Positions 1 through 64,000 of a stretch of DNA of 64,000 nt are shown in pieces. The stretch spans positions 124,001 through 188,000 of the forward strand of contig ABHC01000004.1 in the NCBI GenBank assembly GCA_000171835.1. Reading direction: 5' to 3'. This DNA is from an alpha proteobacterium BAL199. Its GTDB lineage: Bacteria > Pseudomonadota > Alphaproteobacteria > Thalassobaculales > Thalassobaculaceae. Within the stretch, counting starts at the first letter, position 1; each line of letters opens with the position of its first letter. A program made the position numbers and the translations under genes. The notes under the pieces were generated by a model. That model saw only the letters and a program-made list of their open reading frames with translations, searched no databases and had not been told where the DNA came from.

Positions 1-2
1 TG

Positions 3-251
3 CGCAATCAGGCGTGGGTCGACGGCCAGTTGTCGAAGATCGACGGCGCCCTCGACGCGTTCGAGGCGGCGGCCAGTGGCTTCGGTGATCGGGTCGACAT
101 CGGCACCATCTCGATCGGCTGCGCGCTCGGCTACATCGATTTCCGTCTCGGCCACCGGGACTGGCGAGCCAGCCGTCCCAAGCTGGCGACCTGGTACAAG
201 GCGTTCCTCGCCCGGCCTTCCATGGACGCGACCAAGCCGCCGGCGGCATGA
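3..251 (+). CDS. Glutathione S-transferase family protein, C-terminal part
   Basis: Only the last 82 codons are inside the window; the frame is open to the left edge. The fragment is the helical C-terminal domain of a glutathione S-transferase. It has a helix around QAWVDGQL, the segment DIGTISIGCALGYIDFRL that matches the conserved buried helix with its N-capping residues, and a final PKLATWYKAFLARPSM helix usual in bacterial GSTs. The glutathione-binding thioredoxin-like domain lies outside, so the class cannot be judged. The stop overlaps the next start by four bases (ATGA), which suggests coupled translation with the cupin gene. The substrate is unknown. Confidence 0.72.
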   Translation, partial: RNQAWVDGQLSKIDGALDAFEAAASGFGDRVDIGTISIGCALGYIDFRLGHRDWRASRPKLATWYKAFLARPSMDATKPPAA

Positions 252-682
252 CGGCACGAACCGCACAAGAACTGGTTGCGGCGCTCGGGCTGGCGCCGCA
301 CCCGGAGGGCGGATGGTACAAGGAGACGTTCCGCGACCGCCCGGCAGACGGCGGTCGCGGCGCGCTCACCCAGATCCTCTACCTGCTGCCGGCCGGCGAG
401 ATCTCGGCCTGGCACCGGGTGAACGACGCCACCGAGGTCTGGCATCACTACGCTGGCGCACCGCTGACCCTGTCGCTGTCGGCGGATGGCCGGACGGTGG
501 TCGATCACATCATGGGACCGGACGTGCTGGCCGGACAGGTGCCGCATGTGGTGATGGCGCCCGGCGTGTGGCAGAGCGCGCGATCGCTCGGCGACTGGAC
601 GCTGTGCGGCTGCACGGTGGCACCGGCGTTCGAGTTCGCCGGGTTCGAGATGGCGCCGCCCGGATGGGCGCCGGGCGATTAG
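248..682 (+). CDS. Cupin_5 (DUF985) family protein
   Basis: A 144-residue protein beginning at the ATG inside the ATGA overlap with the GST gene. The N-terminus LVAALGLAPHPEGGWYKETF and the later segments YLLPAGEISAWHRVNDATEVWHHYAG and PGVWQSARSLGDWTLCGCTVAPAFEFAGFEM (quoted here only as landmarks of the fold, not as catalytic proof) are the hallmark of the DUF985/cupin_5 family, a small single-domain cupin. His and Glu residues around 55-67 would form the cupin pocket. Family function is not firmly established; some members bind sugar-like ligands. The length is normal for the family. The gene is followed by a convergent gene 13 bases away. Confidence 0.82.
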   Translation: MTARTAQELVAALGLAPHPEGGWYKETFRDRPADGGRGALTQILYLLPAGEISAWHRVNDATEVWHHYAGAPLTLSLSADGRTVVDHIMGPDVLAGQVPHVVMAPGVWQSARSLGDWTLCGCTVAPAFEFAGFEMAPPGWAPGD

Positions 683-695
683 GGCGTGCGGGCGT

Positions 696-2207
696 CTAAC
701 GGCGGGTCACCGCAAGTCCGTAGCGATTGGCGAGGTCGGTCAGGGTAGTGGCCTTGATCGACGGTCCCTGAAGCGCGGATATGGGGATCGGCCGGGTGCC
801 GCCGATCGCCAGGGTGCCGCCGAGCCGCACGAAGTCCTGGACGACCCTCAACCAATCCAGCAGGCGCGGATCTCTCTTGGGATTCAGGGACTGCACGAAG
901 GCGCCCAATTGTTCGGCAAGGGCACCGCGCAGTTGCGATGGCCGAGCCTTCTTGTCTTCGGCCAGCACCAGCACAGTGCGGTCGATGCCGCCGGTATCTG
1001 TAAGTGACATAGAGAATCCATTGATGACGAGGGCGTCGAGCCGGGGGTCGCTCTTGGTTACCGTCTTCCATTCTGCGATCGTCAGATCAGGAAATCCGAA
1101 CAGATCCATTTGCAGCCCGAACGATCCGAAACCGTCGACCGCCATGCTCTGCCGATAACCCACGAAACCCTCGTGGGTGTCATAGGACAGTTCGCCTTCC
1201 AGCCGCGTATTGACCTGTCCATCAGGTGGAAAAAGCGTCACGAAAAGAGGCGTCAAATCATGCGCTGACTTCGCCGATTTGCTGCGCATGCCTTCGCTGC
1301 CGAATGTGATCGCACCGGATCGACCAGGGGCATAGGTGCGGGTCTTGGCCCAATGGCGATCGATCTCCGTCGTTCCCGCCAATGTCGAAGTCGTACGAAC
1401 CCCCGACATCTCCATCATGCCGATCTGCAGATCGGCAAGAGCGGACAGCAGCCGGACTTTAGTCGGCTCCCTGGTGATCTGGCTGGACAGCGAGCCCGTG
1501 CCGACGTCCGTGGCGCGTATCTTGTCGATGGACATCGTTACCTGGTCGCCGTCACGGGCGGTTGAGGCCATGATCAGGTTATCGACGCTCAGATGCTGAA
1601 CCCTGTTTTGTTCAACGTCCGAGGTGACGAATCGCTCAAAGCGGACCTCCATCGGAAGGTCCTCGAGCTCGGTTCTGGCCCGGAAATCGCTTATCTCCAC
1701 TCCGCCGGACACTAGGCGAGACCACAGCTCCTGGTCCTCGAGGTCGTGTCTCGCCGCGGACATCGACGCCGTCAGCAGCCGCAGCATGACGGGGAGGTCA
1801 GGACGATCCACCTCGATCCGCCGCGCGGCCAGGCTCGACCAATCGCCATCGGTCAATTGAACGGCCTCAAGAACCAGCGCATCCGCCACCAGACCGTTGG
1901 GGGCGCCCAGTCTGGGGCGTCGCAGGGTCATGGTTCCGACAGACAGGCGCTCCACGCCACCGTCCCGCGCGCCCTGCAGCCCGTTGACCGAAACGTGGGC
2001 GCCGGAAGGTCCGGTTGTCACGCGGTCCCACGGCAGTCGATAACCCGAGGCGGCCAGCGGCTGGGCGATCGCCTGCAACCAGCCTTCGACCAGCATGGTT
2101 CGTGCGTCGGCCGCGGCCGGCCCCGGCACGCCGACGGCCATGGCGGCGATCAGAATCAACACCGGAGTCAGGAGAGGAAGGGTGAAGCGGTGTCGACGGT
2201 CGGTCAT
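696..2207 (-). CDS. Exported protein of unknown function
   Basis: A 503-residue protein with an obvious signal peptide: basic MTDRRHR, a hydrophobic stretch over residues 9-27, then AAADA as probable cleavage site. The mature part is rich in beta-prone segments, has no cysteine pairs or enzyme motif that I recognise, and contains no further membrane segment. An AGGT sequence six bases before the ATG serves as a weak ribosome site. It lies downstream of the glycosyltransferase gene on the same strand with a 78-base gap, so the two could share a transcript. I infer an envelope or periplasmic role only from the signal peptide. Confidence 0.6.
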   Translation of the reverse strand: MTDRRHRFTLPLLTPVLILIAAMAVGVPGPAAADARTMLVEGWLQAIAQPLAASGYRLPWDRVTTGPSGAHVSVNGLQGARDGGVERLSVGTMTLRRPRLGAPNGLVADALVLEAVQLTDGDWSSLAARRIEVDRPDLPVMLRLLTASMSAARHDLEDQELWSRLVSGGVEISDFRARTELEDLPMEVRFERFVTSDVEQNRVQHLSVDNLIMASTARDGDQVTMSIDKIRATDVGTGSLSSQITREPTKVRLLSALADLQIGMMEMSGVRTTSTLAGTTEIDRHWAKTRTYAPGRSGAITFGSEGMRSKSAKSAHDLTPLFVTLFPPDGQVNTRLEGELSYDTHEGFVGYRQSMAVDGFGSFGLQMDLFGFPDLTIAEWKTVTKSDPRLDALVINGFSMSLTDTGGIDRTVLVLAEDKKARPSQLRGALAEQLGAFVQSLNPKRDPRLLDWLRVVQDFVRLGGTLAIGGTRPIPISALQGPSIKATTLTDLANRYGLAVTRR

Positions 2208-2285
2208 GCGGATACCTGATTCGGCAGCTACTGGTTGATGTCGCCTAGTACGGGATCGTGCCGCCAGCGTCGAGCCGATTGCTCG

Positions 2286-3914
2286 TCAATAGGACCTGAT
2301 CTGTACAATTCCGGCATGGGCTAGCCAGAACGCCGCCCGCAGCAGGGCGCGATACGTGCCTGGCTGGGCGGAGATCTGGTCGCCCGACAGGGTCAGGCTT
2401 CCTTGCAGTGCCAATCGTTCCAGCAGTGCTGCGGCGTCGGTCGGTAGCCTGGGATCGATGACTGCCTTCGGCAGTGCGGCGACCCGGGCCAGTTCGACCA
2501 TCGCGTCCAGGCCGCCGGTTGTTTGTATGCGCAATCCTCGGCCGCTGACGGGGGTCGCGAAACCAGCGAACGTCGCGAACGGATCAGGCGCCCTCGACGG
2601 CTCAGCCGCGATCGAACGACCGGCGGCGGCGCGCCGTTCCGCCAGCTCAATCCACAGCGTCTCATAGGCGGCGATGACTCCTGGCCAGGCGTAGGTCGCC
2701 CGCGCCCGCGCCTGGCCTGCCGCGCCCATGCGACGGCGTAGCGCCGGATCGTCGGCCAGGCGGGCCAACGCCTCGGCGGCGGCTTCGGTGTCGACCGCGA
2801 CCGCCTCGCTGGTCAGGGCGTGGAACACCGACTCGTCGTCGACACCGAGCAGCCGGCGCCAGGCGAGGTCGGCGCCGATGCCCGCCGGTGGCAGGGCGGT
2901 CGACACCCGGAAGCCGGTCTCGCCGTCGAGCACGGTGTCGCGATAGCCGTCCCAGTCGGTGACCACGCAGGGCAGGCCGGCGGCCATCGCCTCGACCGGG
3001 GTCAACCCGAAGCTTTCCTGCAGGTTGTCGGACAGCGACAGGAACACATCGGCGCCGGCCAGCGCGCCACGCTTGACCGCCGGCGGGCGGGCGTCGACGG
3101 CGATGACCCGGACAGTGGGTGCCAACGCGACCGCCGTCGCCTCGAAGGCAATCCGGGTTTCATCATCGTGGTACCAGCCGGCCAGCACCGCGACGATCGA
3201 CTTTTGAGTACGGGACGCGGCGCGACCGAGAGCCCGGAACATCGGCAGTGGATGAGCCTTGGCGTGCGCCGACAGTCGGCCGAGATACAGCACCGCCACC
3301 GTATCGTCGGACAGGCCGTGCTCGGCCCGGAACCGAGCGCGATCCTCGGCTTGGATCTCCGGCAAATCGATGCCGAGCGGGATGACCGGCAGCTGCAGCG
3401 GAATGCCCATCGGGGCGCTGCTTGTGCGCTCGGCCAAATGCTCGGCATGGCGGTCGAGCACGCCTTCCACCAGATCACGGATCGCGCGGGAGGCGCAGAT
3501 CAGCGCGTCCCACGGCCGGGTCGGGGCCACCAGCAGATCGCGCACCGCGTCGAGGGCGCGCGCGCTCGACATGGTGTGGGTCACGCCGGTCAACGAGTAC
3601 GCCGCGTCGCCGATCGCCCGCCGCCGCCACGCGAACGGCGCCAGCACCGGCCCCGGCACGAACAGCGTACCGGGTTCAGCGAGCCGCCGGGTTTCCAGGC
3701 GGTGCACCACCTCGATCGTTCGCTCGGTCGGGAACCGGCTGCGGAAGGCGTCGGTGTCGGTACTCTCGTCGGTGGGATGAAGCCACAGCGGCCCTGGCTG
3801 CGCGTGGTCCAGATAGGCGCGCAGGAATCCTGCGCTGGCCATGGCCAAGCCGGTCAGGCGTTCACGACCGGCGTCGAAGCCTCGGGAATCGTACAGGATG
3901 GCGGCCCGACTCAT
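2286..3914 (-). CDS. GT4-type glycosyltransferase
   Basis: A protein of 542 residues from the ATG that overlaps the upstream transporter stop (ATGA). The open frame extends further upstream, but that part is antisense to the EamA gene. The C-terminal Rossmann half has the family 4 pattern: AVLYLGRLSAHAK starting the donor domain, then GADVFLSLSDNLQESFGLTP with the E-x7-E-type nucleotide-sugar site continuing into EAMAAGLPCVVTDWDGYRD, and GETGFRV. An unusual C-terminal tail after about residue 430 is not recognised. The product likely transfers a sugar from a nucleotide sugar onto a small acceptor or envelope glycan. Donor and acceptor cannot be read from the sequence. Confidence 0.75.
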   Translation of the reverse strand: MSRAAILYDSRGFDAGRERLTGLAMASAGFLRAYLDHAQPGPLWLHPTDESTDTDAFRSRFPTERTIEVVHRLETRRLAEPGTLFVPGPVLAPFAWRRRAIGDAAYSLTGVTHTMSSARALDAVRDLLVAPTRPWDALICASRAIRDLVEGVLDRHAEHLAERTSSAPMGIPLQLPVIPLGIDLPEIQAEDRARFRAEHGLSDDTVAVLYLGRLSAHAKAHPLPMFRALGRAASRTQKSIVAVLAGWYHDDETRIAFEATAVALAPTVRVIAVDARPPAVKRGALAGADVFLSLSDNLQESFGLTPVEAMAAGLPCVVTDWDGYRDTVLDGETGFRVSTALPPAGIGADLAWRRLLGVDDESVFHALTSEAVAVDTEAAAEALARLADDPALRRRMGAAGQARARATYAWPGVIAAYETLWIELAERRAAAGRSIAAEPSRAPDPFATFAGFATPVSGRGLRIQTTGGLDAMVELARVAALPKAVIDPRLPTDAAALLERLALQGSLTLSGDQISAQPGTYRALLRAAFWLAHAGIVQIRSY

Positions 3915-4846
3915 GGGGTCGATGCCCTTGGCCGCCACAACAGTTCGTTCGCGGCCAGGACGGCGCCGGTCACGATCAGCAGGCACGACGCCGCGACGAT
4001 GCCGTTTAGCGGGGCAAGCCCGGCGGCGATCAGGATCAGCGTCGACAACAGCGGGGCGGCGTAGGCGGCAGCGCCAAGCGCCTGGATGTCGCCGTGTTTC
4101 ATGCCGATGTCCCAGGTGAAGAAGGCGCCGCCGACCGGGCCGAGGCCGAGTGCCAGCACCGCCAGCCACTCGACCCAATTGGCCGGCCATACCGTGGTTT
4201 CGAACAGCAGGTGGCACGGTACCGCCAGGATTGCCGCGGCTGCACAGAAGCCACCGACCGCGTCGGTCGGGACCGTGCCGAACCGGCGCGATCCGATTGA
4301 GTAGCTTGACCAGATCAGCGCGCAGGCGAGGGCGGCGAGATATCCCAGGGTATAGCGGTCGTCGAAGTCGAGGTTCGCGCCCTTGGTGACCAGCAGTCCG
4401 GCCCCGGCGAGGCCGAGCAAGGCGCCCGCAACATGGAACCAGCGTAGGCGCTCGCCCGGCAGCAGTGCCGAGAACACTACGATCAGCAGCGGCCAGAGGT
4501 AGGCGATCAGGCTGGCCTCGACGGCCGGCGCGTTGCGCAGCGCCAGGAAGTAGAAGAAGTGATACCCGAACAGCCCACCGACCCCAGTGGCCCACACCGG
4601 CCAAGGCTGTCGCAGATGGGTCAGCGGCGAGCTGCCGCGCGCGATTGATGCGACGACGCCAATTGCCGTGGCGATGGCGAAGGTCATGGCCAGCAGTTGG
4701 AACGGCGGTACCGAACCCGACAAGGCGGTCAACAGGGCCAGAACGGCCCACATCAGCACGGCGGTGAAGCCGATCAGGGTGGACCGCCGACGGCGCGCCT
4801 GGTCGGAGGGGATCGGGTTGGCGGCGGCATGGGTGACGGTGGTCAT
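3911..4846 (-). CDS. EamA-family (DMT superfamily) transporter
   Basis: A 311-residue membrane protein with about ten hydrophobic segments in two EamA repeats. The start at 4846 (MTTVTHAAANP) is preferred over an ATG eleven codons upstream because GGGAG lies six bases before it. Landmarks are the first helix LIGFTAVLMWAVLALLTA, the PVEASLIAYLWPLLIVVFSALL region ending the first repeat (APAVEASL), and GTVPTDAVGGFC plus LAPLNGIVAASCLLIVTGAV in the second. Members export amino acids, metabolites or drugs across the inner membrane. The four-base overlap with the glycosyltransferase suggests joint expression. The substrate is unknown. Confidence 0.85.
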   Translation of the reverse strand: MTTVTHAAANPIPSDQARRRRSTLIGFTAVLMWAVLALLTALSGSVPPFQLLAMTFAIATAIGVVASIARGSSPLTHLRQPWPVWATGVGGLFGYHFFYFLALRNAPAVEASLIAYLWPLLIVVFSALLPGERLRWFHVAGALLGLAGAGLLVTKGANLDFDDRYTLGYLAALACALIWSSYSIGSRRFGTVPTDAVGGFCAAAAILAVPCHLLFETTVWPANWVEWLAVLALGLGPVGGAFFTWDIGMKHGDIQALGAAAYAAPLLSTLILIAAGLAPLNGIVAASCLLIVTGAVLAANELLWRPRASTP

Positions 4847-5043
4847 CGAAGGCTCCCGAGGCGGCTGCCGATGGCCCATGACCTATCGGTCCGACGGGCC
4901 GTCGGCGAACGAGACTGAGGGGAGCCTCCGGACCCGCGCGGTTGCCCGCGCACCGACTGACGGCCTGCGGCGGCGCGGAGGACTCAAGGCGCGGCGCGGA
5001 TTGCGTGTAGCGCGACGCGACGTGGTCGGCAAGGGGCGGCAGT

Positions 5044-5067
5044 CTGCTGACAACAGGTTGTCAGCAG
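5044..5067. promoter_or_regulatory. Perfect 11-bp inverted repeat, probable operator
   Basis: CTGCTGACAAC at 5044-5054 and its exact reverse complement GTTGTCAGCAG at 5057-5067 are separated by two bases. The site lies 47 bases before the start of the EamA gene at 5115, in the divergent region between two DMT transporters. Size and symmetry fit the site of a dimeric repressor of TetR or GntR type (inference). A hairpin with a two-base loop cannot form without opening inner pairs, so a DNA operator is the better reading than an RNA terminator. No regulator gene is adjacent. Confidence 0.5.
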
Positions 5068-5114
5068 CGAGATGCTAGAAGACGCCCGGTACCCGCAAAA
5101 ACCCGGAGCGCACG

Positions 5115-6002
5115 ATGTCGACTGAAGCGAGTGCTATCCCGCCTGCGGCTCGGATCGGCGCCATCATGGTGCTGCTGTCGGCGGTGGCCTGGAGCCTGGC
5201 CGGGCCGTTGACCAAGGGTGTGACGGCGGATGCCTGGGCGGTGCTTGCCTGGCGTGGCCTGATCAGCGGCGCGGTGATCCTTGCCTATGTGGCGTGGCGT
5301 TCCGGTGGCATCATGGCGGATCTGCGCCGGATGGGGTGGGCGGCATGGGCGGCGACTGCGATCGGCAGCGTCGCCACGGTGGCGTTCATCGCCTCGTTCA
5401 AGCTGACGGCGGTAGCGCATGTTGCGGTGATCTACGGCACCGCCCCGTTCTGGGCCGCGGGTGTCGCGTGGCTGTGGTTGCGCGAGCGGACCAGCAGGAC
5501 CGTGGTGATCGCCAGCACCGCCGCCTTGATCGGCGTTGCGGTGATGGTTGGTGGTTCGAGCGGGGGCGGGCCTGCCAGTTTGACTGGCGACGCACTCGCG
5601 ATCCTGATGACCTTGGGAATGGCGGTCATGATGGTGATGATCCGCCGCTATCCTGGGGCGCCGATGGTATTGGCGGCGGCGGTTTCATCGGCGCTTCTGC
5701 TGATTGTCGGGCTGGTCGTCGGGGCGATGTTCGGTGGCACCGACCCGCTGGCGATTCCGTCGTCTGAAATTGCAGTCCTGGTGGCCTTCGGTTTGCTGCA
5801 CGCTGCGGCCGTTGTGCTGCTGACGGAAGGTGCCCGGCTTATCCCGGCGCCGGAAGCGGCGTTGCTCGGTGCGATGGAGGTACCGATTGCTCCGGTCTGG
5901 GCCTTGCTGCTGCTGGGCGAAGGGCTGTCAGGGTCGACCCTGGTCGGTGGCGGCACTGTGGTGATCGCCTTGTTCTGGTACCTGCGCCGCAGCGGTGATT
6001 GA
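5115..6002 (+). CDS. EamA-family (DMT superfamily) transporter
   Basis: A 295-residue membrane protein, second DMT exporter of the region and divergent from the one at 3911-4846. It shows ten hydrophobic segments in two repeats: IGAIMVLLSAVAWSLAG at the start, the AHVAVIYGTAPFWAAGVAWL pore segment closing the first EamA repeat, and IPAPEAALLGAMEVPIAPVWA in the matching place of the second. GGAG lies about seven bases upstream of the ATG. The perfect inverted repeat at 5044-5067 may control it. The last 75 bases overlap the convergent methyltransferase gene. The transported compound is unknown. Confidence 0.85.
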   Translation: MSTEASAIPPAARIGAIMVLLSAVAWSLAGPLTKGVTADAWAVLAWRGLISGAVILAYVAWRSGGIMADLRRMGWAAWAATAIGSVATVAFIASFKLTAVAHVAVIYGTAPFWAAGVAWLWLRERTSRTVVIASTAALIGVAVMVGGSSGGGPASLTGDALAILMTLGMAVMMVMIRRYPGAPMVLAAAVSSALLLIVGLVVGAMFGGTDPLAIPSSEIAVLVAFGLLHAAAVVLLTEGARLIPAPEAALLGAMEVPIAPVWALLLLGEGLSGSTLVGGGTVVIALFWYLRRSGD

Positions 6003-6704
6003 GGTCAGCCTGGGCCGTGCCACATAGGTGCGCCGCCGAGGATTGAATCCGAAGTTCCGGTCAAGCCGGTCGACGGCAAATCCAGCGGTCGAAAGCAATT
6101 CACCGAACTCGTGATCACCGTACGTCGACAGCCCGATCTGCCGTCGGATCCGTCGGTAGTCGGAGAACAACATCGCACCGAGGCTGCCGATGGCTGCCAG
6201 CAGGAAACCGTGCCGAGCGCCAGTGCTTAGGAGCGCTCGGACATCCGCGATCAACCCGGCCTCCGGCGGGATCACATCGGCGATCACCAGCATGCCGTCG
6301 TCGGCCAGCAAGCGTCGGAACACGAGCAGGATAGCTGGAAGATCGACGCGATCGATGTACTGGATGACCGACGACACCGTTATGACGTCGACCGAGCCGT
6401 CCGGCATGCCGGACAGTCCCTCGTCATCCAGGACCGTAAGCTTCGGTGTGTCGCGGAATGTCTCGATCAGCCGGGTTCGGACGGACGGTGCCGCATCGTA
6501 CAGGAATAACCGCTCGGTCCAGGCGGCGACGCGGGCGGCCTCACGCGCGTCGCCGCAACCGAAGTCGAGAACGCGGAGTCCAGCGTGCGCCGGCAGGACG
6601 GACAGGATGTCGTCGGCGATGCGGACGTAGTGCACCTGCCGATGGCGGTCGTTCGCGTAGATCGCGTGAGGACGGTCCCAAAAGCGGAGCCAGGAGTCGC
6701 GCAT
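5928..6704 (-). CDS. Class I SAM-dependent methyltransferase
   Basis: A 258-residue protein with the Rossmann methyltransferase core. Motif I is VLDFGCGDAREAARVA (about residues 45-60), followed by the acidic loop LYDAAPSV, motif II/IV DVITVSSVIQYID, and LADDGMLVIADVIPPEAG as the post-II strand. It resembles small-molecule or lipid methyltransferases rather than RNA or protein types, but the substrate is not identifiable. The C-terminal 25 residues run into the convergent EamA gene, an overlap of 75 bases, so the true functional tail may be short. Nothing nearby on the same strand suggests an operon. Confidence 0.75.
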   Translation of the reverse strand: MRDSWLRFWDRPHAIYANDRHRQVHYVRIADDILSVLPAHAGLRVLDFGCGDAREAARVAAWTERLFLYDAAPSVRTRLIETFRDTPKLTVLDDEGLSGMPDGSVDVITVSSVIQYIDRVDLPAILLVFRRLLADDGMLVIADVIPPEAGLIADVRALLSTGARHGFLLAAIGSLGAMLFSDYRRIRRQIGLSTYGDHEFGELLSTAGFAVDRLDRNFGFNPRRRTYVARPRLTSITAAAQVPEQGDHHSAATDQGRP

Positions 6705-6829
6705 TCAGCACGCAAGCAGTGGTACCGAATATTTAGCATGCCGGGGAGTCGGATCGTGAGCAAGCGGTTGGTACGAGTGCCGGCATTCTGTGTCTAACGG
6801 AGTCGGCCACCGGATGTGGGGTATGCATT

Positions 6830-6842
6830 TCCTATGATAGGA
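6830..6842 (+). promoter_or_regulatory. Palindrome containing a -10-like TATGAT, upstream of PAS gene
   Basis: TCCTAT at 6830-6835 and ATAGGA at 6837-6842 form a perfect inverted repeat around one G. The TATGAT inside it (6833-6838) is a close match to a sigma-70 -10 box, but no good -35 is visible 16-18 bases upstream. If it is the -10 box, transcription would start near 6845, which favours the GTG at 6920 over the ATG at 6848 as start of the PAS protein. A repressor site overlapping the promoter is an alternative or additional reading. Confidence 0.35.
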
Positions 6843-6919
6843 TACGAATGAGGCGTTCTCGACGGTGTTCGACTCGTCGTGACGTCCTTCGCCCCGATCC
6901 TTGCGGGAGATATCCGCGC

Positions 6920-7429
6920 GTGTGCCAGGATTCGACCGGCCTCGACATCGTTCAGCACTCCAGCCATCCGCTGGTCCGCCAGTTTGGCGACCTGTGGCGG
7001 GCAAAATGCCGAGGGTCGCGTCCACCCGGCCGGTCGGACTTCGAAATCGAGGAACTGGTTCCCTGGTTCGGGCATGTGATCATCATGGACGTGATCGACG
7101 GGGGGCAGGACTTCCGGTATCGGATGATCGGCACCCGGATCACCGAATTCCTGGACCGGGACTACACCGGCAAGCGGGTGTCGGAATGCGAGTACGGCGA
7201 AGGCCGGGCGAAGGTGGTCGACACCTTCAGGCGGCCGATCATCGCGCAAGCCCCGGTGCACCGGTCCGGCCACGTGATCTGGGCAGCGGACAAGACCTGG
7301 CGCCGGTACGACAGCGTGCATTGCCCGCTGGTGCGTGACGCCGACACGCCGGAGTTCACGATCGGTGTGCTCTACTTCGGGGCTGCTGCCGTCTCACGTC
7401 CTGGCAGCACCCCTGACCAGTCCGGTTAG
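6920..7429 (+). CDS. PAS domain protein (PAS_5-like)
   Basis: About 169 residues from GTG 6920, which has GGGAG about eleven bases upstream. The frame stays open to ATG 6848, but the extra residues are Arg/Cys-rich and unlike the rest. The core follows the alphaproteobacterial PAS_5 pattern: HPLVRQFGDLWRAKC, then DFEIEELVPWFGHVIIMDVI, DFRYRMIGTRITEFLDRDYTGKRVSE and a final YDSVHCPL...GVLYFG strand. Such proteins are single PAS modules without output domain, so it probably acts as a sensor or partner for another protein. No ligand or partner is evident. It is followed by nrdJ on the opposite strand. Confidence 0.68.
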   Translation: MCQDSTGLDIVQHSSHPLVRQFGDLWRAKCRGSRPPGRSDFEIEELVPWFGHVIIMDVIDGGQDFRYRMIGTRITEFLDRDYTGKRVSECEYGEGRAKVVDTFRRPIIAQAPVHRSGHVIWAADKTWRRYDSVHCPLVRDADTPEFTIGVLYFGAAAVSRPGSTPDQSG

Positions 7430-7442
7430 GGTGCCGCGCCGG

Positions 7443-9749
7443 TTACCCGCACTTTGAGTAACCGCAGGCCGTGCACAGCGCGCAGCCTTCCTGATGGACC
7501 AGCGCCACCGACCCGCAGCTTGGGCATTGACCCGGCGTGGTGCCGAGATTGACGACCTCGCGCGATGCCACGGGCTCCTTGCCGTCGGGCACATTGCCGC
7601 GGCGCTTCAGGAAGCCGATCTCGATCATGTGGGTCTCGATCACTTCGCCGATCGCGGCGAGCAGCGACGGGACGTACTTGCCCTTCAGCCATTGGCCGCC
7701 GCGCGGGTCGAACACCGCCTTCAGCTCGTCGACCACGAAGGACACGTCGCCGCCGCGCCGGAACACCGCGCTGATCATCCGGGTCAGCGCCACGGTCCAG
7801 GCGAAATGCTCCATGTTCTTGGAGTTGATGAACACCTCGAACGGCCGGCGTCGGCCATCCTGCAGGATGTCGTTCACGGTGATGTAGATCGCGTGGTCGC
7901 TGTCTGCCCACTTGATCTTGTAGGTCTCGCCGGGCAGCGAGGCTGGCCGGTCGAGCGGCTGGGTGAGGTGCACCACCGCACGGCCGTCGGCGAGGATGGT
8001 CGCGGTCTCGGCCGAACCCTGGGGTTCGGCGGCGGTCTGCTCCGGCTCCTCGCGGCGGGTGGCTAGCACAGCGCCGGTGACGTCGTTGGGGCGGTAGGTC
8101 GTGCAGCCCTTGCACCCGGACTCATAGGCCTGCCGGTAGACGCTCTTGAACGCCTCGAAGTCGATGTCCTCGGGGCAATTGATGGTCTTGGAGATCGAGC
8201 TGTCGACGTATTTCTGGACGGCCGCCTGCATCACCACATGGTCGCTCGGCGCCAGGCTCTGGGCGTGCACGAACGCATCGGTCAGCGGCGCATCCGGCCC
8301 CTTCAACTCGCGGTACAGGCGGTAGGCGAGGTCGCTGACTTCCTCGGTCTTCTTGCTGCCGTCCGGCATCAGCACGGTGCGGTCGTAGGTGAAACTGAAC
8401 ACCGGCTCCAGCCCGGACGAGACGTTGTCGGCGAACAGTGAGATCGTGCCGGTGGGCGCGATCGAAGTGACCAGGGCGTTACGGATGCCGTGTTCGGCGA
8501 TGGCCTCGCGCAGGTCTTCGTCGAGTTCCCGAATCGACTCCCCGGCCAGATAGGGCTTCGCGTCGAACAACGGGAACGGTCCTTTCTCGCGGGCGAGATC
8601 GATCGACGCCCGGTAGGCGTGGCGGCGCAGCAAGGACATCCAACGCTCGGTGGTGGCGACCGCTTCCGGCGAGCCGTAGCGCAGGCCGCAGAAGATCAGC
8701 GCGTCAGCGAGCCCGGTGACCCCGAGCCCGATCCGGCGCTTGCCTCGCGCCTCGGCGGCTTGGGCCTCCAGCGGGAAGCGCGAGACATCGACCACGTTGT
8801 CCATCATCCGCACCGCCAGCGGCACGATCTCGGCCAATGCCGTTTCGTCGAGGGCGGCGTCCGCCTCGAACGGGCGGGCGATCAAGGTGGCCAAGTTGAC
8901 CGAGCCGAGCAGGCAGGCACCGTAGGGGGGCAGCGGCTGCTCGCCGCACGGGTTGGTGGCGCTGATGGTTTCGCAATAGTGCAGGTTGTTGCGTTGGTTG
9001 ATCCGGTCGATGAAGATCACGCCCGGCTCGGCCACGTCGTAGGTGGTCTGCATGATCCGGTCCCACAGCGCGCGGGCCTTCACGGTGCGGTAGGCCGCGC
9101 CCTCGAACACCAGATCCCAGTCGCCGTCCGTCTTGACCGCCTCCATGAACGGATCGGTGATCAGGACCGACAGGTTGAACATGCGCAGGCGCGACGGATC
9201 GCGTTTGGCCTCGACGAACGCCTCGATGTCCGGGTGATCGCAGCGCAAGGTTGCCATCATGGCGCCGCGGCGGGAGCCGGCGCTCATGATGGTGCGGCAC
9301 ATGGCGTCCCACACGTCCATGAACGACAGCGGGCCTGAGGCGTCGGCACCAACGCCTTTCACCGGCGCGCCGCGCGGCCGAAGGGTGGAGAAGTCGTAGC
9401 CGATGCCGCCGCCCTGCTGCATGGTCAGGGCCGCTTCCTTGAGCGACTCGAAGATCCCGCCCATGGAGTCCGGGATCGTGCCCATGACGAAGCAGTTGAA
9501 CAGGGTGACGGACCGCCCGGTGCCGGCGCCGGCCAGGATGCGGCCGGCCGGCAGGAAACGGTAGCCTTCCATCGCCTCGTAGAATCGCTCGGCCCAGCGC
9601 GCCCGATCCTTCGGGGCCTCAGCCTCGGCCAACGCCGTCGCCACCCGGCGCCAACTGTCCTGGGGCGAAGCCTCCACCGCCTCGCCCTCGACCCGCAGCC
9701 GATACTTCATGTCCCAGATCTGTCGGCTGATCGGTGCCGGATCCTGCAT
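7443..9749 (-). CDS. nrdJ: Adenosylcobalamin-dependent (class II) ribonucleotide reductase
   Basis: A 768-residue protein that reduces ribonucleotides to deoxyribonucleotides using an adenosylcobalamin-derived radical. Visible landmarks are FNCFVMGTIPDSM with the first active-site cysteine, NPCGEQPLPPYGACLLGSVN with the finger-loop cysteine and neighbouring Glu, and IAPTGTISLFADNVSSGLEP. The C-terminus has the redox tail and zinc-like CxxC pairs QCPSCGS and CALCTACGYSKCG. The length is normal for the NrdJ_Z type. The ATG at 9749 is taken; a GTG one codon upstream is possible. No NrdR box or cobalamin riboswitch was recognised upstream. The cobalamin adenosyltransferase at 26171 could supply the cofactor. 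Confidence 0.95.
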   Translation of the reverse strand: MQDPAPISRQIWDMKYRLRVEGEAVEASPQDSWRRVATALAEAEAPKDRARWAERFYEAMEGYRFLPAGRILAGAGTGRSVTLFNCFVMGTIPDSMGGIFESLKEAALTMQQGGGIGYDFSTLRPRGAPVKGVGADASGPLSFMDVWDAMCRTIMSAGSRRGAMMATLRCDHPDIEAFVEAKRDPSRLRMFNLSVLITDPFMEAVKTDGDWDLVFEGAAYRTVKARALWDRIMQTTYDVAEPGVIFIDRINQRNNLHYCETISATNPCGEQPLPPYGACLLGSVNLATLIARPFEADAALDETALAEIVPLAVRMMDNVVDVSRFPLEAQAAEARGKRRIGLGVTGLADALIFCGLRYGSPEAVATTERWMSLLRRHAYRASIDLAREKGPFPLFDAKPYLAGESIRELDEDLREAIAEHGIRNALVTSIAPTGTISLFADNVSSGLEPVFSFTYDRTVLMPDGSKKTEEVSDLAYRLYRELKGPDAPLTDAFVHAQSLAPSDHVVMQAAVQKYVDSSISKTINCPEDIDFEAFKSVYRQAYESGCKGCTTYRPNDVTGAVLATRREEPEQTAAEPQGSAETATILADGRAVVHLTQPLDRPASLPGETYKIKWADSDHAIYITVNDILQDGRRRPFEVFINSKNMEHFAWTVALTRMISAVFRRGGDVSFVVDELKAVFDPRGGQWLKGKYVPSLLAAIGEVIETHMIEIGFLKRRGNVPDGKEPVASREVVNLGTTPGQCPSCGSVALVHQEGCALCTACGYSKCG

Positions 9750-9806
9750 CACACACCCAAACGGTAAGAGAGCGGCCTTATAAGATAAGATCCGGGTGCC
9801 GTCGGA

Positions 9807-10502
9807 TCAATTTTTTTGTTCTTGATCCGTTCCGGGAGACGGAGCCGCGGCGGAGGAGACCAGGTCGGCAAGCCCGATCCGCACCCGGGCGAAGACGTAC
9901 TTGGTCCATTCGCCGGCGACTAGGCCGAGCGTCCCGGGCCAGCGCCACCAGGCGTCCATTCGGACGTCGGGCGGGATGACGGGGTAGGGAACCAGTCGTA
10001 CCTCCGGCAGGGCGTGCGTGAATTCCAGCCGGGCGCGTGGCATGTGGTAGTTGGACGTCACCAGGATCAGGGACGTGCGCTCGGTCGCGCGCGCCCATAA
10101 GGCGGTCTCACGGGCGTTCCCGAGGGTGTCTGACGCACCGTAGCCAAGGACGACGCAGCAGTCGATAGTGGCCTGGTCGAGGCTGTCGCCGGCATCCGGG
10201 ATCAGGTCGCGGATCCGCGCAGGGTCGACCCGGTGGTCGACACCCGAGACGAACAATACCGGCGCGGTACCCTTCGCCAGCAGAGCCACGCCGGCATCCA
10301 TGCGCTTGCTGCCACCGGTCAGCACGACAACAGCCGCCGCTGGCTCGACCAAAGTCGGCTGCGTTGGGATGCGGCTAGCGTAGCGCACCAGCCCGATCGT
10401 CCAGGCAGTCGCCAGCGACAGGACCACGACCGTGATCAGCAACCCGATCCCGTATCCTGATCGGTTGGGTTCGCGACGGAACCGGTAGCGACGGCGGGCC
10501 AT
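9807..10502 (-). CDS. YdcF family (DUF218) membrane-anchored protein
   Basis: A 231-residue protein with one N-terminal membrane helix (IGLLITVVVLSLATAWTIGLV) and a DUF218 domain: AAVVVLTGGSKRMDAGVALL, VLFVSGVD, GNARETALWA and LILVTSNYHMPRARLEF. These match the YdcF/ElyC fold, whose members act in envelope polysaccharide or peptidoglycan precursor handling. The gene follows ftsX by three bases, and ftsE-ftsX-DUF218 is a recurrent alphaproteobacterial order, so a role in the envelope at division is inferred. The biochemical activity is unproven. Confidence 0.83.
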   Translation of the reverse strand: MARRRYRFRREPNRSGYGIGLLITVVVLSLATAWTIGLVRYASRIPTQPTLVEPAAAVVVLTGGSKRMDAGVALLAKGTAPVLFVSGVDHRVDPARIRDLIPDAGDSLDQATIDCCVVLGYGASDTLGNARETALWARATERTSLILVTSNYHMPRARLEFTHALPEVRLVPYPVIPPDVRMDAWWRWPGTLGLVAGEWTKYVFARVRIGLADLVSSAAAPSPGTDQEQKN

Positions 10503-10505
10503 GGG

Positions 10506-11423
10506 TCAGGGCAGTCGGGCGAGCGACAACATCACCGACGCCCGAGCGGTCAGGGTGGAGATCACCGTGGCGGCGACCGGCAGCGCGATCACCGCCAGCC
10601 AGTCACGGAGGCCGAAGTCAATTGAGGCAATCAGGGTGGCAAACCCCGCAGGGCCGGTTACCGCAGTGGTGTCGGTTGCGGTCCAGCGCAGAGCGATGAC
10701 GGTGATGATTGCCAGTATGGAACCGATCACGCCGCCGACCGCCGCGAGCCGGCCAGTGTGGCGCTGGAACTGCCGGGCGATGAACCGGTCCGGGGCTCCG
10801 ATCAGGTGCAGGACCTCGATCTCGTTGCGGTGAACGCCAAGCCCGGTGCGCACGGCGAACACCACGGCCAGAACCGCGGCCATCGACACCAGCGCGATCA
10901 CCACCAGTCCGGTGACGGCAACCGAACGCGCCAGCGCCTGGGCGTCGGCCAGCCACCGTGCATGGTCGTCGAGGGTGGTGCCCGGTGCTGCGTTCTCCAG
11001 CCGTTCAGCAAGAGACTCGCGATCGAGCGGTTGGCTTTGCGCAAGCCTGACGTCCACCAGAAGGGGCAGCGGCAGGGTGCGGACCAGTTCCGGTCCCAGC
11101 CAGGGCTCAAGCAAGGCCGCCGAATCGGCCTCAGGGATCGGCCGGGCGTCGGCGATGCCCGGTGTCACCTTCAGCAGCCGCAGGACGGCGTCGCGACGCT
11201 CGGCCGAGGCCGCACGGGACGCGTCGTCCCCGGTGTTCAGAGTGGGTGGGATCTGAATGGTGAGCGATCCGGCCAGTCGGCGGTCCCAGTCGGATACGAA
11301 GCCCTGCGCCGTCAATCCGCCGACCGCGGCCAGTGCTGCCAGATAGACCAGGACGGCAAGCAGGCCCGGCAGGAACCGGGTCGACGGGTCGCGCGCCAGC
11401 GCAAGATCGTTGCGGCCCCACAT
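10506..11423 (-). CDS. ftsX: Cell division ABC transporter permease FtsX
   Basis: About 305 residues from the ATG at 11423, two bases after the ftsE stop; a TTG two codons upstream would overlap that stop. The protein has a first membrane helix (FLPGLLAVLVYLAALAAV), a periplasmic loop of about 130 residues, then three membrane helices beginning with SVAVTGLVVIALVSMAAVLAVVFAV. The stretch GVHRNEIEVLHLIGAPDRFIARQFQRH is the conserved cytoplasmic loop of FtsX. FtsX with FtsE transmits division signals to periplasmic amidases. It sits in the order ftsE-ftsX-ydcF. Confidence 0.9.
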   Translation of the reverse strand: MWGRNDLALARDPSTRFLPGLLAVLVYLAALAAVGGLTAQGFVSDWDRRLAGSLTIQIPPTLNTGDDASRAASAERRDAVLRLLKVTPGIADARPIPEADSAALLEPWLGPELVRTLPLPLLVDVRLAQSQPLDRESLAERLENAAPGTTLDDHARWLADAQALARSVAVTGLVVIALVSMAAVLAVVFAVRTGLGVHRNEIEVLHLIGAPDRFIARQFQRHTGRLAAVGGVIGSILAIITVIALRWTATDTTAVTGPAGFATLIASIDFGLRDWLAVIALPVAATVISTLTARASVMLSLARLP

Positions 11424-11425
11424 GG

Positions 11426-12211
11426 TCAAGCCGGGCGTGCGGCCGCATTGCCGGGCCTGGCCGGCGCGGCGGCGCTGGGCATCTGCACCCGCGACAGCCG
11501 GGCACCCTCGAGATGCAGGCGGGGATGGTCGAAGCGCTTCACCAGCGACTCGTTGTGGGTGGCAATCAACACGGTGGTACCCATTTTATTCAACTCTTCA
11601 AACAGATAGAGCAGCCGGATCGCAATGCGATCATCGACGTTGCCGGTCGGTTCGTCGGCGAGCAGCAGGTTCGGCCGGCCGATCACCGCACGGGCGATCG
11701 CGATCCGCTGTTGCTGGCCGCCGGACAGGGTAGCGGGCAGCGCGTCCAGATGACCGCTCAATCCGACCCAGGCCAACAGTTCGGGAACGTGTTCGCGGAT
11801 CAGAGCCTCGCGGGTTCCGGCGATCCGCAACGGCAGCGCCACATTGTCCAGGGCCGACAGATGGGGGATCAGCCGGAAATCCTGGAACACCACCCCGACT
11901 CGCCGCCGCATCGCCGGACGTTCGGCCCGGCGAATCCCGGAAATATCTCGGTCGAACAGGCGGATGTTTCCGGACACCGGACGGGCGCCCAGATACATCA
12001 GGCGCAGCAGGGTCGACTTGCCGGCACCGCTGCCGCCGGTCAGGAAGTGAAAGCTGCCGGGTTCCAGTTCGAACGACACATCGCGCAGGATGACGGGGCC
12101 GCCGTCGTAGCGCATGAACACGTTTTCGAACCGGACCACCTGGCTACTCGCCCCTCGCTCTTTCTCGGCACGGCCGGATCTTGGACGAACGCCGTGGCGA
12201 AAGAAAGACAT
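11426..12211 (-). CDS. ftsE: Cell division ATP-binding protein FtsE
   Basis: About 261 residues from ATG 12211 (MSFFRHGV); the frame is open further upstream but family alignment starts near [15 protein letters not shown]. It has all ABC ATPase motifs: Walker [18 protein letters not shown]-loop [24 protein letters not shown], signature [15 protein letters not shown], Walker [14 protein letters not shown] and the H-loop IATHNESL. The stretch around residues 1-30 is a basic extension. It couples ATP hydrolysis to FtsX. The divergent zinc-ribbon gene starts 109 bases away. Confidence 0.93.
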
Positions 12212-12283
12212 GGTGGCCGTCCGCCGGAACTGACTGGCGCAGCCGGCTTGCGACGCAACCGTGGCGAGGCCCGGCGGGCGCGC

Positions 12284-12289
12284 TATACT
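12284..12289 (+). promoter_or_regulatory. Possible -10 box of the zinc-ribbon gene
   Basis: TATACT at 12284-12289 is the only good -10-like hexamer in the 109-base divergent region between ftsE and the zinc-ribbon gene and would give a leader of about 25 bases. The hexamer 17 bases upstream is not a good -35, so this is a weak call. Confidence 0.3.
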
Positions 12290-12320
12290 CCGCGCCGCGG
12301 ATTGGATGATGAGGCGGCGA

Positions 12321-13172
12321 ATGCGGGTCACCTGCCCGGAGTGTGAATCGAAATTCAAGGTTCCGGACAAGGCCCTGGGGACCACCGGACGCAAGCTGCG
12401 ATGTGGCAGCTGTTCGCATCAGTGGATGCAGGCGCCGCCTGCGCCCAAACCGGCCAAGGCGCCGGTTGAAGAGGCATCCGGAAAACCAAAGGCCAAGACG
12501 AAGGGCAAGGCGAAGGCCAAGCCCAAGCCGAAACCCAAACCCATGCCAGAACCGGAGGACGAGCTTCCCGAGGAAGAGGCAGCGGAGGAGTCCGCCGAGG
12601 ATTTCGAACAGAACGACCTCCGGCCACCGACCGACGATGACGAGGGCGGGATGGATCCGCCGCCGCTTGGCGGGGTGTCCCGCTTCCGTGGTCCCCGGTC
12701 GGCGTCACCCCCGAAACGCCGGTTGCCCGTGGCCTTGCTGGTGCTGACGGCGGCGGCGTTCGCGATTCCGGGGATCCTGGTAGCGGCGCGGACGTCGCTG
12801 GTCGAGGCCTGGCCGGCCAGCGCCCTGCTGTACGATACGATCAGCATGCATGTGGACGTGCCTGGCGAGGGGATGGTCCTGCAGAATGTCTACGTCCAGC
12901 GCCGCCAGGAAGGCAGCGTGTTGCTGCTGGTGGTCGCTGGCGAGATCCGCAACACGACCGAACAGGTGCGCAGCCTGCCGGCGTTGCGCGGCACGGTGCT
13001 AGACGAGCATGGCGACACGCTGCAGTCCTGGTTGTTCACCGCCACGACCCCGCAACTGCTGCCGGGCGACGTCGGGCGGTTCCAGTCGGAGTTCGCCGGT
13101 GGATCCAGCGATGCCAGCCGGGTCAACGTGACTTTCACTCACGAACGGCCGGAGGTCGGAGCGGGATACTGA
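12321..13172 (+). CDS. MJ0042-type zinc-ribbon, DUF3426 membrane protein
   Basis: A 283-residue protein from ATG 12321, chosen because GAGG lies seven bases upstream; two earlier in-frame ATGs have none. The N-terminus is an MJ0042 zinc ribbon: CPECESKFKVPDKAL followed by LRCGSCSHQW, two CxxC pairs. A long Lys/Pro and acidic low-complexity linker (about residues 45-115) follows, then one membrane helix (LPVALLVLTAAAFAIPGIL) and a C-terminal DUF3426-like periplasmic domain with VVAGEIRNTTEQVRSLPALR. The family is common in alphaproteobacteria, often divergent from ftsE as here. Function is unknown. Confidence 0.8.
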   Translation: MRVTCPECESKFKVPDKALGTTGRKLRCGSCSHQWMQAPPAPKPAKAPVEEASGKPKAKTKGKAKAKPKPKPKPMPEPEDELPEEEAAEESAEDFEQNDLRPPTDDDEGGMDPPPLGGVSRFRGPRSASPPKRRLPVALLVLTAAAFAIPGILVAARTSLVEAWPASALLYDTISMHVDVPGEGMVLQNVYVQRRQEGSVLLLVVAGEIRNTTEQVRSLPALRGTVLDEHGDTLQSWLFTATTPQLLPGDVGRFQSEFAGGSSDASRVNVTFTHERPEVGAGY

Positions 13173-13380
13173 AGCGGAGCGCGCCAGCGCACCGCGTATC
13201 CGCGACCCTTCGAGCGCGCTTGTGCGCGTCGGCGATGTTTGCATTGGAGCGGCGTGAGACGTAGCCGATGTCTTCGCGGATATAGCTGCGCGTTGACATG
13301 TAGTCGAACACCGTGTCCGCCAAACAATCGCAGTAGGTATTTGCCGAGTCCTGGTCGGTCTCAACGGGTAGTGTATGCAC
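13135..13380 (-). CDS. Small Cys-containing ORF in frame behind the TAG of the upstream gene
   Basis: An 81-codon frame from GTG 13380. Its middle looks like true protein: YCDCLADTVFDYMSTRSYI, then NIADAHKRARRVADTRC, a C-x-C ... C pattern seen in small periplasmic domains. It has no signal peptide and no ribosome site. It is in the same frame as the membrane protein 13402-14262, with only the TAG at 13402-13404 and seven sense codons between. It may therefore be the C-terminal domain of that protein, cut off by a nonsense codon. The last 38 bases overlap the convergent zinc-ribbon gene. Confidence 0.35.
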   Translation of the reverse strand: MHTLPVETDQDSANTYCDCLADTVFDYMSTRSYIREDIGYVSRRSNANIADAHKRARRVADTRCAGALRFSIPLRPPAVRE

Positions 13381-13401
13381 GCAAATTTCATGTTCTCGGT
13401 C

Positions 13402-14262
13402 CTAAAACCTCCGCCCGAAGCTCTGAGGTTGCGAGGACGGTCCTTGGTACTGAAATCGGGAGACCGGCAGAGGTCCTATTTGGGCTACGAACGCGGCAAG
13501 ATGGTCCCAGAACAGTGTCAGAAAGGCCGCGCAAATTGCGATCGCCATAAGGATGGGGACCAGACCTCGCCGCCGGCTTGGCCCGGCTTGGACTGTCGAC
13601 GCAGAAATGTCCTCGACCGCAGCTGATGCTAACGCTTGGCGTTGAGTGGGCGCGAAATACCGCTGCCATTCGTTCAGCCGATCAACGAGTTGTTCAGCGT
13701 CCGACCGAGTGTGAATACCGCGCAGACCGGACAAAGGGATATTGATCTCGGTTGCGGGCGGTCGGTTCAAGCACCCTTCCGGCTGAACGATCCGAGTCAC
13801 GCCGATGTAGCTGACGCCTCGGGGGATAGACAGCGAGAAGGGCTCGACCTGAGACCAGGTCCAGCGTTGCGCAGGCTTGAAACGTTCCAACAGGACTCTG
13901 ACCCCAGCAAATTGTGAGGAGTGGTGTCGTGGCCGGAAGGCGATTCCAGACTCGTCCAACTGCAGCATCCACGTGCATGCCTTCAGATGATTGTCTACGA
14001 ACAGGGCGGATAAACCGGCCGCATTTGCGAGAAGGACGGCGAATGCGATCTGCAGGACGTCGGACTCGACGCTCGCATGATAAAATGTTGCCAGGCAAAG
14101 GGATCCGTAGACCAGGACGCAGCCAACGTGCCACAGGGATGGCAGATGCTCTGAGCTGATTAGGTACGCACCACGCCCCGGTTGGCCGGGGAGTCCGATG
14201 TTCGAGCTGGGTGAGGCGTCGCTGTTCCGCGGGCCGCGAATGAAGCGCTCGACAGGACGCAT
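13402..14262 (-). CDS. Membrane protein with PH-like middle part, unknown function
   Basis: A 286-residue protein from ATG 14262, which has GGAG five bases upstream (an ATG 17 codons earlier lacks one). Two hydrophobic helices lie at about residues 45-90 (VGCVLVYGSLCLATFYHA and IAFAVLLANAAGLSALFV), then a soluble beta-rich part (LDESGIAFRPRH ... VSYIGVTRIV ... INIPLSGLRG) resembling bacterial PH-like domains, and a third helix (LVPILMAIAICAAFLTLFW). The base composition is visibly less GC-rich and the codons less biased than in flanking genes, suggesting acquisition. It may be truncated by the TAG at 13402-13404 (see findings). I do not recognise the family. Confidence 0.6.
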   Translation of the reverse strand: MRPVERFIRGPRNSDASPSSNIGLPGQPGRGAYLISSEHLPSLWHVGCVLVYGSLCLATFYHASVESDVLQIAFAVLLANAAGLSALFVDNHLKACTWMLQLDESGIAFRPRHHSSQFAGVRVLLERFKPAQRWTWSQVEPFSLSIPRGVSYIGVTRIVQPEGCLNRPPATEINIPLSGLRGIHTRSDAEQLVDRLNEWQRYFAPTQRQALASAAVEDISASTVQAGPSRRRGLVPILMAIAICAAFLTLFWDHLAAFVAQIGPLPVSRFQYQGPSSQPQSFGRRF

Positions 14263-14385
14263 TCCCACTCCACTACCGGTATCATCGGAAGGTCGACGGT
14301 CGCTCGGTATCATGGCCGGTAGGTGTAGCCAATACAGTCAAGCCGGGTGCCACGCGGCGACGAGGGCTGCGGAAGAGGGCCCTGA

Positions 14386-17148
14386 TCAGAAGCGCTTCAG
14401 CAGGCGCTCGATGTAGTTGAGTTCGGTCTCCGGGCGTTGGCGGTCGCCGGAGCGGCGGCGCAGTTCGTCGAAGATCCGCCGGGCGCGCAGCAGGTCGCTT
14501 TCGCCGGGGATCTCGATTCCGCCGTTGTCGTTGGCATAGCCCTGGCTGTTCGGCCGATCGCGCAGTGGATCGCGGCGCTGGTCGTCGTGATTGAGGCCCT
14601 GGGCGTTCGGGTCGGGCGCCGCACCGCCGTTGGCCTGCTGGTTCTGCCGCATCGCTTCGGCCAGCGCCTGGGCGCCGTCTTGCAGGCGTTCCACGGCGTC
14701 GCCCTGCGGTCCGACGGCGTCGCCGGGTTGGGCGCGGCCAAGCGCGTCGGCAGCGTCTTTCATCGCCCGCTCGGCCTCACCGAACGGCTGCGGGATCTGT
14801 CCCAGACCTTCGCCGAGCTTGCGCATGAAGTCGCCGAGCTGCCGGCGCAGCCGTTCCTGCATCTGCGCCAAAGCTTCGGGAGTGATCTGGCCCTGGTCGG
14901 GTCGGCTCTGCCGGCCGCTTCGGTCGGCGCCCTGCGGAGTGCCGTCGCCGGCCTGACCCTGCTGTCCGGAGCGCTGGCCGGGCCGGTGTTCGCGCGGCTG
15001 GCCGGGCATCTGGCCCATCTGCTGGTCACGGCCCTCGCGCTGAAAGCCTTCCTGATGCGCCTTGTAGGTATCGTCCATCAGGCGCTGCTGCTGCTCGGCG
15101 AGTTCCTGGAGCTGTCGCATCATCTCCTGGGCGGCTTGTTGCTCCGGTGACATCGGCTGCGGCCGTCCGGCGCGCAGGTTCTCCATCATCTCGCGCAGCT
15201 GCGAGAGCAGTTGGCGGGCAGCGTCCTTGGCGCCGGATTTCATCAGTTCGCGGGCGCGGTCGACCATGTCCATGAGGTCCTTGCGCTCGATCATCTGGCG
15301 CGGGTCGATGTCTTGGGCCTGCTGCGGATCGCCCAGCTGGAGCTGCTGCTGCATCTGCTCCATCATCGCCTTCAGATACTTGTCGATCGCCTGCTTGAGC
15401 TCCTCCATCAGTTGCTCAAGCGCCTGCTGGTCCGGATTGTCCTGGGCCAGCATCTCCATCAGCCGGCGCTCGAGCTCGCGCAGCTCCCGGGCGGCCAGCG
15501 ACATCTCGCCGTCCTCGATCCGAAGCGCGGTGTCCCACAGTAGCGATTGGACGTTGGCGATCAACTCTATCGAGGATTCGCTGATTACCAGGCGACCGGC
15601 GGCGACCCGCAACGACAGGAACGTGACGATATCGTCGTAGTAGTGCTGCGGCCGCGCCGCCAGCGACATCAGAACTTCGGCAATGTCGGTTTTCTCGTGC
15701 GGCTCCGTCAGCAGGCGTTTGCGCTGCTCAATGATCGCCCGCGCCACCGGATGCTGGAACTGCCGCTCCGGCAGGATCATGCGGACTGGCTCGCTGACGC
15801 CTTCCTGCCCGGCCTCGTCGCGCGCCAACAGGCTGATGTCCACGGTCTGGCCGGCCCACGGATGCGGCGTAAGGTCATGATAGTCCTTGGCATCGGCGGC
15901 TTCCAGCCCGTTGCCGGGCAGTGCGAGGGACAACACGAGCGGATCGTCGGCGGTCGGTTTGCCCTCCGGATTCAACAGCCGGATCCGGGCCTCGACGGCA
16001 GTCAGCCCGTAGTCGTCTGACGCGGTGTAGTGAATCATCAACGCCGCACGCTCGGTTGCCTGCGGCGGCTCGGCAAAGGCGACGGTCGGTTGCAGGTCAG
16101 GCAGGACCGTGATGGTCCATGCGGCCAGCTCGGTCCGGTTCTGACGGATCGACAGTGCCGTTCCCTCGGTGATCGGAGTCTCGATCTGATGGGCCTGCTC
16201 GGCGACCTTCTCGAACGGCTTGACGGTCTCGCCGCCACGGGTCGCGAACGCCAGCAACGGTGCGCCGGTGCCGCCATTGACCTTGGCCAGCAGGACCGAA
16301 CCGGTCGGCACCGCCAGCCGTTTCGGGGTGTTGGCGGAACTCCGCGGATCATGGCCATTCGGTTTGCCCGCAACGCCTGCGACGGGTTGGCCGGCTCGGG
16401 CCAGCATCATCGGTGGCCGGCCGGTATAGGCCGGTGGGTTGATCCAGACGTCGAAGGTCGGGGCGGGCGTTTCCACCAGCGGGGTCAGGGTCACGTGGAA
16501 GGCCTCGGCCATCCGGCCCAACGGGTCGGGGGCCGCAACCGCGACGCCGGCAATCAGGACCAGACCGGCAAGCGAACGGGTTCCGAACCGGTCCAGCCGG
16601 GCCATGACCGGCTCCGGAGCCGCGACCCGCAGACCCGACAAGCTGGCTTCCTGGCGTTGGCGGTGGGCTGTCCACAGTGCCTGGGCGACCGGGTCACGGT
16701 CGGCACCCGCCGGGCGATCGGTCTGACTGGAGACCGGGCGGTGCGCCAAGGCGCTGTCATGCTCAAGCCGACGAGCGGCATCGGCGTCGTTCGCGGGCTG
16801 CCACGCGACCACGCCGCGGCGCACGATCCACAGGAATGCCGCTGCAAACCCGACCAAAAGCGCCAGTTGGCCCCAGCCGCCTGTCAACGAGCCGATCGCG
16901 CTGGGCAGGCCGAGAAGGGCAATACCGAAGAAGATCGCCAGCATCATGAGTGCCGGCCAAAGCGAGGGCCACAGCCGCTCCCAGTCGACGATCGCCCGGG
17001 CAAGCGTCAGCTTGCGGGCGACGCTCGGAATCGGCGTCCTGTCGGACGGGGCCTCGGTGCGGCGCACGGCAAACCTCCGCATCAGCGGTGGGCGACCAAC
17101 GCCATCCGATACAGCCCCCTCCATCGGCGACGTCGAGCGGTCGATCAC
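14386..17148 (-). CDS. TIGR02302/DUF4175 family membrane protein
   Basis: A 920-residue protein. Two N-terminal membrane helices (ALMMLAIFFGIALLGL and LALLVGFAAAFLWIV) and a third near residue 205 (LAGLVLIAGVAVAAPDP) precede beta-rich repeats such as TVAFAEPPQATERAALMIHY and YGLTAVEARIRLL. The C-terminal 350 residues are a Gln/Met/Arg-rich coiled coil with MMEQMQQQLQLGDPQQAQD and EQQAAQEMMRQLQELAEQQQ. This matches TIGR02302, an uncharacterised alphaproteobacterial family of about 850-900 residues. It probably spans the envelope. It is upstream of, and not coupled to, the gene at 13402; lysA lies upstream on the same strand. Confidence 0.83.
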   Translation of the reverse strand: MIDRSTSPMEGAVSDGVGRPPLMRRFAVRRTEAPSDRTPIPSVARKLTLARAIVDWERLWPSLWPALMMLAIFFGIALLGLPSAIGSLTGGWGQLALLVGFAAAFLWIVRRGVVAWQPANDADAARRLEHDSALAHRPVSSQTDRPAGADRDPVAQALWTAHRQRQEASLSGLRVAAPEPVMARLDRFGTRSLAGLVLIAGVAVAAPDPLGRMAEAFHVTLTPLVETPAPTFDVWINPPAYTGRPPMMLARAGQPVAGVAGKPNGHDPRSSANTPKRLAVPTGSVLLAKVNGGTGAPLLAFATRGGETVKPFEKVAEQAHQIETPITEGTALSIRQNRTELAAWTITVLPDLQPTVAFAEPPQATERAALMIHYTASDDYGLTAVEARIRLLNPEGKPTADDPLVLSLALPGNGLEAADAKDYHDLTPHPWAGQTVDISLLARDEAGQEGVSEPVRMILPERQFQHPVARAIIEQRKRLLTEPHEKTDIAEVLMSLAARPQHYYDDIVTFLSLRVAAGRLVISESSIELIANVQSLLWDTALRIEDGEMSLAARELRELERRLMEMLAQDNPDQQALEQLMEELKQAIDKYLKAMMEQMQQQLQLGDPQQAQDIDPRQMIERKDLMDMVDRARELMKSGAKDAARQLLSQLREMMENLRAGRPQPMSPEQQAAQEMMRQLQELAEQQQRLMDDTYKAHQEGFQREGRDQQMGQMPGQPREHRPGQRSGQQGQAGDGTPQGADRSGRQSRPDQGQITPEALAQMQERLRRQLGDFMRKLGEGLGQIPQPFGEAERAMKDAADALGRAQPGDAVGPQGDAVERLQDGAQALAEAMRQNQQANGGAAPDPNAQGLNHDDQRRDPLRDRPNSQGYANDNGGIEIPGESDLLRARRIFDELRRRSGDRQRPETELNYIERLLKRF

Positions 17149-17220
17149 CTAAGTGTCGGGTGGCGCCCCGTCACCGTCAAGTGCTGCGCCACTGCCAGTG
17201 AACGCCGCAGGCCGACACGG

Positions 17221-18483
17221 TCATCCGGCAAGCCAGTCCGGAACCTTGTCGAGCGCGATCAGAGCGTCGACGCTCTGGCGCGGCCGGATCACAGTCCAGC
17301 GGTCGCCGTCGACCAGGACCTCAGGCGCCAGCGGCCGGGCGTTATAGGTCGACGACATGACGGCCCCATAGGCGCCGGCATCGCGAACCACCAGCAGTTC
17401 GCCGGCCGCGACCGCCGGCAAGGGACGGTCCTTGGCCAAGTAGTCGCCGGACTCGCAGATCGGTCCGACGATATCGGCCATCCCGGCGTCGGCACGGTCG
17501 CGTCCGACGACCGGCTCGATGCGATGAAAGCCTTCGTAGAGGGTCGGCCGGATCAGGTCGTTCATGGCGGCGTCGACCACCACGTGGCGCTTGGTCTCGC
17601 CTTGCTTGACCAGGATCACCCGGGCCAGCAGCACGCCGGCAGCACCGACCAGCCAGCGGCCCGGCTCGACCGCCAGCTCGAAATCCAGGTCGCCGAGTTG
17701 CTCCTTGATGATGGCCGCGAGGCCCTGCGGGTCCGGGCCTTCCTCGCCGCGGTAGCCGATGCCGAGACCGCCGCCGAGGTCCAGGTTGCGAAGGCCGTAA
17801 CCCTGGGCGCGCAGGGTCAGCGCCATCTCGCGTACCCGCACATAGGTCTGGCGGTACGGTTCGAGGTCGAGGATCTGCGAGCCGATGTGCACCGACAGGC
17901 CGACCGCCTCAACGCCGCTCAGTTCGCCTGCCCGGGCGAAGAACGCTGGCGCACGCTCGATCGGCACACCGAATTTGTTCTCGGCCTTGCCGGTGGTGAT
18001 CTTGGCGTGGGTCTTGGCGTCGACGTTCGGGTTGACCCGCAGGCCGACCCGCGCGGTTGTCCCTTTCGAGCGGGCGACCTCCGCCAACGTCTCTAATTCG
18101 GGCTCCGACTCGATGTTGAACAGATGAATGCCGGCATCCAGCGCCGCGGCCATTTCGTCGCGGGTCTTGCCGACGCCGGCGAACACGATGCGGTCGGCGG
18201 GGATGCCGGCGGCCAGCGCCCTGGCCAGTTCGCCGCCCGACACCACGTCGGCTCCGGCCCCCAGGCCGCGCAGCAACGTGATGATCGCCTGGTTGCTGTT
18301 GGCTTTGACCGCGTAGTGGATTGCGATGCCGAGAGGATCGAGGGCGGCGGCCAGTGCCCGGTAACGGGTACGGATGGCGCCGGCGGAATAGACATAGGCC
18401 GGCGTGCCGACCTGCTCGGCGATCGTGGCGAGCGGCACGTTCTCGACGGCGAGTGCTCCGTCGCGGATCTCGAAGCCCTGCAT
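17221..18483 (-). CDS. lysA: Diaminopimelate decarboxylase
   Basis: A 420-residue fold-III PLP enzyme that decarboxylates meso-diaminopimelate to L-lysine, the last step of lysine synthesis. Visible motifs are HYAVKANSN with the PLP lysine, LNLDLGGGLGIGYRGEE-type phosphate-binding loop (NLDLGGGLGIGY), VEPGRWLVG, PICESGDYLA with the catalytic cysteine, and DAGAYGAVMSSTYNARP. The length is normal. The gene follows lptM by 25 bases in the conserved argH-lptM-lysA order. Confidence 0.96.
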   Translation of the reverse strand: MQGFEIRDGALAVENVPLATIAEQVGTPAYVYSAGAIRTRYRALAAALDPLGIAIHYAVKANSNQAIITLLRGLGAGADVVSGGELARALAAGIPADRIVFAGVGKTRDEMAAALDAGIHLFNIESEPELETLAEVARSKGTTARVGLRVNPNVDAKTHAKITTGKAENKFGVPIERAPAFFARAGELSGVEAVGLSVHIGSQILDLEPYRQTYVRVREMALTLRAQGYGLRNLDLGGGLGIGYRGEEGPDPQGLAAIIKEQLGDLDFELAVEPGRWLVGAAGVLLARVILVKQGETKRHVVVDAAMNDLIRPTLYEGFHRIEPVVGRDRADAGMADIVGPICESGDYLAKDRPLPAVAAGELLVVRDAGAYGAVMSSTYNARPLAPEVLVDGDRWTVIRPRQSVDALIALDKVPDWLAG

Positions 18484-18508
18484 GGCGGTACCTGGATGTG
18501 AGGTGTTG

Positions 18509-18655
18509 TCAGGAGGTCGGGTAGCTGCGTGGCCAGGTTGACGGTTTGCCTTCCGGCGCTTCCAGCCTGCCGCGTTTGCCGCAGGCGATCGGGCCGGCCA
18601 GCACCAGGGCCACCAGAACCGTGAACAGGACGACCAGATGATAGCGCCGGCTCAT
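18509..18655 (-). CDS. lptM: LptM-like small lipoprotein
   Basis: A 48-residue protein whose ATG overlaps the argH stop (ATGA). The N-terminus [20 protein letters not shown] is a lipoprotein signal sequence; the cysteine is in [17 protein letters not shown], the CGxxGxLxxP pattern of LptM/YifL-type lipoproteins that help LptD assembly in the outer membrane. The lipobox (P-I-A-C) lacks the usual Leu at -3, which is odd. Position between argH and lysA is the standard place for this gene, which supports the call despite its size. Confidence 0.78.
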
Positions 18656-20085
18656 GATCCGTCTCCGTCCAGGAAGCGCTGCCGGGCCGCTGCGACCTGC
18701 TCGCGGACCCGAACCGGCGCCGTGCCGCCGAAACTGGTGCGGGCGTTCACCGAGGCTTCCACCGAGACCACGGCGTAGATCCGTTCGTCAAGGGCCGGAT
18801 GGGCCGCCTTCATGACGTCCAGCGGCAGGTCGGCGAGGCCGCAGCCACGGGTTTCGGCTTGTTTCACCAGACTGCCGCTGACGTGATGTGCGTCGCGGAA
18901 CGGCACACCCGCCTCACGTACCAGCCAGTCGGCCAGGTCGGTCGCGGTCGGGAATCCGGCCTCGACCGCCTGCCGCATGGCGGCCGGGTTGGCCTGCATG
19001 TCGGCGATCATGCCGGCGGTTGCTGCGATGCACAGCCCGAGCGTGTCGACCGCGTCGAACAGCGGTTCCTTGTCTTCTTGCATGTCCTTGCCGTACGCCA
19101 ACGGCAGGCCCTTCATCACCACGGCGAGCGCGGTGAACGCGCCGAGCACGCGGCCCGCCTTGCCGCGCACCAGTTCGGCGGCGTCGGCGTTGCGCTTCTG
19201 CGGCATGATCGAACTGCCGGTCGAGAACGCATCGGACAGTCGCACGAACCGGAACTGCTGGGTGGTCCACAGCACGAGTTCCTCGGCAAGCCGGGACAGG
19301 TGGGTAGCGCAGATCCCGGCGGCGGCGGCCAGCTCAAGCGCGAAGTCGCGATCCGATACCGCGTCCAACGAGTTCGCCGCCGGCCGGTCGAAGCCGAGCG
19401 CGGAGGCGGTGCGGTGCCGGTCGATCGGATAGGGTGTGCCGGCCAGGGCCGCCGCACCCAGCGGGCTCTCGTTCAGCCGCTTGCGGGCATCGGCCAGCCG
19501 GCTGCGGTCGCGGCCGAACATCTCGGTGTACGCCAGCAGGTGGTGGCCGAAGGTCACCGGCTGGGCGACCTGCAGGTGGGTGAAGCCCGGCATCACCGTG
19601 TCGGTGTGCTGCTCGGCTTGGCCGATCAGCGCGGCCTGCAAGGCCTTCAACTCGACCTCAAGATCGTCGATCGCGCCGCGCGTCCAGAGCTTCATGTCGA
19701 GCGCGACCTGGTCGTTGCGCGACCGCCCGGTGTGCAAACGACCCGCGGGCTCGTTGATGAGTTCGCGCAGCCGCGATTCCACATTCATATGGATGTCTTC
19801 GAGCGCGCGCGAGAATTTGAATTGGCCGGACTCGATTTCGCCCCAAATGTCATCTAGACCTTGAGCAATGGCGGCACCATCCTCGGCCGAGATGATTCCC
19901 TGGGCCACCAGCATTTCGGCATGCGCCTTCGATCCGAGGATGTCTTCCCGCCACAGTCGTCGGTCGAAGTCGATGGAGGGGTTGATCCGTTCCATGACCT
20001 CGGCGGGCCCGGACGCGAAGCGACCGCCCCAGAGTGCGTTCGTCCGGCTCTCGGTTTCGACTGGGGCGGGAGTGTGATCGGTCAT
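18652..20085 (-). CDS. argH: Argininosuccinate lyase
   Basis: A 477-residue fumarase/aspartase-superfamily enzyme that splits argininosuccinate to arginine and fumarate. Motifs include [51 protein letters not shown] and the signature [12 protein letters not shown] with the flexible serine loop. The start at 20085 (MTDHTPAP) fits the family; the frame is open 16 codons more. The ATG overlaps head to head with the ATG of the divergent tlpA-like gene (CATG at 20083-20086), so its promoter must lie inside that gene. It is translationally coupled to lptM. Confidence 0.96.
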
Positions 20086-20683
20086 GACGGATCCCGGTTG
20101 GCAAAGAACTCGATTTCCGTGGCGCCTCGGCATTCTGTCCGGTGCGGTCGCGGCGGTGCTGGCCGGCGCGGTGGTTGCGGTCGGAGCGACCGGCGGGCCG
20201 CCCCCGCTGTCCGGCGGGTACGGTGCCTATAATCCTCTTCCCGAGCGTATGCCCGCCCCGAGCACCGCTTTCCTAGACCCGGATGGCCGCCCCATCAAGC
20301 TCGACGCATACCGGGGGTCGTTGGTTCTGCTGAATGTCTGGGCTACCTGGTGCGCGCCCTGCGTGAAGGAGCTGCCGTCGCTCGACCGGCTGCAGGCTGC
20401 ACTCGGCAGCGACCGCTTCCGGGTTGTGCTGGTGTCGGTGGACCGCAAGGGCTTGGAAGTGGCCGCCCCGTTCCTGAAGCGCGTCGGGGTCAGCCATCTT
20501 CGGACCGCCGCCGATCCGAAATCCGAATTGGCGCGGGCACTGGGTGCCGCCGGGCTGCCGACGTCGATCCTGCTGGACCGCGACGGCCGGATCATCGGAA
20601 AAATGCTCGGCGATGCCGAATGGGATTCGCCGAGCGCCAAGGCGCTGATCCTGCACTACCTGAACAAGCCGGAGGAAACCTGA
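20084..20683 (+). CDS. TlpA-like membrane-anchored thioredoxin
   Basis: A 199-residue protein with an N-terminal membrane anchor ([21 protein letters not shown]) and a periplasmic TlpA/ResA thioredoxin domain: [19 protein letters not shown] with the WCAPC redox site, [11 protein letters not shown] and the cis-proline region [19 protein letters not shown]. It likely reduces periplasmic disulfides, for example in cytochrome c maturation or other secreted proteins. Its ATG shares two bases with the divergent argH ATG; GGGAG lies eleven bases upstream. It ends in TGATG, a one-base overlap with the TAXI gene. Confidence 0.88.
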
Positions 20684-21720
20684 TGGCGGCGACGCACCGG
20701 ATCGGAGCACTTGGCCGAACCCTGGCTCTCGGCCTGATGGCCGCGCTTGCGACGGGATTGAGCGGGGGCGCGGTCGCGCAGGACGCGGAGCTGACGTTCT
20801 TTCGCATCGCGACCGGCGGGGTGAACGGCACCTACTACCCGATCGGCGCGATCATCGGGAACGCCATCTCAAGCCCAGTCGGATCGCGTCCGTGCAGCGA
20901 GGGTGGAAGCTGCGGCGTGCCGAACCTGATCGCGGCAGCGGTGTCGTCTCACGGGTCTGTGGCCAATGTCGAAGCGATCGAGAAGGGTGACGTTGAGTCC
21001 GGATTTGCCCAAGGCGACGTGGTGCACGATGCCTATTTCGCCGAGGGTGCGTTTGCTGGCCGCGAGCCGATGCGCAAACTCCGTGTGATCGCCAACCTCT
21101 ACGCCGAGCGCATGCAGTTGGTGGTCCGCAAGGGCCTCGGCATCACCGGTGTTCGCGATCTGGTCGGTAAGCGGGTCTCACTGGACGAACCGGGGTCGGG
21201 AACCCTGCTGATGAACCGCCTGCTGCTCGGCGCTTATGGCCTCACCGAGGCTGATCTGGTGGTCGAGTATTTGAAACCTGGTCCGGCGACGTCGCTCATG
21301 CAGCGCGAAGAACTTGACGCGTTCATCATCGTGGCGGGCGTGCCGACCAACGTCGTGGCGGATGTGCTTGCCCAACGCATCGCTGAGCTGGTTCCGATCG
21401 ATGGCGATGAAGTCGACGCGGTTCTGGCGAAGCATCCGTTCATTGCCCGTTCGCCGATTCCGGCAGGCACCTACCGGCGGGATGCCCAAGCCATTCCAAC
21501 CATCGGTGTCGGCGCGCAATGGATTGTGGCCGAAGACGTGCCTGAGGAGCGGGTCTACGCGATCTGCAGGGCGCTGTGGAATGACGCAACCCGGGTTCTG
21601 CTCGACGGTGGCCATCCGACCGGCAAGATGATCCGGGTCGCCACCGCGCTTGACGGGGTCGACATTCCGCTGCACCCCGGAGCTGAGCGTTGCTACGCGG
21701 ACTTGAAAGCCGAGCGGTAG
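20683..21720 (+). CDS. TAXI-family TRAP transporter solute-binding protein
   Basis: A 345-residue exported protein from the ATG overlapping the tlpA stop, with GGAGG nine bases upstream. A signal peptide (LALGLMAALATGLSGGAVAQ) leads into FFRIATGGVNGTYYPIGAIIGNAIS, the hallmark of TAXI proteins, followed by SVANVEAIEKGDVESGFAQGDV and VVRKGLGITGVRDLVGKRVSLDEPGSGT (quoted as landmarks). TAXI proteins feed a fused DctQM permease, which is not present here, so this copy is an orphan or works with a distant permease. The ligand is unknown; known relatives bind glutamate or similar acids. Confidence 0.88.
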   Translation: MAATHRIGALGRTLALGLMAALATGLSGGAVAQDAELTFFRIATGGVNGTYYPIGAIIGNAISSPVGSRPCSEGGSCGVPNLIAAAVSSHGSVANVEAIEKGDVESGFAQGDVVHDAYFAEGAFAGREPMRKLRVIANLYAERMQLVVRKGLGITGVRDLVGKRVSLDEPGSGTLLMNRLLLGAYGLTEADLVVEYLKPGPATSLMQREELDAFIIVAGVPTNVVADVLAQRIAELVPIDGDEVDAVLAKHPFIARSPIPAGTYRRDAQAIPTIGVGAQWIVAEDVPEERVYAICRALWNDATRVLLDGGHPTGKMIRVATALDGVDIPLHPGAERCYADLKAER

Positions 21721-21754
21721 CCGCAGCACCCGCGGTCGAGCGCCAGGGAGGGGC

Positions 21755-21786
21755 TCCCTCGGCCGGAGCGATGTCCGACCGAGGGA
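21755..21786 (+). terminator. Hairpin after the TAXI gene
   Basis: TCCCTCGG (21755-21762) pairs perfectly with CCGAGGGA (21779-21786), with an inner CGGA/TCCG helix. It starts 35 bases after the TAXI stop and lacks a clear U tract, so termination is plausible but unproven. Confidence 0.42.
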
Positions 21787-21841
21787 AATGCCGACGCGAC
21801 GAAACAACATCCCGTTGCGGCAATTCCGGCGGCCGACCCGG

Positions 21842-22066
21842 TCAGTGCATCGTACCGGTGGCCAGCCGCATAGCGTATCCTTGGATCTGTCGGCGGATTG
21901 TTGCGTCCAGATCGTCAAAAGAAGCCTGGGCCATGACGAGGTCCATGGGGCTCCCAGTGTGGATCGCGCGCGAGAGTGCGCTCGCAATCCGGGTCTCGTC
22001 ACCGACGATGTCGGAGACAGATTGTGTCAACAAGGCAAGGGCTTTGTCGGTTACCATTCTGGTCAT
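21842..22066 (-). CDS. Small protein of unknown function
   Basis: A 74-residue protein from ATG 22066, which has AGGG seven bases upstream. It is predicted helical, soluble and without cysteine: VTDKALALLTQSVSDIVGDE, then TRIASALSRAIHTGSP and ATIRRQIQGYAMRLATGT. It has no signal peptide or known motif. The divergent region to the methyltransferase at 22193 is AT-rich and contains two direct copies of TATCTAAA (22111-22118 and 22123-22130), a possible promoter or binding site. Confidence 0.5.
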   Translation of the reverse strand: MTRMVTDKALALLTQSVSDIVGDETRIASALSRAIHTGSPMDLVMAQASFDDLDATIRRQIQGYAMRLATGTMH

Positions 22067-22192
22067 TGTCGTTCCCTCATTCTGAAGGACCATGTGAAGG
22101 CTTTTGAATTTATCTAAAAATGTATCTAAAGGCAAGAAAAAACATCCCGCCCATCCAACCTGGTGGGTCCCACCGACCCCGGAGAACATCTC

Positions 22193-22840
22193 GTGGAAGA
22201 CCCGATCGGCGGCCACCCGACCCGTGGCGAGCAATTAGACGTCCTGGTTCAGATCGTTACGGATCTTGCCAAGCCCGGCGACGCTGTCCTCGATCTGGGC
22301 TGCGGCACCGGCTACCTTGAGCATCTTCTGGAGGCCCGGCGCGACGATCTGGCGTTGACCGGGGTCGACCGGAAAGGATCGGCGCTGGACGAGGCCCACA
22401 CGCGGTTCGGCGAACGGGTGACGTTCGTCGAGGGCGATCTGACGGCGCCGACGATGATCCAACTTCCCGACCAACGGTTCCGGTTTATAGTCAGCGCCCT
22501 GACGTTCCACGACCTGACCGATGCGCAGAAGCAGGCTGCCCTGGCCTGGGCGCGTGACCGGTTGAGCGACGATGGGTTGATCTTGGTCTACGACCGCATC
22601 CGGCTCGACCAGCCGACGCTGTTCCCGGCCCAGCAGGCGATCTGGCGGCGGATCGAGCGCGTGCACGGCGCCGCGATGCGCACGGCCGACAGCTTCGCTG
22701 CCTACGAGACGGATCTGTCCAGCACCAATCGCCCGGCTCGTCTGGACGACTATCGCGGCTGGTTCAGCGGCTTGGGGATGGCGTCGCAGGTGCTGCACTT
22801 GCACGGCAATGTCGGGCTGATCGGCGCGGCACCGCTATAG
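22193..22840 (+). CDS. Class I SAM-dependent methyltransferase
   Basis: A 215-residue protein from GTG 22193, chosen because GGAG lies eight bases upstream; another GTG ten codons earlier is possible. Motif I is VLDLGCGTGYLEHLLEA, followed by TGVDRKGSALDEA, VTFVEGDLTAP and RFIVSALTFHDLTDAQK, then LSDDGLILVYDRIRL. It has the size and pattern of small-molecule methyltransferases of the Methyltransf_25 group. The substrate is unknown. It stands alone between a divergent small gene and a convergent exported protein. Confidence 0.75.
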   Translation: MEDPIGGHPTRGEQLDVLVQIVTDLAKPGDAVLDLGCGTGYLEHLLEARRDDLALTGVDRKGSALDEAHTRFGERVTFVEGDLTAPTMIQLPDQRFRFIVSALTFHDLTDAQKQAALAWARDRLSDDGLILVYDRIRLDQPTLFPAQQAIWRRIERVHGAAMRTADSFAAYETDLSSTNRPARLDDYRGWFSGLGMASQVLHLHGNVGLIGAAPL

Positions 22841-22876
22841 GGCGGACGCCGCACCGACCGCTGTTGCCGTTGACGG

Positions 22877-23245
22877 TCAGTCGAAGGAGGCGGACGTCGT
22901 ATCGGTTGCCCGATTATATTTGATGGTGATCTTCGACACCGTGCATAGGTCGATGCCGTACCAGACGGCGCTGGAGTTGTCGTCGTGGTAGATGACCTTC
23001 AGGTCCCAGAAGCAACTCTTGTCGGCCCAGTCGAAGGAGATCTCGAAGGCTTCGCCGTCCGGCATGAGGTCGCGACCCAGGATGTCGCTTTCCCAGTCGT
23101 CCGATTTGCTCGGCGCGACATAGACCTCGCTCAGCGCATAGCCGGTCTTGTTCACCAGGGTGAAGTCCTGCTTGGCCTGTCCCCAGGCCATTGCAGACAT
23201 TGCCATGCTCGACACTACGACCATCGACCCAAGAAGGGCGCGCAT
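22877..23245 (-). CDS. Small exported protein, unknown function
   Basis: About 122 residues from the second ATG (23245), which has GGGA seven bases upstream; the ATG two codons earlier would lie on top of that site. A signal peptide (MRALLGSMVVVSSMAMSAMAWGQA) is followed by a beta-rich domain: DFTLVNKTGYALSEVYVAPS, WESDILGRDLMPDGEAFEIS and WDLKVIYHDDNSSAVWYGIDLC. Two cysteines (in KSCFWD and IDLCTV) could form a disulfide. This resembles a common family of small periplasmic proteins of unknown role. The region upstream (about 23340-23378) is AT-rich and may hold the promoter. Confidence 0.65.
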   Translation of the reverse strand: MRALLGSMVVVSSMAMSAMAWGQAKQDFTLVNKTGYALSEVYVAPSKSDDWESDILGRDLMPDGEAFEISFDWADKSCFWDLKVIYHDDNSSAVWYGIDLCTVSKITIKYNRATDTTSASFD

Positions 23246-23408
23246 TGCCATTTCCCGTCTCCGTATGAGGCAACCCAGCAGCCACCAATGTCTTGGCGCC
23301 GGCGAAGCGTGGCGGAGAGCACGGGTGAGTGGGCCAGGAACTCTGGCGGATTTTATTTAAATTAGCAAATAGGATAACGACGAGCACTTGCCGCTGCGTT
23401 TGCTCGCA

Positions 23409-24278
23409 TCAGCGCGTCGGAACCGGAACCTCGCCGCCGTAGTCGTAGAAGCCACGATCGGTCTTGCGGCCGAGCCAGCCGGCCTCGACATACTTCACCA
23501 GCAGCGGACACGGGCGGTATTTGCTGTCGGCCAGTCCGTCGTACAGCATGTGCATGATGGCCAAGCAGGTATCAAGCCCGATGAAATCGGCCAGTTCCAG
23601 CGGCCCCATCGGGTGGTTGGCACCCAGCTTCATCGCCGTGTCGATCGATTCGACCGACCCCACGCCCTCGTACAGCGTGTAGACCGCCTCGTTGATCATC
23701 GGCAGCAGGATGCGGTTTACGATGAAGGCCGGAAAATCCTCGGCAACCGAGATCGTCTTGCCGAGGCGCTGGGCTAGGCCGCGTACGGCTTCGAAGGTTG
23801 CCTGCTCGGTTTGGATACCCCGGATCAACTCGACTAGTTGCATCACCGGCACCGGGTTCATGAAGTGCATGCCCATGAACCGGCCGGGCCGGTCGGTGGC
23901 GGCACCGAGCCGGGTGATCGAGATCGACGAGGTGTTGGTGGCGATCAGCGCATCGGCGTTCAGATGTGGGACCAGATGCTTGAGGATCTCGCGCTTGACC
24001 TCCTCGTTCTCGGTCGCGGCCTCGATCACGAGGTCGCAGTCGCCGAAGGCGGCGTAGTCGGTTCCGGCGGAGATCCGGGCCAGCGCCGCCTGCATCTCGG
24101 CATCGGTCAGCTTGCCACGGGCGATCTGCCGGTTGAGGTTGTGCTCGATCTGGGCACGTGAGCGGGTCACCACATCGTCTGAGACGTCCACCATTCGGAC
24201 GTCCAGCCCTGCCACCGCGCAGACGTGGGCGATTCCGTTGCCCATTTGTCCGGCACCGATCACGCCGATGCGCTGCAT
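23409..24278 (-). CDS. hbd: 3-hydroxybutyryl-CoA dehydrogenase
   Basis: A 289-residue NAD(P)-dependent dehydrogenase interconverting acetoacetyl-CoA and 3-hydroxybutyryl-CoA. The dinucleotide site is GVIGAGQMGNGIAHVCA at the N-terminus; the family signature appears in GMHFMNPVPVMQLVELIRG with the catalytic His, and FPAFIVNRILLPMINEAVY begins the helical dimer domain, ending with HPMGPLELADFIGLD. The length is standard for the single-domain Hbd/PaaH type. It lies 63 bases after etfA and belongs with the acyl-CoA block up to mcd. Confidence 0.93.
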   Translation of the reverse strand: MQRIGVIGAGQMGNGIAHVCAVAGLDVRMVDVSDDVVTRSRAQIEHNLNRQIARGKLTDAEMQAALARISAGTDYAAFGDCDLVIEAATENEEVKREILKHLVPHLNADALIATNTSSISITRLGAATDRPGRFMGMHFMNPVPVMQLVELIRGIQTEQATFEAVRGLAQRLGKTISVAEDFPAFIVNRILLPMINEAVYTLYEGVGSVESIDTAMKLGANHPMGPLELADFIGLDTCLAIMHMLYDGLADSKYRPCPLLVKYVEAGWLGRKTDRGFYDYGGEVPVPTR

Positions 24279-24341
24279 GTCGCCCTCCTGATCGGGAGCG
24301 GGGCGATGGTTGTCGCCGCCGCGTCCCGAAGGTCTGTGTCG

Positions 24342-25280
24342 TCAGGCTTTGTCGAGCGCCTGGCTCAGTTCCGGCACTGCCTTGAACAGGTCGGCCACCA
24401 GGCCGTAGTCGGCGACCTGGAAGATCGGCGCCTCTTCGTCCTTGTTGATGGCGACGATGACCTTGCTGTCCTTCATCCCGGCCAGGTGCTGGATCGCCCC
24501 CGAGATGCCGACGGCGATGTACAGGTCCGGGGCCACGACCTTGCCGGTCTGGCCGACCTGGTACTCGTTCGGCACGAAGCCGGCGTCGACGGCGGCGCGC
24601 GAGGCACCGACGGCAGCGTTCAGCTTGTCGGCAACTTCGTCGAGCATCTTGAAGTTTTCGCCGTTTTGCATGCCGCGACCGCCCGAGATCACCACCCGGG
24701 CGCTGGTCAGCTCCGGCCGGTCGGACTTCGACAGAGCCTGGCCGACAAAGCTCGACAGGCCCTTGTCGCCTTCACCCGAGGCGTCCTCGACGCTGGCGGA
24801 GCCACCTTCGGCGGCTGCCGGTTCGAAGTTGGTGCCGCGGATGGTGACCACCTTGATGGAGTCCGACGACTTCACGGTCGCCATCGCGTTGCCGGCATAG
24901 ATCGGCCGCACGAAAGTTTCGGCGTCGATCACCTCGATGATCTCGGAGACCTGTGCCACGTCGAGCAGAGCAGCGACCCGCGGCATGATGTTCTTGCCGA
25001 CGGTGGTCGCGGTCGCGACCAGATGACTGTGGCCGGCCGACAGCTTGGCGATCAGCGGCGCCAGGTTCTCGGCCAGGGTGTGCTCGTACTCGGCGGAGTC
25101 GACCTTCACGACTTTGGACACCCCGGCGACCTTGGCGGCAGCCTGGGCAGCCGCGTCGCAGCCCTTGCCGGCGACCAGGAGAACGACCTGATCGCTCATC
25201 TGGGCGGCGGCGGTGACGGCGCTGAGGGTGGATGGCCGCAGCGAGCCGTTCTCATGTTCGGCGAAGACCAGCGCGCTCAT
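24342..25280 (-). CDS. etfA: Electron transfer flavoprotein alpha subunit
   Basis: A 312-residue subunit of the FAD/AMP flavoprotein that passes electrons from acyl-CoA dehydrogenases to ETF-ubiquinone oxidoreductase. The C-terminal FAD-binding domain is clear: [30 protein letters not shown], and [20 protein letters not shown] ending in the DEEAPIF region. It follows etfB with one base between stop and start, indicating tight coupling. Its likely client here is the Mcd-type dehydrogenase at 27752. Confidence 0.96.
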
Positions 25281-25281
25281 G

Positions 25282-26031
25282 TCAGATCACCTTCGCTTCG
25301 TTCTTCAGCTTCGACACCAACTCAGCGACGTCGGCGACCTTCACGCCACCCTGGCGTTTCGGCGGCTCGACGACCTTCAGCGTGGTGAGGCGGGGAGTCG
25401 GATCGACACCCAGATCGGCCGGTGTGGTCGGGTCGATCGGCTTCTTCTTCGCCTTCATGATGTTCGGCAGCGACGCATAGCGCGGCTCGTTCAGGCGCAG
25501 ATCGGTGGTGACGATCGCCGGAGTCTTGACCGAAATGGTCTCCAGCCCGCCGTCGACTTCACGGGTTACCGTCAGGGCGCCATCGCCGACCTCGATCTTC
25601 GAGGCAAAGGTCGCCTGGCTCCAGCCCAGCAGGGCCGACAGCATCTGGCCGGTCTGGTTGCAGTCGTCGTCGATCGCCTGCTTGCCCAGGATCACGATCC
25701 CCGGCTGCTCCTTGTCGACGATGGCCTTCAGCATCTTGGCGACCGCCAGCGGCTCAAGCTCGCCGTCGTGCACCACATGGATGCCGCGGTCGGCGCCCAT
25801 GGCGAGTGCGGTGCGGATGGTCTCCTGCGCTTGCTGCGGGCCAATGGAGACCGCGATGACCTCCTCGGCCTTGCCGGCTTCGCGCATGCGGATGGCCTCT
25901 TCGACGGCGATCTCGTCGAACGGGTTCATCGACATCTTGACGTTCGCGAGTTCGACACCGCTCTGATCCGCCTTGACGCGAACCTTCACGTTGTAGTCGA
26001 TCACCCGCTTGACGGGGACGAGTACCTTCAT
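25282..26031 (-). CDS. etfB: Electron transfer flavoprotein beta subunit
   Basis: A 249-residue ETF beta subunit. Landmarks: [19 protein letters not shown], the [16 protein letters not shown] loop, [11 protein letters not shown] and the AMP-binding [20 protein letters not shown]. The recognition-loop region for acyl-CoA dehydrogenases is [17 protein letters not shown]. It is first in the etfB-etfA pair; the 139-base gap upstream toward the adenosyltransferase gene may contain its promoter. Confidence 0.96.
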
Positions 26032-26170
26032 AGTTCCCTCGATCGGATAAGGGGATATCGGCCGATCTCCGCCGGGCGACCCCGCTCTTTAGAAAGCGCC
26101 CCTTGGCATGTCAAGGAAACGCCGTTGAACCGTTGTGCAGTGCGATGACCAGATGTGCCGGTGGCGCGGA

Positions 26171-26746
26171 TCATCGGCTGCCTCCCGGTACCCATAGCAC
26201 GTCTTGCTGGCCTCGGTCGTTGATCCAGCGGGCCAGGACGAACAAATGGTCAGACAGGCGGTTCGCGTACTGCACCGCCAGGGGATTGACCGGCTCGTGC
26301 TCGGCCAGCGCGGTGATCTCGCGCTCGGCCCGGCGGGTCACGGTGCGGGCGAGATGCAGTTGGGCCGCCGCCGGCTTGCCGCCGGGCAGGATGAACGAGT
26401 TGAGCGGGGCCAGTTCGGCGTTCATGGCGTCGATCTCGGCTTCCAGGCGAGTGACCTGCTCGGCGACGATGCGCAGCGGCGGGTACTTCGGGTCGGCCTG
26501 CTCGGGCGTGCACAGATCGGCACCCAGGTCGAACAGGTCGTTCTGGATCCGGGCCAGCATGGCGTCGCATTCTGGACCGCCGTCGGCGGTTGCGGTCAGC
26601 CGGGCGAGGCCGATCACCGCGTTCGCCTCGTCGACCGTGCCGTAGGCGGTGGGGCGCGCCGAATGCTTGGTAACCCGCGTGCCATCGCCGAGTGAGGTCT
26701 GTCCTTGGTCGCCGCCGCGCGTGTAGATCCGGGTCAGGCGCACCAT
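26171..26746 (-). CDS. PduO-type cob(I)alamin adenosyltransferase
   Basis: A 191-residue enzyme that makes adenosylcobalamin from cob(I)alamin and ATP. The ATP-binding N-terminus TRGGDQGQTSLGDGTRVTKH, then GTVDEANAVIGLAR, FILPGGKPAAAQLHLARTV and the C-terminal signature RAEREI ... YANRLSDHLFVLAR are all present. Neighbourhood with etfAB, hbd and mcd suggests it charges acyl-CoA mutases (ethylmalonyl- or methylmalonyl-CoA mutase) elsewhere in the genome; the class II reductase NrdJ would also use its product. Confidence 0.94.
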   Translation of the reverse strand: MVRLTRIYTRGGDQGQTSLGDGTRVTKHSARPTAYGTVDEANAVIGLARLTATADGGPECDAMLARIQNDLFDLGADLCTPEQADPKYPPLRIVAEQVTRLEAEIDAMNAELAPLNSFILPGGKPAAAQLHLARTVTRRAEREITALAEHEPVNPLAVQYANRLSDHLFVLARWINDRGQQDVLWVPGGSR

Positions 26747-26753
26747 CGACGGT

Positions 26754-26951
26754 TCAGCCCTTCGTCAGGCCGAGCAGCACCGCGAAGACCGCGATCGCGA
26801 TGGCCTGGAACAGGACGCGGTAACGCATCATCTTGTTCGACCACTTCGCGTTGAACTCGCCGCCACGGGCCATCGCGATCAGACCCCAGAACAGCGCGCC
26901 GACGGTCGCCGCCATCGCCAGAACCAGAAAGACTGTGAAAAGCGTGTTCAT
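26754..26951 (-). CDS. Twin transmembrane (HIG1-like) protein
   Basis: A 65-residue inner-membrane protein with two helices (FTVFLVLAMAATVGALFWGLIA and RVLFQAIAIAVFAVLLGL) joined by a basic loop FNAKWSNKMMRYR. This is the bacterial twin-TM/HIG1-domain pattern; related mitochondrial proteins associate with respiratory complexes. It is seven bases upstream of the adenosyltransferase and is repeatedly found in that place in alphaproteobacteria. Function is inferred only. Confidence 0.75.
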   Translation of the reverse strand: MNTLFTVFLVLAMAATVGALFWGLIAMARGGEFNAKWSNKMMRYRVLFQAIAIAVFAVLLGLTKG

Positions 26952-27038
26952 GGCTGAAACATATAGACCCGGCGCGGGCGACTGCGATACCGAAACCGAC
27001 TTTGTGCCGTGGCTGATCGTCGCGGACGGGACATCGGG

Positions 27039-27731
27039 CTACGCCGTCCGTGCCGCCACCAGCAGGAGGGACAACGGTACGTCGGTTTCCCCCACCGGTT
27101 CTCGCAGGGTCTCGATGGCCAGGCCGGCATCACGGATCAGGGCCAGCCAAGACTCCAGGGTCCGAAAGTACCAGGGCATTGGCGTCCATGCCTCGTCGGA
27201 ACCCGCGAACGCCGAGAAGTCTTCGGTCCGCCAGCCGTCGCGGTAACTGCCGCCGGCCGATGTCCAGGGATGCAAAGTCTGGATGATGACCACGCCGCCT
27301 GGCGCCAGCCGCGAAGCGGCGGATGACAGCAGGTCGACGGCTCGGCCTTCCAGAAGGGCGTAGTTGAACACTGCCACGTCGACGCCGGGGTCGACTGCAT
27401 CCGGGTTTGCAATGAACTCGGCATAGGTAAGATCGCGGTAGTCGCCGCCGGGATCGCTTGAACGTGCAGCGGCAATCAACGTCGGGCAGCCGTCAAAGCC
27501 GATGGTGGCGCATCCGGGCTCCTGGGCCAGGCGCCGGACCAACCAGCCTTCGCCGCATCCGATGTCGAGCACGCGGCGTGGTCGTCGACCGACAATTGCC
27601 GAAACGATCGCGGCGTCGGTCGCTGCCTTGCGGCTGGCGATTCCCCCGCTGCGCACCGTCCTGGTCCAGGCGGCGGCGTTCGCCTCCCATGATCGGATGA
27701 GTTGTTCGGCAGGATCGGTTCGATCAGGCAT
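27039..27731 (-). CDS. Class I SAM-dependent methyltransferase
   Basis: A 230-residue protein from ATG 27731 (MPDRTDPAEQL); longer in-frame sequence overlaps mcd. After IRSWEANAAAWTRTVRSG, the SAM site is RRVLDIGCGEGWLVRRLA, with FDGCPTLIAAARSSDP, VDVAVFNYALLEG and APGGVVIIQTLHPW. The WEANAAAW opening resembles the UbiE/COQ5-like methyltransferase group. It lies 20 bases after the mcd stop on the same strand and may be co-transcribed. The substrate is unknown. Confidence 0.75.
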   Translation of the reverse strand: MPDRTDPAEQLIRSWEANAAAWTRTVRSGGIASRKAATDAAIVSAIVGRRPRRVLDIGCGEGWLVRRLAQEPGCATIGFDGCPTLIAAARSSDPGGDYRDLTYAEFIANPDAVDPGVDVAVFNYALLEGRAVDLLSSAASRLAPGGVVIIQTLHPWTSAGGSYRDGWRTEDFSAFAGSDEAWTPMPWYFRTLESWLALIRDAGLAIETLREPVGETDVPLSLLLVAARTA

Positions 27732-27751
27732 CGGCCTCGGGGTCGAGCGGG

Positions 27752-29452
27752 TCAGTTGCGCCCAGCGGTCAGCAGGCCCCGCGCGATCACACCCGCTTGG
27801 ATCTCGCCGGCTCCCTCGAAGATGTTGAGGATGCGGGCGTCGCACAAGACCCGGCTGATCGGATATTCCAGCGCGAAGCCGTTGCCGCCGTGAATCTGCA
27901 GGGCGTCGTCGGCCGCGGCCCAGGCGACCCTCGCCGCCAGCAGCTTGGCCATTCCGGCCTCTATATCGCAGCGCCGGTCGCTGTCCTTCTCACGGGCCGC
28001 GTAGAGGGTCAGTGCACGGGCTGCGGTAAGCTCGGCCGCCATGCGCGCCAGCTTGTTCGCAACCCTCGGAAAATGGCGGATTTCCTGACCGAACTGCACT
28101 CTTTCGGATGCGTAACGAAGTCCGAGTTCCAGGGCATTGCGCCCGACCCCGAGGGCGCGGGCGGCAGTCTGGATCCGGGCGCTTTCGAAGGTGGCCATCA
28201 GTTGCTTGAAGCCCTGCCCCTCGACTCCGCCGAGCAGGGACGCAGCCGGAACGGAGAAGCCGTCGAAGGCAATTTCGTATTCCTTCATGCCGCGGTAGCC
28301 CAGCACCGGGATTTCGCCGCCGCTCATGCCCGTGGCCGGAAACGGGTCGGTGTCGGTGCCGCGCGGCTTCTCCGCCAGCAACATCGACAGGCCGCGGTAG
28401 CCGGCCTCGTTCGGATCGGTGCGCACCAGCAATGTCATCAGGTCGGTGCGGGCGGCGTGAGTGATCCAGGTCTTGTTGCCGTGCACCCTATAGGTGTCGC
28501 CGTCGCGCGCCGCCCGGGTGCGCAGCCGGGCCAGATCGGAGCCGGTGCTCGGCTCGGTGAACACCGCGGTCGGCAAGGTTTCGCCCGAGGCTATCCGAGG
28601 CAGCCAGTGTGCCTTCTGGGCGTCGGTGCCGCCGAGACGGATCAACTCGGCGGCGATCTCCGACCGGGTGCCCAACGATCCGACGCCGATGTAGGCGCGG
28701 CTCAAGGTCTCGGAGACCACGACCAAGGCCTCCTTGCCCATGCCGAGGCCACCGTGTTCTTCCGGAACGGTCAGTCCGAAGGTGCCGAGTTCGGCCATGG
28801 CCTCGACCACCTCGATCGGGATCAGCTTGTCGTCCAGATGCCAGCGATGGGCATGCGGCTCGACCTTGTCGGCACCGAACCGGGTGAATTGGTCGCGCAC
28901 CATGGCCATGGTCTCGTCGAGGCCGTGATCGCCGAGGCCGTCCGGATCGCCGCTCTCCAGGCCGTCGTGCAGAAGCTGCGCGAGCGTCATCCGGGCCGCC
29001 TGGCCGTTGCCTTCGCGCATCAGACGCCGGCATGGCTCGCCGGACAGCGGCGCCAGGTCGTCCGGCTCCAGGCCGAGATCGTGCGGGCGGATGGTCTCGG
29101 TCTGGGTCATGGCGATGCCCCCAGCGATCTGGCCGAGGTACTCGCCGTAGGCGACGCCGAGGAGCGCGGACTCGCGATCCCCAAAACGGCCGGAATCCGC
29201 CAGTCGGTCGGCCCAGGCCAGGGTTTGGCGCAGCGCTTCGACTGTCGTTGCCAGCCACGCGAAACCGTGAGCCAGGGTCTGTTCGGCGTCCAGCGCGGCA
29301 CCATTGACCCGCCCTCCGGGTGCCAGGCGTGCAGTGACCTGGCGTCGCGCGGCTTCCAGCACGGAATTGGCGGCAGGAAGGGCGGCACGAGCCAGCGCAC
29401 GGGTGTCGAGATCCCGTCGTGCGGCAGCCGAGTCCGGGGCAGTATCGTTCAT
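27752..29452 (-). CDS. mcd: Acyl-CoA dehydrogenase, probable (2S)-methylsuccinyl-CoA dehydrogenase
   Basis: A 566-residue flavoprotein. The C-terminal 400 residues are a full acyl-CoA dehydrogenase: AVFTEPSTGSDLARLRT and NKTWITHAARTDLMTLL at the FAD site, VQFGQEIRHFPRVANKLARM, and LQIHGGNGFALEYPISRVL with NIFEGAGEIQ carrying the catalytic Glu. The extra N-terminal domain of about 150 residues, without motif, and the total length match methylsuccinyl-CoA dehydrogenase of the ethylmalonyl-CoA pathway, which makes mesaconyl-CoA. Linkage to etfAB, hbd and a cobalamin adenosyltransferase supports this. A different branched-chain acyl-CoA dehydrogenase cannot be fully excluded. Confidence 0.78.
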   Translation of the reverse strand: MNDTAPDSAAARRDLDTRALARAALPAANSVLEAARRQVTARLAPGGRVNGAALDAEQTLAHGFAWLATTVEALRQTLAWADRLADSGRFGDRESALLGVAYGEYLGQIAGGIAMTQTETIRPHDLGLEPDDLAPLSGEPCRRLMREGNGQAARMTLAQLLHDGLESGDPDGLGDHGLDETMAMVRDQFTRFGADKVEPHAHRWHLDDKLIPIEVVEAMAELGTFGLTVPEEHGGLGMGKEALVVVSETLSRAYIGVGSLGTRSEIAAELIRLGGTDAQKAHWLPRIASGETLPTAVFTEPSTGSDLARLRTRAARDGDTYRVHGNKTWITHAARTDLMTLLVRTDPNEAGYRGLSMLLAEKPRGTDTDPFPATGMSGGEIPVLGYRGMKEYEIAFDGFSVPAASLLGGVEGQGFKQLMATFESARIQTAARALGVGRNALELGLRYASERVQFGQEIRHFPRVANKLARMAAELTAARALTLYAAREKDSDRRCDIEAGMAKLLAARVAWAAADDALQIHGGNGFALEYPISRVLCDARILNIFEGAGEIQAGVIARGLLTAGRN

Positions 29453-29845
29453 GGAAAGCTCCGAAGGTGTCGTGCCGGCACGATGGCGCGGAAGTGCCCA
29501 TGGGTCCAGGCGATGGGGCGGTGAAATCAGTTCGGATCCGACGCGTTTCTCATGTCAGACCAAAGCTGTGTGGCATAAGTTATTGATATTATGAAATAGA
29601 CAAAATTTCACCTTATCTGAATTGAAGGCCCTGCTTGATGTTCTACCGGGCTTGATCGGCTTGCCATCTCCTCTGTTAACTATGTTTGTCAGCCAATTGT
29701 TAAGAACTTGGTGACGGAACGGAACGGACTCGGGCAGTCGTAACTCCGAACGCGGTTGCACGGGAGTGCTGCCGGGAGTACCGTCGGGGCGATTTGTCCA
29801 TATATGGCCAATTTCTGCGACTTTCAGTCTAGTAGTGGTAGGATC
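29453..29845. promoter_or_regulatory. Divergent AT-rich regulatory region between mcd and J-domain gene
   Basis: This 393-base gap carries no credible gene. TCGTGCCGGCACGA at 29470-29483 is a perfect 14-base palindrome 17 bases before the mcd start. CCATATATGG at 29798-29807 is a second perfect palindrome, flanked symmetrically by TTG and CAA, 38 bases before the J-domain start. The middle (29575-29700) is AT-rich with several possible -10 boxes such as TAATAT on the minus strand. I read it as two promoters with operator-like sites; the regulators are unknown. Confidence 0.45.
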
Positions 29846-30511
29846 ATGCCTGACGCCTCCAACCCCGCCAGCACGCGGGGAACCTCCTACATCGTGGCCT
29901 GCGCGAGCGGATTTCGCGACCGGGTTACCCGATTTGCAACTCGCCGAGGCGCCAGTCCCGCCGATCTGGCGCGCGCGGTGCTGCTGCTGGTGGATTCCGA
30001 GCAATTGAGCAGAGTTCAGGACCCGGGCGAGCCTGCGCCCGGCGACCGCGAGGCGATCGAACTGCGGTCCGGGGCATCCAAGGGGCGAACTCTCAAGCGT
30101 AAGCCACGGATACAAATGCGACTTCCGGCGGGATACCGGGACACCGATTTACGCCGGGCTCTGGCGCTTGCGCTGCAGATGGCGGAGGGCGAAGCTGAGC
30201 TTTCCGTGGTCACCGAGGCCGACCGCAAGGCCGAGGCGGCGGTCGATCGGGCACGCGACGGGCTGGCGACGGAGAACGACACCTTGCGCCAACTGGTGGC
30301 GGATCTCGCCACTCCGGTGCTGGCACGCGGCATTACCAGTCGGGCCGACGCCCTGTTCGTCCTGGGATTTCCACCGTCGACCGTACCGGACGCCACCACG
30401 GTCAAGCGACGCTGGCGCCGGCTGGCGGTGATCTATCACCCGGACTCCGCGTTCGGCGACCATGACCGGATGAGCCAGTTGAACCTCGCTTTGGCGCGGC
30501 TGATGGGTTGA
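29846..30511 (+). CDS. Protein with C-terminal J domain
   Basis: A 221-residue protein from ATG 29846 (MPDASNPAS); the frame extends upstream into the AT-rich promoter region. The last 55 residues form a DnaJ-like domain: LFVLGFPPSTVPDATTVKRR then WRRLAVIYHPDSAFGDHDRM with the HPD motif and SQLNLALARLMG. The N-terminal 150 residues contain a helical part (AADLARAVLLLVD-like, LRRALALALQMAEGEAEL) without known motif. J domains stimulate the ATPase of DnaK, so it may be a specialised co-chaperone that delivers a particular client. The client is unknown. Confidence 0.72.
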   Translation: MPDASNPASTRGTSYIVACASGFRDRVTRFATRRGASPADLARAVLLLVDSEQLSRVQDPGEPAPGDREAIELRSGASKGRTLKRKPRIQMRLPAGYRDTDLRRALALALQMAEGEAELSVVTEADRKAEAAVDRARDGLATENDTLRQLVADLATPVLARGITSRADALFVLGFPPSTVPDATTVKRRWRRLAVIYHPDSAFGDHDRMSQLNLALARLMG

Positions 30512-30678
30512 CGCAGGTCGCGGTTGACCAGTGGCCGTGCTTTGAGTAATTTTCTTTCCATGAAAGCGGATCTCCAATTGCGGTCGGTCGGCCGCATCGG
30601 TCGGCGAATTAGCCGCCCGGTCCTCGTCGAGGGCCGGGACTGTGCTGTTCGTCCGTCCGACATCGTTGGAGATACCCC

Positions 30679-30990
30679 ATGCGCGCCGAGCGCCTGACAC
30701 CGTCTACCGCTTCCGTCTGTTCCGTTGAAACCCCGTCCCCGGTGGCCTGCTTCTCGATCCAGGCCGACGCTGATCCGTCGGTCATGCCGCGGGTGCTGGA
30801 ACTGTTCGCCAAACGCGGCATGATCCCGCTGCGCTGGCACGCCGATCTCGGTGGCCGACGGCGGGACGAGTTGACCATCGACCTGCAGGTCGATGGCCTC
30901 GACCGATCCAAAGCCGAGCAGATCGCCAATGCCATCCGGCAGATGGTGGCGGTGGTCAACGTACTGACCAGCGAGAAGAGCTACGCCTAG
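30679..30990 (+). CDS. Small ACT-domain protein
   Basis: A 103-residue protein. After about 20 variable residues, it has one ACT-like domain: VACFSIQADADPSVMPRVLE, LFAKRGMIPLRWHADLGG, LTIDLQVDGLD and IANAIRQMVAVVNVL. The pattern is that of the N-terminal ACT half of acetolactate synthase small subunits (IlvN/IlvH) but without the rest, so it may be a free-standing amino-acid sensor. GGAG lies nine bases before the ATG. A hairpin (30616-30638) with CCCGG/CCGGG and CCTCG/CGAGG arms lies in its leader. Confidence 0.68.
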   Translation: MRAERLTPSTASVCSVETPSPVACFSIQADADPSVMPRVLELFAKRGMIPLRWHADLGGRRRDELTIDLQVDGLDRSKAEQIANAIRQMVAVVNVLTSEKSYA

Positions 30991-31085
30991 CGGCGGATAG
31001 GTCCCGGCGCGCTGTTGCGGCCGGGATGGGATGGCGTTGATTGTCAGGGATTGCCGTAACTTGCCGCCTCGGGCATAGAGCAGGC

Positions 31086-31940
31086 ATGTCCTTTCTCGAC
31101 CATGTCCGTCATTGCAACGCCTACTCGCTCGCCGACTTCGTGCCATTCCGCGTGGGCTCGGCCAGGGTCGGTTGGATCCGCCGTCCGCTGACGCTGGAAT
31201 TGATGCGCTTCGGGTCGCTGTTCCATGTGTTCGAGGATCTGGTTCACCTGAACCCGGATCTGCGCACCGCCGAGGAGCGTACCGAGGCAGTCGACCAGGC
31301 GTTGTCGGCGCTCAGGGGAGACGGCTTGGTCGGCCGTCTGCGCGGCGAGCGCTATGCGGTGATGGAGCGGCCGGGCACCGAAGTGCTGATCGAGATGGAC
31401 CGGGGGGCGGTGACCCAGTTCGGGATCGTCAATCTAGGCTTCCACCTGACCGGCGTGGTCGGTCACGGACCGGACACCCGGATGTGGATCGCCCGGCGAG
31501 CGCTGGACAAGACGACCTATCCCGGCCACCTGGACAACATGGTGGCCGGCGGCCATCCGGCCGGCCTGACGCCCCGGCAGAACCTGCTGAAGGAATGCGC
31601 CGAGGAAGCCGGTATCCCGGAGGCGCTTGCCGAATCCGCCGTCCCGGTGTCGATGATCAGCTACACCATGGAAGTTCCGGAAGGACTGCGCCGGCACGCG
31701 TTCTGGTCCTACGACCTGCAGGTACCGGTGGAGTTCACGCCCGAGCCGGTGGACGGCGAGGTCGACAGCTTCACCCTGATGGACATCGACGACGTCGCCT
31801 GCATCGTCGAGACCTCGGATGCCTTCAAGTACAACTGCAACCTCGTCGTCATTGACTGGTTGATGCGTACCGGCCGGATCGACCCGGCGCACCCCGACTT
31901 CCACGAGTTGTCCGTCGGACTGCACCAGCCGTGGCCGTAA
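31086..31940 (+). CDS. NUDIX hydrolase with DUF4743 domain
   Basis: A 284-residue protein from ATG 31086 (MSFLDHVRHCN). The N-terminal DUF4743 part includes FVPFRVGSARVGWIRRPLTLEL. The NUDIX domain follows at about residue 135, with DNMVAGGHPAGLTPRQNLLK and ECAEEAGI forming the G-x5-E-x7-REU-x-EE-x-GU box; the Arg of the REU core is replaced by Lys-Glu (LLKECAEEAG). DUF4743-NUDIX proteins are related to thiamine-diphosphate-linked eukaryotic proteins. The substrate is likely a nucleotide or damaged cofactor diphosphate (inference). Confidence 0.82.
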   Translation: MSFLDHVRHCNAYSLADFVPFRVGSARVGWIRRPLTLELMRFGSLFHVFEDLVHLNPDLRTAEERTEAVDQALSALRGDGLVGRLRGERYAVMERPGTEVLIEMDRGAVTQFGIVNLGFHLTGVVGHGPDTRMWIARRALDKTTYPGHLDNMVAGGHPAGLTPRQNLLKECAEEAGIPEALAESAVPVSMISYTMEVPEGLRRHAFWSYDLQVPVEFTPEPVDGEVDSFTLMDIDDVACIVETSDAFKYNCNLVVIDWLMRTGRIDPAHPDFHELSVGLHQPWP

Positions 31941-31966
31941 CGGCCGGGGCGGCGCATCCAGCCTGA

Positions 31967-34369
31967 TCAGCCGCGCAGGGTACCGCCGACGTTCTTCTCG
32001 ACGGCGGCGACGATCTTGGCGCTGACCGCTTCGATCTGCTCTTCGGTCAGGGTGGCGGTGCGCGGCTGCAGGGTCACCTCAATGGCGATCGACTTGCTGC
32101 CCTCCGGCAGGCCGGCGCCCCGGTATTCATCGAACACCCGGACCCCGTCGATCAGCGCCTTGTCGGCGCCGGCGGCCGCCCGCGCCAGCTTGTCGGCCGG
32201 CGTCTGCTCGTCGACCACGAAGGCGAAGTCGCGCACCGATGCCTGGAACGGGATGCGTTCCAGCAGCGGGCGCTGCGAGCCCTTGCGCTTCGGCATCGGC
32301 ACCGCGTCCAGCAACACCTCGAACGCCACCGCCGGTCCCTTCAGGTCGAAGGCCTGGAGGATGCGCGGGTGCAGTTCGCCGAACCGCGCCAGCACCTTGG
32401 GGCCGAGCCGCAGGCAGCCGGAGCGGCCGGGGTGATACCAGGACGGGGCGTCGTCGGTGGAGACCTGCAGGTTGCCGGTCGGCGCATCGAGCGCCTCCAG
32501 CAGTTCGATCGCGTCCGCCTTCACGTCGAACACGTCGACCGGGCGATCGGACTTGCGCACGTCGCGCGGCCCGGTGCGGCCATGGCGCAGGCCCGACGCG
32601 ACCCAGGCCTGATCCTGCGGCTGGTCGCCGGCGTATTCCGGTCCGACCTCGAACAGCGCCAGATCGGGATAGCCCTGGTTGGCGTTGCGGGCGGTGGCGG
32701 CCAGCAGGTTCGGCAGGATCGCCGGGCGCATGACGTCCAGGTCGGCGCTGATCGGGTTGACCAAGGTCCGCTCCGCGCCGGCACCACCGAACAGGGCGGC
32801 GTGCTTCGACGGCAGGAACGAGAATGTCACCGCCTCCATCATCCCGCGACCGGCCAGCGCCCGCTTGGCGAGGCGGCGGCGGTTCTGTTCCGGCGTCAGG
32901 GCCGGATGCGGGACCGTGGCGTCGCGTTCCATGGAGACCGGTGCGATCGCGTCGTAGCCGTTGACCCGCACCACTTCCTCGACCAGATCGGCCTCGCCCT
33001 CGATGTCGCCGCGCCACGGCGGCGGCGTCACGGTCATGGTTTCACCGGCGCCGGATACCTCGAAGCCCAGGTCCGACAGGATGCGCTTGGCCTCGGCTTC
33101 CGGCACGTCGACGCCGCACAGCCCCTTGATCCGGGAGTAGCGCAGCGCAATCGACCGGCGCCAGTTCGGCTCAGTGCCGGCGACCACCAGTTCGCTGGCC
33201 TCCCCGCCGCAGATCTCAAGGACCAGTCGGGTCGCGACCTCGGTGCCCCAGAACGGGCCCGTCTGGTCCAGCCCGCGCTCGAACCGGTAGCGCGCATCGG
33301 ACAGGACGCCGAGCTTGCGGCCGGTCGTCGCCACCGAGATCGGGTCGAAGATCGCCACTTCCAGGAACATGTCGGTGGTCTCGTCCGACACACCGGAACG
33401 CTCGCCGCCCATCACGCCGGCCAGGTCATCGGCCCCGTGGTCGTCGGCCAGGACCAGCATGCTGTCGTCGAAGGCGTACTCCTTGCCGTTCAGGGCCAGA
33501 TATTTCTCGCCCGGCTTGGCCAGCCGGATCGTCAGGTCGCCGGACACCTTGGCCGGATCATAGGCGTGCAGCGGCCGGCCAACGTCCAGCATCACGTAGT
33601 TGGTGATGTCGACCAGGGCGGAGATCGGACGCATTCCGACGGCGCGCAGCCGGTCCTGCATCCATTTCGGGCTCGGCCCGTTCTTGACCCCGCGGAAATA
33701 GCGGCCGGCGACGATCGGCGCCAGGTGCTTGCGGTCGCCCGGCAGGTCGATCCGCCACTTCATCGGGCTCTGGAAGGTTCCGGGAACCGGCGAGGTGTCG
33801 AGCGGCTTCAGGGTGCCCAGGCCGGCGGCCGCGAGGTCGCGGGCGATGCCGCGCACGCCGAGGCAGTCGGCGCGGTTCGGGGTGACGGCGACGTCGATGA
33901 CGGGATCGCCGAGACCGGCCCAGTCGGCCCAACCGGCGCCGACCGGCGCGTCCTGCGGCAGGTCGATGATGCCGTCATGCTCGTCCGACAGGCCAAGCTC
34001 ACGCTCGGACAGCAGCATGCCGTTGGATTCCTCGCCCCGGATCACGCCCTTCTTCAGGTCGACGCCGGTGCCGGGGATGTGGGTGCCGGCCGGGGCGAAC
34101 ACGCCTTTCATGCCGGTTCGGGCGTTCGGCGCGCCGCACACCACCTGGACGATGCCGTCGCCGGCGTCGACCTTGCAGACTCGCAGACGGTCGGCGTTCG
34201 GGTGCTGGACCGCCTCGATCACATGGGCGATGCGGAACGGCTTGAACGCGGCGGCCCGGTCTTCCACGCCCTCGAGTTCCAGGCCGAGCATGGTCAGCCG
34301 GTCGGTGATCTCGGTCAGGGACGCGGCGGTGTCGAGGTGGGCTTTCAGCCAGCTCAGGGTGAACTTCAT
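31967..34369 (-). CDS. pheT: Phenylalanyl-tRNA synthetase beta subunit
   Basis: An 800-residue subunit of the (alpha-beta)2 enzyme that charges tRNA-Phe. The domain order is standard: N-terminal EMAP-like tRNA-binding domain (VQHPNADRLRVCKVDAGDG), B3/B4 editing region (DITNYVMLDVGRPLHAYDPA), B5 domain, catalytic-like core (FERGLDQTG region) and the C-terminal FDX-ACB anticodon-binding domain (RVFDEYRGAGLPEGSKSIAI). The length is normal. It follows pheS by three bases. Confidence 0.97.
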   Translation of the reverse strand: MKFTLSWLKAHLDTAASLTEITDRLTMLGLELEGVEDRAAAFKPFRIAHVIEAVQHPNADRLRVCKVDAGDGIVQVVCGAPNARTGMKGVFAPAGTHIPGTGVDLKKGVIRGEESNGMLLSERELGLSDEHDGIIDLPQDAPVGAGWADWAGLGDPVIDVAVTPNRADCLGVRGIARDLAAAGLGTLKPLDTSPVPGTFQSPMKWRIDLPGDRKHLAPIVAGRYFRGVKNGPSPKWMQDRLRAVGMRPISALVDITNYVMLDVGRPLHAYDPAKVSGDLTIRLAKPGEKYLALNGKEYAFDDSMLVLADDHGADDLAGVMGGERSGVSDETTDMFLEVAIFDPISVATTGRKLGVLSDARYRFERGLDQTGPFWGTEVATRLVLEICGGEASELVVAGTEPNWRRSIALRYSRIKGLCGVDVPEAEAKRILSDLGFEVSGAGETMTVTPPPWRGDIEGEADLVEEVVRVNGYDAIAPVSMERDATVPHPALTPEQNRRRLAKRALAGRGMMEAVTFSFLPSKHAALFGGAGAERTLVNPISADLDVMRPAILPNLLAATARNANQGYPDLALFEVGPEYAGDQPQDQAWVASGLRHGRTGPRDVRKSDRPVDVFDVKADAIELLEALDAPTGNLQVSTDDAPSWYHPGRSGCLRLGPKVLARFGELHPRILQAFDLKGPAVAFEVLLDAVPMPKRKGSQRPLLERIPFQASVRDFAFVVDEQTPADKLARAAAGADKALIDGVRVFDEYRGAGLPEGSKSIAIEVTLQPRTATLTEEQIEAVSAKIVAAVEKNVGGTLRG

Positions 34370-34372
34370 GGC

Positions 34373-35443
34373 TCAGAGTCCTCCCGCCACGGTCGGCTGG
34401 GCGATCGGCACGAAGCCGTAGTGGCGCAGCCAGCGCAGGTCGGTGTCGTAGAACGGGCGAAGGTCCGGGATGCCGTATTTCAGCATGGCGATCCGCTCGA
34501 TCCCCATTCCGAAGGCGAAGCCCTGGTACTCGGCCGGATCGATGCCGGCGTAGCGCAGCACGTTCGGGTGAACCATGCCGGAGCCGAGGATCTCAAGCCA
34601 GTCGTCGCCGGCGCCGATGGTCAGGCCACCGCCCTTACGCGAGCAGCCGATGTCGACCTCGGCCGACGGCTCGGTGAATGGGAAATAGGACGGCCGGAAC
34701 CGCACCGGCAGATCGTCGATCCCGAAGAATGCCCGGCAGAAGTCGATCAGGCAGCCCTTGAGGTGGCCCATATGGGTCTTCTTGTCGATCACCAGCCCCT
34801 CGACCTGATGGAACATCGGAGAGTGGGTGGCGTCGTGGTCGGAGCGGAAGGTGCGGCCGGGCACGATGATCCGGATCGGCGGGGTCGTCGTCTCCATGGT
34901 GCGAACCTGCACCGGCGAGGTGTGGGTACGCAGCACCTTGCGGCGGCCCTCGGCGTCGGGCTGCAGGTAGAAGGTGTCGTGATCCTGGCGGGCCGGATGC
35001 TCCGGCGGGAAGTTCAGGGCCTCGAAGTTGTAGTAGTCGGTCTCGATGTCCGGACCTTCGGCGACCGTGAAGCCCATCTCGCAGAAGATCGCGGTCAGCT
35101 CGTCGATGGTCTGAGTGATCGGGTGGATGCGGCCGCGGGCCTCCGGCCGGGCCGGCAGCGACACATCGATGCGCTCGCGAGCCAGCCGGGCGTTGAGGGC
35201 GGCGTCGCCCAGGGCGGCACGGCGGTCTTCCAGCGCTTCGCTGACCGCATCCTTGACGGCGTTGAGGGTCTGGCCGGCGGCGCGACGTGCGTCGGGATCC
35301 AGCCCGCCCAGGGCCTTCATGCGTTCGGTGATCCGACCCTTCTTGCCAAGGGCGGTGATCCGTACCTGTTCCAGCGCATCCAGTGTGCCGGCCTGTTCGA
35401 CCTCGGCCAGCAATTCAGCGCGCAGCGCGTCCACGTTATCCAT
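34373..35443 (-). CDS. pheS: Phenylalanyl-tRNA synthetase alpha subunit
   Basis: A 356-residue class II synthetase subunit. The N-terminal coiled coil ([19 protein letters not shown]) is followed by motif 2 in [21 protein letters not shown] and motif 3 in [20 protein letters not shown]. It activates phenylalanine. In many alphaproteobacteria it directly follows rplT, but here a pentapeptide gene and a TRAP operon of about 4 kb intervene, so it must have its own promoter, probably in the 82 bases before 35443. Confidence 0.97.
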
Positions 35444-35525
35444 CGTATCCCCGAAATTCGGACGATCCCTTGTCGAGGGCGCCGTTTTAGCGGGTCGCGC
35501 GCGTCAAGGCGAGCACGAGATGGTT

Positions 35526-36209
35526 TCAGGGCTGTTGATCGCGAATTTCGCCGTGCAGGCGCCGCAAGCCGACTCCGGCGTAGAAGGCGGCGAGGCTGGC
35601 CGCTTCGATCGGCGAGGCTGTGGCAACCGCCGATGTACGACACATGGAGGCCATGGCCTTGTCGCGGGCCGCCGGCTCCAGATACGCACCCTCGAAGTCG
35701 CAATCGGCCAGTTCTGTCTGGTCGAACTTGACGGAACGCAGATCGGCGTTGCGGAACGAAGAACTGGTCAGCACGGCTTTGCGGAAGCGGACTCCGACCA
35801 GCCGCACGGTGACCTCGCTTTTCACGGTCGATCCGTCACTGCGCACGAGCTCGATCGGATCGAAGCGGGTACCGGTCACCCGGGCCCGATCGAACACGGC
35901 GCGATCCAGGTTGGCGCCGTCGAAGCAGGCCGCATCGATCGACGCACCATCGAGATGGGCGCCGCGCAACGTCGCCAGCCGGAACCGGCTGCGATTGAGG
36001 CAGGCGCCGCGAAGATCGGCACCGGACAGATCGGCGCCGCTCAACTCGACCCCGGTCAGGTCCAGATCCCGGAGGTCGCAGTCGCGGAGTTCTGCGCGTT
36101 CGCCGGCTTGGCCGTTGGTCTGGATCCACTGCCGATGCGCTGCGATGGTTCGACGGAGTGCGGGTGAGAGGCCGCAATGCCCCGGCGACACGGCGGCGAG
36201 TGCCGTCAT
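35526..36209 (-). CDS. Pentapeptide-repeat protein
   Basis: A 227-residue protein. Residues 38-110 carry consecutive A(D/N)LxX repeats, for example LRDCDLRDLDLTGVELSGAD and LSGADLRGACLNRSRFRLAT, and a second block LTSSSFRNADLRSVKFDQTE plus LADCDFEGAYLEP lies near residues 160-190. These should fold into a right-handed quadrilateral beta helix. The interruption around residues 112-150 is not repeat-like. Some such proteins protect gyrase by DNA mimicry, but most have no known role, and there is no evidence for a resistance function here. Confidence 0.82.
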   Translation of the reverse strand: MTALAAVSPGHCGLSPALRRTIAAHRQWIQTNGQAGERAELRDCDLRDLDLTGVELSGADLSGADLRGACLNRSRFRLATLRGAHLDGASIDAACFDGANLDRAVFDRARVTGTRFDPIELVRSDGSTVKSEVTVRLVGVRFRKAVLTSSSFRNADLRSVKFDQTELADCDFEGAYLEPAARDKAMASMCRTSAVATASPIEAASLAAFYAGVGLRRLHGEIRDQQP

Positions 36210-36276
36210 GCTTAGTACCCCGAAGCCCGGTCCGGGCCTGTTGCGTCATCGACACCGTGATGCATCCATCCGTCAT

Positions 36277-36300
36277 ACCTGCCCTTTGTTAAAGGCAGGT
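36277..36300 (-). terminator. Hairpin between dctM and the pentapeptide gene
   Basis: ACCTGC pairs with GCAGGT and CTTT with AAAG around a GTT loop, with one bulged C. It lies between the dctM stop (36342) and the pentapeptide start (36209), both minus strand. No clear U tract follows, so it may be a weak terminator. Confidence 0.35.
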
Positions 36301-36341
36301 GAACACGGATGGTTAATCACACGCCACCGGCGGACTTAAGG

Positions 36342-37646
36342 TCACCCGATGAACTTCGGCATGATCCATCGCGGCAAGGCCAGGATCGCCTCAGGGAACA
36401 GGATCACGAACAGCAGCACCCCCAACATCGGTAGCAGGATGATGCAGACGTCCTTCAGGGCATGGATCAGCTTGATCTGCCCGATCGAACTGGCGATCAG
36501 CAGACACAGCCCGTAAGGCGGCGTCACCAGCCCGAACGCCAGCGACACCACGCCGATGATCGCGAAATGGATCGGATGGATGCCGGCGGCCTGCGCCACC
36601 GGGAACAGCACGGTGCCCAGGATGATGATCGCCGGAATGGCGTCGATGAACATGCCGACGATCAGGAACGCGGCTGCGACCAGAAGTCCGGTCTCGATCG
36701 GGCCGGTACCCCATCCGGCCATCACCGTTACCAGCGATTTCGGGATCTGGAAGAACGCCAGGATCCAACCGAACGCTGACGCGGTTCCGATGCAGAACAA
36801 CGAGATCGCCGCGAACCGGGCGCTCTCATACAGCACTTTCGGCAGGGTCTGAAAGGTGAAGGTACGGTAGACGAACAACCCGAGCGCCAGGGCATACAGC
36901 ACCGCCACCACCGAAGCTTCGGTCGGGGTGAAGAACCCGCCGACGATGCCGCCGACGATGATCATCGGTGTCATCAGCGGCAGGATGGCGTTGACGATCG
37001 CGCGCCCGATCTCGGGGACGCTGGAGCGGGTGTAGACCGGGTAGCCGCGGCGGATCGCGTAGATGTAGACCAGGACCATCATCGAGACGGCGATGAGCAC
37101 GCCGGGCAGAACGCCGGCCAGGAACAGGCCGCCGATCGAGACCGACATCAGCCCGCCCCACACCACCATCAGGATGCTGGGCGGGATGATCACGCCCATC
37201 ACTGACGAACAGGCGGTGATCGCCACCGAGAAGCTGGCGTCGTAGCCCTGCTTCTTCATCTGCGGGATCAGCAGTGAGCCGATGCCGGCGGCGTCGGCGG
37301 TCGACGATCCGGAAATTCCGGCGAACAGCATCGAGACCATGACGTTGATGTGGCCGAGCCCGCCGGGCAGATGGCCGACCAGCGCTTTCGACAGGTCGAT
37401 CAGTCGCTGGGTGATGCCCGCGCTGTTCATCAGATTGGCCGCCAGCAGGAAGAACGGCACGGCCAGCAGGACGAAGGAGTTGTAGGAGCCGAACATCTGG
37501 TCGAACAGCAGAGTTGGCGACAGCCGGTTCGACAGGAAGAACACCGGAACGCAGGCCAGGCCCAGCGCAAACGCCACCGGAATCCGCAGAAGGACCAGAA
37601 CGCCGAACGTCCCGAACAGGATGGCGGCGACCTCACCCGGCGACAT
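36342..37646 (-). CDS. TRAP transporter large permease (DctM type)
   Basis: A 434-residue membrane protein from ATG 37646 (MSPGEVAAI), within the last bases of the small permease gene (14-base overlap). It has about twelve membrane segments. Landmarks of DctM are FLLAANLMNSAGITQRLIDL, LPGGLGHINVMVSMLFAGIS with the GSSTADAAGIGSLLIP elevator-loop motif, and PPSILMVVWGG. It drives sodium-coupled uptake of an organic acid or similar anion delivered by the DctP protein at 38247. The substrate is not predictable. Confidence 0.93.
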   Translation of the reverse strand: MSPGEVAAILFGTFGVLVLLRIPVAFALGLACVPVFFLSNRLSPTLLFDQMFGSYNSFVLLAVPFFLLAANLMNSAGITQRLIDLSKALVGHLPGGLGHINVMVSMLFAGISGSSTADAAGIGSLLIPQMKKQGYDASFSVAITACSSVMGVIIPPSILMVVWGGLMSVSIGGLFLAGVLPGVLIAVSMMVLVYIYAIRRGYPVYTRSSVPEIGRAIVNAILPLMTPMIIVGGIVGGFFTPTEASVVAVLYALALGLFVYRTFTFQTLPKVLYESARFAAISLFCIGTASAFGWILAFFQIPKSLVTVMAGWGTGPIETGLLVAAAFLIVGMFIDAIPAIIILGTVLFPVAQAAGIHPIHFAIIGVVSLAFGLVTPPYGLCLLIASSIGQIKLIHALKDVCIILLPMLGVLLFVILFPEAILALPRWIMPKFIG

Positions 37647-38151
37647 TGGTCTCTCCCGTAACGTAGGTTCCGCGGATCTTGGCAATGTCGACGGCGAGCT
37701 TCTCAATCAGGAACAGCGTCCAGACCACGCCGGCCATAGGCCAGGCGATGTAGATCGTGATCATCGGCAGGTCGGCGATCTCCGATGACTGCAGCAATCC
37801 TTCGTCGGCGAACTGCTTGCCGTACCATACGAAGCACAGCGCCAGCGCCAGCATGATCACGTGCACGACGAGCCGCTGCCAGCCCTCGCCGGCGGTCGTG
37901 CGGGGATGCGGCAGGACGTCGACATCAAAGTGGCTCTCGTCGCGCACCGCGATCATCGCGCCCAGCATGATGATCCACACAAAGCAGAACCGCGCGACTT
38001 CCTCGGTCCAGATATAGCGCGGCACGAAGTCGATGTAGCGGGCCAGGATCTGCAGGGTGACCGGGACAATCAGCAGGGTGATCAGCGCGGTGATCGCCAC
38101 CCGCATCACGCGGTCGATCCAGTCGAGTACTCGGGTCAGTGTCGGGGTCAT
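37633..38151 (-). CDS. TRAP transporter small permease (DctQ type)
   Basis: A 172-residue protein with four membrane helices: VAITALITLLIVPVTLQILAR, a second around VARFCFVWIIMLGAMIAV with the conserved RYIDFVPRYIWTEEVARF region before it, LVVHVIMLALALCFVWYGKQ and ITIYIAWPMAGVVWTLFLIE. It scaffolds the DctM subunit. It overlaps dctM and lies downstream of dctP, separated by the hairpin at 38191-38220. Confidence 0.9.
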   Translation of the reverse strand: MTPTLTRVLDWIDRVMRVAITALITLLIVPVTLQILARYIDFVPRYIWTEEVARFCFVWIIMLGAMIAVRDESHFDVDVLPHPRTTAGEGWQRLVVHVIMLALALCFVWYGKQFADEGLLQSSEIADLPMITIYIAWPMAGVVWTLFLIEKLAVDIAKIRGTYVTGETNVAG

Positions 38152-38190
38152 CGCTGGTGGCCCACCTCAAGCTCGTCACACGTCGACCGA

Positions 38191-38220
38191 CGGCGGACGA
38201 TCGTTGCCGATCGTCCGCCG
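38191..38220 (-). promoter_or_regulatory. Perfect 13-bp hairpin between dctP and dctQ
   Basis: CGGCGGACGATCG (38191-38203) pairs completely with CGATCGTCCGCCG (38208-38220) over a TTGC loop. It lies in the 95-base gap after the dctP stop and before dctQ. No U tract follows on the minus strand. Such structures protect or partly terminate messages so that the binding protein is made in excess over the permease; this is an inference from position. Confidence 0.6.
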
Positions 38221-38246
38221 CACAGCCGGCTCGCAGATTGTCGAGA

Positions 38247-39242
38247 CTACTTGATGCTGTTGATCTTCTCGAGCACGGCGGTGGCGCCGAGTTCGGCGGC
38301 ATACGCCTGTTTCACCGGCTCGGCGAGCTCAAGCAGCTTGGCGCGGTCGGTGAACTTGTGGGTCTTCAGCTTGCCCTCGCTCTCCATCTTGGCGAGCTTG
38401 GCGGAGTCCTGCGAAGACTCGATGTCGCGGCCGTGCTTTCCGGCGGCCTTGCCCGAGGACATGATGCAGGCCTGCAGATCGGCCGGCAGCTTGCGGAAGG
38501 TCTTGCCGCTGAACCCGATCGGCCGAACCGTGATGGCGTGCTGGGTCAGCGAGATGTCCGGACCGACTTCATAGAACTTCATCTGCTCGATGCCGGCCGC
38601 TTCGTTCTCGGCGGCGTCGATCACGCCGGTCTGGATGGCGTTGTAGACCTCGGAATAGGCGATCACGGTTGGCGCAGCGGTGATGGCCTGGAAGATCTGG
38701 GTCTGGATCGGCGCGCCCATGACGCGGATCGGCAGGCCCTTCAGGTCGGCCATGTTCTCGACCGGACGCTTGACGATCAGGTTGCGGGTGCCGCCGCCGG
38801 CATAGCCGATCAGGATCACGTCGGCCTTCGCCTTCACATCGTCGGCGATCGGCGCCAGCCCATCCTGCTCAAGCACCTTGTTCCAATGCTCCAGGTCCCG
38901 GAACAGGAACGGCATGTCCATGAGCGGGGCCATCTTCGAGTAGGTCGACATGTGCGACGGCGAGGCGATCGCGTAGTCGACCGATACGCCCTTGCTCATG
39001 AAGTTGAAGTAATCCTTCTCCAGGCCGAGCTCGCTGTTGCGATGGAGCACGAATTTGATCGGCTTCTTGTAGCAGGCGGTGGTCAGCTCTTCGAACTTCA
39101 GCAGCGCCTTGTTGAAGGCGTGGTTGTCGTCAAACTGTACGGCGCCGTGCAGCTCGATTTCCTGGGCGGCGGCCGGCATGGCGGCCATGGCCAACAGGCC
39201 GGCGGCGGCAAGGGCGCCGGCAATGCGGATGCGGTGGGTCAT
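38247..39242 (-). CDS. TRAP transporter solute-binding protein (DctP type)
   Basis: A 331-residue exported protein; GGAG lies six bases before the ATG. The signal peptide (IAGALAAAGLLAMAAMPAAA) ends at AQE. The DctP fold shows ELGLEKDYFNFMSKGVSVDY, MDMPFLFRDLEHWNKVL, the conserved ligand Arg region LKGLPIRVMGAPIQTQ and YSEVYNAIQTGVIDAAENEA. It captures a carboxylate-like substrate in the periplasm and hands it to the DctQM permease encoded downstream. First gene of the three-gene operon. Confidence 0.94.
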   Translation of the reverse strand: MTHRIRIAGALAAAGLLAMAAMPAAAQEIELHGAVQFDDNHAFNKALLKFEELTTACYKKPIKFVLHRNSELGLEKDYFNFMSKGVSVDYAIASPSHMSTYSKMAPLMDMPFLFRDLEHWNKVLEQDGLAPIADDVKAKADVILIGYAGGGTRNLIVKRPVENMADLKGLPIRVMGAPIQTQIFQAITAAPTVIAYSEVYNAIQTGVIDAAENEAAGIEQMKFYEVGPDISLTQHAITVRPIGFSGKTFRKLPADLQACIMSSGKAAGKHGRDIESSQDSAKLAKMESEGKLKTHKFTDRAKLLELAEPVKQAYAAELGATAVLEKINSIK

Positions 39243-39453
39243 GTCTCACTCCCTTGGAACGCAATTATCTGACCCGCCGATCTCCAACCGGGCCGGCAGG
39301 TTCGTGGCCGGCACTCACCGACGGCGGCCAGCGTAGGCGCTTACCATATCAGATGGCAATATGATGACTCGGGATCTGCCGCAGCGAACGCTCGCCCAAC
39401 ACCGGGCTTTTCGAGGCTGGTTCCCGGTCGCGATGACTGTCGTCGCAACGCGA

Positions 39454-39479
39454 AACGGCCGGTCTTGCGACCGGCCGTT
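39454..39479 (-). terminator. Rho-independent terminator of rpmI-rplT
   Basis: AACGGCCGGTC (39454-39464) and GACCGGCCGTT (39469-39479) form an 11-base perfect stem with a TTGC loop. It starts 27 bases after the rplT stop. On the minus strand the stem runs into TTTCG, a short U stretch. Confidence 0.68.
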
Positions 39480-39505
39480 CGGGTATCTCGTCGTCTGACG
39501 TTCGA

Positions 39506-39865
39506 TCAGGCGGGCAGAGCTGCCTTCGCCTGTTCGACGATCTGCTTGAAGGCATCCGGCTCGCGGATCGCCAGGTCCGAAAGGACCTTGCGATCGAGCT
39601 CGATGCCGGCCAGCTTCATGCCGTTCATGAACGTCGAGTAGGTCATGCCGTACAACCGCACACCGGCGTTGATGCGCTGGATCCACAGGGCGCGGAACTC
39701 GCGCTTGCGGACCTTGCGGTCGCGGTAGGCGTACTGCTGCGCCTTCTCGACCGCCTGGACGGCGACCCGGAAGACGTTCTTGCGGCGGCCGTAGTAACCG
39801 GCGGCCTTGTCGATAACCTTCTTGTGGCGGGCGTGAGCCGTTACGCCCCGCTTAACGCGTGCCAT
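39506..39865 (-). CDS. rplT: 50S ribosomal protein L20
   Basis: A 119-residue protein of normal length that binds 23S rRNA early in 50S assembly. It begins [20 protein letters not shown] and has the conserved [20 protein letters not shown] and [20 protein letters not shown] segments. It lies 12 bases after rpmI. The downstream hairpin at 39454 probably ends the transcript, so pheS is not in this operon. Confidence 0.98.
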
Positions 39866-39877
39866 TGCTCAGCCTCC

Positions 39878-40075
39878 TCAGCCGTAGGGCATGAATTGTT
39901 TGATGATGCCGGCATCCGCCTCGCACAGGATCATGGTCCCGCGATTCTGCCGCTTCATCTTCACGCTCTTGGCGCTGAGCTGGTGCCGCTTGTAGGCCAC
40001 ATTGGCCCGGACCTTGCCGGTGCCCGTGAGCCGGAAGCGCTTCTTCACGCTGCTCTTGGTCTTCATCTTGGGCAT
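39878..40075 (-). CDS. rpmI: 50S ribosomal protein L35
   Basis: A 65-residue protein from ATG 40075 (MPKMKTKSSVKKRFRLTGTG), the universal L35 start. The C-terminus KMKRQNRGTMILCEADAGII is typical. infC, usually immediately upstream, is absent; the 243 bases upstream hold only the divergent promoter region with the SMP-30 gene. Confidence 0.97.
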   Translation of the reverse strand: MPKMKTKSSVKKRFRLTGTGKVRANVAYKRHQLSAKSVKMKRQNRGTMILCEADAGIIKQFMPYG

Positions 40076-40318
40076 TTCGTCGCTCCTGTTCTGTCGTGAT
40101 CGACACGTCGCCGGCCGGGCAGCCCTTTTGGCCCGCACGCGGCGCTCCGTCCCGGAACCCGCAGGTCCCGAGAGGAAGGCGGGGATATACAGGCAGCGGC
40201 GGCGGGGCGCAAGCGATCTTGGCTTCGATTGCTTGCCCTGCAGCGGCGGGGCGGCTTAGGCTCGCATAACGTGTCCGGCGACCGCGTCCGGGCCGGCCAT
40301 CGTCCAGGACCGATCCGC

Positions 40319-41290
<972 letters not shown>

Positions 41291-41293
41291 CGG

Positions 41294-41524
41294 TTACCGG
41301 CCGCTGGCGCGCAGCAGCGCCAGTCCGGCCGGTGTCGCCTTCACCACGGGACCGGCCATGCCACCGGCGGTCCGGGCCACCAGACCACGATCGATCGCAT
41401 CCTCCCACACCGGCAGGCGCGGGCACGAGGTGCGCCAGGCGTCCATGACCTCGGTGTAGGGCTTCGGCTCGACCGCGACCCAGGCCACCAGGTCGAGGAT
41501 CAGCGGTTCGTGGGTTTCCGGCAT
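41294..41524 (-). CDS. Small conserved-looking protein, unknown function
   Basis: A 76-residue protein from ATG 41524 with GGAGG five bases upstream. It reads as a small helical, DNA-binding-like domain: LVAWVAVEPKPYTEVMDAWR, LPVWEDAIDRGLVART and a final VKATPAGLALLRASGR, reminiscent of a winged-helix without diagnostic motif. It starts 20 bases after the TauE/SafE gene on the same strand and overlaps nothing; convergent with the SMP-30 gene by three bases. Function is unknown. Confidence 0.6.
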   Translation of the reverse strand: MPETHEPLILDLVAWVAVEPKPYTEVMDAWRTSCPRLPVWEDAIDRGLVARTAGGMAGPVVKATPAGLALLRASGR

Positions 41525-41544
41525 GCCAGCCTCCTCCATGGTCC

Positions 41545-42288
41545 TCAGTTGATGATCATCAGATAGCTGCCCTGCAGCACATAATACCCCGAAATCGCGG
41601 TGATCAGGTGTCCGGCCCAGCGGCGGTACTGGGTGTCGCTCATCGCCTCCAGGACTTTCTTTGACAGCAGGGTGCCGGTCATCGCCGCAACCACCGCCAG
41701 GACGGCCACCAGCGGATCCACCGTCCCGACCTGGTCGATCAGCGCGCTGAAATACAGCAGCTTGATGCCGTGGCCGACGATCTGGCAGATCCCCTTGGTC
41801 GCGATGATCTGACGGCGCTCCAGGCTGCCGCCCAGGAAGAACTGGTCGAGCAGCGGACCGGCCACGCCGGTCATCAGCAGCAGGCTCATGCAGGTCGCGC
41901 CCATGGCCACGCAGTGGGATTTGCGTTCCGGGGTCAGCCGGCGCCCCTCCGGAACCAACCGGGCCAGGAACGGGGTGACGCCCAGGAACAGCAGGGCCAT
42001 CGGCTTGCTCGGCACGAACAGCCAGATCGACCAAGCGGCCAGCGCCAGGCCGGACCCGACGACGAACACCGCGACGACCCGCCACTGCACGTGTCGCCAC
42101 CACAGCGCCGCCCGCCAGCCGTTGGAGGCGATCTGGGTGATGCCGTGCAGTGCCATCGCCTCCGGGACCGGCATGATGGCCAGCAACACGCCGACCAGGA
42201 TCATGCCGCCGGCCATCCCGAAGATGCCGGACAGGAACGACGTGGCCACCATCACGGAGCACACGACCAGGATCAGCAGCGGTGTCAT
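41545..42288 (-). CDS. TauE/SafE family permease
   Basis: A 247-residue membrane protein from ATG 42288 (MTPLLILVVCS), with about seven to eight helices. The family marks are SFLSGIFGMAGGMILVGVLL near the N-terminus and a matching second-half helix LLLMTGVAGPLLDQFFLGG. TauE/SafE proteins move sulfonates, sulfite, thiosulfate or other small anions. The divergent LysR gene 97 bases away would be its expected regulator, but that gene is split by an insertion sequence, so control may be lost. Confidence 0.85.
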   Translation of the reverse strand: MTPLLILVVCSVMVATSFLSGIFGMAGGMILVGVLLAIMPVPEAMALHGITQIASNGWRAALWWRHVQWRVVAVFVVGSGLALAAWSIWLFVPSKPMALLFLGVTPFLARLVPEGRRLTPERKSHCVAMGATCMSLLLMTGVAGPLLDQFFLGGSLERRQIIATKGICQIVGHGIKLLYFSALIDQVGTVDPLVAVLAVVAAMTGTLLSKKVLEAMSDTQYRRWAGHLITAISGYYVLQGSYLMIIN

Positions 42289-43047
42289 TCGGTAAATCCC
42301 CTCGCTTGCCGACCTTGTGCGCTTGTTGAGCCGGCTCGGCAAACGGAGTTATGTTCCGATCAGCATCAGTTTTCTTGAGGGTGATGTGCGTCGGCTCCCG
42401 TTCCTAAACGGCGTTCGCGCCTTCGAGGCTGCCGCCCGGGCCGGCAGCTTTGCCGCCGCCGCGGAGGAGTTGCACGTTTCGCCGGCGGCGGTCAGCCGGA
42501 TGGTCCGGCTTCTGGAGCAGCGGCTCGGTGTGGCCTTGTTCGCGCGCAGCGCCAACCGGCTGGCGCTCACCGCGGCGGGTCGAACCTATCAGACCGGCCT
42601 GACCCAGATCTTCGACTCCCTGGCGCTGCTGACCGATCAGGTGACAGCGGTCGGTGCACGTCAGGTTCTGACCGTCGGCGTCGGGCCGACCTTCGCGATC
42701 CGTTGGCTGATCCCGCGGCTGGCGGACTTCCGCCGGCAGGCGCCGGAGGTCGACGTCCGCATCACCACCGGCGGGGTGGCGGCGCCGTTCGACCCGGACT
42801 GGAGCTGCGGGATCACCCTCGGCGACGGGCGTTGGCCCGACCTAGTGGCGGAGCCGCTGTTCGCCGCCGATCTGCTGCCGGTGTGCACGCCGGCGCTGGC
42901 CCGCACCCTGTCGACCCCGGGGGATCTTGAGGGAGCCTCCCTGCTGAGGGTCGGCCACGCGCCGGACGACTGGGCGCGTTGGCTGCAGGCGGCCGGCCAG
43001 CCTCGGACAACGGCCAATGGGCCGCAGTTCGAATACTACGGTCAGGC

Positions 43048-43055
43048 CCTGCAGG
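43048..43055. repeat. Left copy of 8-bp target duplication
   Basis: CCTGCAGG immediately left of the element; the identical octamer follows its right end at 44486-44493. An 8-bp duplication fits the IS256 family. The site is itself a palindrome, which may be part of target choice. Confidence 0.85.
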
Positions 43056-44485
43056 GGGGATGTCCCTCGCCGTGTTGAAATTTGCTCGGCAGGCGCTGTT
43101 GGTTGACGATGCTATGCGGCGACCGCCTGCTGTTCAAGGTCGTGGTTGATCGCGTTCCTGTCCTGGTGGGCCGCCAGGGCTCGGCGCAGGCTCGGGAGTT
43201 GCTTGTGGGCCTTGAGGCGGCGGAAACCCTTGGCGGCCTCGAGCATGGCAGCGGCGGTCCAGCGCAGCGCCATGGCCGCGTCCTGCCAGCGTTTGACGTT
43301 GCGGCAGACCCGGCGGACGGTTCCGTTCATGTTCTCGATGATGTTGGTGCAGGCGAGCGACCGGCGTAGTTCGACTGGCAGACCGAGGCGGGTGACGGTG
43401 AGGATCTCGTCGAGGCCCTCCAGGATGCTGGCCGACACGCCCGGGGCGTCGCGCTCCAGGCGACGGGCGAGGTTGCGGATCAGCTTCTCGGCCTTGTCGG
43501 CGTCGTCCAGTTCCCAGGCCTGACGCAGCGCCTTGCGGACGCCGGCCTGCAAGGACTTGGGCAGGCGCTCTGCGATGTTGCGGGCCTTGTGGACCTGGCA
43601 GCGCTGGATCGGGGTGTCGCGGCCGAAGGTGTTGCGAATCGCCTTCGACAGCGCCTTGGCGCCGTCGATGATGAACAGTCGGCAGACCGCGGGATCGAGG
43701 CCGCGGCCGACCAGGTTGTCGAGCAGCGCCTGGGCCACGGCGGCGTTCTCGCTGGCCCCCTCGATCACGCCGAGCGGATGCTTGTCGCCGATGCCGTCGA
43801 TGCCGACGGCGGCCAGCAGCATCAGGTCTTCCTCGATGTGGATGCCGTCGATCTGGATCGCCAGCAGGTCCAGGGCGGACAAGTCGGCGGCCATCCATTC
43901 CTTCATGCGTTCCGCCGACAGCGCCACGAACCGCCGCGACACCGCCGACTTCGACACTCCCGACCCGGGGGCCGCCGGGATGTCGCCGCCCGGCAGGCGG
44001 ACGGCGCGGCCGAACTTGCGGGTCGAGACGTTGATCAGCATCAGGTTCAGCGCCCACTTGCCGAGCAGGTCTTCCGACTGCGCCGCCTCCCAGCTCGGCA
44101 GCGCCAGCTCGCCGCCGTCGCGAGCACGAACGCGAGGACGATCGATCTCGACCTTGCCGCCGTGGAAGCCGACCTTCCCCTTGGTCTTGCCCCAGCGATA
44201 CCCGTCTCGCCCAGCAGCCCGGCCGTAGCGCGGGCCGCACAGCTCGGCCGCCTCCTCATCCATCATCGTCGCCAAAGTCGCCAGGCCCGCCGTCAGGCAG
44301 AAACGATCGAAGCTGGCTCCGACTTCCTGCCAAGCCTCATCGACGATTGCCGCCGGCACCACGCCGGCAGATCTGGTAGCTTTCTTCATGGCGTTGCTCT
44401 CCTTCGCGGATTCGACACCCCGAGCCTAATGGCTCAAGGCGGGCAACGCCTGCTCCCCTATTTCAACATCGACCGGGACATACCC
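43056..44485 (-). mobile_element. Complete IS256-family insertion sequence, 1430 bp
   Basis: The ends are imperfect inverted repeats: GGGGATGTCCC at 43056-43066, and GGGTATGTCCC as the reverse complement of 44475-44485, with further matching inward (TGTTGAAAT on both sides). Identical 8-bp flanks CCTGCAGG show one transposition event into the LysR gene. It carries one intact transposase gene. Perfect duplication and an undamaged gene suggest a fairly recent insertion. Confidence 0.92.
43112..44389 (-). CDS. IS256-family transposase
   Basis: A 425-residue DDE transposase of the mutator superfamily. The catalytic Asp residues are in LLAIQIDGIHIEEDLM and CRLFIIDGAKALSKAI, and the Glu in ACTNIIENMNGTVRRVCRN, at family-typical spacing; QRCQVHKARNIAERLPK holds the C/D-x2-H signature region. 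The start MKKATRSAGVV lies close to the right end. The reading frame is complete, so the element may still be active. Confidence 0.95.
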   Translation of the reverse strand: MKKATRSAGVVPAAIVDEAWQEVGASFDRFCLTAGLATLATMMDEEAAELCGPRYGRAAGRDGYRWGKTKGKVGFHGGKVEIDRPRVRARDGGELALPSWEAAQSEDLLGKWALNLMLINVSTRKFGRAVRLPGGDIPAAPGSGVSKSAVSRRFVALSAERMKEWMAADLSALDLLAIQIDGIHIEEDLMLLAAVGIDGIGDKHPLGVIEGASENAAVAQALLDNLVGRGLDPAVCRLFIIDGAKALSKAIRNTFGRDTPIQRCQVHKARNIAERLPKSLQAGVRKALRQAWELDDADKAEKLIRNLARRLERDAPGVSASILEGLDEILTVTRLGLPVELRRSLACTNIIENMNGTVRRVCRNVKRWQDAAMALRWTAAAMLEAAKGFRRLKAHKQLPSLRRALAAHQDRNAINHDLEQQAVAA

Positions 44486-44493
44486 CCTGCAGG
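44486..44493. repeat. Right copy of 8-bp target duplication
   Basis: CCTGCAGG, identical to 43048-43055. Removing the element and one copy restores the LysR frame exactly. Confidence 0.85.
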
Positions 44494-44710
44494 CGGCTCT
44501 CGACGGCGTCGGCGTGGCGATGGGCATCCGCCCCTATGTCGACGACGACCTCATCGCCGGCCGGTTGGTAGCACCCTTCGCGACCACCGTGTCGAAAGGC
44601 AAGCGCTGGTACCTCGTGTACCGGCAGGCCCGCGCCGACGAGCCGGCGTTCAGCGCGTTCCGGGACTGGATGATAGAACAGGCCGGCGCACGGTAGCGGT
44701 GTTTGGCTTA

Positions 44711-45613
44711 CTATGCTTCGAACTGATGGTGCGTTCGATGCCAGTGCAGGAATCGCGGGTTCGGTCGGTCAGAAACGCGGTGCGGGCGCCGAGCAAGCCC
44801 ATTCTTGTTGATGATGGAGCGTACGCTGTCGGCGTCATTGACCTTTCTTGAGATCAGTATCTCGAGATTGTCCGTCAGGCTGATCAGCCCTCTGTCGAAC
44901 ATCCAATGGGCGGTACCGCACAACGCGATGCCGTTGTTGACGGAATCCGGCCCACCGGCTTCGACAGGCCGAATATGAGCGGCCTCGACTTCGGCTCGAC
45001 CCCCGCCGTTGATCAGTCGTAGCCCAGTAAGTGCGCAGCGTTCTTCATAGGCGCCGAGGACGAGCCGTCGGAACGCACGATCCCGGACCGGTCGTGACGT
45101 CAGATACACGGCCCGGTCGCGGTCGATCTCGTATTGAAAGGGGGCCGGTCCTTCCTGAAATGCGGGACCGTGCTGCGCATCCTCGATCCGAGGCAGCGTC
45201 GACTCTTCCTCGCCCAATCCAAGCGTGATTATACGGTTGAAGTCCTGGGTTGAGACCGGCCGCACTGCCGCCTGCGCACGCCCCGAGATATTGCCTTCCT
45301 GGTTCAACACGCCGCGTTCGACGACGCCATCGCGATCGCTGAATGGTACTGGGTCGGGGAACTCGAGATAACTACCGGGCTCGATCAGAGCGAGATACAT
45401 GTCCGCTAGATTCGGATCCTCAATGATCCGCATGACACGAGCTACTGCGAAATAACCACGCGTTTCAGCGACTTTGCGAGGCTCGTAGTATACGATCCAG
45501 TCGTCAACGCAGGCTTCAGCACGGCTTCGGTACTGTCTCGGAAATTGATACTGTTCCGCCAAGCGGTCGTCGTAAATCGAATCAGATCTGTGGAGGAAAA
45601 CCCCGAACCCCAT
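44711..45613 (-). CDS. HNH endonuclease with N-terminal PUA/EVE-like part
   Basis: A 300-residue protein. The C-terminal HNH domain is clear: RRLVLGAYEERCALTGLRL, VEAAHIRPVEAGGPDSVNNG and IALCGTAHWMFDRGLISL. The N-terminal 100 residues have DDWIVYYEPRKVAETRGYFA followed by VARVMRIIEDP, which resembles PUA/EVE-like modified-base readers joined to nucleases in restriction enzymes (inference). The base composition is less GC-rich than flanking genes, no ribosome site precedes the ATG, and it stands beside an insertion sequence, all suggesting acquisition. A defence role is possible; no methyltransferase partner is present. Confidence 0.75.
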   Translation of the reverse strand: MGFGVFLHRSDSIYDDRLAEQYQFPRQYRSRAEACVDDWIVYYEPRKVAETRGYFAVARVMRIIEDPNLADMYLALIEPGSYLEFPDPVPFSDRDGVVERGVLNQEGNISGRAQAAVRPVSTQDFNRIITLGLGEEESTLPRIEDAQHGPAFQEGPAPFQYEIDRDRAVYLTSRPVRDRAFRRLVLGAYEERCALTGLRLINGGGRAEVEAAHIRPVEAGGPDSVNNGIALCGTAHWMFDRGLISLTDNLEILISRKVNDADSVRSIINKNGLARRPHRVSDRPNPRFLHWHRTHHQFEA

Positions 45614-45703
45614 GGTTGAGAAATAACATGATCAGGATCGGTCGGATACGACGAAGATACATGGCTAAACGCGGCTCTAACGGCACGGCCGGTCAGCCGG
45701 GGT

Positions 45704-47167
45704 CTACGCTGTCCGCAAGCCCCAGCGCAGATACGGGCGCTTCGACCCGGTTACCTCGGCAGTCACCAGCTTCTGGGCATAGCCGTTGCGGCCGGCCTCG
45801 TGGATCGTCTCCCGGACAGCGGGCGCGGCATCGCCGATGGCGAACGCTTCTTCCTGGGCCCGGCCCGGCATCAGCGGATGCGGTGGCAGGCCGAGGGCGC
45901 GCAGTACGGTCGGCGCCAAGTCGACATGGGCCGTCGGCGTCGCAACCTCGACTCCACTGCGGAACTGGTCGCCGCCGATGAACAGGCAGTGGTTCAACTC
46001 GGCCTTGGCGAAGCCGCCGTGCATGCCGCCACCGATCGGGATGTCGGGATTATCGGCCAGAGCCACGCCCGGCAGGCCGTCGACCGAGGCGTCGTCCCGG
46101 GCGCGCAGGGTGAACAGCACGTCGCCGGCGCGCGGGTGATCGACGTTGGCGGCCGCCAGCGGCAACACGCCCAGGGCCGCCGGGTCGGCGGCGCGGGCCA
46201 GGATCGGCCCCGACCACTCGGCATCCTGCAGAACTCGGACCAGTCGATCGATCCGCGCCGGATCACGGTCGCGCACCGCCACATGGGCGGAGTATCCGGG
46301 CTTCAGCGCGTAGTCGACGTCGGGGCCGAGCGCCTTGCCGACCGCCAGCCCGGCCTTTGCCAGTTCGGCGGCCACGTCGACCTGGCCTTCGACCGTGACA
46401 TGCCCGTGATCTGACATGGCAATGATGTTCCAGCCGGCGGTCCGGCCCTCGGCCCGCCACCAGTCGAGAATCCGCCCGAACCCGGCATCGACGCCGCGGA
46501 TCGCCGTCTCGGCGTCGGCGCTGGCGACACCGCGGTAGTGATAGGACAGGTCGGGCTCATTCAGCCACAGCACCGCGACGTCGGGCCGGTGCACCGGGAT
46601 GGTGTGGTCCAGCAGCGCGGTGATCGCCCAGTCGGCGACCGCCACGTTCGGGAACACCTGCTCTGGCGGCGGGCCAAATTTGGCGACCACCTCGGACCAG
46701 CGCGCCGCCGGGGTGGACACCGCGTCGCCCCAGATCGACAGCACCGGCTGGTCGAGCTCGGCGGCTCGGCCGGCCAGCAGGCGGGCGTTGCCGATCTTGC
46801 CGGTGGTCACGGCGGCGAATCGCTTGCCGGCCCCCCACAGGATCTCGCTCAGGTGGTTGGCGCCGATCAGCCGGCCGTAGACCTTCTCGGCTATCGTCAT
46901 GCGCGCGGTATCGGACGTGTCCATCGCCGAATCGAAGCCGAGGCGGCGGTCGTAGAAGGCGTTCGCCATCACCCCGTGGCCGGCCGGCGGATGGCCGGTC
47001 ATTACGGTGCTCACCTGCACGCGGGTCTCGCTCGGAAACGCCGACGCAGTGTTCGGCAGGCGCACCCCGGCGGCGGCGAAACCCGCGATGTTCGGCGCCC
47101 GGTTCGAGGTGACGTGATCGAGCCGCAGGCCGTCGAACACGACGACCAGAACTTTCGGCGACGGCAT
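45704..47167 (-). CDS. Alkaline phosphatase/nucleotide pyrophosphatase family enzyme
   Basis: A 487-residue protein from ATG 47167, with GGAGG six bases upstream. The type I phosphodiesterase fold starts VLVVVFDGLRLDHVTSNRAP with the first metal-binding Asp; AFPSETRVQVSTVMTGHPPA holds the Ser/Thr nucleophile; IIAMSDHGHVTV and GGMHGGFAKAEL give the other metal ligands. There is no signal peptide, so it is probably cytoplasmic. Related proteins hydrolyse phosphonates, phosphodiesters or nucleotide pyrophosphates; the substrate here is unknown. Confidence 0.83.
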   Translation of the reverse strand: MPSPKVLVVVFDGLRLDHVTSNRAPNIAGFAAAGVRLPNTASAFPSETRVQVSTVMTGHPPAGHGVMANAFYDRRLGFDSAMDTSDTARMTIAEKVYGRLIGANHLSEILWGAGKRFAAVTTGKIGNARLLAGRAAELDQPVLSIWGDAVSTPAARWSEVVAKFGPPPEQVFPNVAVADWAITALLDHTIPVHRPDVAVLWLNEPDLSYHYRGVASADAETAIRGVDAGFGRILDWWRAEGRTAGWNIIAMSDHGHVTVEGQVDVAAELAKAGLAVGKALGPDVDYALKPGYSAHVAVRDRDPARIDRLVRVLQDAEWSGPILARAADPAALGVLPLAAANVDHPRAGDVLFTLRARDDASVDGLPGVALADNPDIPIGGGMHGGFAKAELNHCLFIGGDQFRSGVEVATPTAHVDLAPTVLRALGLPPHPLMPGRAQEEAFAIGDAAPAVRETIHEAGRNGYAQKLVTAEVTGSKRPYLRWGLRTA

Positions 47168-47309
47168 GGATTCCTCCGGGGAGCGTTCGGACGCCCGGAG
47201 GATAGAAGCCGGGTGGCCGGAGCGAAAGGGAAGGTTGCGTGACGGTGGGAACGCGACTAGGCGTCGGGCTGATGACCTGTTTTCGGGTGCATTCGATGTG
47301 GAGCGTGGC

Positions 47310-48407
47310 ATGAGTTCGCCGACCCCCAGGATCGTTGTGGTCGGTGCCGGGATCGTCGGTGCGTCCGTCGCCTATCACCTGGCGCGCCGCGGGGCGGCGG
47401 TGACGCTGGTCGACAAGGGCCAGCCGGCCATGGGCGTGACTGGGCAGGGTTTCGCCTGGATCAACGTGGCGCACAGCGAGCCGGGTCCGATCTCCGGGCT
47501 GCGCCGGATGGCGGTCCAGGAGTACCGAAGATTGGAAGGCGAACTCGGAGCTGCGTTCCCGATCAACTGGTGCGGCGCGCTGAGCTGGAGCCGCGATCCG
47601 GCCAAGACCGAGCGATTCGTGCGCGAACACGAGGCGCATGGCTACGACGTGCGTCTGGTCGCGCGCGAGCAGATTGCGCTGCTGGAACCCAACCTGCTCG
47701 ATGTGCCGGACTGCGCTGCCCATGCTGGCGGCGAAGGCGCGATCGATCCGGTTGCCGCGACCGAGGCACTGGTGCGTGCCGCCCGGAAGGCCGGTGCGGA
47801 GATCCGGACGGGAACCGAGGTAACCGCACTCGCCATGACCGGTGGTCGTGTTGCCGGCGTGGCCACACCGCATGGAGCGATCGACGCCGACGTCGTTGTC
47901 CTGGCCGCGGGGACCGGCGTGCGTGTACTCGGTGAGACGATCGGCGTGACGTTGCCGGTTGATCCGTCGCCGGCAATCCTGTTGCGGGTCGCGACCGACG
48001 GACGGCTGACAAACGGAATCATCGCCAGCCCCGACATCGAAATCCGACAGGTCACGGACCACGTGCTTCTGGCGGCCGAGGACTACATCGACGATACCCC
48101 CGAGGACGGTCCGGCCGCCGTCGCCGGGCGCGCCGTCGAGGCGATCCGGCAACGGCTGCGCGGAGCCTCCGGTGTGACGCTGGAGAGCGTCGGCGTGGGT
48201 TGGCGCCCGATGCCGACGGATGGACTGCCGATCATCGGTTTCGTCGACGGCATCGGCGGTCTGTACACAACCGTCATGCACGCCGGGGTCACCATGGCGG
48301 CGGCTGTCGGCCGGTTGTCGGCGTCGGAGATTCTCGATGGTACGGACGCGGCGGAATTCGCTTCTTGCCGCCTGCGACGGTTCGCGGACCGACCCTCGCG
48401 CCCTTGA
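47310..48407 (+). CDS. FAD-dependent amino-acid/amine oxidoreductase (DAO family)
   Basis: A 365-residue protein from ATG 47310 with GGAG nearby. The N-terminal Rossmann site is RIVVVGAGIVGASVAYHLAR with VTLVDKGQPAMGVTGQGFAW following, and the C-terminal FAD-closing motif is MPTDGLPIIGFVDGIGGLYT. It resembles glycine/sarcosine or D-amino acid oxidases. The hyuA-hyuB pair begins 75 bases downstream on the same strand, so the three may handle one nitrogenous substrate (inference). Confidence 0.85.
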   Translation: MSSPTPRIVVVGAGIVGASVAYHLARRGAAVTLVDKGQPAMGVTGQGFAWINVAHSEPGPISGLRRMAVQEYRRLEGELGAAFPINWCGALSWSRDPAKTERFVREHEAHGYDVRLVAREQIALLEPNLLDVPDCAAHAGGEGAIDPVAATEALVRAARKAGAEIRTGTEVTALAMTGGRVAGVATPHGAIDADVVVLAAGTGVRVLGETIGVTLPVDPSPAILLRVATDGRLTNGIIASPDIEIRQVTDHVLLAAEDYIDDTPEDGPAAVAGRAVEAIRQRLRGASGVTLESVGVGWRPMPTDGLPIIGFVDGIGGLYTTVMHAGVTMAAAVGRLSASEILDGTDAAEFASCRLRRFADRPSRP

Positions 48408-48482
48408 CGCCTGGGCGGCGGCCCCGCGACAGTGGGCGCTCTGTTTCGCCGAGCCCTCCCCGTCGCCAAGGAATACCGTTCC

Positions 48483-50525
48483 GTGACCACGCTGCGCGTT
48501 GCCGTCGACATCGGCGGTACCTTCACCGACCTGCAGATCCTGGACGAGGCGACCGGTATCGCCCACGCCCACAAGGTCCCGACCACCCCGGCCGATCCGT
48601 CGGAAGGCCTGATCACCGGAATCCGGGAGGCGTGCGCGCAGCTTGGCGTCGGGCTTGAGCGGATCGGTGCAATCCTGCATGGCACCACCATCGCCACCAA
48701 CGCGGTGCTGCAGCGCCGCCTGCCCGACGGCGCGGTCATCACCACCGCCGGCTTCACCGATGTTCTGGAAATCGGCCGGCACCTGCGGCGCAAGGTGTAC
48801 GCCAACCGGGCCGAGCCGCGAGCGCTGCTGGTGCCGCGTTCCCGCCGGTTCGGGGTGGTCGAGCGGGTGCGCGCCGACGGATCGGTCGAGACCGCGCTGG
48901 ACGAGGCGTCGGTGCGGGCCGCTGCGGAGAAGGTGCGCGACAGCGGGGCGACAGCGGTGGCGATCGCCTTCCTGCACGCCTACGCCAATCCCGACCACGA
49001 GCGCCGCGCGGCGGAGATCGTCCAGCAGATGCTGCCGGACGCTTTCGTATCCTGCAGCCATCAGGTCAGCCCCGAGATCCGGGAGTTCGAGCGCACGTCG
49101 ACCACCGTGCTGAACGCCCTGCTGATGCCGGTGGTGAAGACCTACCTGTCGAAGCTGAAGGGCCGGCTGGCCGATGCGGGGGTCCGCGCACCGGTCTATC
49201 TGGTGCAGTCGAACGGCGGGGTGACGACCCCGGAGATCGCCGGCGAGCAGCCGGCGCGGCTGCTGTTGTCCGGCCCGTCCGGCGGGGCGCGGGCGGCCGA
49301 GGTGCTGTCCGCCGAACTGGCCGAGCCGAATCTGATCGCGGTCGACATGGGCGGCACCTCCTACGACGTGTCGATCGTCCACGATGGGGCGATCCGACTG
49401 GTCACCCAAGGCGATGTCGATGGCCTGCCGGTGCGGCTGCCGATGATCGAGATCCGCACCATCGGGGCCGGCGGTGGATCGATCGCCTCGGTCGACCAGA
49501 CCGGGCGCCTGCATGTCGGCCCGAACAGCGCAGGAGCGCGGCCGGGACCGGTCGCCTATCGCCGTGGCGGCGAGGAGCCGACGGTGACCGACGCCAACGT
49601 CGCGCTGGGCCGCATCGACCCGGACTATTTCCTGGGCGGGGCGATGGACCTGGACGTGGATGGCGCCAGGCGGGCGCTGGCCGACCGGGTGGCAACGCCG
49701 CTGGGCCTGGAGCCGGGACCGGCCGCCGACGGCGTGGTGGCGGTGGCGACCGCGCACATGGCGGCGGCAATCCGGCTCAGCTTGTTCGAGAAGGGCCTCG
49801 ACCCGAAGGATTTCGCGCTGATCTCGTTCGGCGGGGCCGGCGGCCTGCACGCCTGCGACACCGCGGCGGAGATCGGTACCGGCCGGGTGGTGTTTCCGCG
49901 CGACCCCGGCACGCTCAGTGCCTGGGGCATGCTGTTCGGCGACGTGGTCCACGACCTCGCGCGCTCGCGGCTCGTGGTGGCGGATGCGTCGGCTGTGCCG
50001 GCGCTGGAGGCCGTGGTGGCGGAACTGCGCGACGAGGCGACCGCGTTGCTTGGTCGGGACGGTATCGCCGAGACCGACCGCGCCTATCCGGTCACCCTGG
50101 ACCTGCGCTACCCGGGTCAGGCCTACGAGATCGGCGTGACCTTGGCGGAGCCGTCGGCTTTGGCCGAGGCGGTGGCGGCGTTCCACGATGCCCATGAGCG
50201 GCAGTACGCCCACGCCGAACGCCATGTGGTGCCGGAGATCGTGACCGTCCGCATGGCGGCGACCGGCCGTCTGACCCGTCCGGGCACGCGGCCGTTCGAC
50301 GTTGCGTCCGGCGGGCAACCGAAGGGCAGGCGCACGATCCGCGTCGCCGGCGCCGAGCGCGACGCCGCAGTGTGGGAGCGCGCCGCGATCGGCACCGACC
50401 TCGCCATCGACGGCCCGGCGATCGTCGAGGAACCGCATTCGACCCTGCTGGTCCCGCCCGGCTGGCGGCTGACCGCGCATCCGACCGGCGCCCTGATCGC
50501 CGTCCGCACCGTGAAGGAGGCCTGA
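48483..50525 (+). CDS. hyuA: Hydantoinase/oxoprolinase family protein, subunit A
   Basis: A 680-residue protein from GTG 48483; AGGA lies about ten bases upstream. It has the acetate-kinase-like ATP sites VAVDIGGTFTDLQILDEATG and LIAVDMGGTSYDVSIVHDG, plus LHGTTIATNAVLQRRLPDG and RTIGAGGGSIASVDQTGRLH. These enzymes open hydantoin or 5-oxoproline-type lactams at the cost of ATP, or carboxylate ketones, together with subunit B. The start of hyuB lies two bases after its stop. Confidence 0.92.
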   Translation: MTTLRVAVDIGGTFTDLQILDEATGIAHAHKVPTTPADPSEGLITGIREACAQLGVGLERIGAILHGTTIATNAVLQRRLPDGAVITTAGFTDVLEIGRHLRRKVYANRAEPRALLVPRSRRFGVVERVRADGSVETALDEASVRAAAEKVRDSGATAVAIAFLHAYANPDHERRAAEIVQQMLPDAFVSCSHQVSPEIREFERTSTTVLNALLMPVVKTYLSKLKGRLADAGVRAPVYLVQSNGGVTTPEIAGEQPARLLLSGPSGGARAAEVLSAELAEPNLIAVDMGGTSYDVSIVHDGAIRLVTQGDVDGLPVRLPMIEIRTIGAGGGSIASVDQTGRLHVGPNSAGARPGPVAYRRGGEEPTVTDANVALGRIDPDYFLGGAMDLDVDGARRALADRVATPLGLEPGPAADGVVAVATAHMAAAIRLSLFEKGLDPKDFALISFGGAGGLHACDTAAEIGTGRVVFPRDPGTLSAWGMLFGDVVHDLARSRLVVADASAVPALEAVVAELRDEATALLGRDGIAETDRAYPVTLDLRYPGQAYEIGVTLAEPSALAEAVAAFHDAHERQYAHAERHVVPEIVTVRMAATGRLTRPGTRPFDVASGGQPKGRRTIRVAGAERDAAVWERAAIGTDLAIDGPAIVEEPHSTLLVPPGWRLTAHPTGALIAVRTVKEA

Positions 50526-50527
50526 TC

Positions 50528-52192
50528 ATGGGCGAGTTCAACCCCACCCCGCTTGGGCCGATCCAGGTGGAGATCATCCGCAACGCCCTTGTGGCGGCGG
50601 CGGAGGAGATGAGCGTCACGGTATGGCGGACCAGCCGCAGCTCGGTGGTGCGCGAGATCCTCGACTACTCGATCACCGTGTTCGATGCCGAGGGCCGCAG
50701 CACCGCCCAGTCGGCCGCGATGCCGGTGCATCTGAACTCGATGCCGACCTGCTTGGAGGAAATCCTGGCCAACCACATCCCGATCGAGGAGTGGCACGAC
50801 GGCGACATCATCATCACCAACGATCCCTATGCCGGCGGCCAGCACCTGCCGGACATCCAGACCTTCAAGCCGGTGTTCCTGGACGGTGAGCGCATCGCCA
50901 TCGCCGGGATCCTGGTCCATCACCTGGACGTCGGCGGCGGAGCGGCCGGCTCCTACGACGCGGGTGCCACCGAGATCTATCAGGAAGGCTTCCGCATCCC
51001 GCCGCTGAAACTGGCCGAAGGGGGAAAGCGCAACGAGGCGGTCATCAAGCTGCTGCTGCGCAACAGCCGCGAGCCGGTCAACGTCGGCGGCGATTTCGCT
51101 TCCCAGTTGGCGGCCCTGGACACCGGCGTCGCCAACCTGCAGCGCATCGGCCGTCGCTATGGTGCCGCCACGCTCAAGGCGGCGACCGACCGCATCCAGG
51201 CGCAGTCGGAAGCCGCCATGCGCGCCGCCATCGCGCGGATTCCCGATGGCACCTACCGGTTTCATGACTTCGTCGACGATGACGGCATCGAGCGCGACCG
51301 GCCGCTGAAGGTCGACGTGGCGCTGACCGTTGACGGCGACTCGGTGATCGTCGACCTCGGCGGGTCGTCGGACCAGGCGGTCGGACCGGTCAACTGCACC
51401 CTGAACATGAGCCGATCGGCGGTGATCTGCGGCGTGATGATGGCGCTTGGCGCCGACATTCCGGCGAACGCCGGCTGCTATCGCCCGGTGATCGTCAAGG
51501 CCCCGGAGGGACTGGTCGTGAACGCCCGTTCGCCGGCGCCGGTGGCGAACCGCATGGCGACAGGGCACCGGATCGTCACCACGGTGCTGGGGGCGTTCGC
51601 GGAGGCGATGCCGGGGCAGGTGCCGGCGGCCTATTACGGCGTGAGCTACGCGTACGCGCTGAACTGCTTCCTGGCCGATGGCCGGCGGCAGGTCTATTTC
51701 GACCTGGAGTGCGGCGGCTGGGGCGCGCATCCGGAGGAGGACGGCGCCAGCGGTTTCTCCTGCGGGTTCCACAACATTGCCAACGCGCCGATCGAGATGC
51801 TGGAGAACACCCTGCCGCTCACCTTCACCGAATACGGCCTGGTGCCGGATAGCGGCGGGTTGGGGCGGACGCGCGGCGGGCTTGGCCTGGCGCGGGCGTT
51901 CCGGCTCGACGCACCCCAGGGCGTGTTCGCCGCCAACCTGGAGCGCTTCAAGTTCGCTCCCTACGGCTTGGCCGGCGGGGAGGCGGGGCGGCCGGGGCGC
52001 TTGACGATCACCCGTAAGGGTTCACCGGCGCCGGAAGACCTGCCGTCGAAGCTGGTGGACCTGAAGGTTTCGCGCGGCGATGTTCTGCGCCTGCAGACGG
52101 CGGGTGGCGGCGGGTATGGCGATCCGGCGGAGCGGTCGCAGACGTCGGTCGTGCGTGATCTCACGGAAGGCTACACGACCGACGCCGCGTGA
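50528..52192 (+). CDS. hyuB: Hydantoinase/oxoprolinase family protein, subunit B
   Basis: A 554-residue protein from ATG 50528 with GGAGG seven bases upstream. Landmarks are NALVAAAEEMSVTVWRTSRS, AMPVHLNSMPTCLEEILANH, GDIIITNDPYAGGQHLPDIQ with the metal-binding Asp-Pro, and LVHHLDVGGGAAGSYDAGAT. The C-terminal LRLQTAGGGGYGDPAER closes the family pattern. It acts as a complex with the HyuA protein. The exact lactam or ketone substrate is not predictable. Confidence 0.92.
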   Translation: MGEFNPTPLGPIQVEIIRNALVAAAEEMSVTVWRTSRSSVVREILDYSITVFDAEGRSTAQSAAMPVHLNSMPTCLEEILANHIPIEEWHDGDIIITNDPYAGGQHLPDIQTFKPVFLDGERIAIAGILVHHLDVGGGAAGSYDAGATEIYQEGFRIPPLKLAEGGKRNEAVIKLLLRNSREPVNVGGDFASQLAALDTGVANLQRIGRRYGAATLKAATDRIQAQSEAAMRAAIARIPDGTYRFHDFVDDDGIERDRPLKVDVALTVDGDSVIVDLGGSSDQAVGPVNCTLNMSRSAVICGVMMALGADIPANAGCYRPVIVKAPEGLVVNARSPAPVANRMATGHRIVTTVLGAFAEAMPGQVPAAYYGVSYAYALNCFLADGRRQVYFDLECGGWGAHPEEDGASGFSCGFHNIANAPIEMLENTLPLTFTEYGLVPDSGGLGRTRGGLGLARAFRLDAPQGVFAANLERFKFAPYGLAGGEAGRPGRLTITRKGSPAPEDLPSKLVDLKVSRGDVLRLQTAGGGGYGDPAERSQTSVVRDLTEGYTTDAA

Positions 52193-52199
52193 TTGGATG

Positions 52200-52547
52200 T
52201 CACGAGGGCAGGCCGGGCTTTTGCATTCCGGCAGTCTGCTCGTGCACCCAGCCCTCACCGGCCGAGACGATGCAGGTCGGTCCACCGGGAATGGTGATGG
52301 CGATGGTCCAGGTGCCGGTCTGGGTGTTGGTGTAGACCTGGACGAAACCGCCATTGGCGTCGACGCCGGCGGCGGTCAGCACCTCGCCGTATTCCTTGCC
52401 GAGTTGAGCGACCAGGGCGGTAGCCTGCGGAGCGCATACCCTGGCAGCCTGAGAATTGGCCTGACTGATGCCAAAGGGCATCAGAGCCAGGGTCACCACG
52501 CTCGCCAATACTGCCGTTCTGGCAAAATTCGTGCGATTCCGTGTCAT
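52200..52547 (-). CDS. Small exported protein, copy 1 of a tandem pair
   Basis: A 115-residue protein with signal peptide (RTAVLASVVTLALMPFGISQ, cleaved near NSQA). The mature part has VCAPQATALVAQLGKEYGEV, VDANGGFVQVYTNTQTGTWT and IAITIPGGPTCIVSAGEGW, with two cysteines likely bridged. It is clearly paralogous to the protein at 52746-53099. It resembles a common but uncharacterised alphaproteobacterial family ending in C-I-V-x-x-G-E-G-W. AGGA lies nine bases upstream, directly after the two-hairpin leader at 52564-52607. Confidence 0.75.
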   Translation of the reverse strand: MTRNRTNFARTAVLASVVTLALMPFGISQANSQAARVCAPQATALVAQLGKEYGEVLTAAGVDANGGFVQVYTNTQTGTWTIAITIPGGPTCIVSAGEGWVHEQTAGMQKPGLPS

Positions 52548-52563
52548 GACCCACTTCCTTTCC

Positions 52564-52607
52564 GGGATCGTCGGCCGATCCCTTGCTACGACTTTCTGTC
52601 GTCGTAG
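52564..52607 (-). ncRNA. Two-hairpin 5' leader of copy 1
   Basis: Read on the minus strand, hairpin A pairs CTACGAC with GTCGTAG (52607-52586, 8-base loop). Three bases later hairpin B pairs GGGATCG with CGATCCC around loop GCCGA (52582-52564). GGAAAGGAAGTGGGTC then leads to the ATG. Both stems are perfect 7-bp helices. The same arrangement precedes copy 2 with compensatory differences, so a structured leader RNA is likely. Confidence 0.62.
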
Positions 52608-52745
52608 GATAAATGTGGGGAGAACTTGACGTTATGCCAACTATGTCCTCGCCGTATTGTGATGGTGACGGGGAATTGCTAACAAATCGTTGCGGAACAG
52701 CCTGGGCGAGTCTTTATTTTCTCGCTCCGCCGACCGCCGTTGTTG

Positions 52746-53099
52746 TCAGGACGCCAGATCGGGGCGGCGCGCGGGTTTCGGAACATCGGCCAACTGCCGG
52801 TCGCTCCAGCCCTCACCGGATGACACGATGCAACTCGGGCCGCCGGGAAGTGTCACGGCAATGGTCCAGCTTCCGGTATCCGGCGACGAGTAGACCTGGA
52901 CCAGGTTGCCGTTGCCGTCGACACCCTCGGCGCTGATGGCTTCGCCATACTGGCTGCCGAGCTTTGCCGAGAGTTTGTCCTGCGGTGCGCATACCGATGG
53001 TGTCTGCGCCGCGGCGGGCTGAATGCCCATGAAGACTGACAGGATCATCGTGCCGGAGATCGCTGCCGATGCGGCGAGATGCTTGCGGAGCCCAGTCAT
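52746..53099 (-). CDS. Small exported protein, copy 2 of a tandem pair
   Basis: A 117-residue protein from ATG 53099 with signal peptide (AASAAISGTMILSVFMGIQP, cleaved near AAAQT). The mature part VCAPQDKLSAKLGSQYGEAI, VDGNGNLVQVYSSPDTGSWT and IAVTLPGGPSCIVSSGEGW aligns with copy 1 along its length, including both cysteines and the GEGW motif. The two copies lie in tandem 198 bases apart, each with its own two-hairpin leader. Divergence at the N- and C-termini shows that the duplication is not very recent. Confidence 0.75.
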   Translation of the reverse strand: MTGLRKHLAASAAISGTMILSVFMGIQPAAAQTPSVCAPQDKLSAKLGSQYGEAISAEGVDGNGNLVQVYSSPDTGSWTIAVTLPGGPSCIVSSGEGWSDRQLADVPKPARRPDLAS

Positions 53100-53116
53100 G
53101 ATCCAACACCCTTTCC

Positions 53117-53158
53117 GGAACCGTCGGCCGGTTCCCTGCCACGGCGCTGCCGCCGTAG
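53117..53158 (-). ncRNA. Two-hairpin 5' leader of copy 2
   Basis: On the minus strand hairpin A' pairs CTACGGC with GCCGTGG (53158-53139, one U-G pair), three bases follow, then hairpin B' pairs GGAACCG with CGGTTCC around loop GCCGA (53135-53117). GGAAAGGGTGTTGGATC leads to the ATG. Relative to copy 1, one pair in A and two pairs in B have changed on both sides so that pairing is kept. Confidence 0.62.
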
Positions 53159-53452
53159 ATGTTCCATGCCGAGCCTGGGTTTTCTCCAGTGCCCCGCAGG
53201 AAACACGCGCGATGTCGTTCCAATACCCTAAATAAAATCTGCTTCGAGGCGGTTCGTGTCTTGTCGGCGTGAGGTCTGTGCTCCGCCGGTGCCTTCGAGT
53301 ACTGACGGCATGCACGGCTCAACCGGATAATTACGCAACGTTCCACTGACGACTTGGTTGCATGACAGCCATCGCGTTCGGATGCATCAGGGCCGTTGCG
53401 GCACGCCGGAGAGCATGCTTGGCTGCAGGTGCATCTCAGGAGATCCTCACCC
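53159..53452. other. Intergenic region upstream of copy 2 and the aldolase gene
   Basis: Divergent region without a credible gene. It must hold promoters for the exported protein (minus) and the HpcH aldolase (plus). The only notable motif is GGAAC on the minus strand (53344-53340) with CGGTT 14 bases downstream, near but not matching the spacing of alphaproteobacterial EcfG promoters. Confidence 0.35.
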
Positions 53453-54229
53453 ATGTTTCGCAAGAATCACTTGAAAGCCATCATCGCTGCCGATGAGCCA
53501 GCCCATGGCGTCTGGTTGCAGCTTGGCGAGCCGTCGATCGCCGAAATCGCCAGCCTGTGCGGCTACGACTTCCTGATCCTGGACAACGAGCACGGCCCGG
53601 CCGCGCTGGAGACCACCGTGCATTCGATGCGCGCCGCGCAAGCCGGCCGGGCTACCGTTCTGGTGCGGGTCCCGGGGCAGGATCCCGACTACCTGAAGCG
53701 CGTGCTGGACGCCGGCGCCGAAGCGATCATGGTGCCGATGGTCGAGACGGCCGAGCAGGCCCGTGCCGTGGTCGCGGCCTGCAAGTATCCGCCGACCGGG
53801 CGACGCGGCTATTCCGCGCCGACCGTGCGGGCGTCCGGCTACGGTGCCGACCCCGAATACGCGGCCAAGGCCAACGACGAGTTGTTCATCTGCGTCCAGA
53901 TCGAGTCGGACAAGGCGGTCGAGCAGGCCGGCGCGATCGCCGCGGTCGAGGGTGTCGACATGGTGTTCATCGGCGTCGCCGATCTGTCCGGCTCGATCGG
54001 CCTGCTTGGCCAGCCGGGGCGGCCGGAGGTCGATGCTCAGATCCGCAAAGCGGAAGCGGCGGTGAAGGCGGCGGGCAAGCCGCTCGGCACCATCCCGCGG
54101 CCGGGCCACAGCATGGTCGACCTGGCGGCGGAAGGGTACCGGCTGCTGGCCGGCATCGCGGATTCCGGGGCCCTGCGCGCGGCCTTCACGGCCGACGTGG
54201 CGGCATTCGCCCCGGCGAAGAAGAAGTAG
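53453..54229 (+). CDS. HpcH/HpaI family aldolase
   Basis: A 258-residue class II pyruvate aldolase from ATG 53453 with AGGAG eleven bases upstream. Landmarks are HGVWLQLGEPSIAEIASLCG, FLILDNEHGPAALET with the acidic and His residues, AIMVPMVETAEQARAVV, RRGYSAPTVRASGYG, the metal-binding VQIESDKAV and VFIGVADLSGSIGL. Such enzymes cleave 4-hydroxy-2-oxo acids to pyruvate and an aldehyde. Nothing adjacent identifies the substrate. Confidence 0.9.
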   Translation: MFRKNHLKAIIAADEPAHGVWLQLGEPSIAEIASLCGYDFLILDNEHGPAALETTVHSMRAAQAGRATVLVRVPGQDPDYLKRVLDAGAEAIMVPMVETAEQARAVVAACKYPPTGRRGYSAPTVRASGYGADPEYAAKANDELFICVQIESDKAVEQAGAIAAVEGVDMVFIGVADLSGSIGLLGQPGRPEVDAQIRKAEAAVKAAGKPLGTIPRPGHSMVDLAAEGYRLLAGIADSGALRAAFTADVAAFAPAKKK

Positions 54230-54233
54230 CCGG

Positions 54234-54740
54234 TTAGACTTGGCGTCGCGGGCGGCGTGGACGGCTGATCAGCCCCGCCGCCCCGGCGACCCCGGCGTGC
54301 ATCAGCCAGCCCAGGCCGAGGCCGACCGCGCCCCAGCGCAGGTCAATGGTCAGGCTTGGCCTCCATTGCTCGTAGGCCCGCTCAAGGATGATCCGGTCGT
54401 GCGACTTCGCGACCACCCAGGGCCGGCTCCACGGACCCGCCTGGGCCAACACTTCCTGCAATTCACGCAGGACCACGACGCGTTCCGCCAGTCGGTCCAC
54501 CGCCTCGCCGGTCTTGCGAAAGGCCAGATCCTCGCTGGCGTTCAGGCGTCGTCGGTAGTCCTCGAAGGTCAGGTCGGCGCTGGCGGCAGCACGCTCAAAG
54601 CTGGCGAGGGTGGCGTAGGCCTCGTCGAGCGCACCGCCAAGACGCTGGCCATAGGCGTCGACGAAGGTTGGAATCTGGGAGCCGATTATGGCGCCACCCA
54701 GGACGAACAACAGAAATACCAGATCGCGCAATATACCCAT
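54234..54740 (-). CDS. DUF2937 family membrane protein
   Basis: A 168-residue protein from ATG 54740 (MGILRDLVFLLFVLGGAIIG). It has an N-terminal membrane helix, the conserved SQIPTFVDAYGQRLGGALDE segment of DUF2937, a helical periplasmic middle, and a C-terminal helix around GAVGLGLGWLMHAGVAGAAG. Function is unknown. It begins four bases after the dioxygenase stop on the same strand, so it is probably the last gene of the salvage operon. Confidence 0.75.
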   Translation of the reverse strand: MGILRDLVFLLFVLGGAIIGSQIPTFVDAYGQRLGGALDEAYATLASFERAAASADLTFEDYRRRLNASEDLAFRKTGEAVDRLAERVVVLRELQEVLAQAGPWSRPWVVAKSHDRIILERAYEQWRPSLTIDLRWGAVGLGLGWLMHAGVAGAAGLISRPRRPRRQV

Positions 54741-54744
54741 CGGC

Positions 54745-55629
54745 TCAGGCGCTCCGCTCGAAGCCGTGAAACGGGATATCCGATGCGCGCTGCAACCAGT
54801 TTCCAGCGCTCCAGCGGGCGGCCCCGTCGACCGCGTGCAGAGTATAGGCCATGCGCGAGCGCTCCGAGGTGTTCGGCGCACTGCCGTGCGGCAGAGTGCC
54901 GTGCAGCACCACCAGGGTGCCTTTCGGCGCGGGCAGCGGTACGGTGGCGGACTCGTCGAACGGCGTGGAATCGAGAGCCTCGGTCACCAGTTCGCCGCCG
55001 ACCTCGTGGAAGCGCTGTCGAAGCGGGCCGCGATGGCCACCGGGAATGACGAACAGGCAGCCGTTGCCGGCGTCGGCATCCTCCAGTGCCAGCCAGAAGC
55101 CGATGACGCTGGGCGGATCGGTGATCAGGAAGGTAGCGTCCTGGTGACAGGTGACCGCACCGCCGATCGACGGCGGCTTCCAGATCACCATGGACTGCAC
55201 CAGTCGTGGGTCAGCCAGCCCAAGGCCACACGCGAGAGCGGCAAGCGTCGGGCGGCGTGATACCCGGTCGAACACCGGGTCGAGGTCGTGCATCGCGTGG
55301 CCGAGCTTGTTGACCGCCGCGTGCTTCGGGCGGGTGAGGGTTCCGTCGGCGTCGACCGCGCCGTCCTCCAGGAACACCCGGATTGCATCGCCGGATTCGC
55401 GAAAGTACCGATCGGCAGCGTGCCGCGGCGCGGTCGTGGAGAACACCGCGGCACCGCTTGTCGGATCCCAATCGTCGACGATGGCGCGGGAACGTTCGAT
55501 CAGCGAGTCGCAGTCAGCGTGGGATACCGCATCTTCGATCACCAGGACGCCGTCGCGGTCCCACGCCGCCAGCATGGCCGGGGTCGGCGCGCCGGTCGCC
55601 GTGGCAGCGAAGCGCGGTACGGCGTTCAC
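54745..55629 (-). CDS. Phytanoyl-CoA dioxygenase (PhyH) family protein
   Basis: A 294-residue Fe(II)/2-oxoglutarate oxygenase from GTG 55629, which overlaps the deoB stop (GTGA) and has GGAG six bases upstream. The double-stranded beta helix shows [18 protein letters not shown] at the start, the metal triad HQDATF ... [20 protein letters not shown] (His-x-Asp, distal His and the 2-oxoglutarate Arg) and [20 protein letters not shown] between. Substrates of the family range from phytanoyl-CoA to small natural products. Translational coupling to deoB is unusual and hints at a nucleoside- or deoxyribose-related substrate (inference). Confidence 0.85.
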
Positions 55630-56849
55630 GTCGGGCTCCGCAACCGGCTGACACCGTGCGGTCCCGGCGGCAGGCCGAGATGCGCGCCCAAGGTGGCGCC
55701 GACATCGGCGAACGCCAGTTGTCCCAGATCGCCGACAGGTGCTGCCGGTCCGGTGATGAGGACCGGCACCTGCTCGCGGGTGTGGTCGCTGCCCGGCCAG
55801 GTCGGGTCGTTGCCGTGGTCGGCGGTGAGGATTGCCAGGTCGCCCGGGCGCAGCGCGTCCAGGAACTCCGGCAGACGGTAGTCGAACGCTTCCAGCTCGG
55901 CAGCATAGCCGGCGACATCGCGCCGGTGCCCCCACAGCGAGTCGAAATCGACGAAGTTGACGATGACCAGTGATCCGTCGGGCGCACGGTCGGTGACGGA
56001 CTGCAGGGTGTCGAACAGCACCGCGTTGCCGCTCGCCTTCACCTCCTCGCCGGTGCCCTGGTGGGCGAAGATGTCGCCGATCTTGCCGATTGAGATGACC
56101 GTGCCGCCGGTGTCGGAATGGCGTTGCAGCAGGGTCGGAGACGGCGGCGGCACGGCCAGATCCTTGCGGTTGCCGGTTCGCGCGAAGTCATCGGCGTTGG
56201 TGCCGACGAACGGTCGGGCGATCACCCGGCCGACCGTGTCCGGAACCAGCGTCCGGGCGATCCGGCAGATCTCGTACAGCCGTTCCAGGCCGAACGCCTG
56301 CTCGTGGGCGGCGATCTGCACAACGCTGTCGGCGGAGGTGTAGAGGATCGGCTTGCCGGTTCGGACATGTTCCTCGCCGAGCCGGGCGATGATCTCGGTT
56401 CCGCTGGCGTGACAGTCGCCGAGCACTCCCGGCAGCCCGGCCTGGCGGATCAGCGCGGCGGTGAACTCGGCTGGAAAAGCCGGCACGGTAGTCGGGTAGT
56501 AGGTCCAGTCGAAGGCCACCGGCACGCCGGTCAGTTCCCAGTGCCCGCTCGGCGTGTCCTTGCCCCTGGACGTCTCGGCCGCATGCCCCCAGGCGCCCCG
56601 GCTCGCGGCAGCGGTCTCAAGGCCGGCCGGCTCGCAACCCGCAGCGGCCTGATGCGCCGCTCCCAGGCCGAGTTTGAGCAGATTCGGCACGGCCAACGGA
56701 CCGCTGCGTCCATGGCCGTCGCCACCGCCGGCGGCGCAGGCTTCGGCGATGTGGCCGAGGGTATCCGCCCCCGTGTCGCCGTAGCGGTCGGCGTCCGGAG
56801 CACCACCGATGCCGACCGAGTCGAGGACGACGAGGAAGGCGCGGGTCAT
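55626..56849 (-). CDS. deoB: Phosphopentomutase
   Basis: A 407-residue alkaline-phosphatase-superfamily mutase interconverting (deoxy)ribose 1- and 5-phosphates in nucleoside salvage. Landmarks are [20 protein letters not shown] with metal ligand Asp, [20 protein letters not shown] with the phosphothreonine region ([10 protein letters not shown]), [13 protein letters not shown] and [20 protein letters not shown]. The ATG overlaps the deoA stop by four bases. Confidence 0.97.
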
Positions 56850-58174
56850 TGCCGCTCCCCGGTGCGGCGCTCGATCACGGACGGTCCCGGCGATGGGGGA
56901 GTGTCGCCGATGGTTACCGCGCGGCGCACCGCCTCGGCCGCGCGCTCGGCGTCGTCGTCGGTGCGGGCGTGCACGCGGGCGATCGGACGGTCGCTGTCCA
57001 CGATCTCGCCGATGCCGGCGACAGCGTCCAGGCCGACGGTGTAGTCGATGCTGTCGGTGGCACGCCGCCTACCACCGCCCAGTTCGATCACTACGAGGCC
57101 CAGGGCACGGGTGTCGATGGCGGTCACGGTGCCGTCGACGCTTGGGTGGACCGACCGAGCGACGGCGGCTTTCGGCAGATGGTTGTCGGGTCGTTCCAGA
57201 AGATCGGCCGGGCCGCCGAGCGCGGTGATCATCGCCGCGAACCGTTCGGCGGCGCGTCCGTCTTCGAGGGCGGAGGCTGCCTGGGCAACACCCTCTGTGG
57301 GGCTGTCGACCAGCCTGCCGAGCGCCAGCATCTCGCCGGCCAACGCCAGGGTGACGTCCAGCAGCCGCGGCTCGCGCGTCGCACCGGTCAGGAAGTCGAT
57401 GGCCTCGCGAACCTCCAGCGCGTTTCCAGCGCTGCGGCCGAGCACCTGGTTCATGTCGGTGACCAGGGCGACCGTCGGCAGGCCGGCCCGATTGGCGGTC
57501 TCGGCAATGGCGTCGGCGAGCGCGCGGGCATCGTCGAGCCCGGCCATGAAGGCGCCGGTGCCGGTCTTCACGTCCATCACCAAGCCCTGCAGCCCAGCGG
57601 CCAGTTTCTTCGACAGGATCGAGGCGACGATTAGCGGGATCGACTCTACCGTCGCGGTCACGTCGCGGATCGCATACATCCGGCGGTCGGCCGGGGCCAG
57701 ATCGTCGGTCTGCCCGATCACCGCGCACCCGGCCTCGCGCACCACCCGCTCGAAGGTCGCAAGGTCCGGCGACGTGGTGTAGCCGGGGATCGAATCCAGC
57801 TTGTCCAGGGTGCCGCCGGTGTGGCCGAGCCCGCGTCCAGAAATCATCGGCACGTAGCCGCCGCAGGCCGCCACGATCGGCGCCAGCATCAGGCTGACCT
57901 TGTCGCCGACGCCGCCGGTCGAGTGCTTATCCAGCACCGGGCCCGGCAGGTCGCGCCAGGCCAGGACCCGACCGCTGTCGGCCATCGCCCGGGTCAGGGC
58001 CGCCCGCTCGTCGGCGTCGAGGCCCTGGAAGAACACCGCCATGGCAAAGGCGGCGGTCTGTCCCTCGCTGATTGATCCGTCGCTGACCCCCGCGATAAAG
58101 GCGGCGATACCGTCGGCCGGCAGTCGACCGCCGTCACGCTTGGCACGGATCAGTTCCTGGGGCAGCACGGGCAT
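56846..58174 (-). CDS. deoA: Thymidine phosphorylase
   Basis: A 442-residue enzyme that phosphorolyses thymidine or deoxyuridine to the base and deoxyribose 1-phosphate. It begins [20 protein letters not shown]; the phosphate site is [20 protein letters not shown] and the glycine-rich hinge is [20 protein letters not shown]. The C-terminal alpha/beta domain ends in [16 protein letters not shown]. The product feeds DeoB directly. The ferritin-like gene upstream is separated by 78 bases. Confidence 0.97.
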
Positions 58175-58252
58175 GGTCCGGTGGGCTGTTGCGTCTGCCG
58201 CACGGTAGCATCGCGCGCGCGCAGCGTCAGGCGTCGATCCCGTGCCGCTCCG

Positions 58253-59077
58253 TCATGCCGCCATCCGGGCCAGTTCGCGCTGCCGCTTGGCCAGGAGCCA
58301 CTTGGCGCCGAAGTTGGTGGCCTGGAACAGCCGGGAGTGCGGCTTCAGCCCACAGGCCTTGAACACCATCGCCAGTGCCTTCTCGATGTGCGGGTCGCGG
58401 TAATACTGATAGGCGCGCCGCATGTAGGCCCGGGTGTTGCGCTCGCGATCGTACGGCTCGCCCTGGTTGTTGGCGGCGTAGAACGCGTAGGCCAGCTCGT
58501 CGTCCTCGGTCTCCATGATCCGGCCCAATGCCAGCTTCAGGCGCCGCAGGGTGCCGATGTTGTCCTGCTCCAGAAACCGTTTCAGGTGGGTGTAGAACAA
58601 CTTGTAGTGGCGCAGCTCGTCGCCGGCGATGTATCGGCAGATCGCCTTCAACGTGGGTTCCTCGGTGCCGTCGCCGAGGGCTCGGTAGTAGGAGCTGGTG
58701 CCGACCTCGACCATGCAGCGCGCCACCAGTTCGCCGGCGCGCGAGCCGCGGATCGACTCCGTTACATCGATGTCCGGACGGAAGCCCTCGCGGAACACCG
58801 CGAACCGGGTTTCGAAATCGAAATCCGGATCGGCGGTCGCTGCCCATCGGCCGAGCGCCTCGCCGTGCTGGCGCTCCTCCACTCCCCACTGCCGGGCGGC
58901 GTCGACGAAACCGGGGTCGTCGTGGAACACGTTGGTCAGGTAGCTGACATAATCGGCCGAGTTGTATTCGACCATGGCCGCCGCCTTGACGATGGCCAAC
59001 TGGTCCGGTTCGACCTTCGACGCGTCGAAGGCGGCCCACGGCACGTCGTCGAGCGTCCAATGCAAGTCAGGCTTCAC
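58253..59077 (-). CDS. Ferritin-like di-iron protein
   Basis: A 274-residue helical protein from GTG 59077 with AGGA eight bases upstream; the frame is open further. Carboxylate-His motifs fit a di-iron four-helix bundle: AAAMVEYNSADYVSYLTNVF, WGVEERQHGEALGRWA (ExxRQH), VARCMVEVGTSSYYRAL and YIAGDELRHYKLFYTHL (DExRH). This resembles rubrerythrin-like or acyl-ACP-desaturase-like proteins. The basic C-terminus AKWLLAKRQRELARM is extra. Oxygen or lipid chemistry is plausible; the substrate is unknown. It separates punA from deoA in the salvage cluster. Confidence 0.72.
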   Translation of the reverse strand: MKPDLHWTLDDVPWAAFDASKVEPDQLAIVKAAAMVEYNSADYVSYLTNVFHDDPGFVDAARQWGVEERQHGEALGRWAATADPDFDFETRFAVFREGFRPDIDVTESIRGSRAGELVARCMVEVGTSSYYRALGDGTEEPTLKAICRYIAGDELRHYKLFYTHLKRFLEQDNIGTLRRLKLALGRIMETEDDELAYAFYAANNQGEPYDRERNTRAYMRRAYQYYRDPHIEKALAMVFKACGLKPHSRLFQATNFGAKWLLAKRQRELARMAA

Positions 59078-59160
59078 GGCACTTCCTCTCCCTGATGCGG
59101 TTGGGTCAAGGGACGTCCCTCGGGCACCGAGCGACGCGCAGACAGCGTCGCCCGAAACCC

Positions 59161-59179
59161 GGTTACAGCTGTGGTAACC
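59161..59179. promoter_or_regulatory. Inverted repeat upstream of ferritin-like gene
   Basis: GGTTAC (59161-59166) and GTAACC (59174-59179) are perfect inverted half-sites with a 7-base spacer, 84 bases upstream of the GTG at 59077. Placement fits an operator; the regulator is unknown. Confidence 0.35.
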
Positions 59180-59277
59180 CCCGTAGCCGTTCAATGGTGC
59201 CGGATTCGCTGAAAAATCGGAACCGATGAACGCGCGTCAGTAACCGCCACGGGCTATCGGAAGCGGTTCGTCGAGTA

Positions 59278-60114
59278 TCAGGCGGCATCGGTCCATCCGG
59301 TGAGGAAACGGGACAGCAGCCGGGTCAGGTTGCCGGCCATGGCCGAGCCCTGGGTCATGGTCTCGGCGTGGTCCAGGGCCGAGCCGGCGACCATGCCGGC
59401 GGCCAGGTTGGTGATGCCGGAGATCGCCGCAACCCGCACGCCCATATGGCGCAAGGCTGTGGTCTCCGGCACCGTCGACATGCCGACCGCATCGGCGCCG
59501 AGGGTACGGAAGGCACGGATTTCGGCCGGCGTCTCGAAGCTCGGCCCGAGCGCCCAGTAGTACACGCCCTCGGCAAGATCGATGCCCTCGGCTGTCGCAG
59601 CGCCGTGCAGGCGGGTGCGAAGGGCGGCGTCGTAAGCCGCGCTCATGTCGAAGAAACGCTGGCCGAGGGCCGGTTCGTTAGGGCCGACCAGCGGGTTCAG
59701 GCCGGTGCCGTTGATATGGTCGGTGATCAGCATCAGGCGTCCTGCGCCGACTTCGGCGCGCAGGCTGCCGGCCGCGTTGGTCAGGATGATCATTGAACAG
59801 CCAAGTCGGGCCAGGACCCGGACCGGCCGGACCACGTCGACCATCGGATTGCCTTCGTAGGCGTGGGCGCGACCCTGCAGCACGGCGACCGGCACGGAGC
59901 TCAAGGTGCCGAGGCGTAGCCGCCCGGCGTGGCTGGCGACCCCCGGCTTGGGAAAGCCCGGGATGTCGCCGTACGGGATGTCGACGGCATCGACCACCGC
60001 GTCGGCCACCCCGCCAAGCCCGGAGCCGAGCACGATGCCGACCCGCGGGACGGCAGCGGGTGCGGCCTTCCGGATGGCGGCGACGGCGGCGTCGAGGGCG
60101 TCTATCTCGGACAT
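59278..60114 (-). CDS. punA: Purine nucleoside phosphorylase
   Basis: A 278-residue trimeric-type (class I) phosphorylase that splits inosine or guanosine. It starts at the second of two adjacent ATGs, five bases after GGAG and overlapping the permease stop (TGATG). Landmarks: RVGIVLGSGLGGVADAV with the phosphate loop, VAVLQGRAHAYEGNPM, MIILTNAAGSLRAEVGAGRL, GPSFETPAEIRAFRTLGADA with the purine Glu, and VGMSTVPETTALRHMG. It works downstream of the nucleoside ABC transporter encoded just upstream. Confidence 0.94.
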   Translation of the reverse strand: MSEIDALDAAVAAIRKAAPAAVPRVGIVLGSGLGGVADAVVDAVDIPYGDIPGFPKPGVASHAGRLRLGTLSSVPVAVLQGRAHAYEGNPMVDVVRPVRVLARLGCSMIILTNAAGSLRAEVGAGRLMLITDHINGTGLNPLVGPNEPALGQRFFDMSAAYDAALRTRLHGAATAEGIDLAEGVYYWALGPSFETPAEIRAFRTLGADAVGMSTVPETTALRHMGVRVAAISGITNLAAGMVAGSALDHAETMTQGSAMAGNLTRLLSRFLTGWTDAA

Positions 60115-61088
60115 CATCGCTCCTTCACATACGGCACGCCGATGGCCTTTGGAGCCACCGCCTTGCCGATGAAGCCAGCTAGCAGGATCACCGTCAGGGC
60201 GTAGGGCAGCGCCTGGATCAGCGCCACCGGCGCCTGGCCGATGCCCGGCAGCTCGATGCCCTGCAGCCGGGTGGCGACCGCGTCGAGGAAGCCGAACAGC
60301 AGGCAGGCCAGCAGGGCCGGCACCGGCCGCCACTTGCCGAAGATCAGAGCGGCCAGCGCGATGTAGCCCTTGCCGGCGGTCATGTCGCGCACGAACCCGG
60401 CCGACTGGCCGATCGACAAATAGGCGCCGGCGATCCCGCACAACATCCCGGTAATCAGCACGGCGCGGTAGCGCAGCAGTTCCACCGACACCCCGGCGGT
60501 GTCGACAGCGGCTGGAGTCTCGCCGACGGCGCGCAGGCGCAGGCCGAACCGGGTGCGGTAGACCACCCACCAGGTCGCCGGCACGGCGGCAAGGGCGACA
60601 TACACCAGCAGGTTATGGCCGCTGATCAGTTCGTGATACAGGTCGCCAAGCCACGGGATATCGTGCAACGCATCGGCGAACGGCAGCTTGATCGGGGCGA
60701 ACCGGGCGGCCTGGCTGAGCGGTGGCGTCTGACCGCCCTGATCGAACCAGGCGATTCCCAGGACCACGGTCAACCCCGCGACCAAGACGTTGATCGCGAC
60801 GCCGCTGACCACCTGGTTGCCGCGGTAGGTGATGCAGGCGAGCCCGTGCAGCAACGCCAGGCTGCTGGACACCGCGATGGCCACTGCAAGGCCGAGCCAG
60901 GCCGATCCGGTGACGGCGGCGGTGGCGGCCGCCGCAAAGGCGCCAGCCAGCATCTTGCCCTCAAGCCCGATGTCGACAATGCCCGAGCGTTCGCTGAACA
61001 GCCCGGCCATCGCCGCCAGGATCAACGGAGCTGCCACCCGGATGGTGGCGTCGAGGGTCAGGACGGCCAGCAGCCAGGTGTCGGTCAT
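60114..61088 (-). CDS. Nucleoside-type ABC transporter permease (second permease)
   Basis: A 324-residue membrane protein from ATG 61088, overlapping the upstream permease stop (ATGA). It has about nine to ten helices and the family marks PLILAAMAGLFSERSGIVDI and GLEGKMLAGAFAAAATAAV, then GNQVVSGVAINVLVAGLT and FVRDMTAGKGYIALAALIFG. This is the BPD_transp_2 type found with Bmp-family nucleoside-binding proteins. It is the partner of the permease at 61085. Confidence 0.92.
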   Translation of the reverse strand: MTDTWLLAVLTLDATIRVAAPLILAAMAGLFSERSGIVDIGLEGKMLAGAFAAAATAAVTGSAWLGLAVAIAVSSSLALLHGLACITYRGNQVVSGVAINVLVAGLTVVLGIAWFDQGGQTPPLSQAARFAPIKLPFADALHDIPWLGDLYHELISGHNLLVYVALAAVPATWWVVYRTRFGLRLRAVGETPAAVDTAGVSVELLRYRAVLITGMLCGIAGAYLSIGQSAGFVRDMTAGKGYIALAALIFGKWRPVPALLACLLFGFLDAVATRLQGIELPGIGQAPVALIQALPYALTVILLAGFIGKAVAPKAIGVPYVKER

Positions 61089-62188
61089 CGGCCACCCTCC
61101 GGGCGGAACCGCTGCCACAGTCGAAGGGCCAACGGGTGCATCATGTAGGCCAGCGCGCCGGAGAACAGAATGACTAATCCCTGGATCACCACCACCAGGT
61201 CGCGGGTGATGCCTTCGAACTCGAAGTCGAGTTCCGTGCCGCCTTGGTACAGCGCCCCGAACAACAGGCTGGCCAGCACGATGCCGACCGGATGGCCGCG
61301 CCCCATCAGGGCGACCGCAATGCCCGTGAAACCGTAGCCGGCGGTGAAGTTCAGCAGCAGCCGATGGTGCACGCCGAGCAGTTCGTTGATCCCGACGAAC
61401 CCGGCCAGCGCGCCGGAGATACACATGGTGCCGACGATCACCAGCTTCGGGTCAATCCCGCCGTACACTGCCGCGCTCTCATTGGCGCCGACCGTGCGGA
61501 TCGCGTAGCCCCAGCGGGTGCGGTTGATCAGCAGCCAGACGAACACGCAGGCGACCGCCGCCCACAGGATCGACAGGTTGAGCGGCGACCGGGCGATGGT
61601 GATGCCGACGCCGGCCAGCATCTCGTGCAGGAACGGCATCCAGGCGGTCTCGGCGAACACCCGGCTCTCCGGCGACATTTGGCCAGGATGGATCAGCACG
61701 TTGACCATCAAATGCACCATCAGGGCCGAAGCCAGGAAGTTGAACATGATGGTGGTGATGACAACATGACTGCCGCGGTGCGCCTGCAGCCAGCCCGGCA
61801 GGAGCGCCCAGGCGGCGCCGAAAAGTCCGGAGGCCGCCATCGCGATCGGGATCAGCATCCAGGCGGGCAGCGTGCCGTCGAGGCTGAGCGCGGCCAGTCC
61901 CGCCCCCAGTCCACCGATATAGGCCTGACCCTCGCCGCCGATGTTGAACAGTCCGGCGTGAAACGCCACGGCGACGGCGAGCCCGGTGAACACCAGATTG
62001 GTCGCGTAGTACAGGGTGTAGCCGATCGCCTCCTCATAGCCGACTGCGCCGATCACCAGTACCGACAGAGCGTCGAACGGGTTCTCGCCTGCGACCAGCA
62101 CGACCAGTCCGGCGACCAGGAAGGCCAACAGGATGTTGACGGCCGGGATCACCCCGACGTCGATCCAACGCGGCAGGTCACGGTTCAC
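61085..62188 (-). CDS. Nucleoside-type ABC transporter permease (first permease)
   Basis: A 367-residue membrane protein with about ten helices. Landmarks are GLAVAVAFHAGLFNIGGEGQ, AYIGGLGAGLAALSLDG, GAAWALLPGWLQAHRGSHVV with ITTIMFNFLASALMV and the second half GYGFTGIAVALMGRGHPVGI. It matches the YufP/NupP-type permease of nucleoside importers. The dGTPase gene lies 39 bases upstream between it and the ATPase gene, an uncommon interruption. Confidence 0.92.
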   Translation of the reverse strand: MNRDLPRWIDVGVIPAVNILLAFLVAGLVVLVAGENPFDALSVLVIGAVGYEEAIGYTLYYATNLVFTGLAVAVAFHAGLFNIGGEGQAYIGGLGAGLAALSLDGTLPAWMLIPIAMAASGLFGAAWALLPGWLQAHRGSHVVITTIMFNFLASALMVHLMVNVLIHPGQMSPESRVFAETAWMPFLHEMLAGVGITIARSPLNLSILWAAVACVFVWLLINRTRWGYAIRTVGANESAAVYGGIDPKLVIVGTMCISGALAGFVGINELLGVHHRLLLNFTAGYGFTGIAVALMGRGHPVGIVLASLLFGALYQGGTELDFEFEGITRDLVVVIQGLVILFSGALAYMMHPLALRLWQRFRPEGGR

Positions 62189-62227
62189 GGCCGACCCTCT
62201 GGCGAGACTTCGGACTCGGTCGCATCA

Positions 62228-63535
62228 TCACAATTCGTCGGTACTGTTGCCGTAGCCGGGTTCGAACAGTCGGCGCCACACCCGCTCGGCGTAGGCGTCG
62301 GTCATGCCGGCGATGTAGTCGCAGACCCGGCGCCGCACGCTGTCGTGCTGGTCCAGATCCTCCCAGAACGAGCGGGGGATCAGTTCCTCCGGCGCGGTCA
62401 GAAATTCGTCGAACATGGCGCCGATCAGGCGGCGGCCCTTGCGGCGCAGTTGGACTACCTCGGCCGATCGGACTACTTGGCGCTGGGTGAATTCCATCAG
62501 GAAGTTGCAGAACGCCCGGGCTTTGGTCGGCAGCGCGGCATTCCAGCGCAACAGCGGGTGCGACAGTCGGTCGACCTCGACCAACGTCACATGGGTGACG
62601 AAAAAGTTCACCAGGGCCGAGATCGCCTGCTTGCGTTCATGACTGGCGGTCGAGAACAGTTGAGTCTGTAGCGCGTCACCGTCCAACGCCAGACCGAGCC
62701 GGCCGAGCGCCGCGAAATCGACCGCTGGCCCGGCTGCCCGCAGGGCGGCGGCGAACTGGTCGCGGGTCACCATATGGCGGCCGATCACGTCTTCCAGGTC
62801 GTGCACCGCGTAGGCGATGTCGTCGGCGCAGTCCATGATCGAGCAGTCGAACGACTTGAACTGCGCCCGGCCAACTGCATCCAGCGATGTGAAGGCGTCG
62901 CGGTCCGCCGGCGAGAACGGCTCCAGGATCCAGTCGACGGTGCTCCTCTCGGTGTCCATGTAGCATTTCGGCGGCCGGTCGTTGGTCGGATCGATCATCG
63001 GGCGCACCGCCGAGTACGGCACGGGATATTTCAGCACCGCCAACAGTAGGCGGCGTGTCGGGTTCAGGCCCAGGCCCTTGGCCCGGTATTTCTCCAGCCG
63101 GGTCAGCACCCGCAGGGTCTGGCCGTTGCCCTCGAACCCGTCGTCGTCCTTCATCTTGGCGTGGATCGCGATCTCGCCGTCGTGCCCGTAGGGTGGATGA
63201 CCGAGGTCGTGCGCATGGCAGGCCGCCAGCACCAGCGACCGGTCGGGCAGCCAGGCCTTGGCTTCGGGATCGTCGATGGTGCGCGACAGCTTTAGCAGCA
63301 CGCCTTCACCGATCTGGCCGACTTCGATGGAGTGGGTCAGCCGGGTTCGATGGAAATCGCCCTCGCTGGTGCCCATCACCTGGGTCTTGCCCTGCAGGCG
63401 GCGGAACGCCGACGAGTGGATCACCCGTCCCTTGTCGCGCTCGAACGGGTTGCGCACGTCGTCGGGACGGCCCGGTTCCGGATGGTGGCGCTCCTCGAAG
63501 CGTTCGGGTGGCGCGAAGCCGACCGGCGCGATCAT
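62228..63535 (-). CDS. dgt: dGTP triphosphohydrolase family protein
   Basis: A 435-residue HD-domain protein. Landmarks are NPFERDKGRVIHSSAFRRLQ with GKTQVMGTSEGDFHRTRLTH carrying the first His, LAACHAHDLGHPPYGHDGE as the HD pair, and SIMDCADDIAYAVHDLEDVI with the last Asp. These enzymes cut dNTPs to nucleoside and triphosphate; some are antiphage enzymes that starve phage of dGTP. The ATG overlaps the stop of the ABC ATPase gene (ATGA). The product deoxynucleosides could enter the phosphorylases encoded downstream. Confidence 0.92.
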   Translation of the reverse strand: MIAPVGFAPPERFEERHHPEPGRPDDVRNPFERDKGRVIHSSAFRRLQGKTQVMGTSEGDFHRTRLTHSIEVGQIGEGVLLKLSRTIDDPEAKAWLPDRSLVLAACHAHDLGHPPYGHDGEIAIHAKMKDDDGFEGNGQTLRVLTRLEKYRAKGLGLNPTRRLLLAVLKYPVPYSAVRPMIDPTNDRPPKCYMDTERSTVDWILEPFSPADRDAFTSLDAVGRAQFKSFDCSIMDCADDIAYAVHDLEDVIGRHMVTRDQFAAALRAAGPAVDFAALGRLGLALDGDALQTQLFSTASHERKQAISALVNFFVTHVTLVEVDRLSHPLLRWNAALPTKARAFCNFLMEFTQRQVVRSAEVVQLRRKGRRLIGAMFDEFLTAPEELIPRSFWEDLDQHDSVRRRVCDYIAGMTDAYAERVWRRLFEPGYGNSTDEL

Positions 63536-64000
63536 GACCGCATCTCCTCAAGGGTCACGTTCGCCATCATCAGACCCAGGGTGCGCTCGTCCGCCTGATC
63601 GGCCGGCAATTCGCCGACCAGTCGGCCGCCGCACACCGCGAGGATGCGGTCGGCGAGGCTCATGATCTCGTCGAGTTCGACCGAAACCAGCAGGATGGCG
63701 GCACCGGCATCACGCATGGCGACTAGTTGCCGGTGGATGAACTCGATCGCGCCGATGTCGACCCCACGGGTCGGCTGACCGATCAGCAGCAGCTTCGGCG
63801 CACCGTCCAGTTCGCGGGCCAGCACCAGCTTCTGCTGGTTGCCGCCGGAAAACAGCGATCCGCGCAGGTGCGGCTCGGTCGGGCGCACGTCGAATGCCTT
63901 CATCTTCGCGGCACAGTTGGCGTGGACCGCGTCGTAGTCCATCAGCCAGCGGCCGTTGTAGGCGGCGCTGTCGTGGCGCCCCAGTATGGCGCTTTCGGCG
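63532..64000 (-). CDS. Nucleoside-type ABC transporter ATPase, C-terminal part
   Basis: The last 156 codons of a tandem ABC ATPase that is cut by the right edge. It contains the degenerate second ATPase signature RGSLFSGGNQQKLVLARELD, Walker B LLLIGQPTRGVDIGAIEFIH with the usual QPTRG(L/V)D form of sugar/nucleoside ATPases, and LLVSVELDEIMSLADRILAV. The start AESAILGRHDSAAYNGRW reads on from outside. It energises the two permeases at 60114 and 61085. The binding protein gene is presumably upstream beyond the window. Confidence 0.92.
   Translation of the reverse strand, partial: AESAILGRHDSAAYNGRWLMDYDAVHANCAAKMKAFDVRPTEPHLRGSLFSGGNQQKLVLARELDGAPKLLLIGQPTRGVDIGAIEFIHRQLVAMRDAGAAILLVSVELDEIMSLADRILAVCGGRLVGELPADQADERTLGLMMANVTLEEMRS

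Follow-up and report, generated by a model that had tools for sequence, protein, structure and literature searches.

The window analyzed here, a stretch of 64,000 nucleotides (64 kb) from the alpha proteobacterium BAL199, belongs to a 6.1-Mb genome assembled in 69 contigs and is of the same genus as Thalassobaculum fulvum. Two small paralogous genes lie in tandem on its minus strand, gene 2 (protein P0002, 117 amino acids; positions 52746 to 53099) upstream and gene 1 (protein P0001, 115 amino acids; 52200 to 52547) downstream; P0001 is a small exported protein of the phrog_25396 family, and the two products are 50% identical. On the plus strand, Pfam matches and synteny identified the genes for hydantoinase A (hyuA, 48480 to 50525) and hydantoinase B (hyuB, 50570 to 52192), both with approximate starts, and for an HpcH/HpaI aldolase (53453 to 54229). 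The aldolase gene is a divergent neighbor, hyuA is a conserved neighbor, and hyuB is the conserved convergent neighbor that marks the hairpin-bearing locus.

Both minus-strand leaders (52564 to 52607 and 53117 to 53158) were seen by direct reading to contain two 7-bp hairpins immediately 5′ of the purine-rich sequence GGAAAGG. Leader 1 consists, in order, of hairpin 1 (CTACGAC-GACAGAAA-GTCGTAG, with an 8-nucleotide loop; 52586 to 52607), CAA, hairpin 2 (GGGATCG-GCCGA-CGATCCC; 52564 to 52582), the Shine-Dalgarno purine-rich tract GGAAAGGA (52556 to 52563), and the ATG at 52547; there are 0 nucleotides between hairpin 2 and the tract and 16 between hairpin 2 and the ATG. Leader 2 consists of hairpin 1 (CTACGGC-GGCAGC-GCCGTGG; 53139 to 53158), CAG, hairpin 2 (GGAACCG-GCCGA-CGGTTCC; 53117 to 53135), the tract GGAAAGGG (53109 to 53116), and the ATG at 53099, 17 nucleotides from hairpin 2. 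The layout before each tandem gene and the compensated stem pairs between the leaders were thus as given in the preliminary description, and the one U-G pair in hairpin 1 of leader 2 is, as it had stated, possible in the minus-strand RNA, that is, in the coding strand. The GGAAAGG sequence, which it had included in the pattern, is present in both leaders but is an ordinary Shine-Dalgarno tract and not a special element: GAAAGG precedes 18 of the 43 homologues outside the hairpin group, a tract similar to that of gene 1 being found before hairpin-less homologues, and its conservation therefore needs no particular cause. Farther upstream, at about 52672 to 52695 on the minus strand (125 to 150 nucleotides 5′ of gene 1), there is a loosely common stretch like GCGATTTGTNA, and similar stretches occur at similar places upstream in several Thalassobaculum, in bin.590, and in Nisaea. 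This stretch may be a promoter or a site resembling the CtrA motif.

How often such hairpins arise by chance depends on the pairs that are allowed. Leader 1 was the sole case in the 64 kb of two perfect 7-bp Watson-Crick hairpins 0 to 6 nucleotides apart, and the mean number of such doubles in 20 Markov-simulated sequences was 0.6; when G-U pairs were allowed, there were 76 double-hairpin placements on the plus strand and 53 on the minus strand, against a simulated mean of 38. Because G-U doubles are so common, a single leader is unremarkable, and the case depends on comparison across relatives. The pattern of hairpin 2 plus GGAAAGG, with no more than 3 mismatches, was seen at two places in the window, where 0.07 would be expected, and at 17 in the whole genome, compared with 3 for a reversed control pattern; the only zero-mismatch copies in the genome were the two window leaders. 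Five of the other 15 genome matches were read, and two of these, judged by eye, are presumably chemotaxis-receptor coding sequence.

The genus yielded five leaders, namely the window pair, a further two from T. fulvum, and a single one from the MAG M30B52; in four of these, strong pairing has been preserved by compensatory changes. In their alignment the proposed 14 pairs were formed in 87.1% of cells (reached in 6 of 500 shuffles), 4 pairs were altered on both sides (18 of 500), and the covariation score was equalled in 6 of 500 shuffles. The covariation check was not favorable throughout, however; while the score and the both-sided changes were rarely matched, the count of pair types was not above that of the shuffles (432 of 500). 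Pairings slid out of the proposed register were lower than the proposed pairing on every measure. RNAalifold returned both proposed stems, the first lengthened inward by one pair, with a slightly unfavorable covariation term of +0.68. The pairing is not complete in T. fulvum: the three outer pairs of hairpin 1 are gone from copy 1, and in copy 2 only 5 and 4 of the 7 pairs remain in register and hairpin 2 is absent from the local fold. We also carried out a neutral simulation on the tree with independent sites, in which the observed 51 of 56 Watson-Crick pairs of four leaders had a P of 2.3e-4 and, with G-U included, 53 of 56 pairs had a P of 3.5e-3; as the four leaders, which omit T. fulvum copy 2 and bin.590, were picked after seeing the data, these P values flatter the case. 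For hairpin 2 alone, the change between the two window leaders (P1 to P2) gave a P of 0.018 for Watson-Crick pairs and 0.15 with G-U, so single comparisons are weak.

A covariance model for which only the two window leaders were used (R2) was run on seven genomes and found the leader of T. fulvum copy 1 (63.9 bits, E 1.9e-12) and that of M30B52 (30.6 bits, E 5.2e-4; next match 25.0 bits). T. fulvum copy 2 was not found at E ≤ 1, with 150 of the 163 first-look candidates of that genome scored, and the model thus recovered two of the three other genus leaders. A second model (R1), built from all five genus leaders, was run on 36 family genomes and 289 class genomes, and first-look candidates of each genome, up to 150 for the family and up to 20 for the class, were scored. 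In the family genomes the five genus leaders gave 51 to 70 bits, which holds by construction because those leaders built R1, and none other among the scored candidates exceeded 32 bits; in the class genomes the best other score among the scored candidates was 27.3 bits. A wider spread of the motif was rejected, as all 16 of the weaker R1 matches that were opened were spanned by an open frame longer than 750 nucleotides on one or other strand; such long open frames in GC-rich DNA suggest that the weaker matches are coding sequence. The covariation shuffles, the neutral simulation, and the blind recovery of leaders by R2 all back the earlier claim of selection on RNA pairing. We conclude that selection very probably acts on the leader at the RNA level, a conclusion that is well supported but drawn from few sequences. 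The control of stability or translation raised in the preliminary description is plausible.

The gene adjoins hyuB in T. fulvum (copy 1), M30B52, bin.590, and SI072, as it does in the window. In all six intact leaders of this locus (the two in the window and one from each of these four), the 3′ arm of a hairpin abutted the first base of the purine tract and lay 16 to 17 nucleotides 5′ of the start codon; the energies ranged between −13.7 and −3.5 kcal/mol. A seventh copy, L067, was left out of the count as decayed and frameshifted. This frameshifted copy (L067, 1300 to 1760 of G013:C14) has a hairpin of about 4 bp by eye. The letters of the hairpin diverge between genera, being GAGCCG/CGGCTC in bin.590 and GGTCA/TGGCC (GGUCA/UGGCC in RNA) in SI072. 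By local folds or by reading, a second hairpin lay just 5′ in each locus leader, that of SI072 being weak and that of T. fulvum short. The flush hairpin of SI072 is also weak (−3.5 kcal/mol, equalled in 6 of 200 shuffles), and its leader had a folding z of −0.99.

Outside these copies the hairpin was generally absent. None of the five Nisaea leaders had a flush hairpin, and 3 of the 38 other homologues reached −4 kcal/mol or lower, none of them flush; L078, also among the 38, had a hairpin that was flush but weak (−1.8 kcal/mol). By the rule used, two of the five Nisaea leaders and one of the 38 others had no purine tract and were scored as hairpin-less in these counts. The tree, the folding z values, and the hairpin counts covered 50 of the 53 homologue leaders (proteins of at least 80 amino acids). 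Homologues lacking the hairpins, which the preliminary description regarded as evidence against selection on structure, were therefore encountered in Nisaea and among most other homologues examined, but not at the six intact copies of the hyuB locus. Mean leader folding z was −2.46 when bin.590 was taken together with the five genus leaders, 0.18 for Nisaea (n = 5), −0.35 for the other family genomes (n = 6, including SI072), and −0.27 for the class set (n = 33). Four leaders of the class set, from distant homologues outside the family (L074, L050, L075, and L077), were below −1.5 and folded better than shuffles, with z of −1.8 to −4.1; L074, L075, and L077 come from one family (f42), and none of the four has a flush hairpin at −4 kcal/mol. 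Nisaea leaders have the 5′ arm letters GGGAWC in common but not the 3′ arm. Predicted folds of Nisaea leaders showed a pairing that sequesters the Shine-Dalgarno tract; it was rejected, since none of these four folds surpassed the shuffles (z −0.43 to 0.83).

The protein tree put gene 1 together with T. fulvum copy 1 (97/79) and M30B52 together with gene 2 (96/85). As each gene grouped with a different relative, the duplication likely predates the species split, which suggests that the hairpins were kept in both lines. Nisaea was placed within the clade of those four (99/95), and the hairpin-bearing bin.590 was placed outside it. Because Nisaea nests inside the hairpin-bearing group, the hairpins were either lost in Nisaea or have arisen repeatedly, and no other fact weighs as heavily against their being strictly required.

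The reading that we favor, at a probability of roughly 0.4, is that each leader acts in cis, as an element of its own mRNA whose shape, independently of any ligand, sets the access of the ribosome to the message. That the register of the hairpin to the tract is exact, and that letters and loops vary, suggests a structural part in initiation and not a ligand aptamer. Hairpin 2 would be a rigid upstream border that fixes and limits the single-stranded RNA available to the 30S platform and, as a minor part of the proposal, would help to stop the tract from pairing elsewhere; hairpin 1 would supply spacing and impede nuclease attack from the 5′ side. The outcome would be a steady, probably moderate rate of initiation for the downstream exported protein. 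In those sections of Espah Borujeni et al. (PMC3936740) on which we draw, hairpins 5′ of the Shine-Dalgarno sequence shifted initiation in E. coli more than 100-fold, mainly in designed leaders, and a surface-area rule is given by which short flanks lead to less access; it is because of this rule that we propose a moderate rate and not a high one. The discussion in the same source raises co-axial stacking with the mRNA-rRNA duplex for the case of a zero gap. A clamp for ribosome docking, in which the flush hairpin would stack on or brace the mRNA-16S rRNA duplex and so fix the initiation rate of the exported protein, with only pairing and register and not letters being selected, we consider highly unlikely.

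With a hairpin close 5′ of the Shine-Dalgarno sequence, the leaders have the arrangement of a structured standby site. As in the modules of Espah Borujeni et al. (PMC3936740, in the sections drawn on here), the hairpin is followed by short single-stranded flanks and would be expected to set the initiation rate; unlike those modules, which were measured as designed E. coli leaders, the window leaders are a natural, conserved hairpin pair in fixed register, from a marine alphaproteobacterium, and are known from their sequence. An RNA thermometer would hide the Shine-Dalgarno sequence in a stem that opens as the temperature rises; here the tract lies outside both hairpins, though longer folds pair it in part, with mean unpaired probabilities of 0.46 in leader 1 and 0.64 in leader 2 and a range of 0.46 to 0.85 over five leaders, all at 37°C only; the gene 2 start codon was predicted to be paired (unpaired probability 0.00). 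When hairpin 2 was randomly disrupted, the predicted accessibility of the tract fell in three of five leaders (P2, T. fulvum copy 1, and M30B52), and re-pairing the arms mostly brought it back in those three. In window leader 1, breaking hairpin 2 raised predicted accessibility from 0.46 to 0.61-0.65, and in bin.590 disruption was predicted to have no clear effect. An anti-sequestrator switch, in which hairpin 2 would hold its own 3′ arm away from the tract, was therefore rejected: a single complement-swap was favorable to it in four of five leaders and randomized arms in three of five, leader 1 giving the opposite result. Also rejected was an outer closing stem enclosing both hairpins, seen in the predicted fold of leader 1, for which no matching arms were seen in T. 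fulvum copy 1.

Several other explanations were weighed against the proposal that the leader sets ribosome access by its shape. The hairpins might act as does the 5′ stabilizer of E. coli ompA, lying at or near the 5′ end of the message and blocking 5′-dependent decay, so that a long-lived message yields abundant exported protein. The order of the parts, two stem-loops and then a Shine-Dalgarno tract, is like that of ompA, in which stem-loops also stand before the Shine-Dalgarno sequence and the product is an envelope or exported protein; the likeness is one of architecture, read here from the DNA, and hairpin 2 of the window differs in being flush with the tract. The portions of two reviews used here (PMC7509114, PMC3997798) list 5′ stem-loops plus a strong Shine-Dalgarno sequence as stabilizing, ompA included. 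However, no promoter-like site was found on the coding strand, and what stays constant is how far hairpin 2 lies from the ribosome-binding tract, not how far it lies from a 5′ end; we therefore think a stabilizer of this kind unlikely.

Absence of any selected function, with the palindromic leaders simply inherited along with the gene and conserved through the closeness of the species, would accord with the small number of informative leaders (4-6, from one small family), with the weakness of single comparisons, and with the abundance of such hairpins in a GC-rich genome once G-U pairs are allowed. We judge it quite unlikely in view of the joint neutral simulation (P 2e-4 to 3.5e-3), the blind model recovery, and the fixed position of the hairpin in 6 of 6 intact locus copies.

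The leaders could instead be bound in trans by a protein or a small RNA, or form a riboswitch, so that the gene is switched on or off. The preliminary description had pointed to an identical GCCGA loop, which is indeed in both window leaders; its identity in three leaders overall speaks for such a reading, but it is common to only these three, and M30B52, T. fulvum copy 2, bin.590, and SI072 have other loop letters. Leader DNA is conserved at least as well as coding DNA (53 of 61 against 256 of 342 positions for P1 compared with T. fulvum copy 1, and 42 of 65 against 221 of 348 for P2 compared with M30B52), as such a site would be; strong leader conservation (64 of 66) is likewise seen in a Nisaea pair that lacks the hairpins, which counts against the reading that we favor. 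CsrA was found in none of the 23 same-family genomes examined, three genus genomes included, and in 1 of 37 overall, that one being outside the family. There were no matches to Rfam in the window at gathering thresholds, the best weak matches near the leaders being 14-15 bits against cut-offs of 37-70. The element was judged small for an aptamer and contains no terminator, and with no terminator-like sites within 52100 to 53460 there was nothing to indicate an attenuator. Regulation by such a factor or ligand therefore appears distinctly improbable.

Finally, the hairpins might be DNA palindromes, operators for a dimeric repressor near the start codon whose half-sites change together. A 19-bp dyad is a normal shape for an operator, and symmetric change could preserve dyad symmetry. 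The half-site letters of an operator would be expected to be constant; here the letters vary, and complementarity and register to the tract are kept. Nowhere else in the genome does the pattern occur without a mismatch, and two G-U pairs (in leader 2 and in M30B52) can pair only in the coding-strand RNA, though two cases are too few to weigh heavily. We regard operators as very improbable. Two further readings were rejected: translation of the leaders, since the open frame upstream through leader 1 contains no ATG, GTG, or TTG and that of the M30B52 leader has a stop 9 nucleotides upstream (leader 2 has an in-frame GTG 216 nucleotides upstream), and a mobile repeat, of which there were only two exact genome copies and no match in the plasmid collection.

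The earlier statement that no named motif has this pattern held for Rfam at its gathering threshold in the window, and no such element was seen among the listed open-licence papers on Thalassobaculum or on alphaproteobacterial or Rhodospirillales leader RNAs. The leaders resemble the candidate structured RNAs of alphaproteobacteria (PMC1273637, PMC2704228, as far as the parts used here describe them) in being structured RNA elements found computationally, and differ in that no Rfam family reached its gathering score here. The leader is a narrow new element within the broad kind of structured 5′ leaders, and not a new type of system. If ribosome access is indeed set in this way, the leaders would be a small test case in which evolution keeps the shape of a hairpin and its register flush with the tract, not its letters, and standby-site models derived from designed E. 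coli leaders could be checked against natural compensatory variation.

The locus also points to an uncharacterized family of exported proteins common to Alphaproteobacteria and phages. The family was present in 15 of 36 family genomes and 84 of 385 class genomes, class-wide loci being read among the matches listed. All 18 aligned members matched phrog_25396, a phage family of unknown function, and NCBIfam and Pfam gave only weak, scattered matches to the same 18. Structural comparison of the protein was uninformative: Foldseek found nothing at E ≤ 0.001, the best VIA-align Z was 6.4 across 50 residues, and the best E in a sequence search of solved structures was 0.71.

Relatives in phrog_25396 were seen at 10 viral loci (in the L141-L153 range), 6 of them distinct, and in 32 phage records (16 Rhodobacter, 10 Ruegeria, 2 Roseobacter, and 4 other). 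An amidase or lysozyme gene was nearby in 3 of the 6 distinct viral loci (L141, L146, and L148) and in one of three phage records, vB_ThpS-P1 having such a neighbor and V16 and RcSalem not. A second copy in bin.590 (L043) lies on a 3.7-kb MAG contig with a glycosyl hydrolase 108 gene directly 3′, which suggests that it is a prophage remnant. The viral members at L148-L150 have a lipobox-like MKWVAAISLLLVLGC at their start and may be lipoproteins; each is preceded by a short gene with, by eye, one membrane-like segment and a coiled-coil-like stretch.
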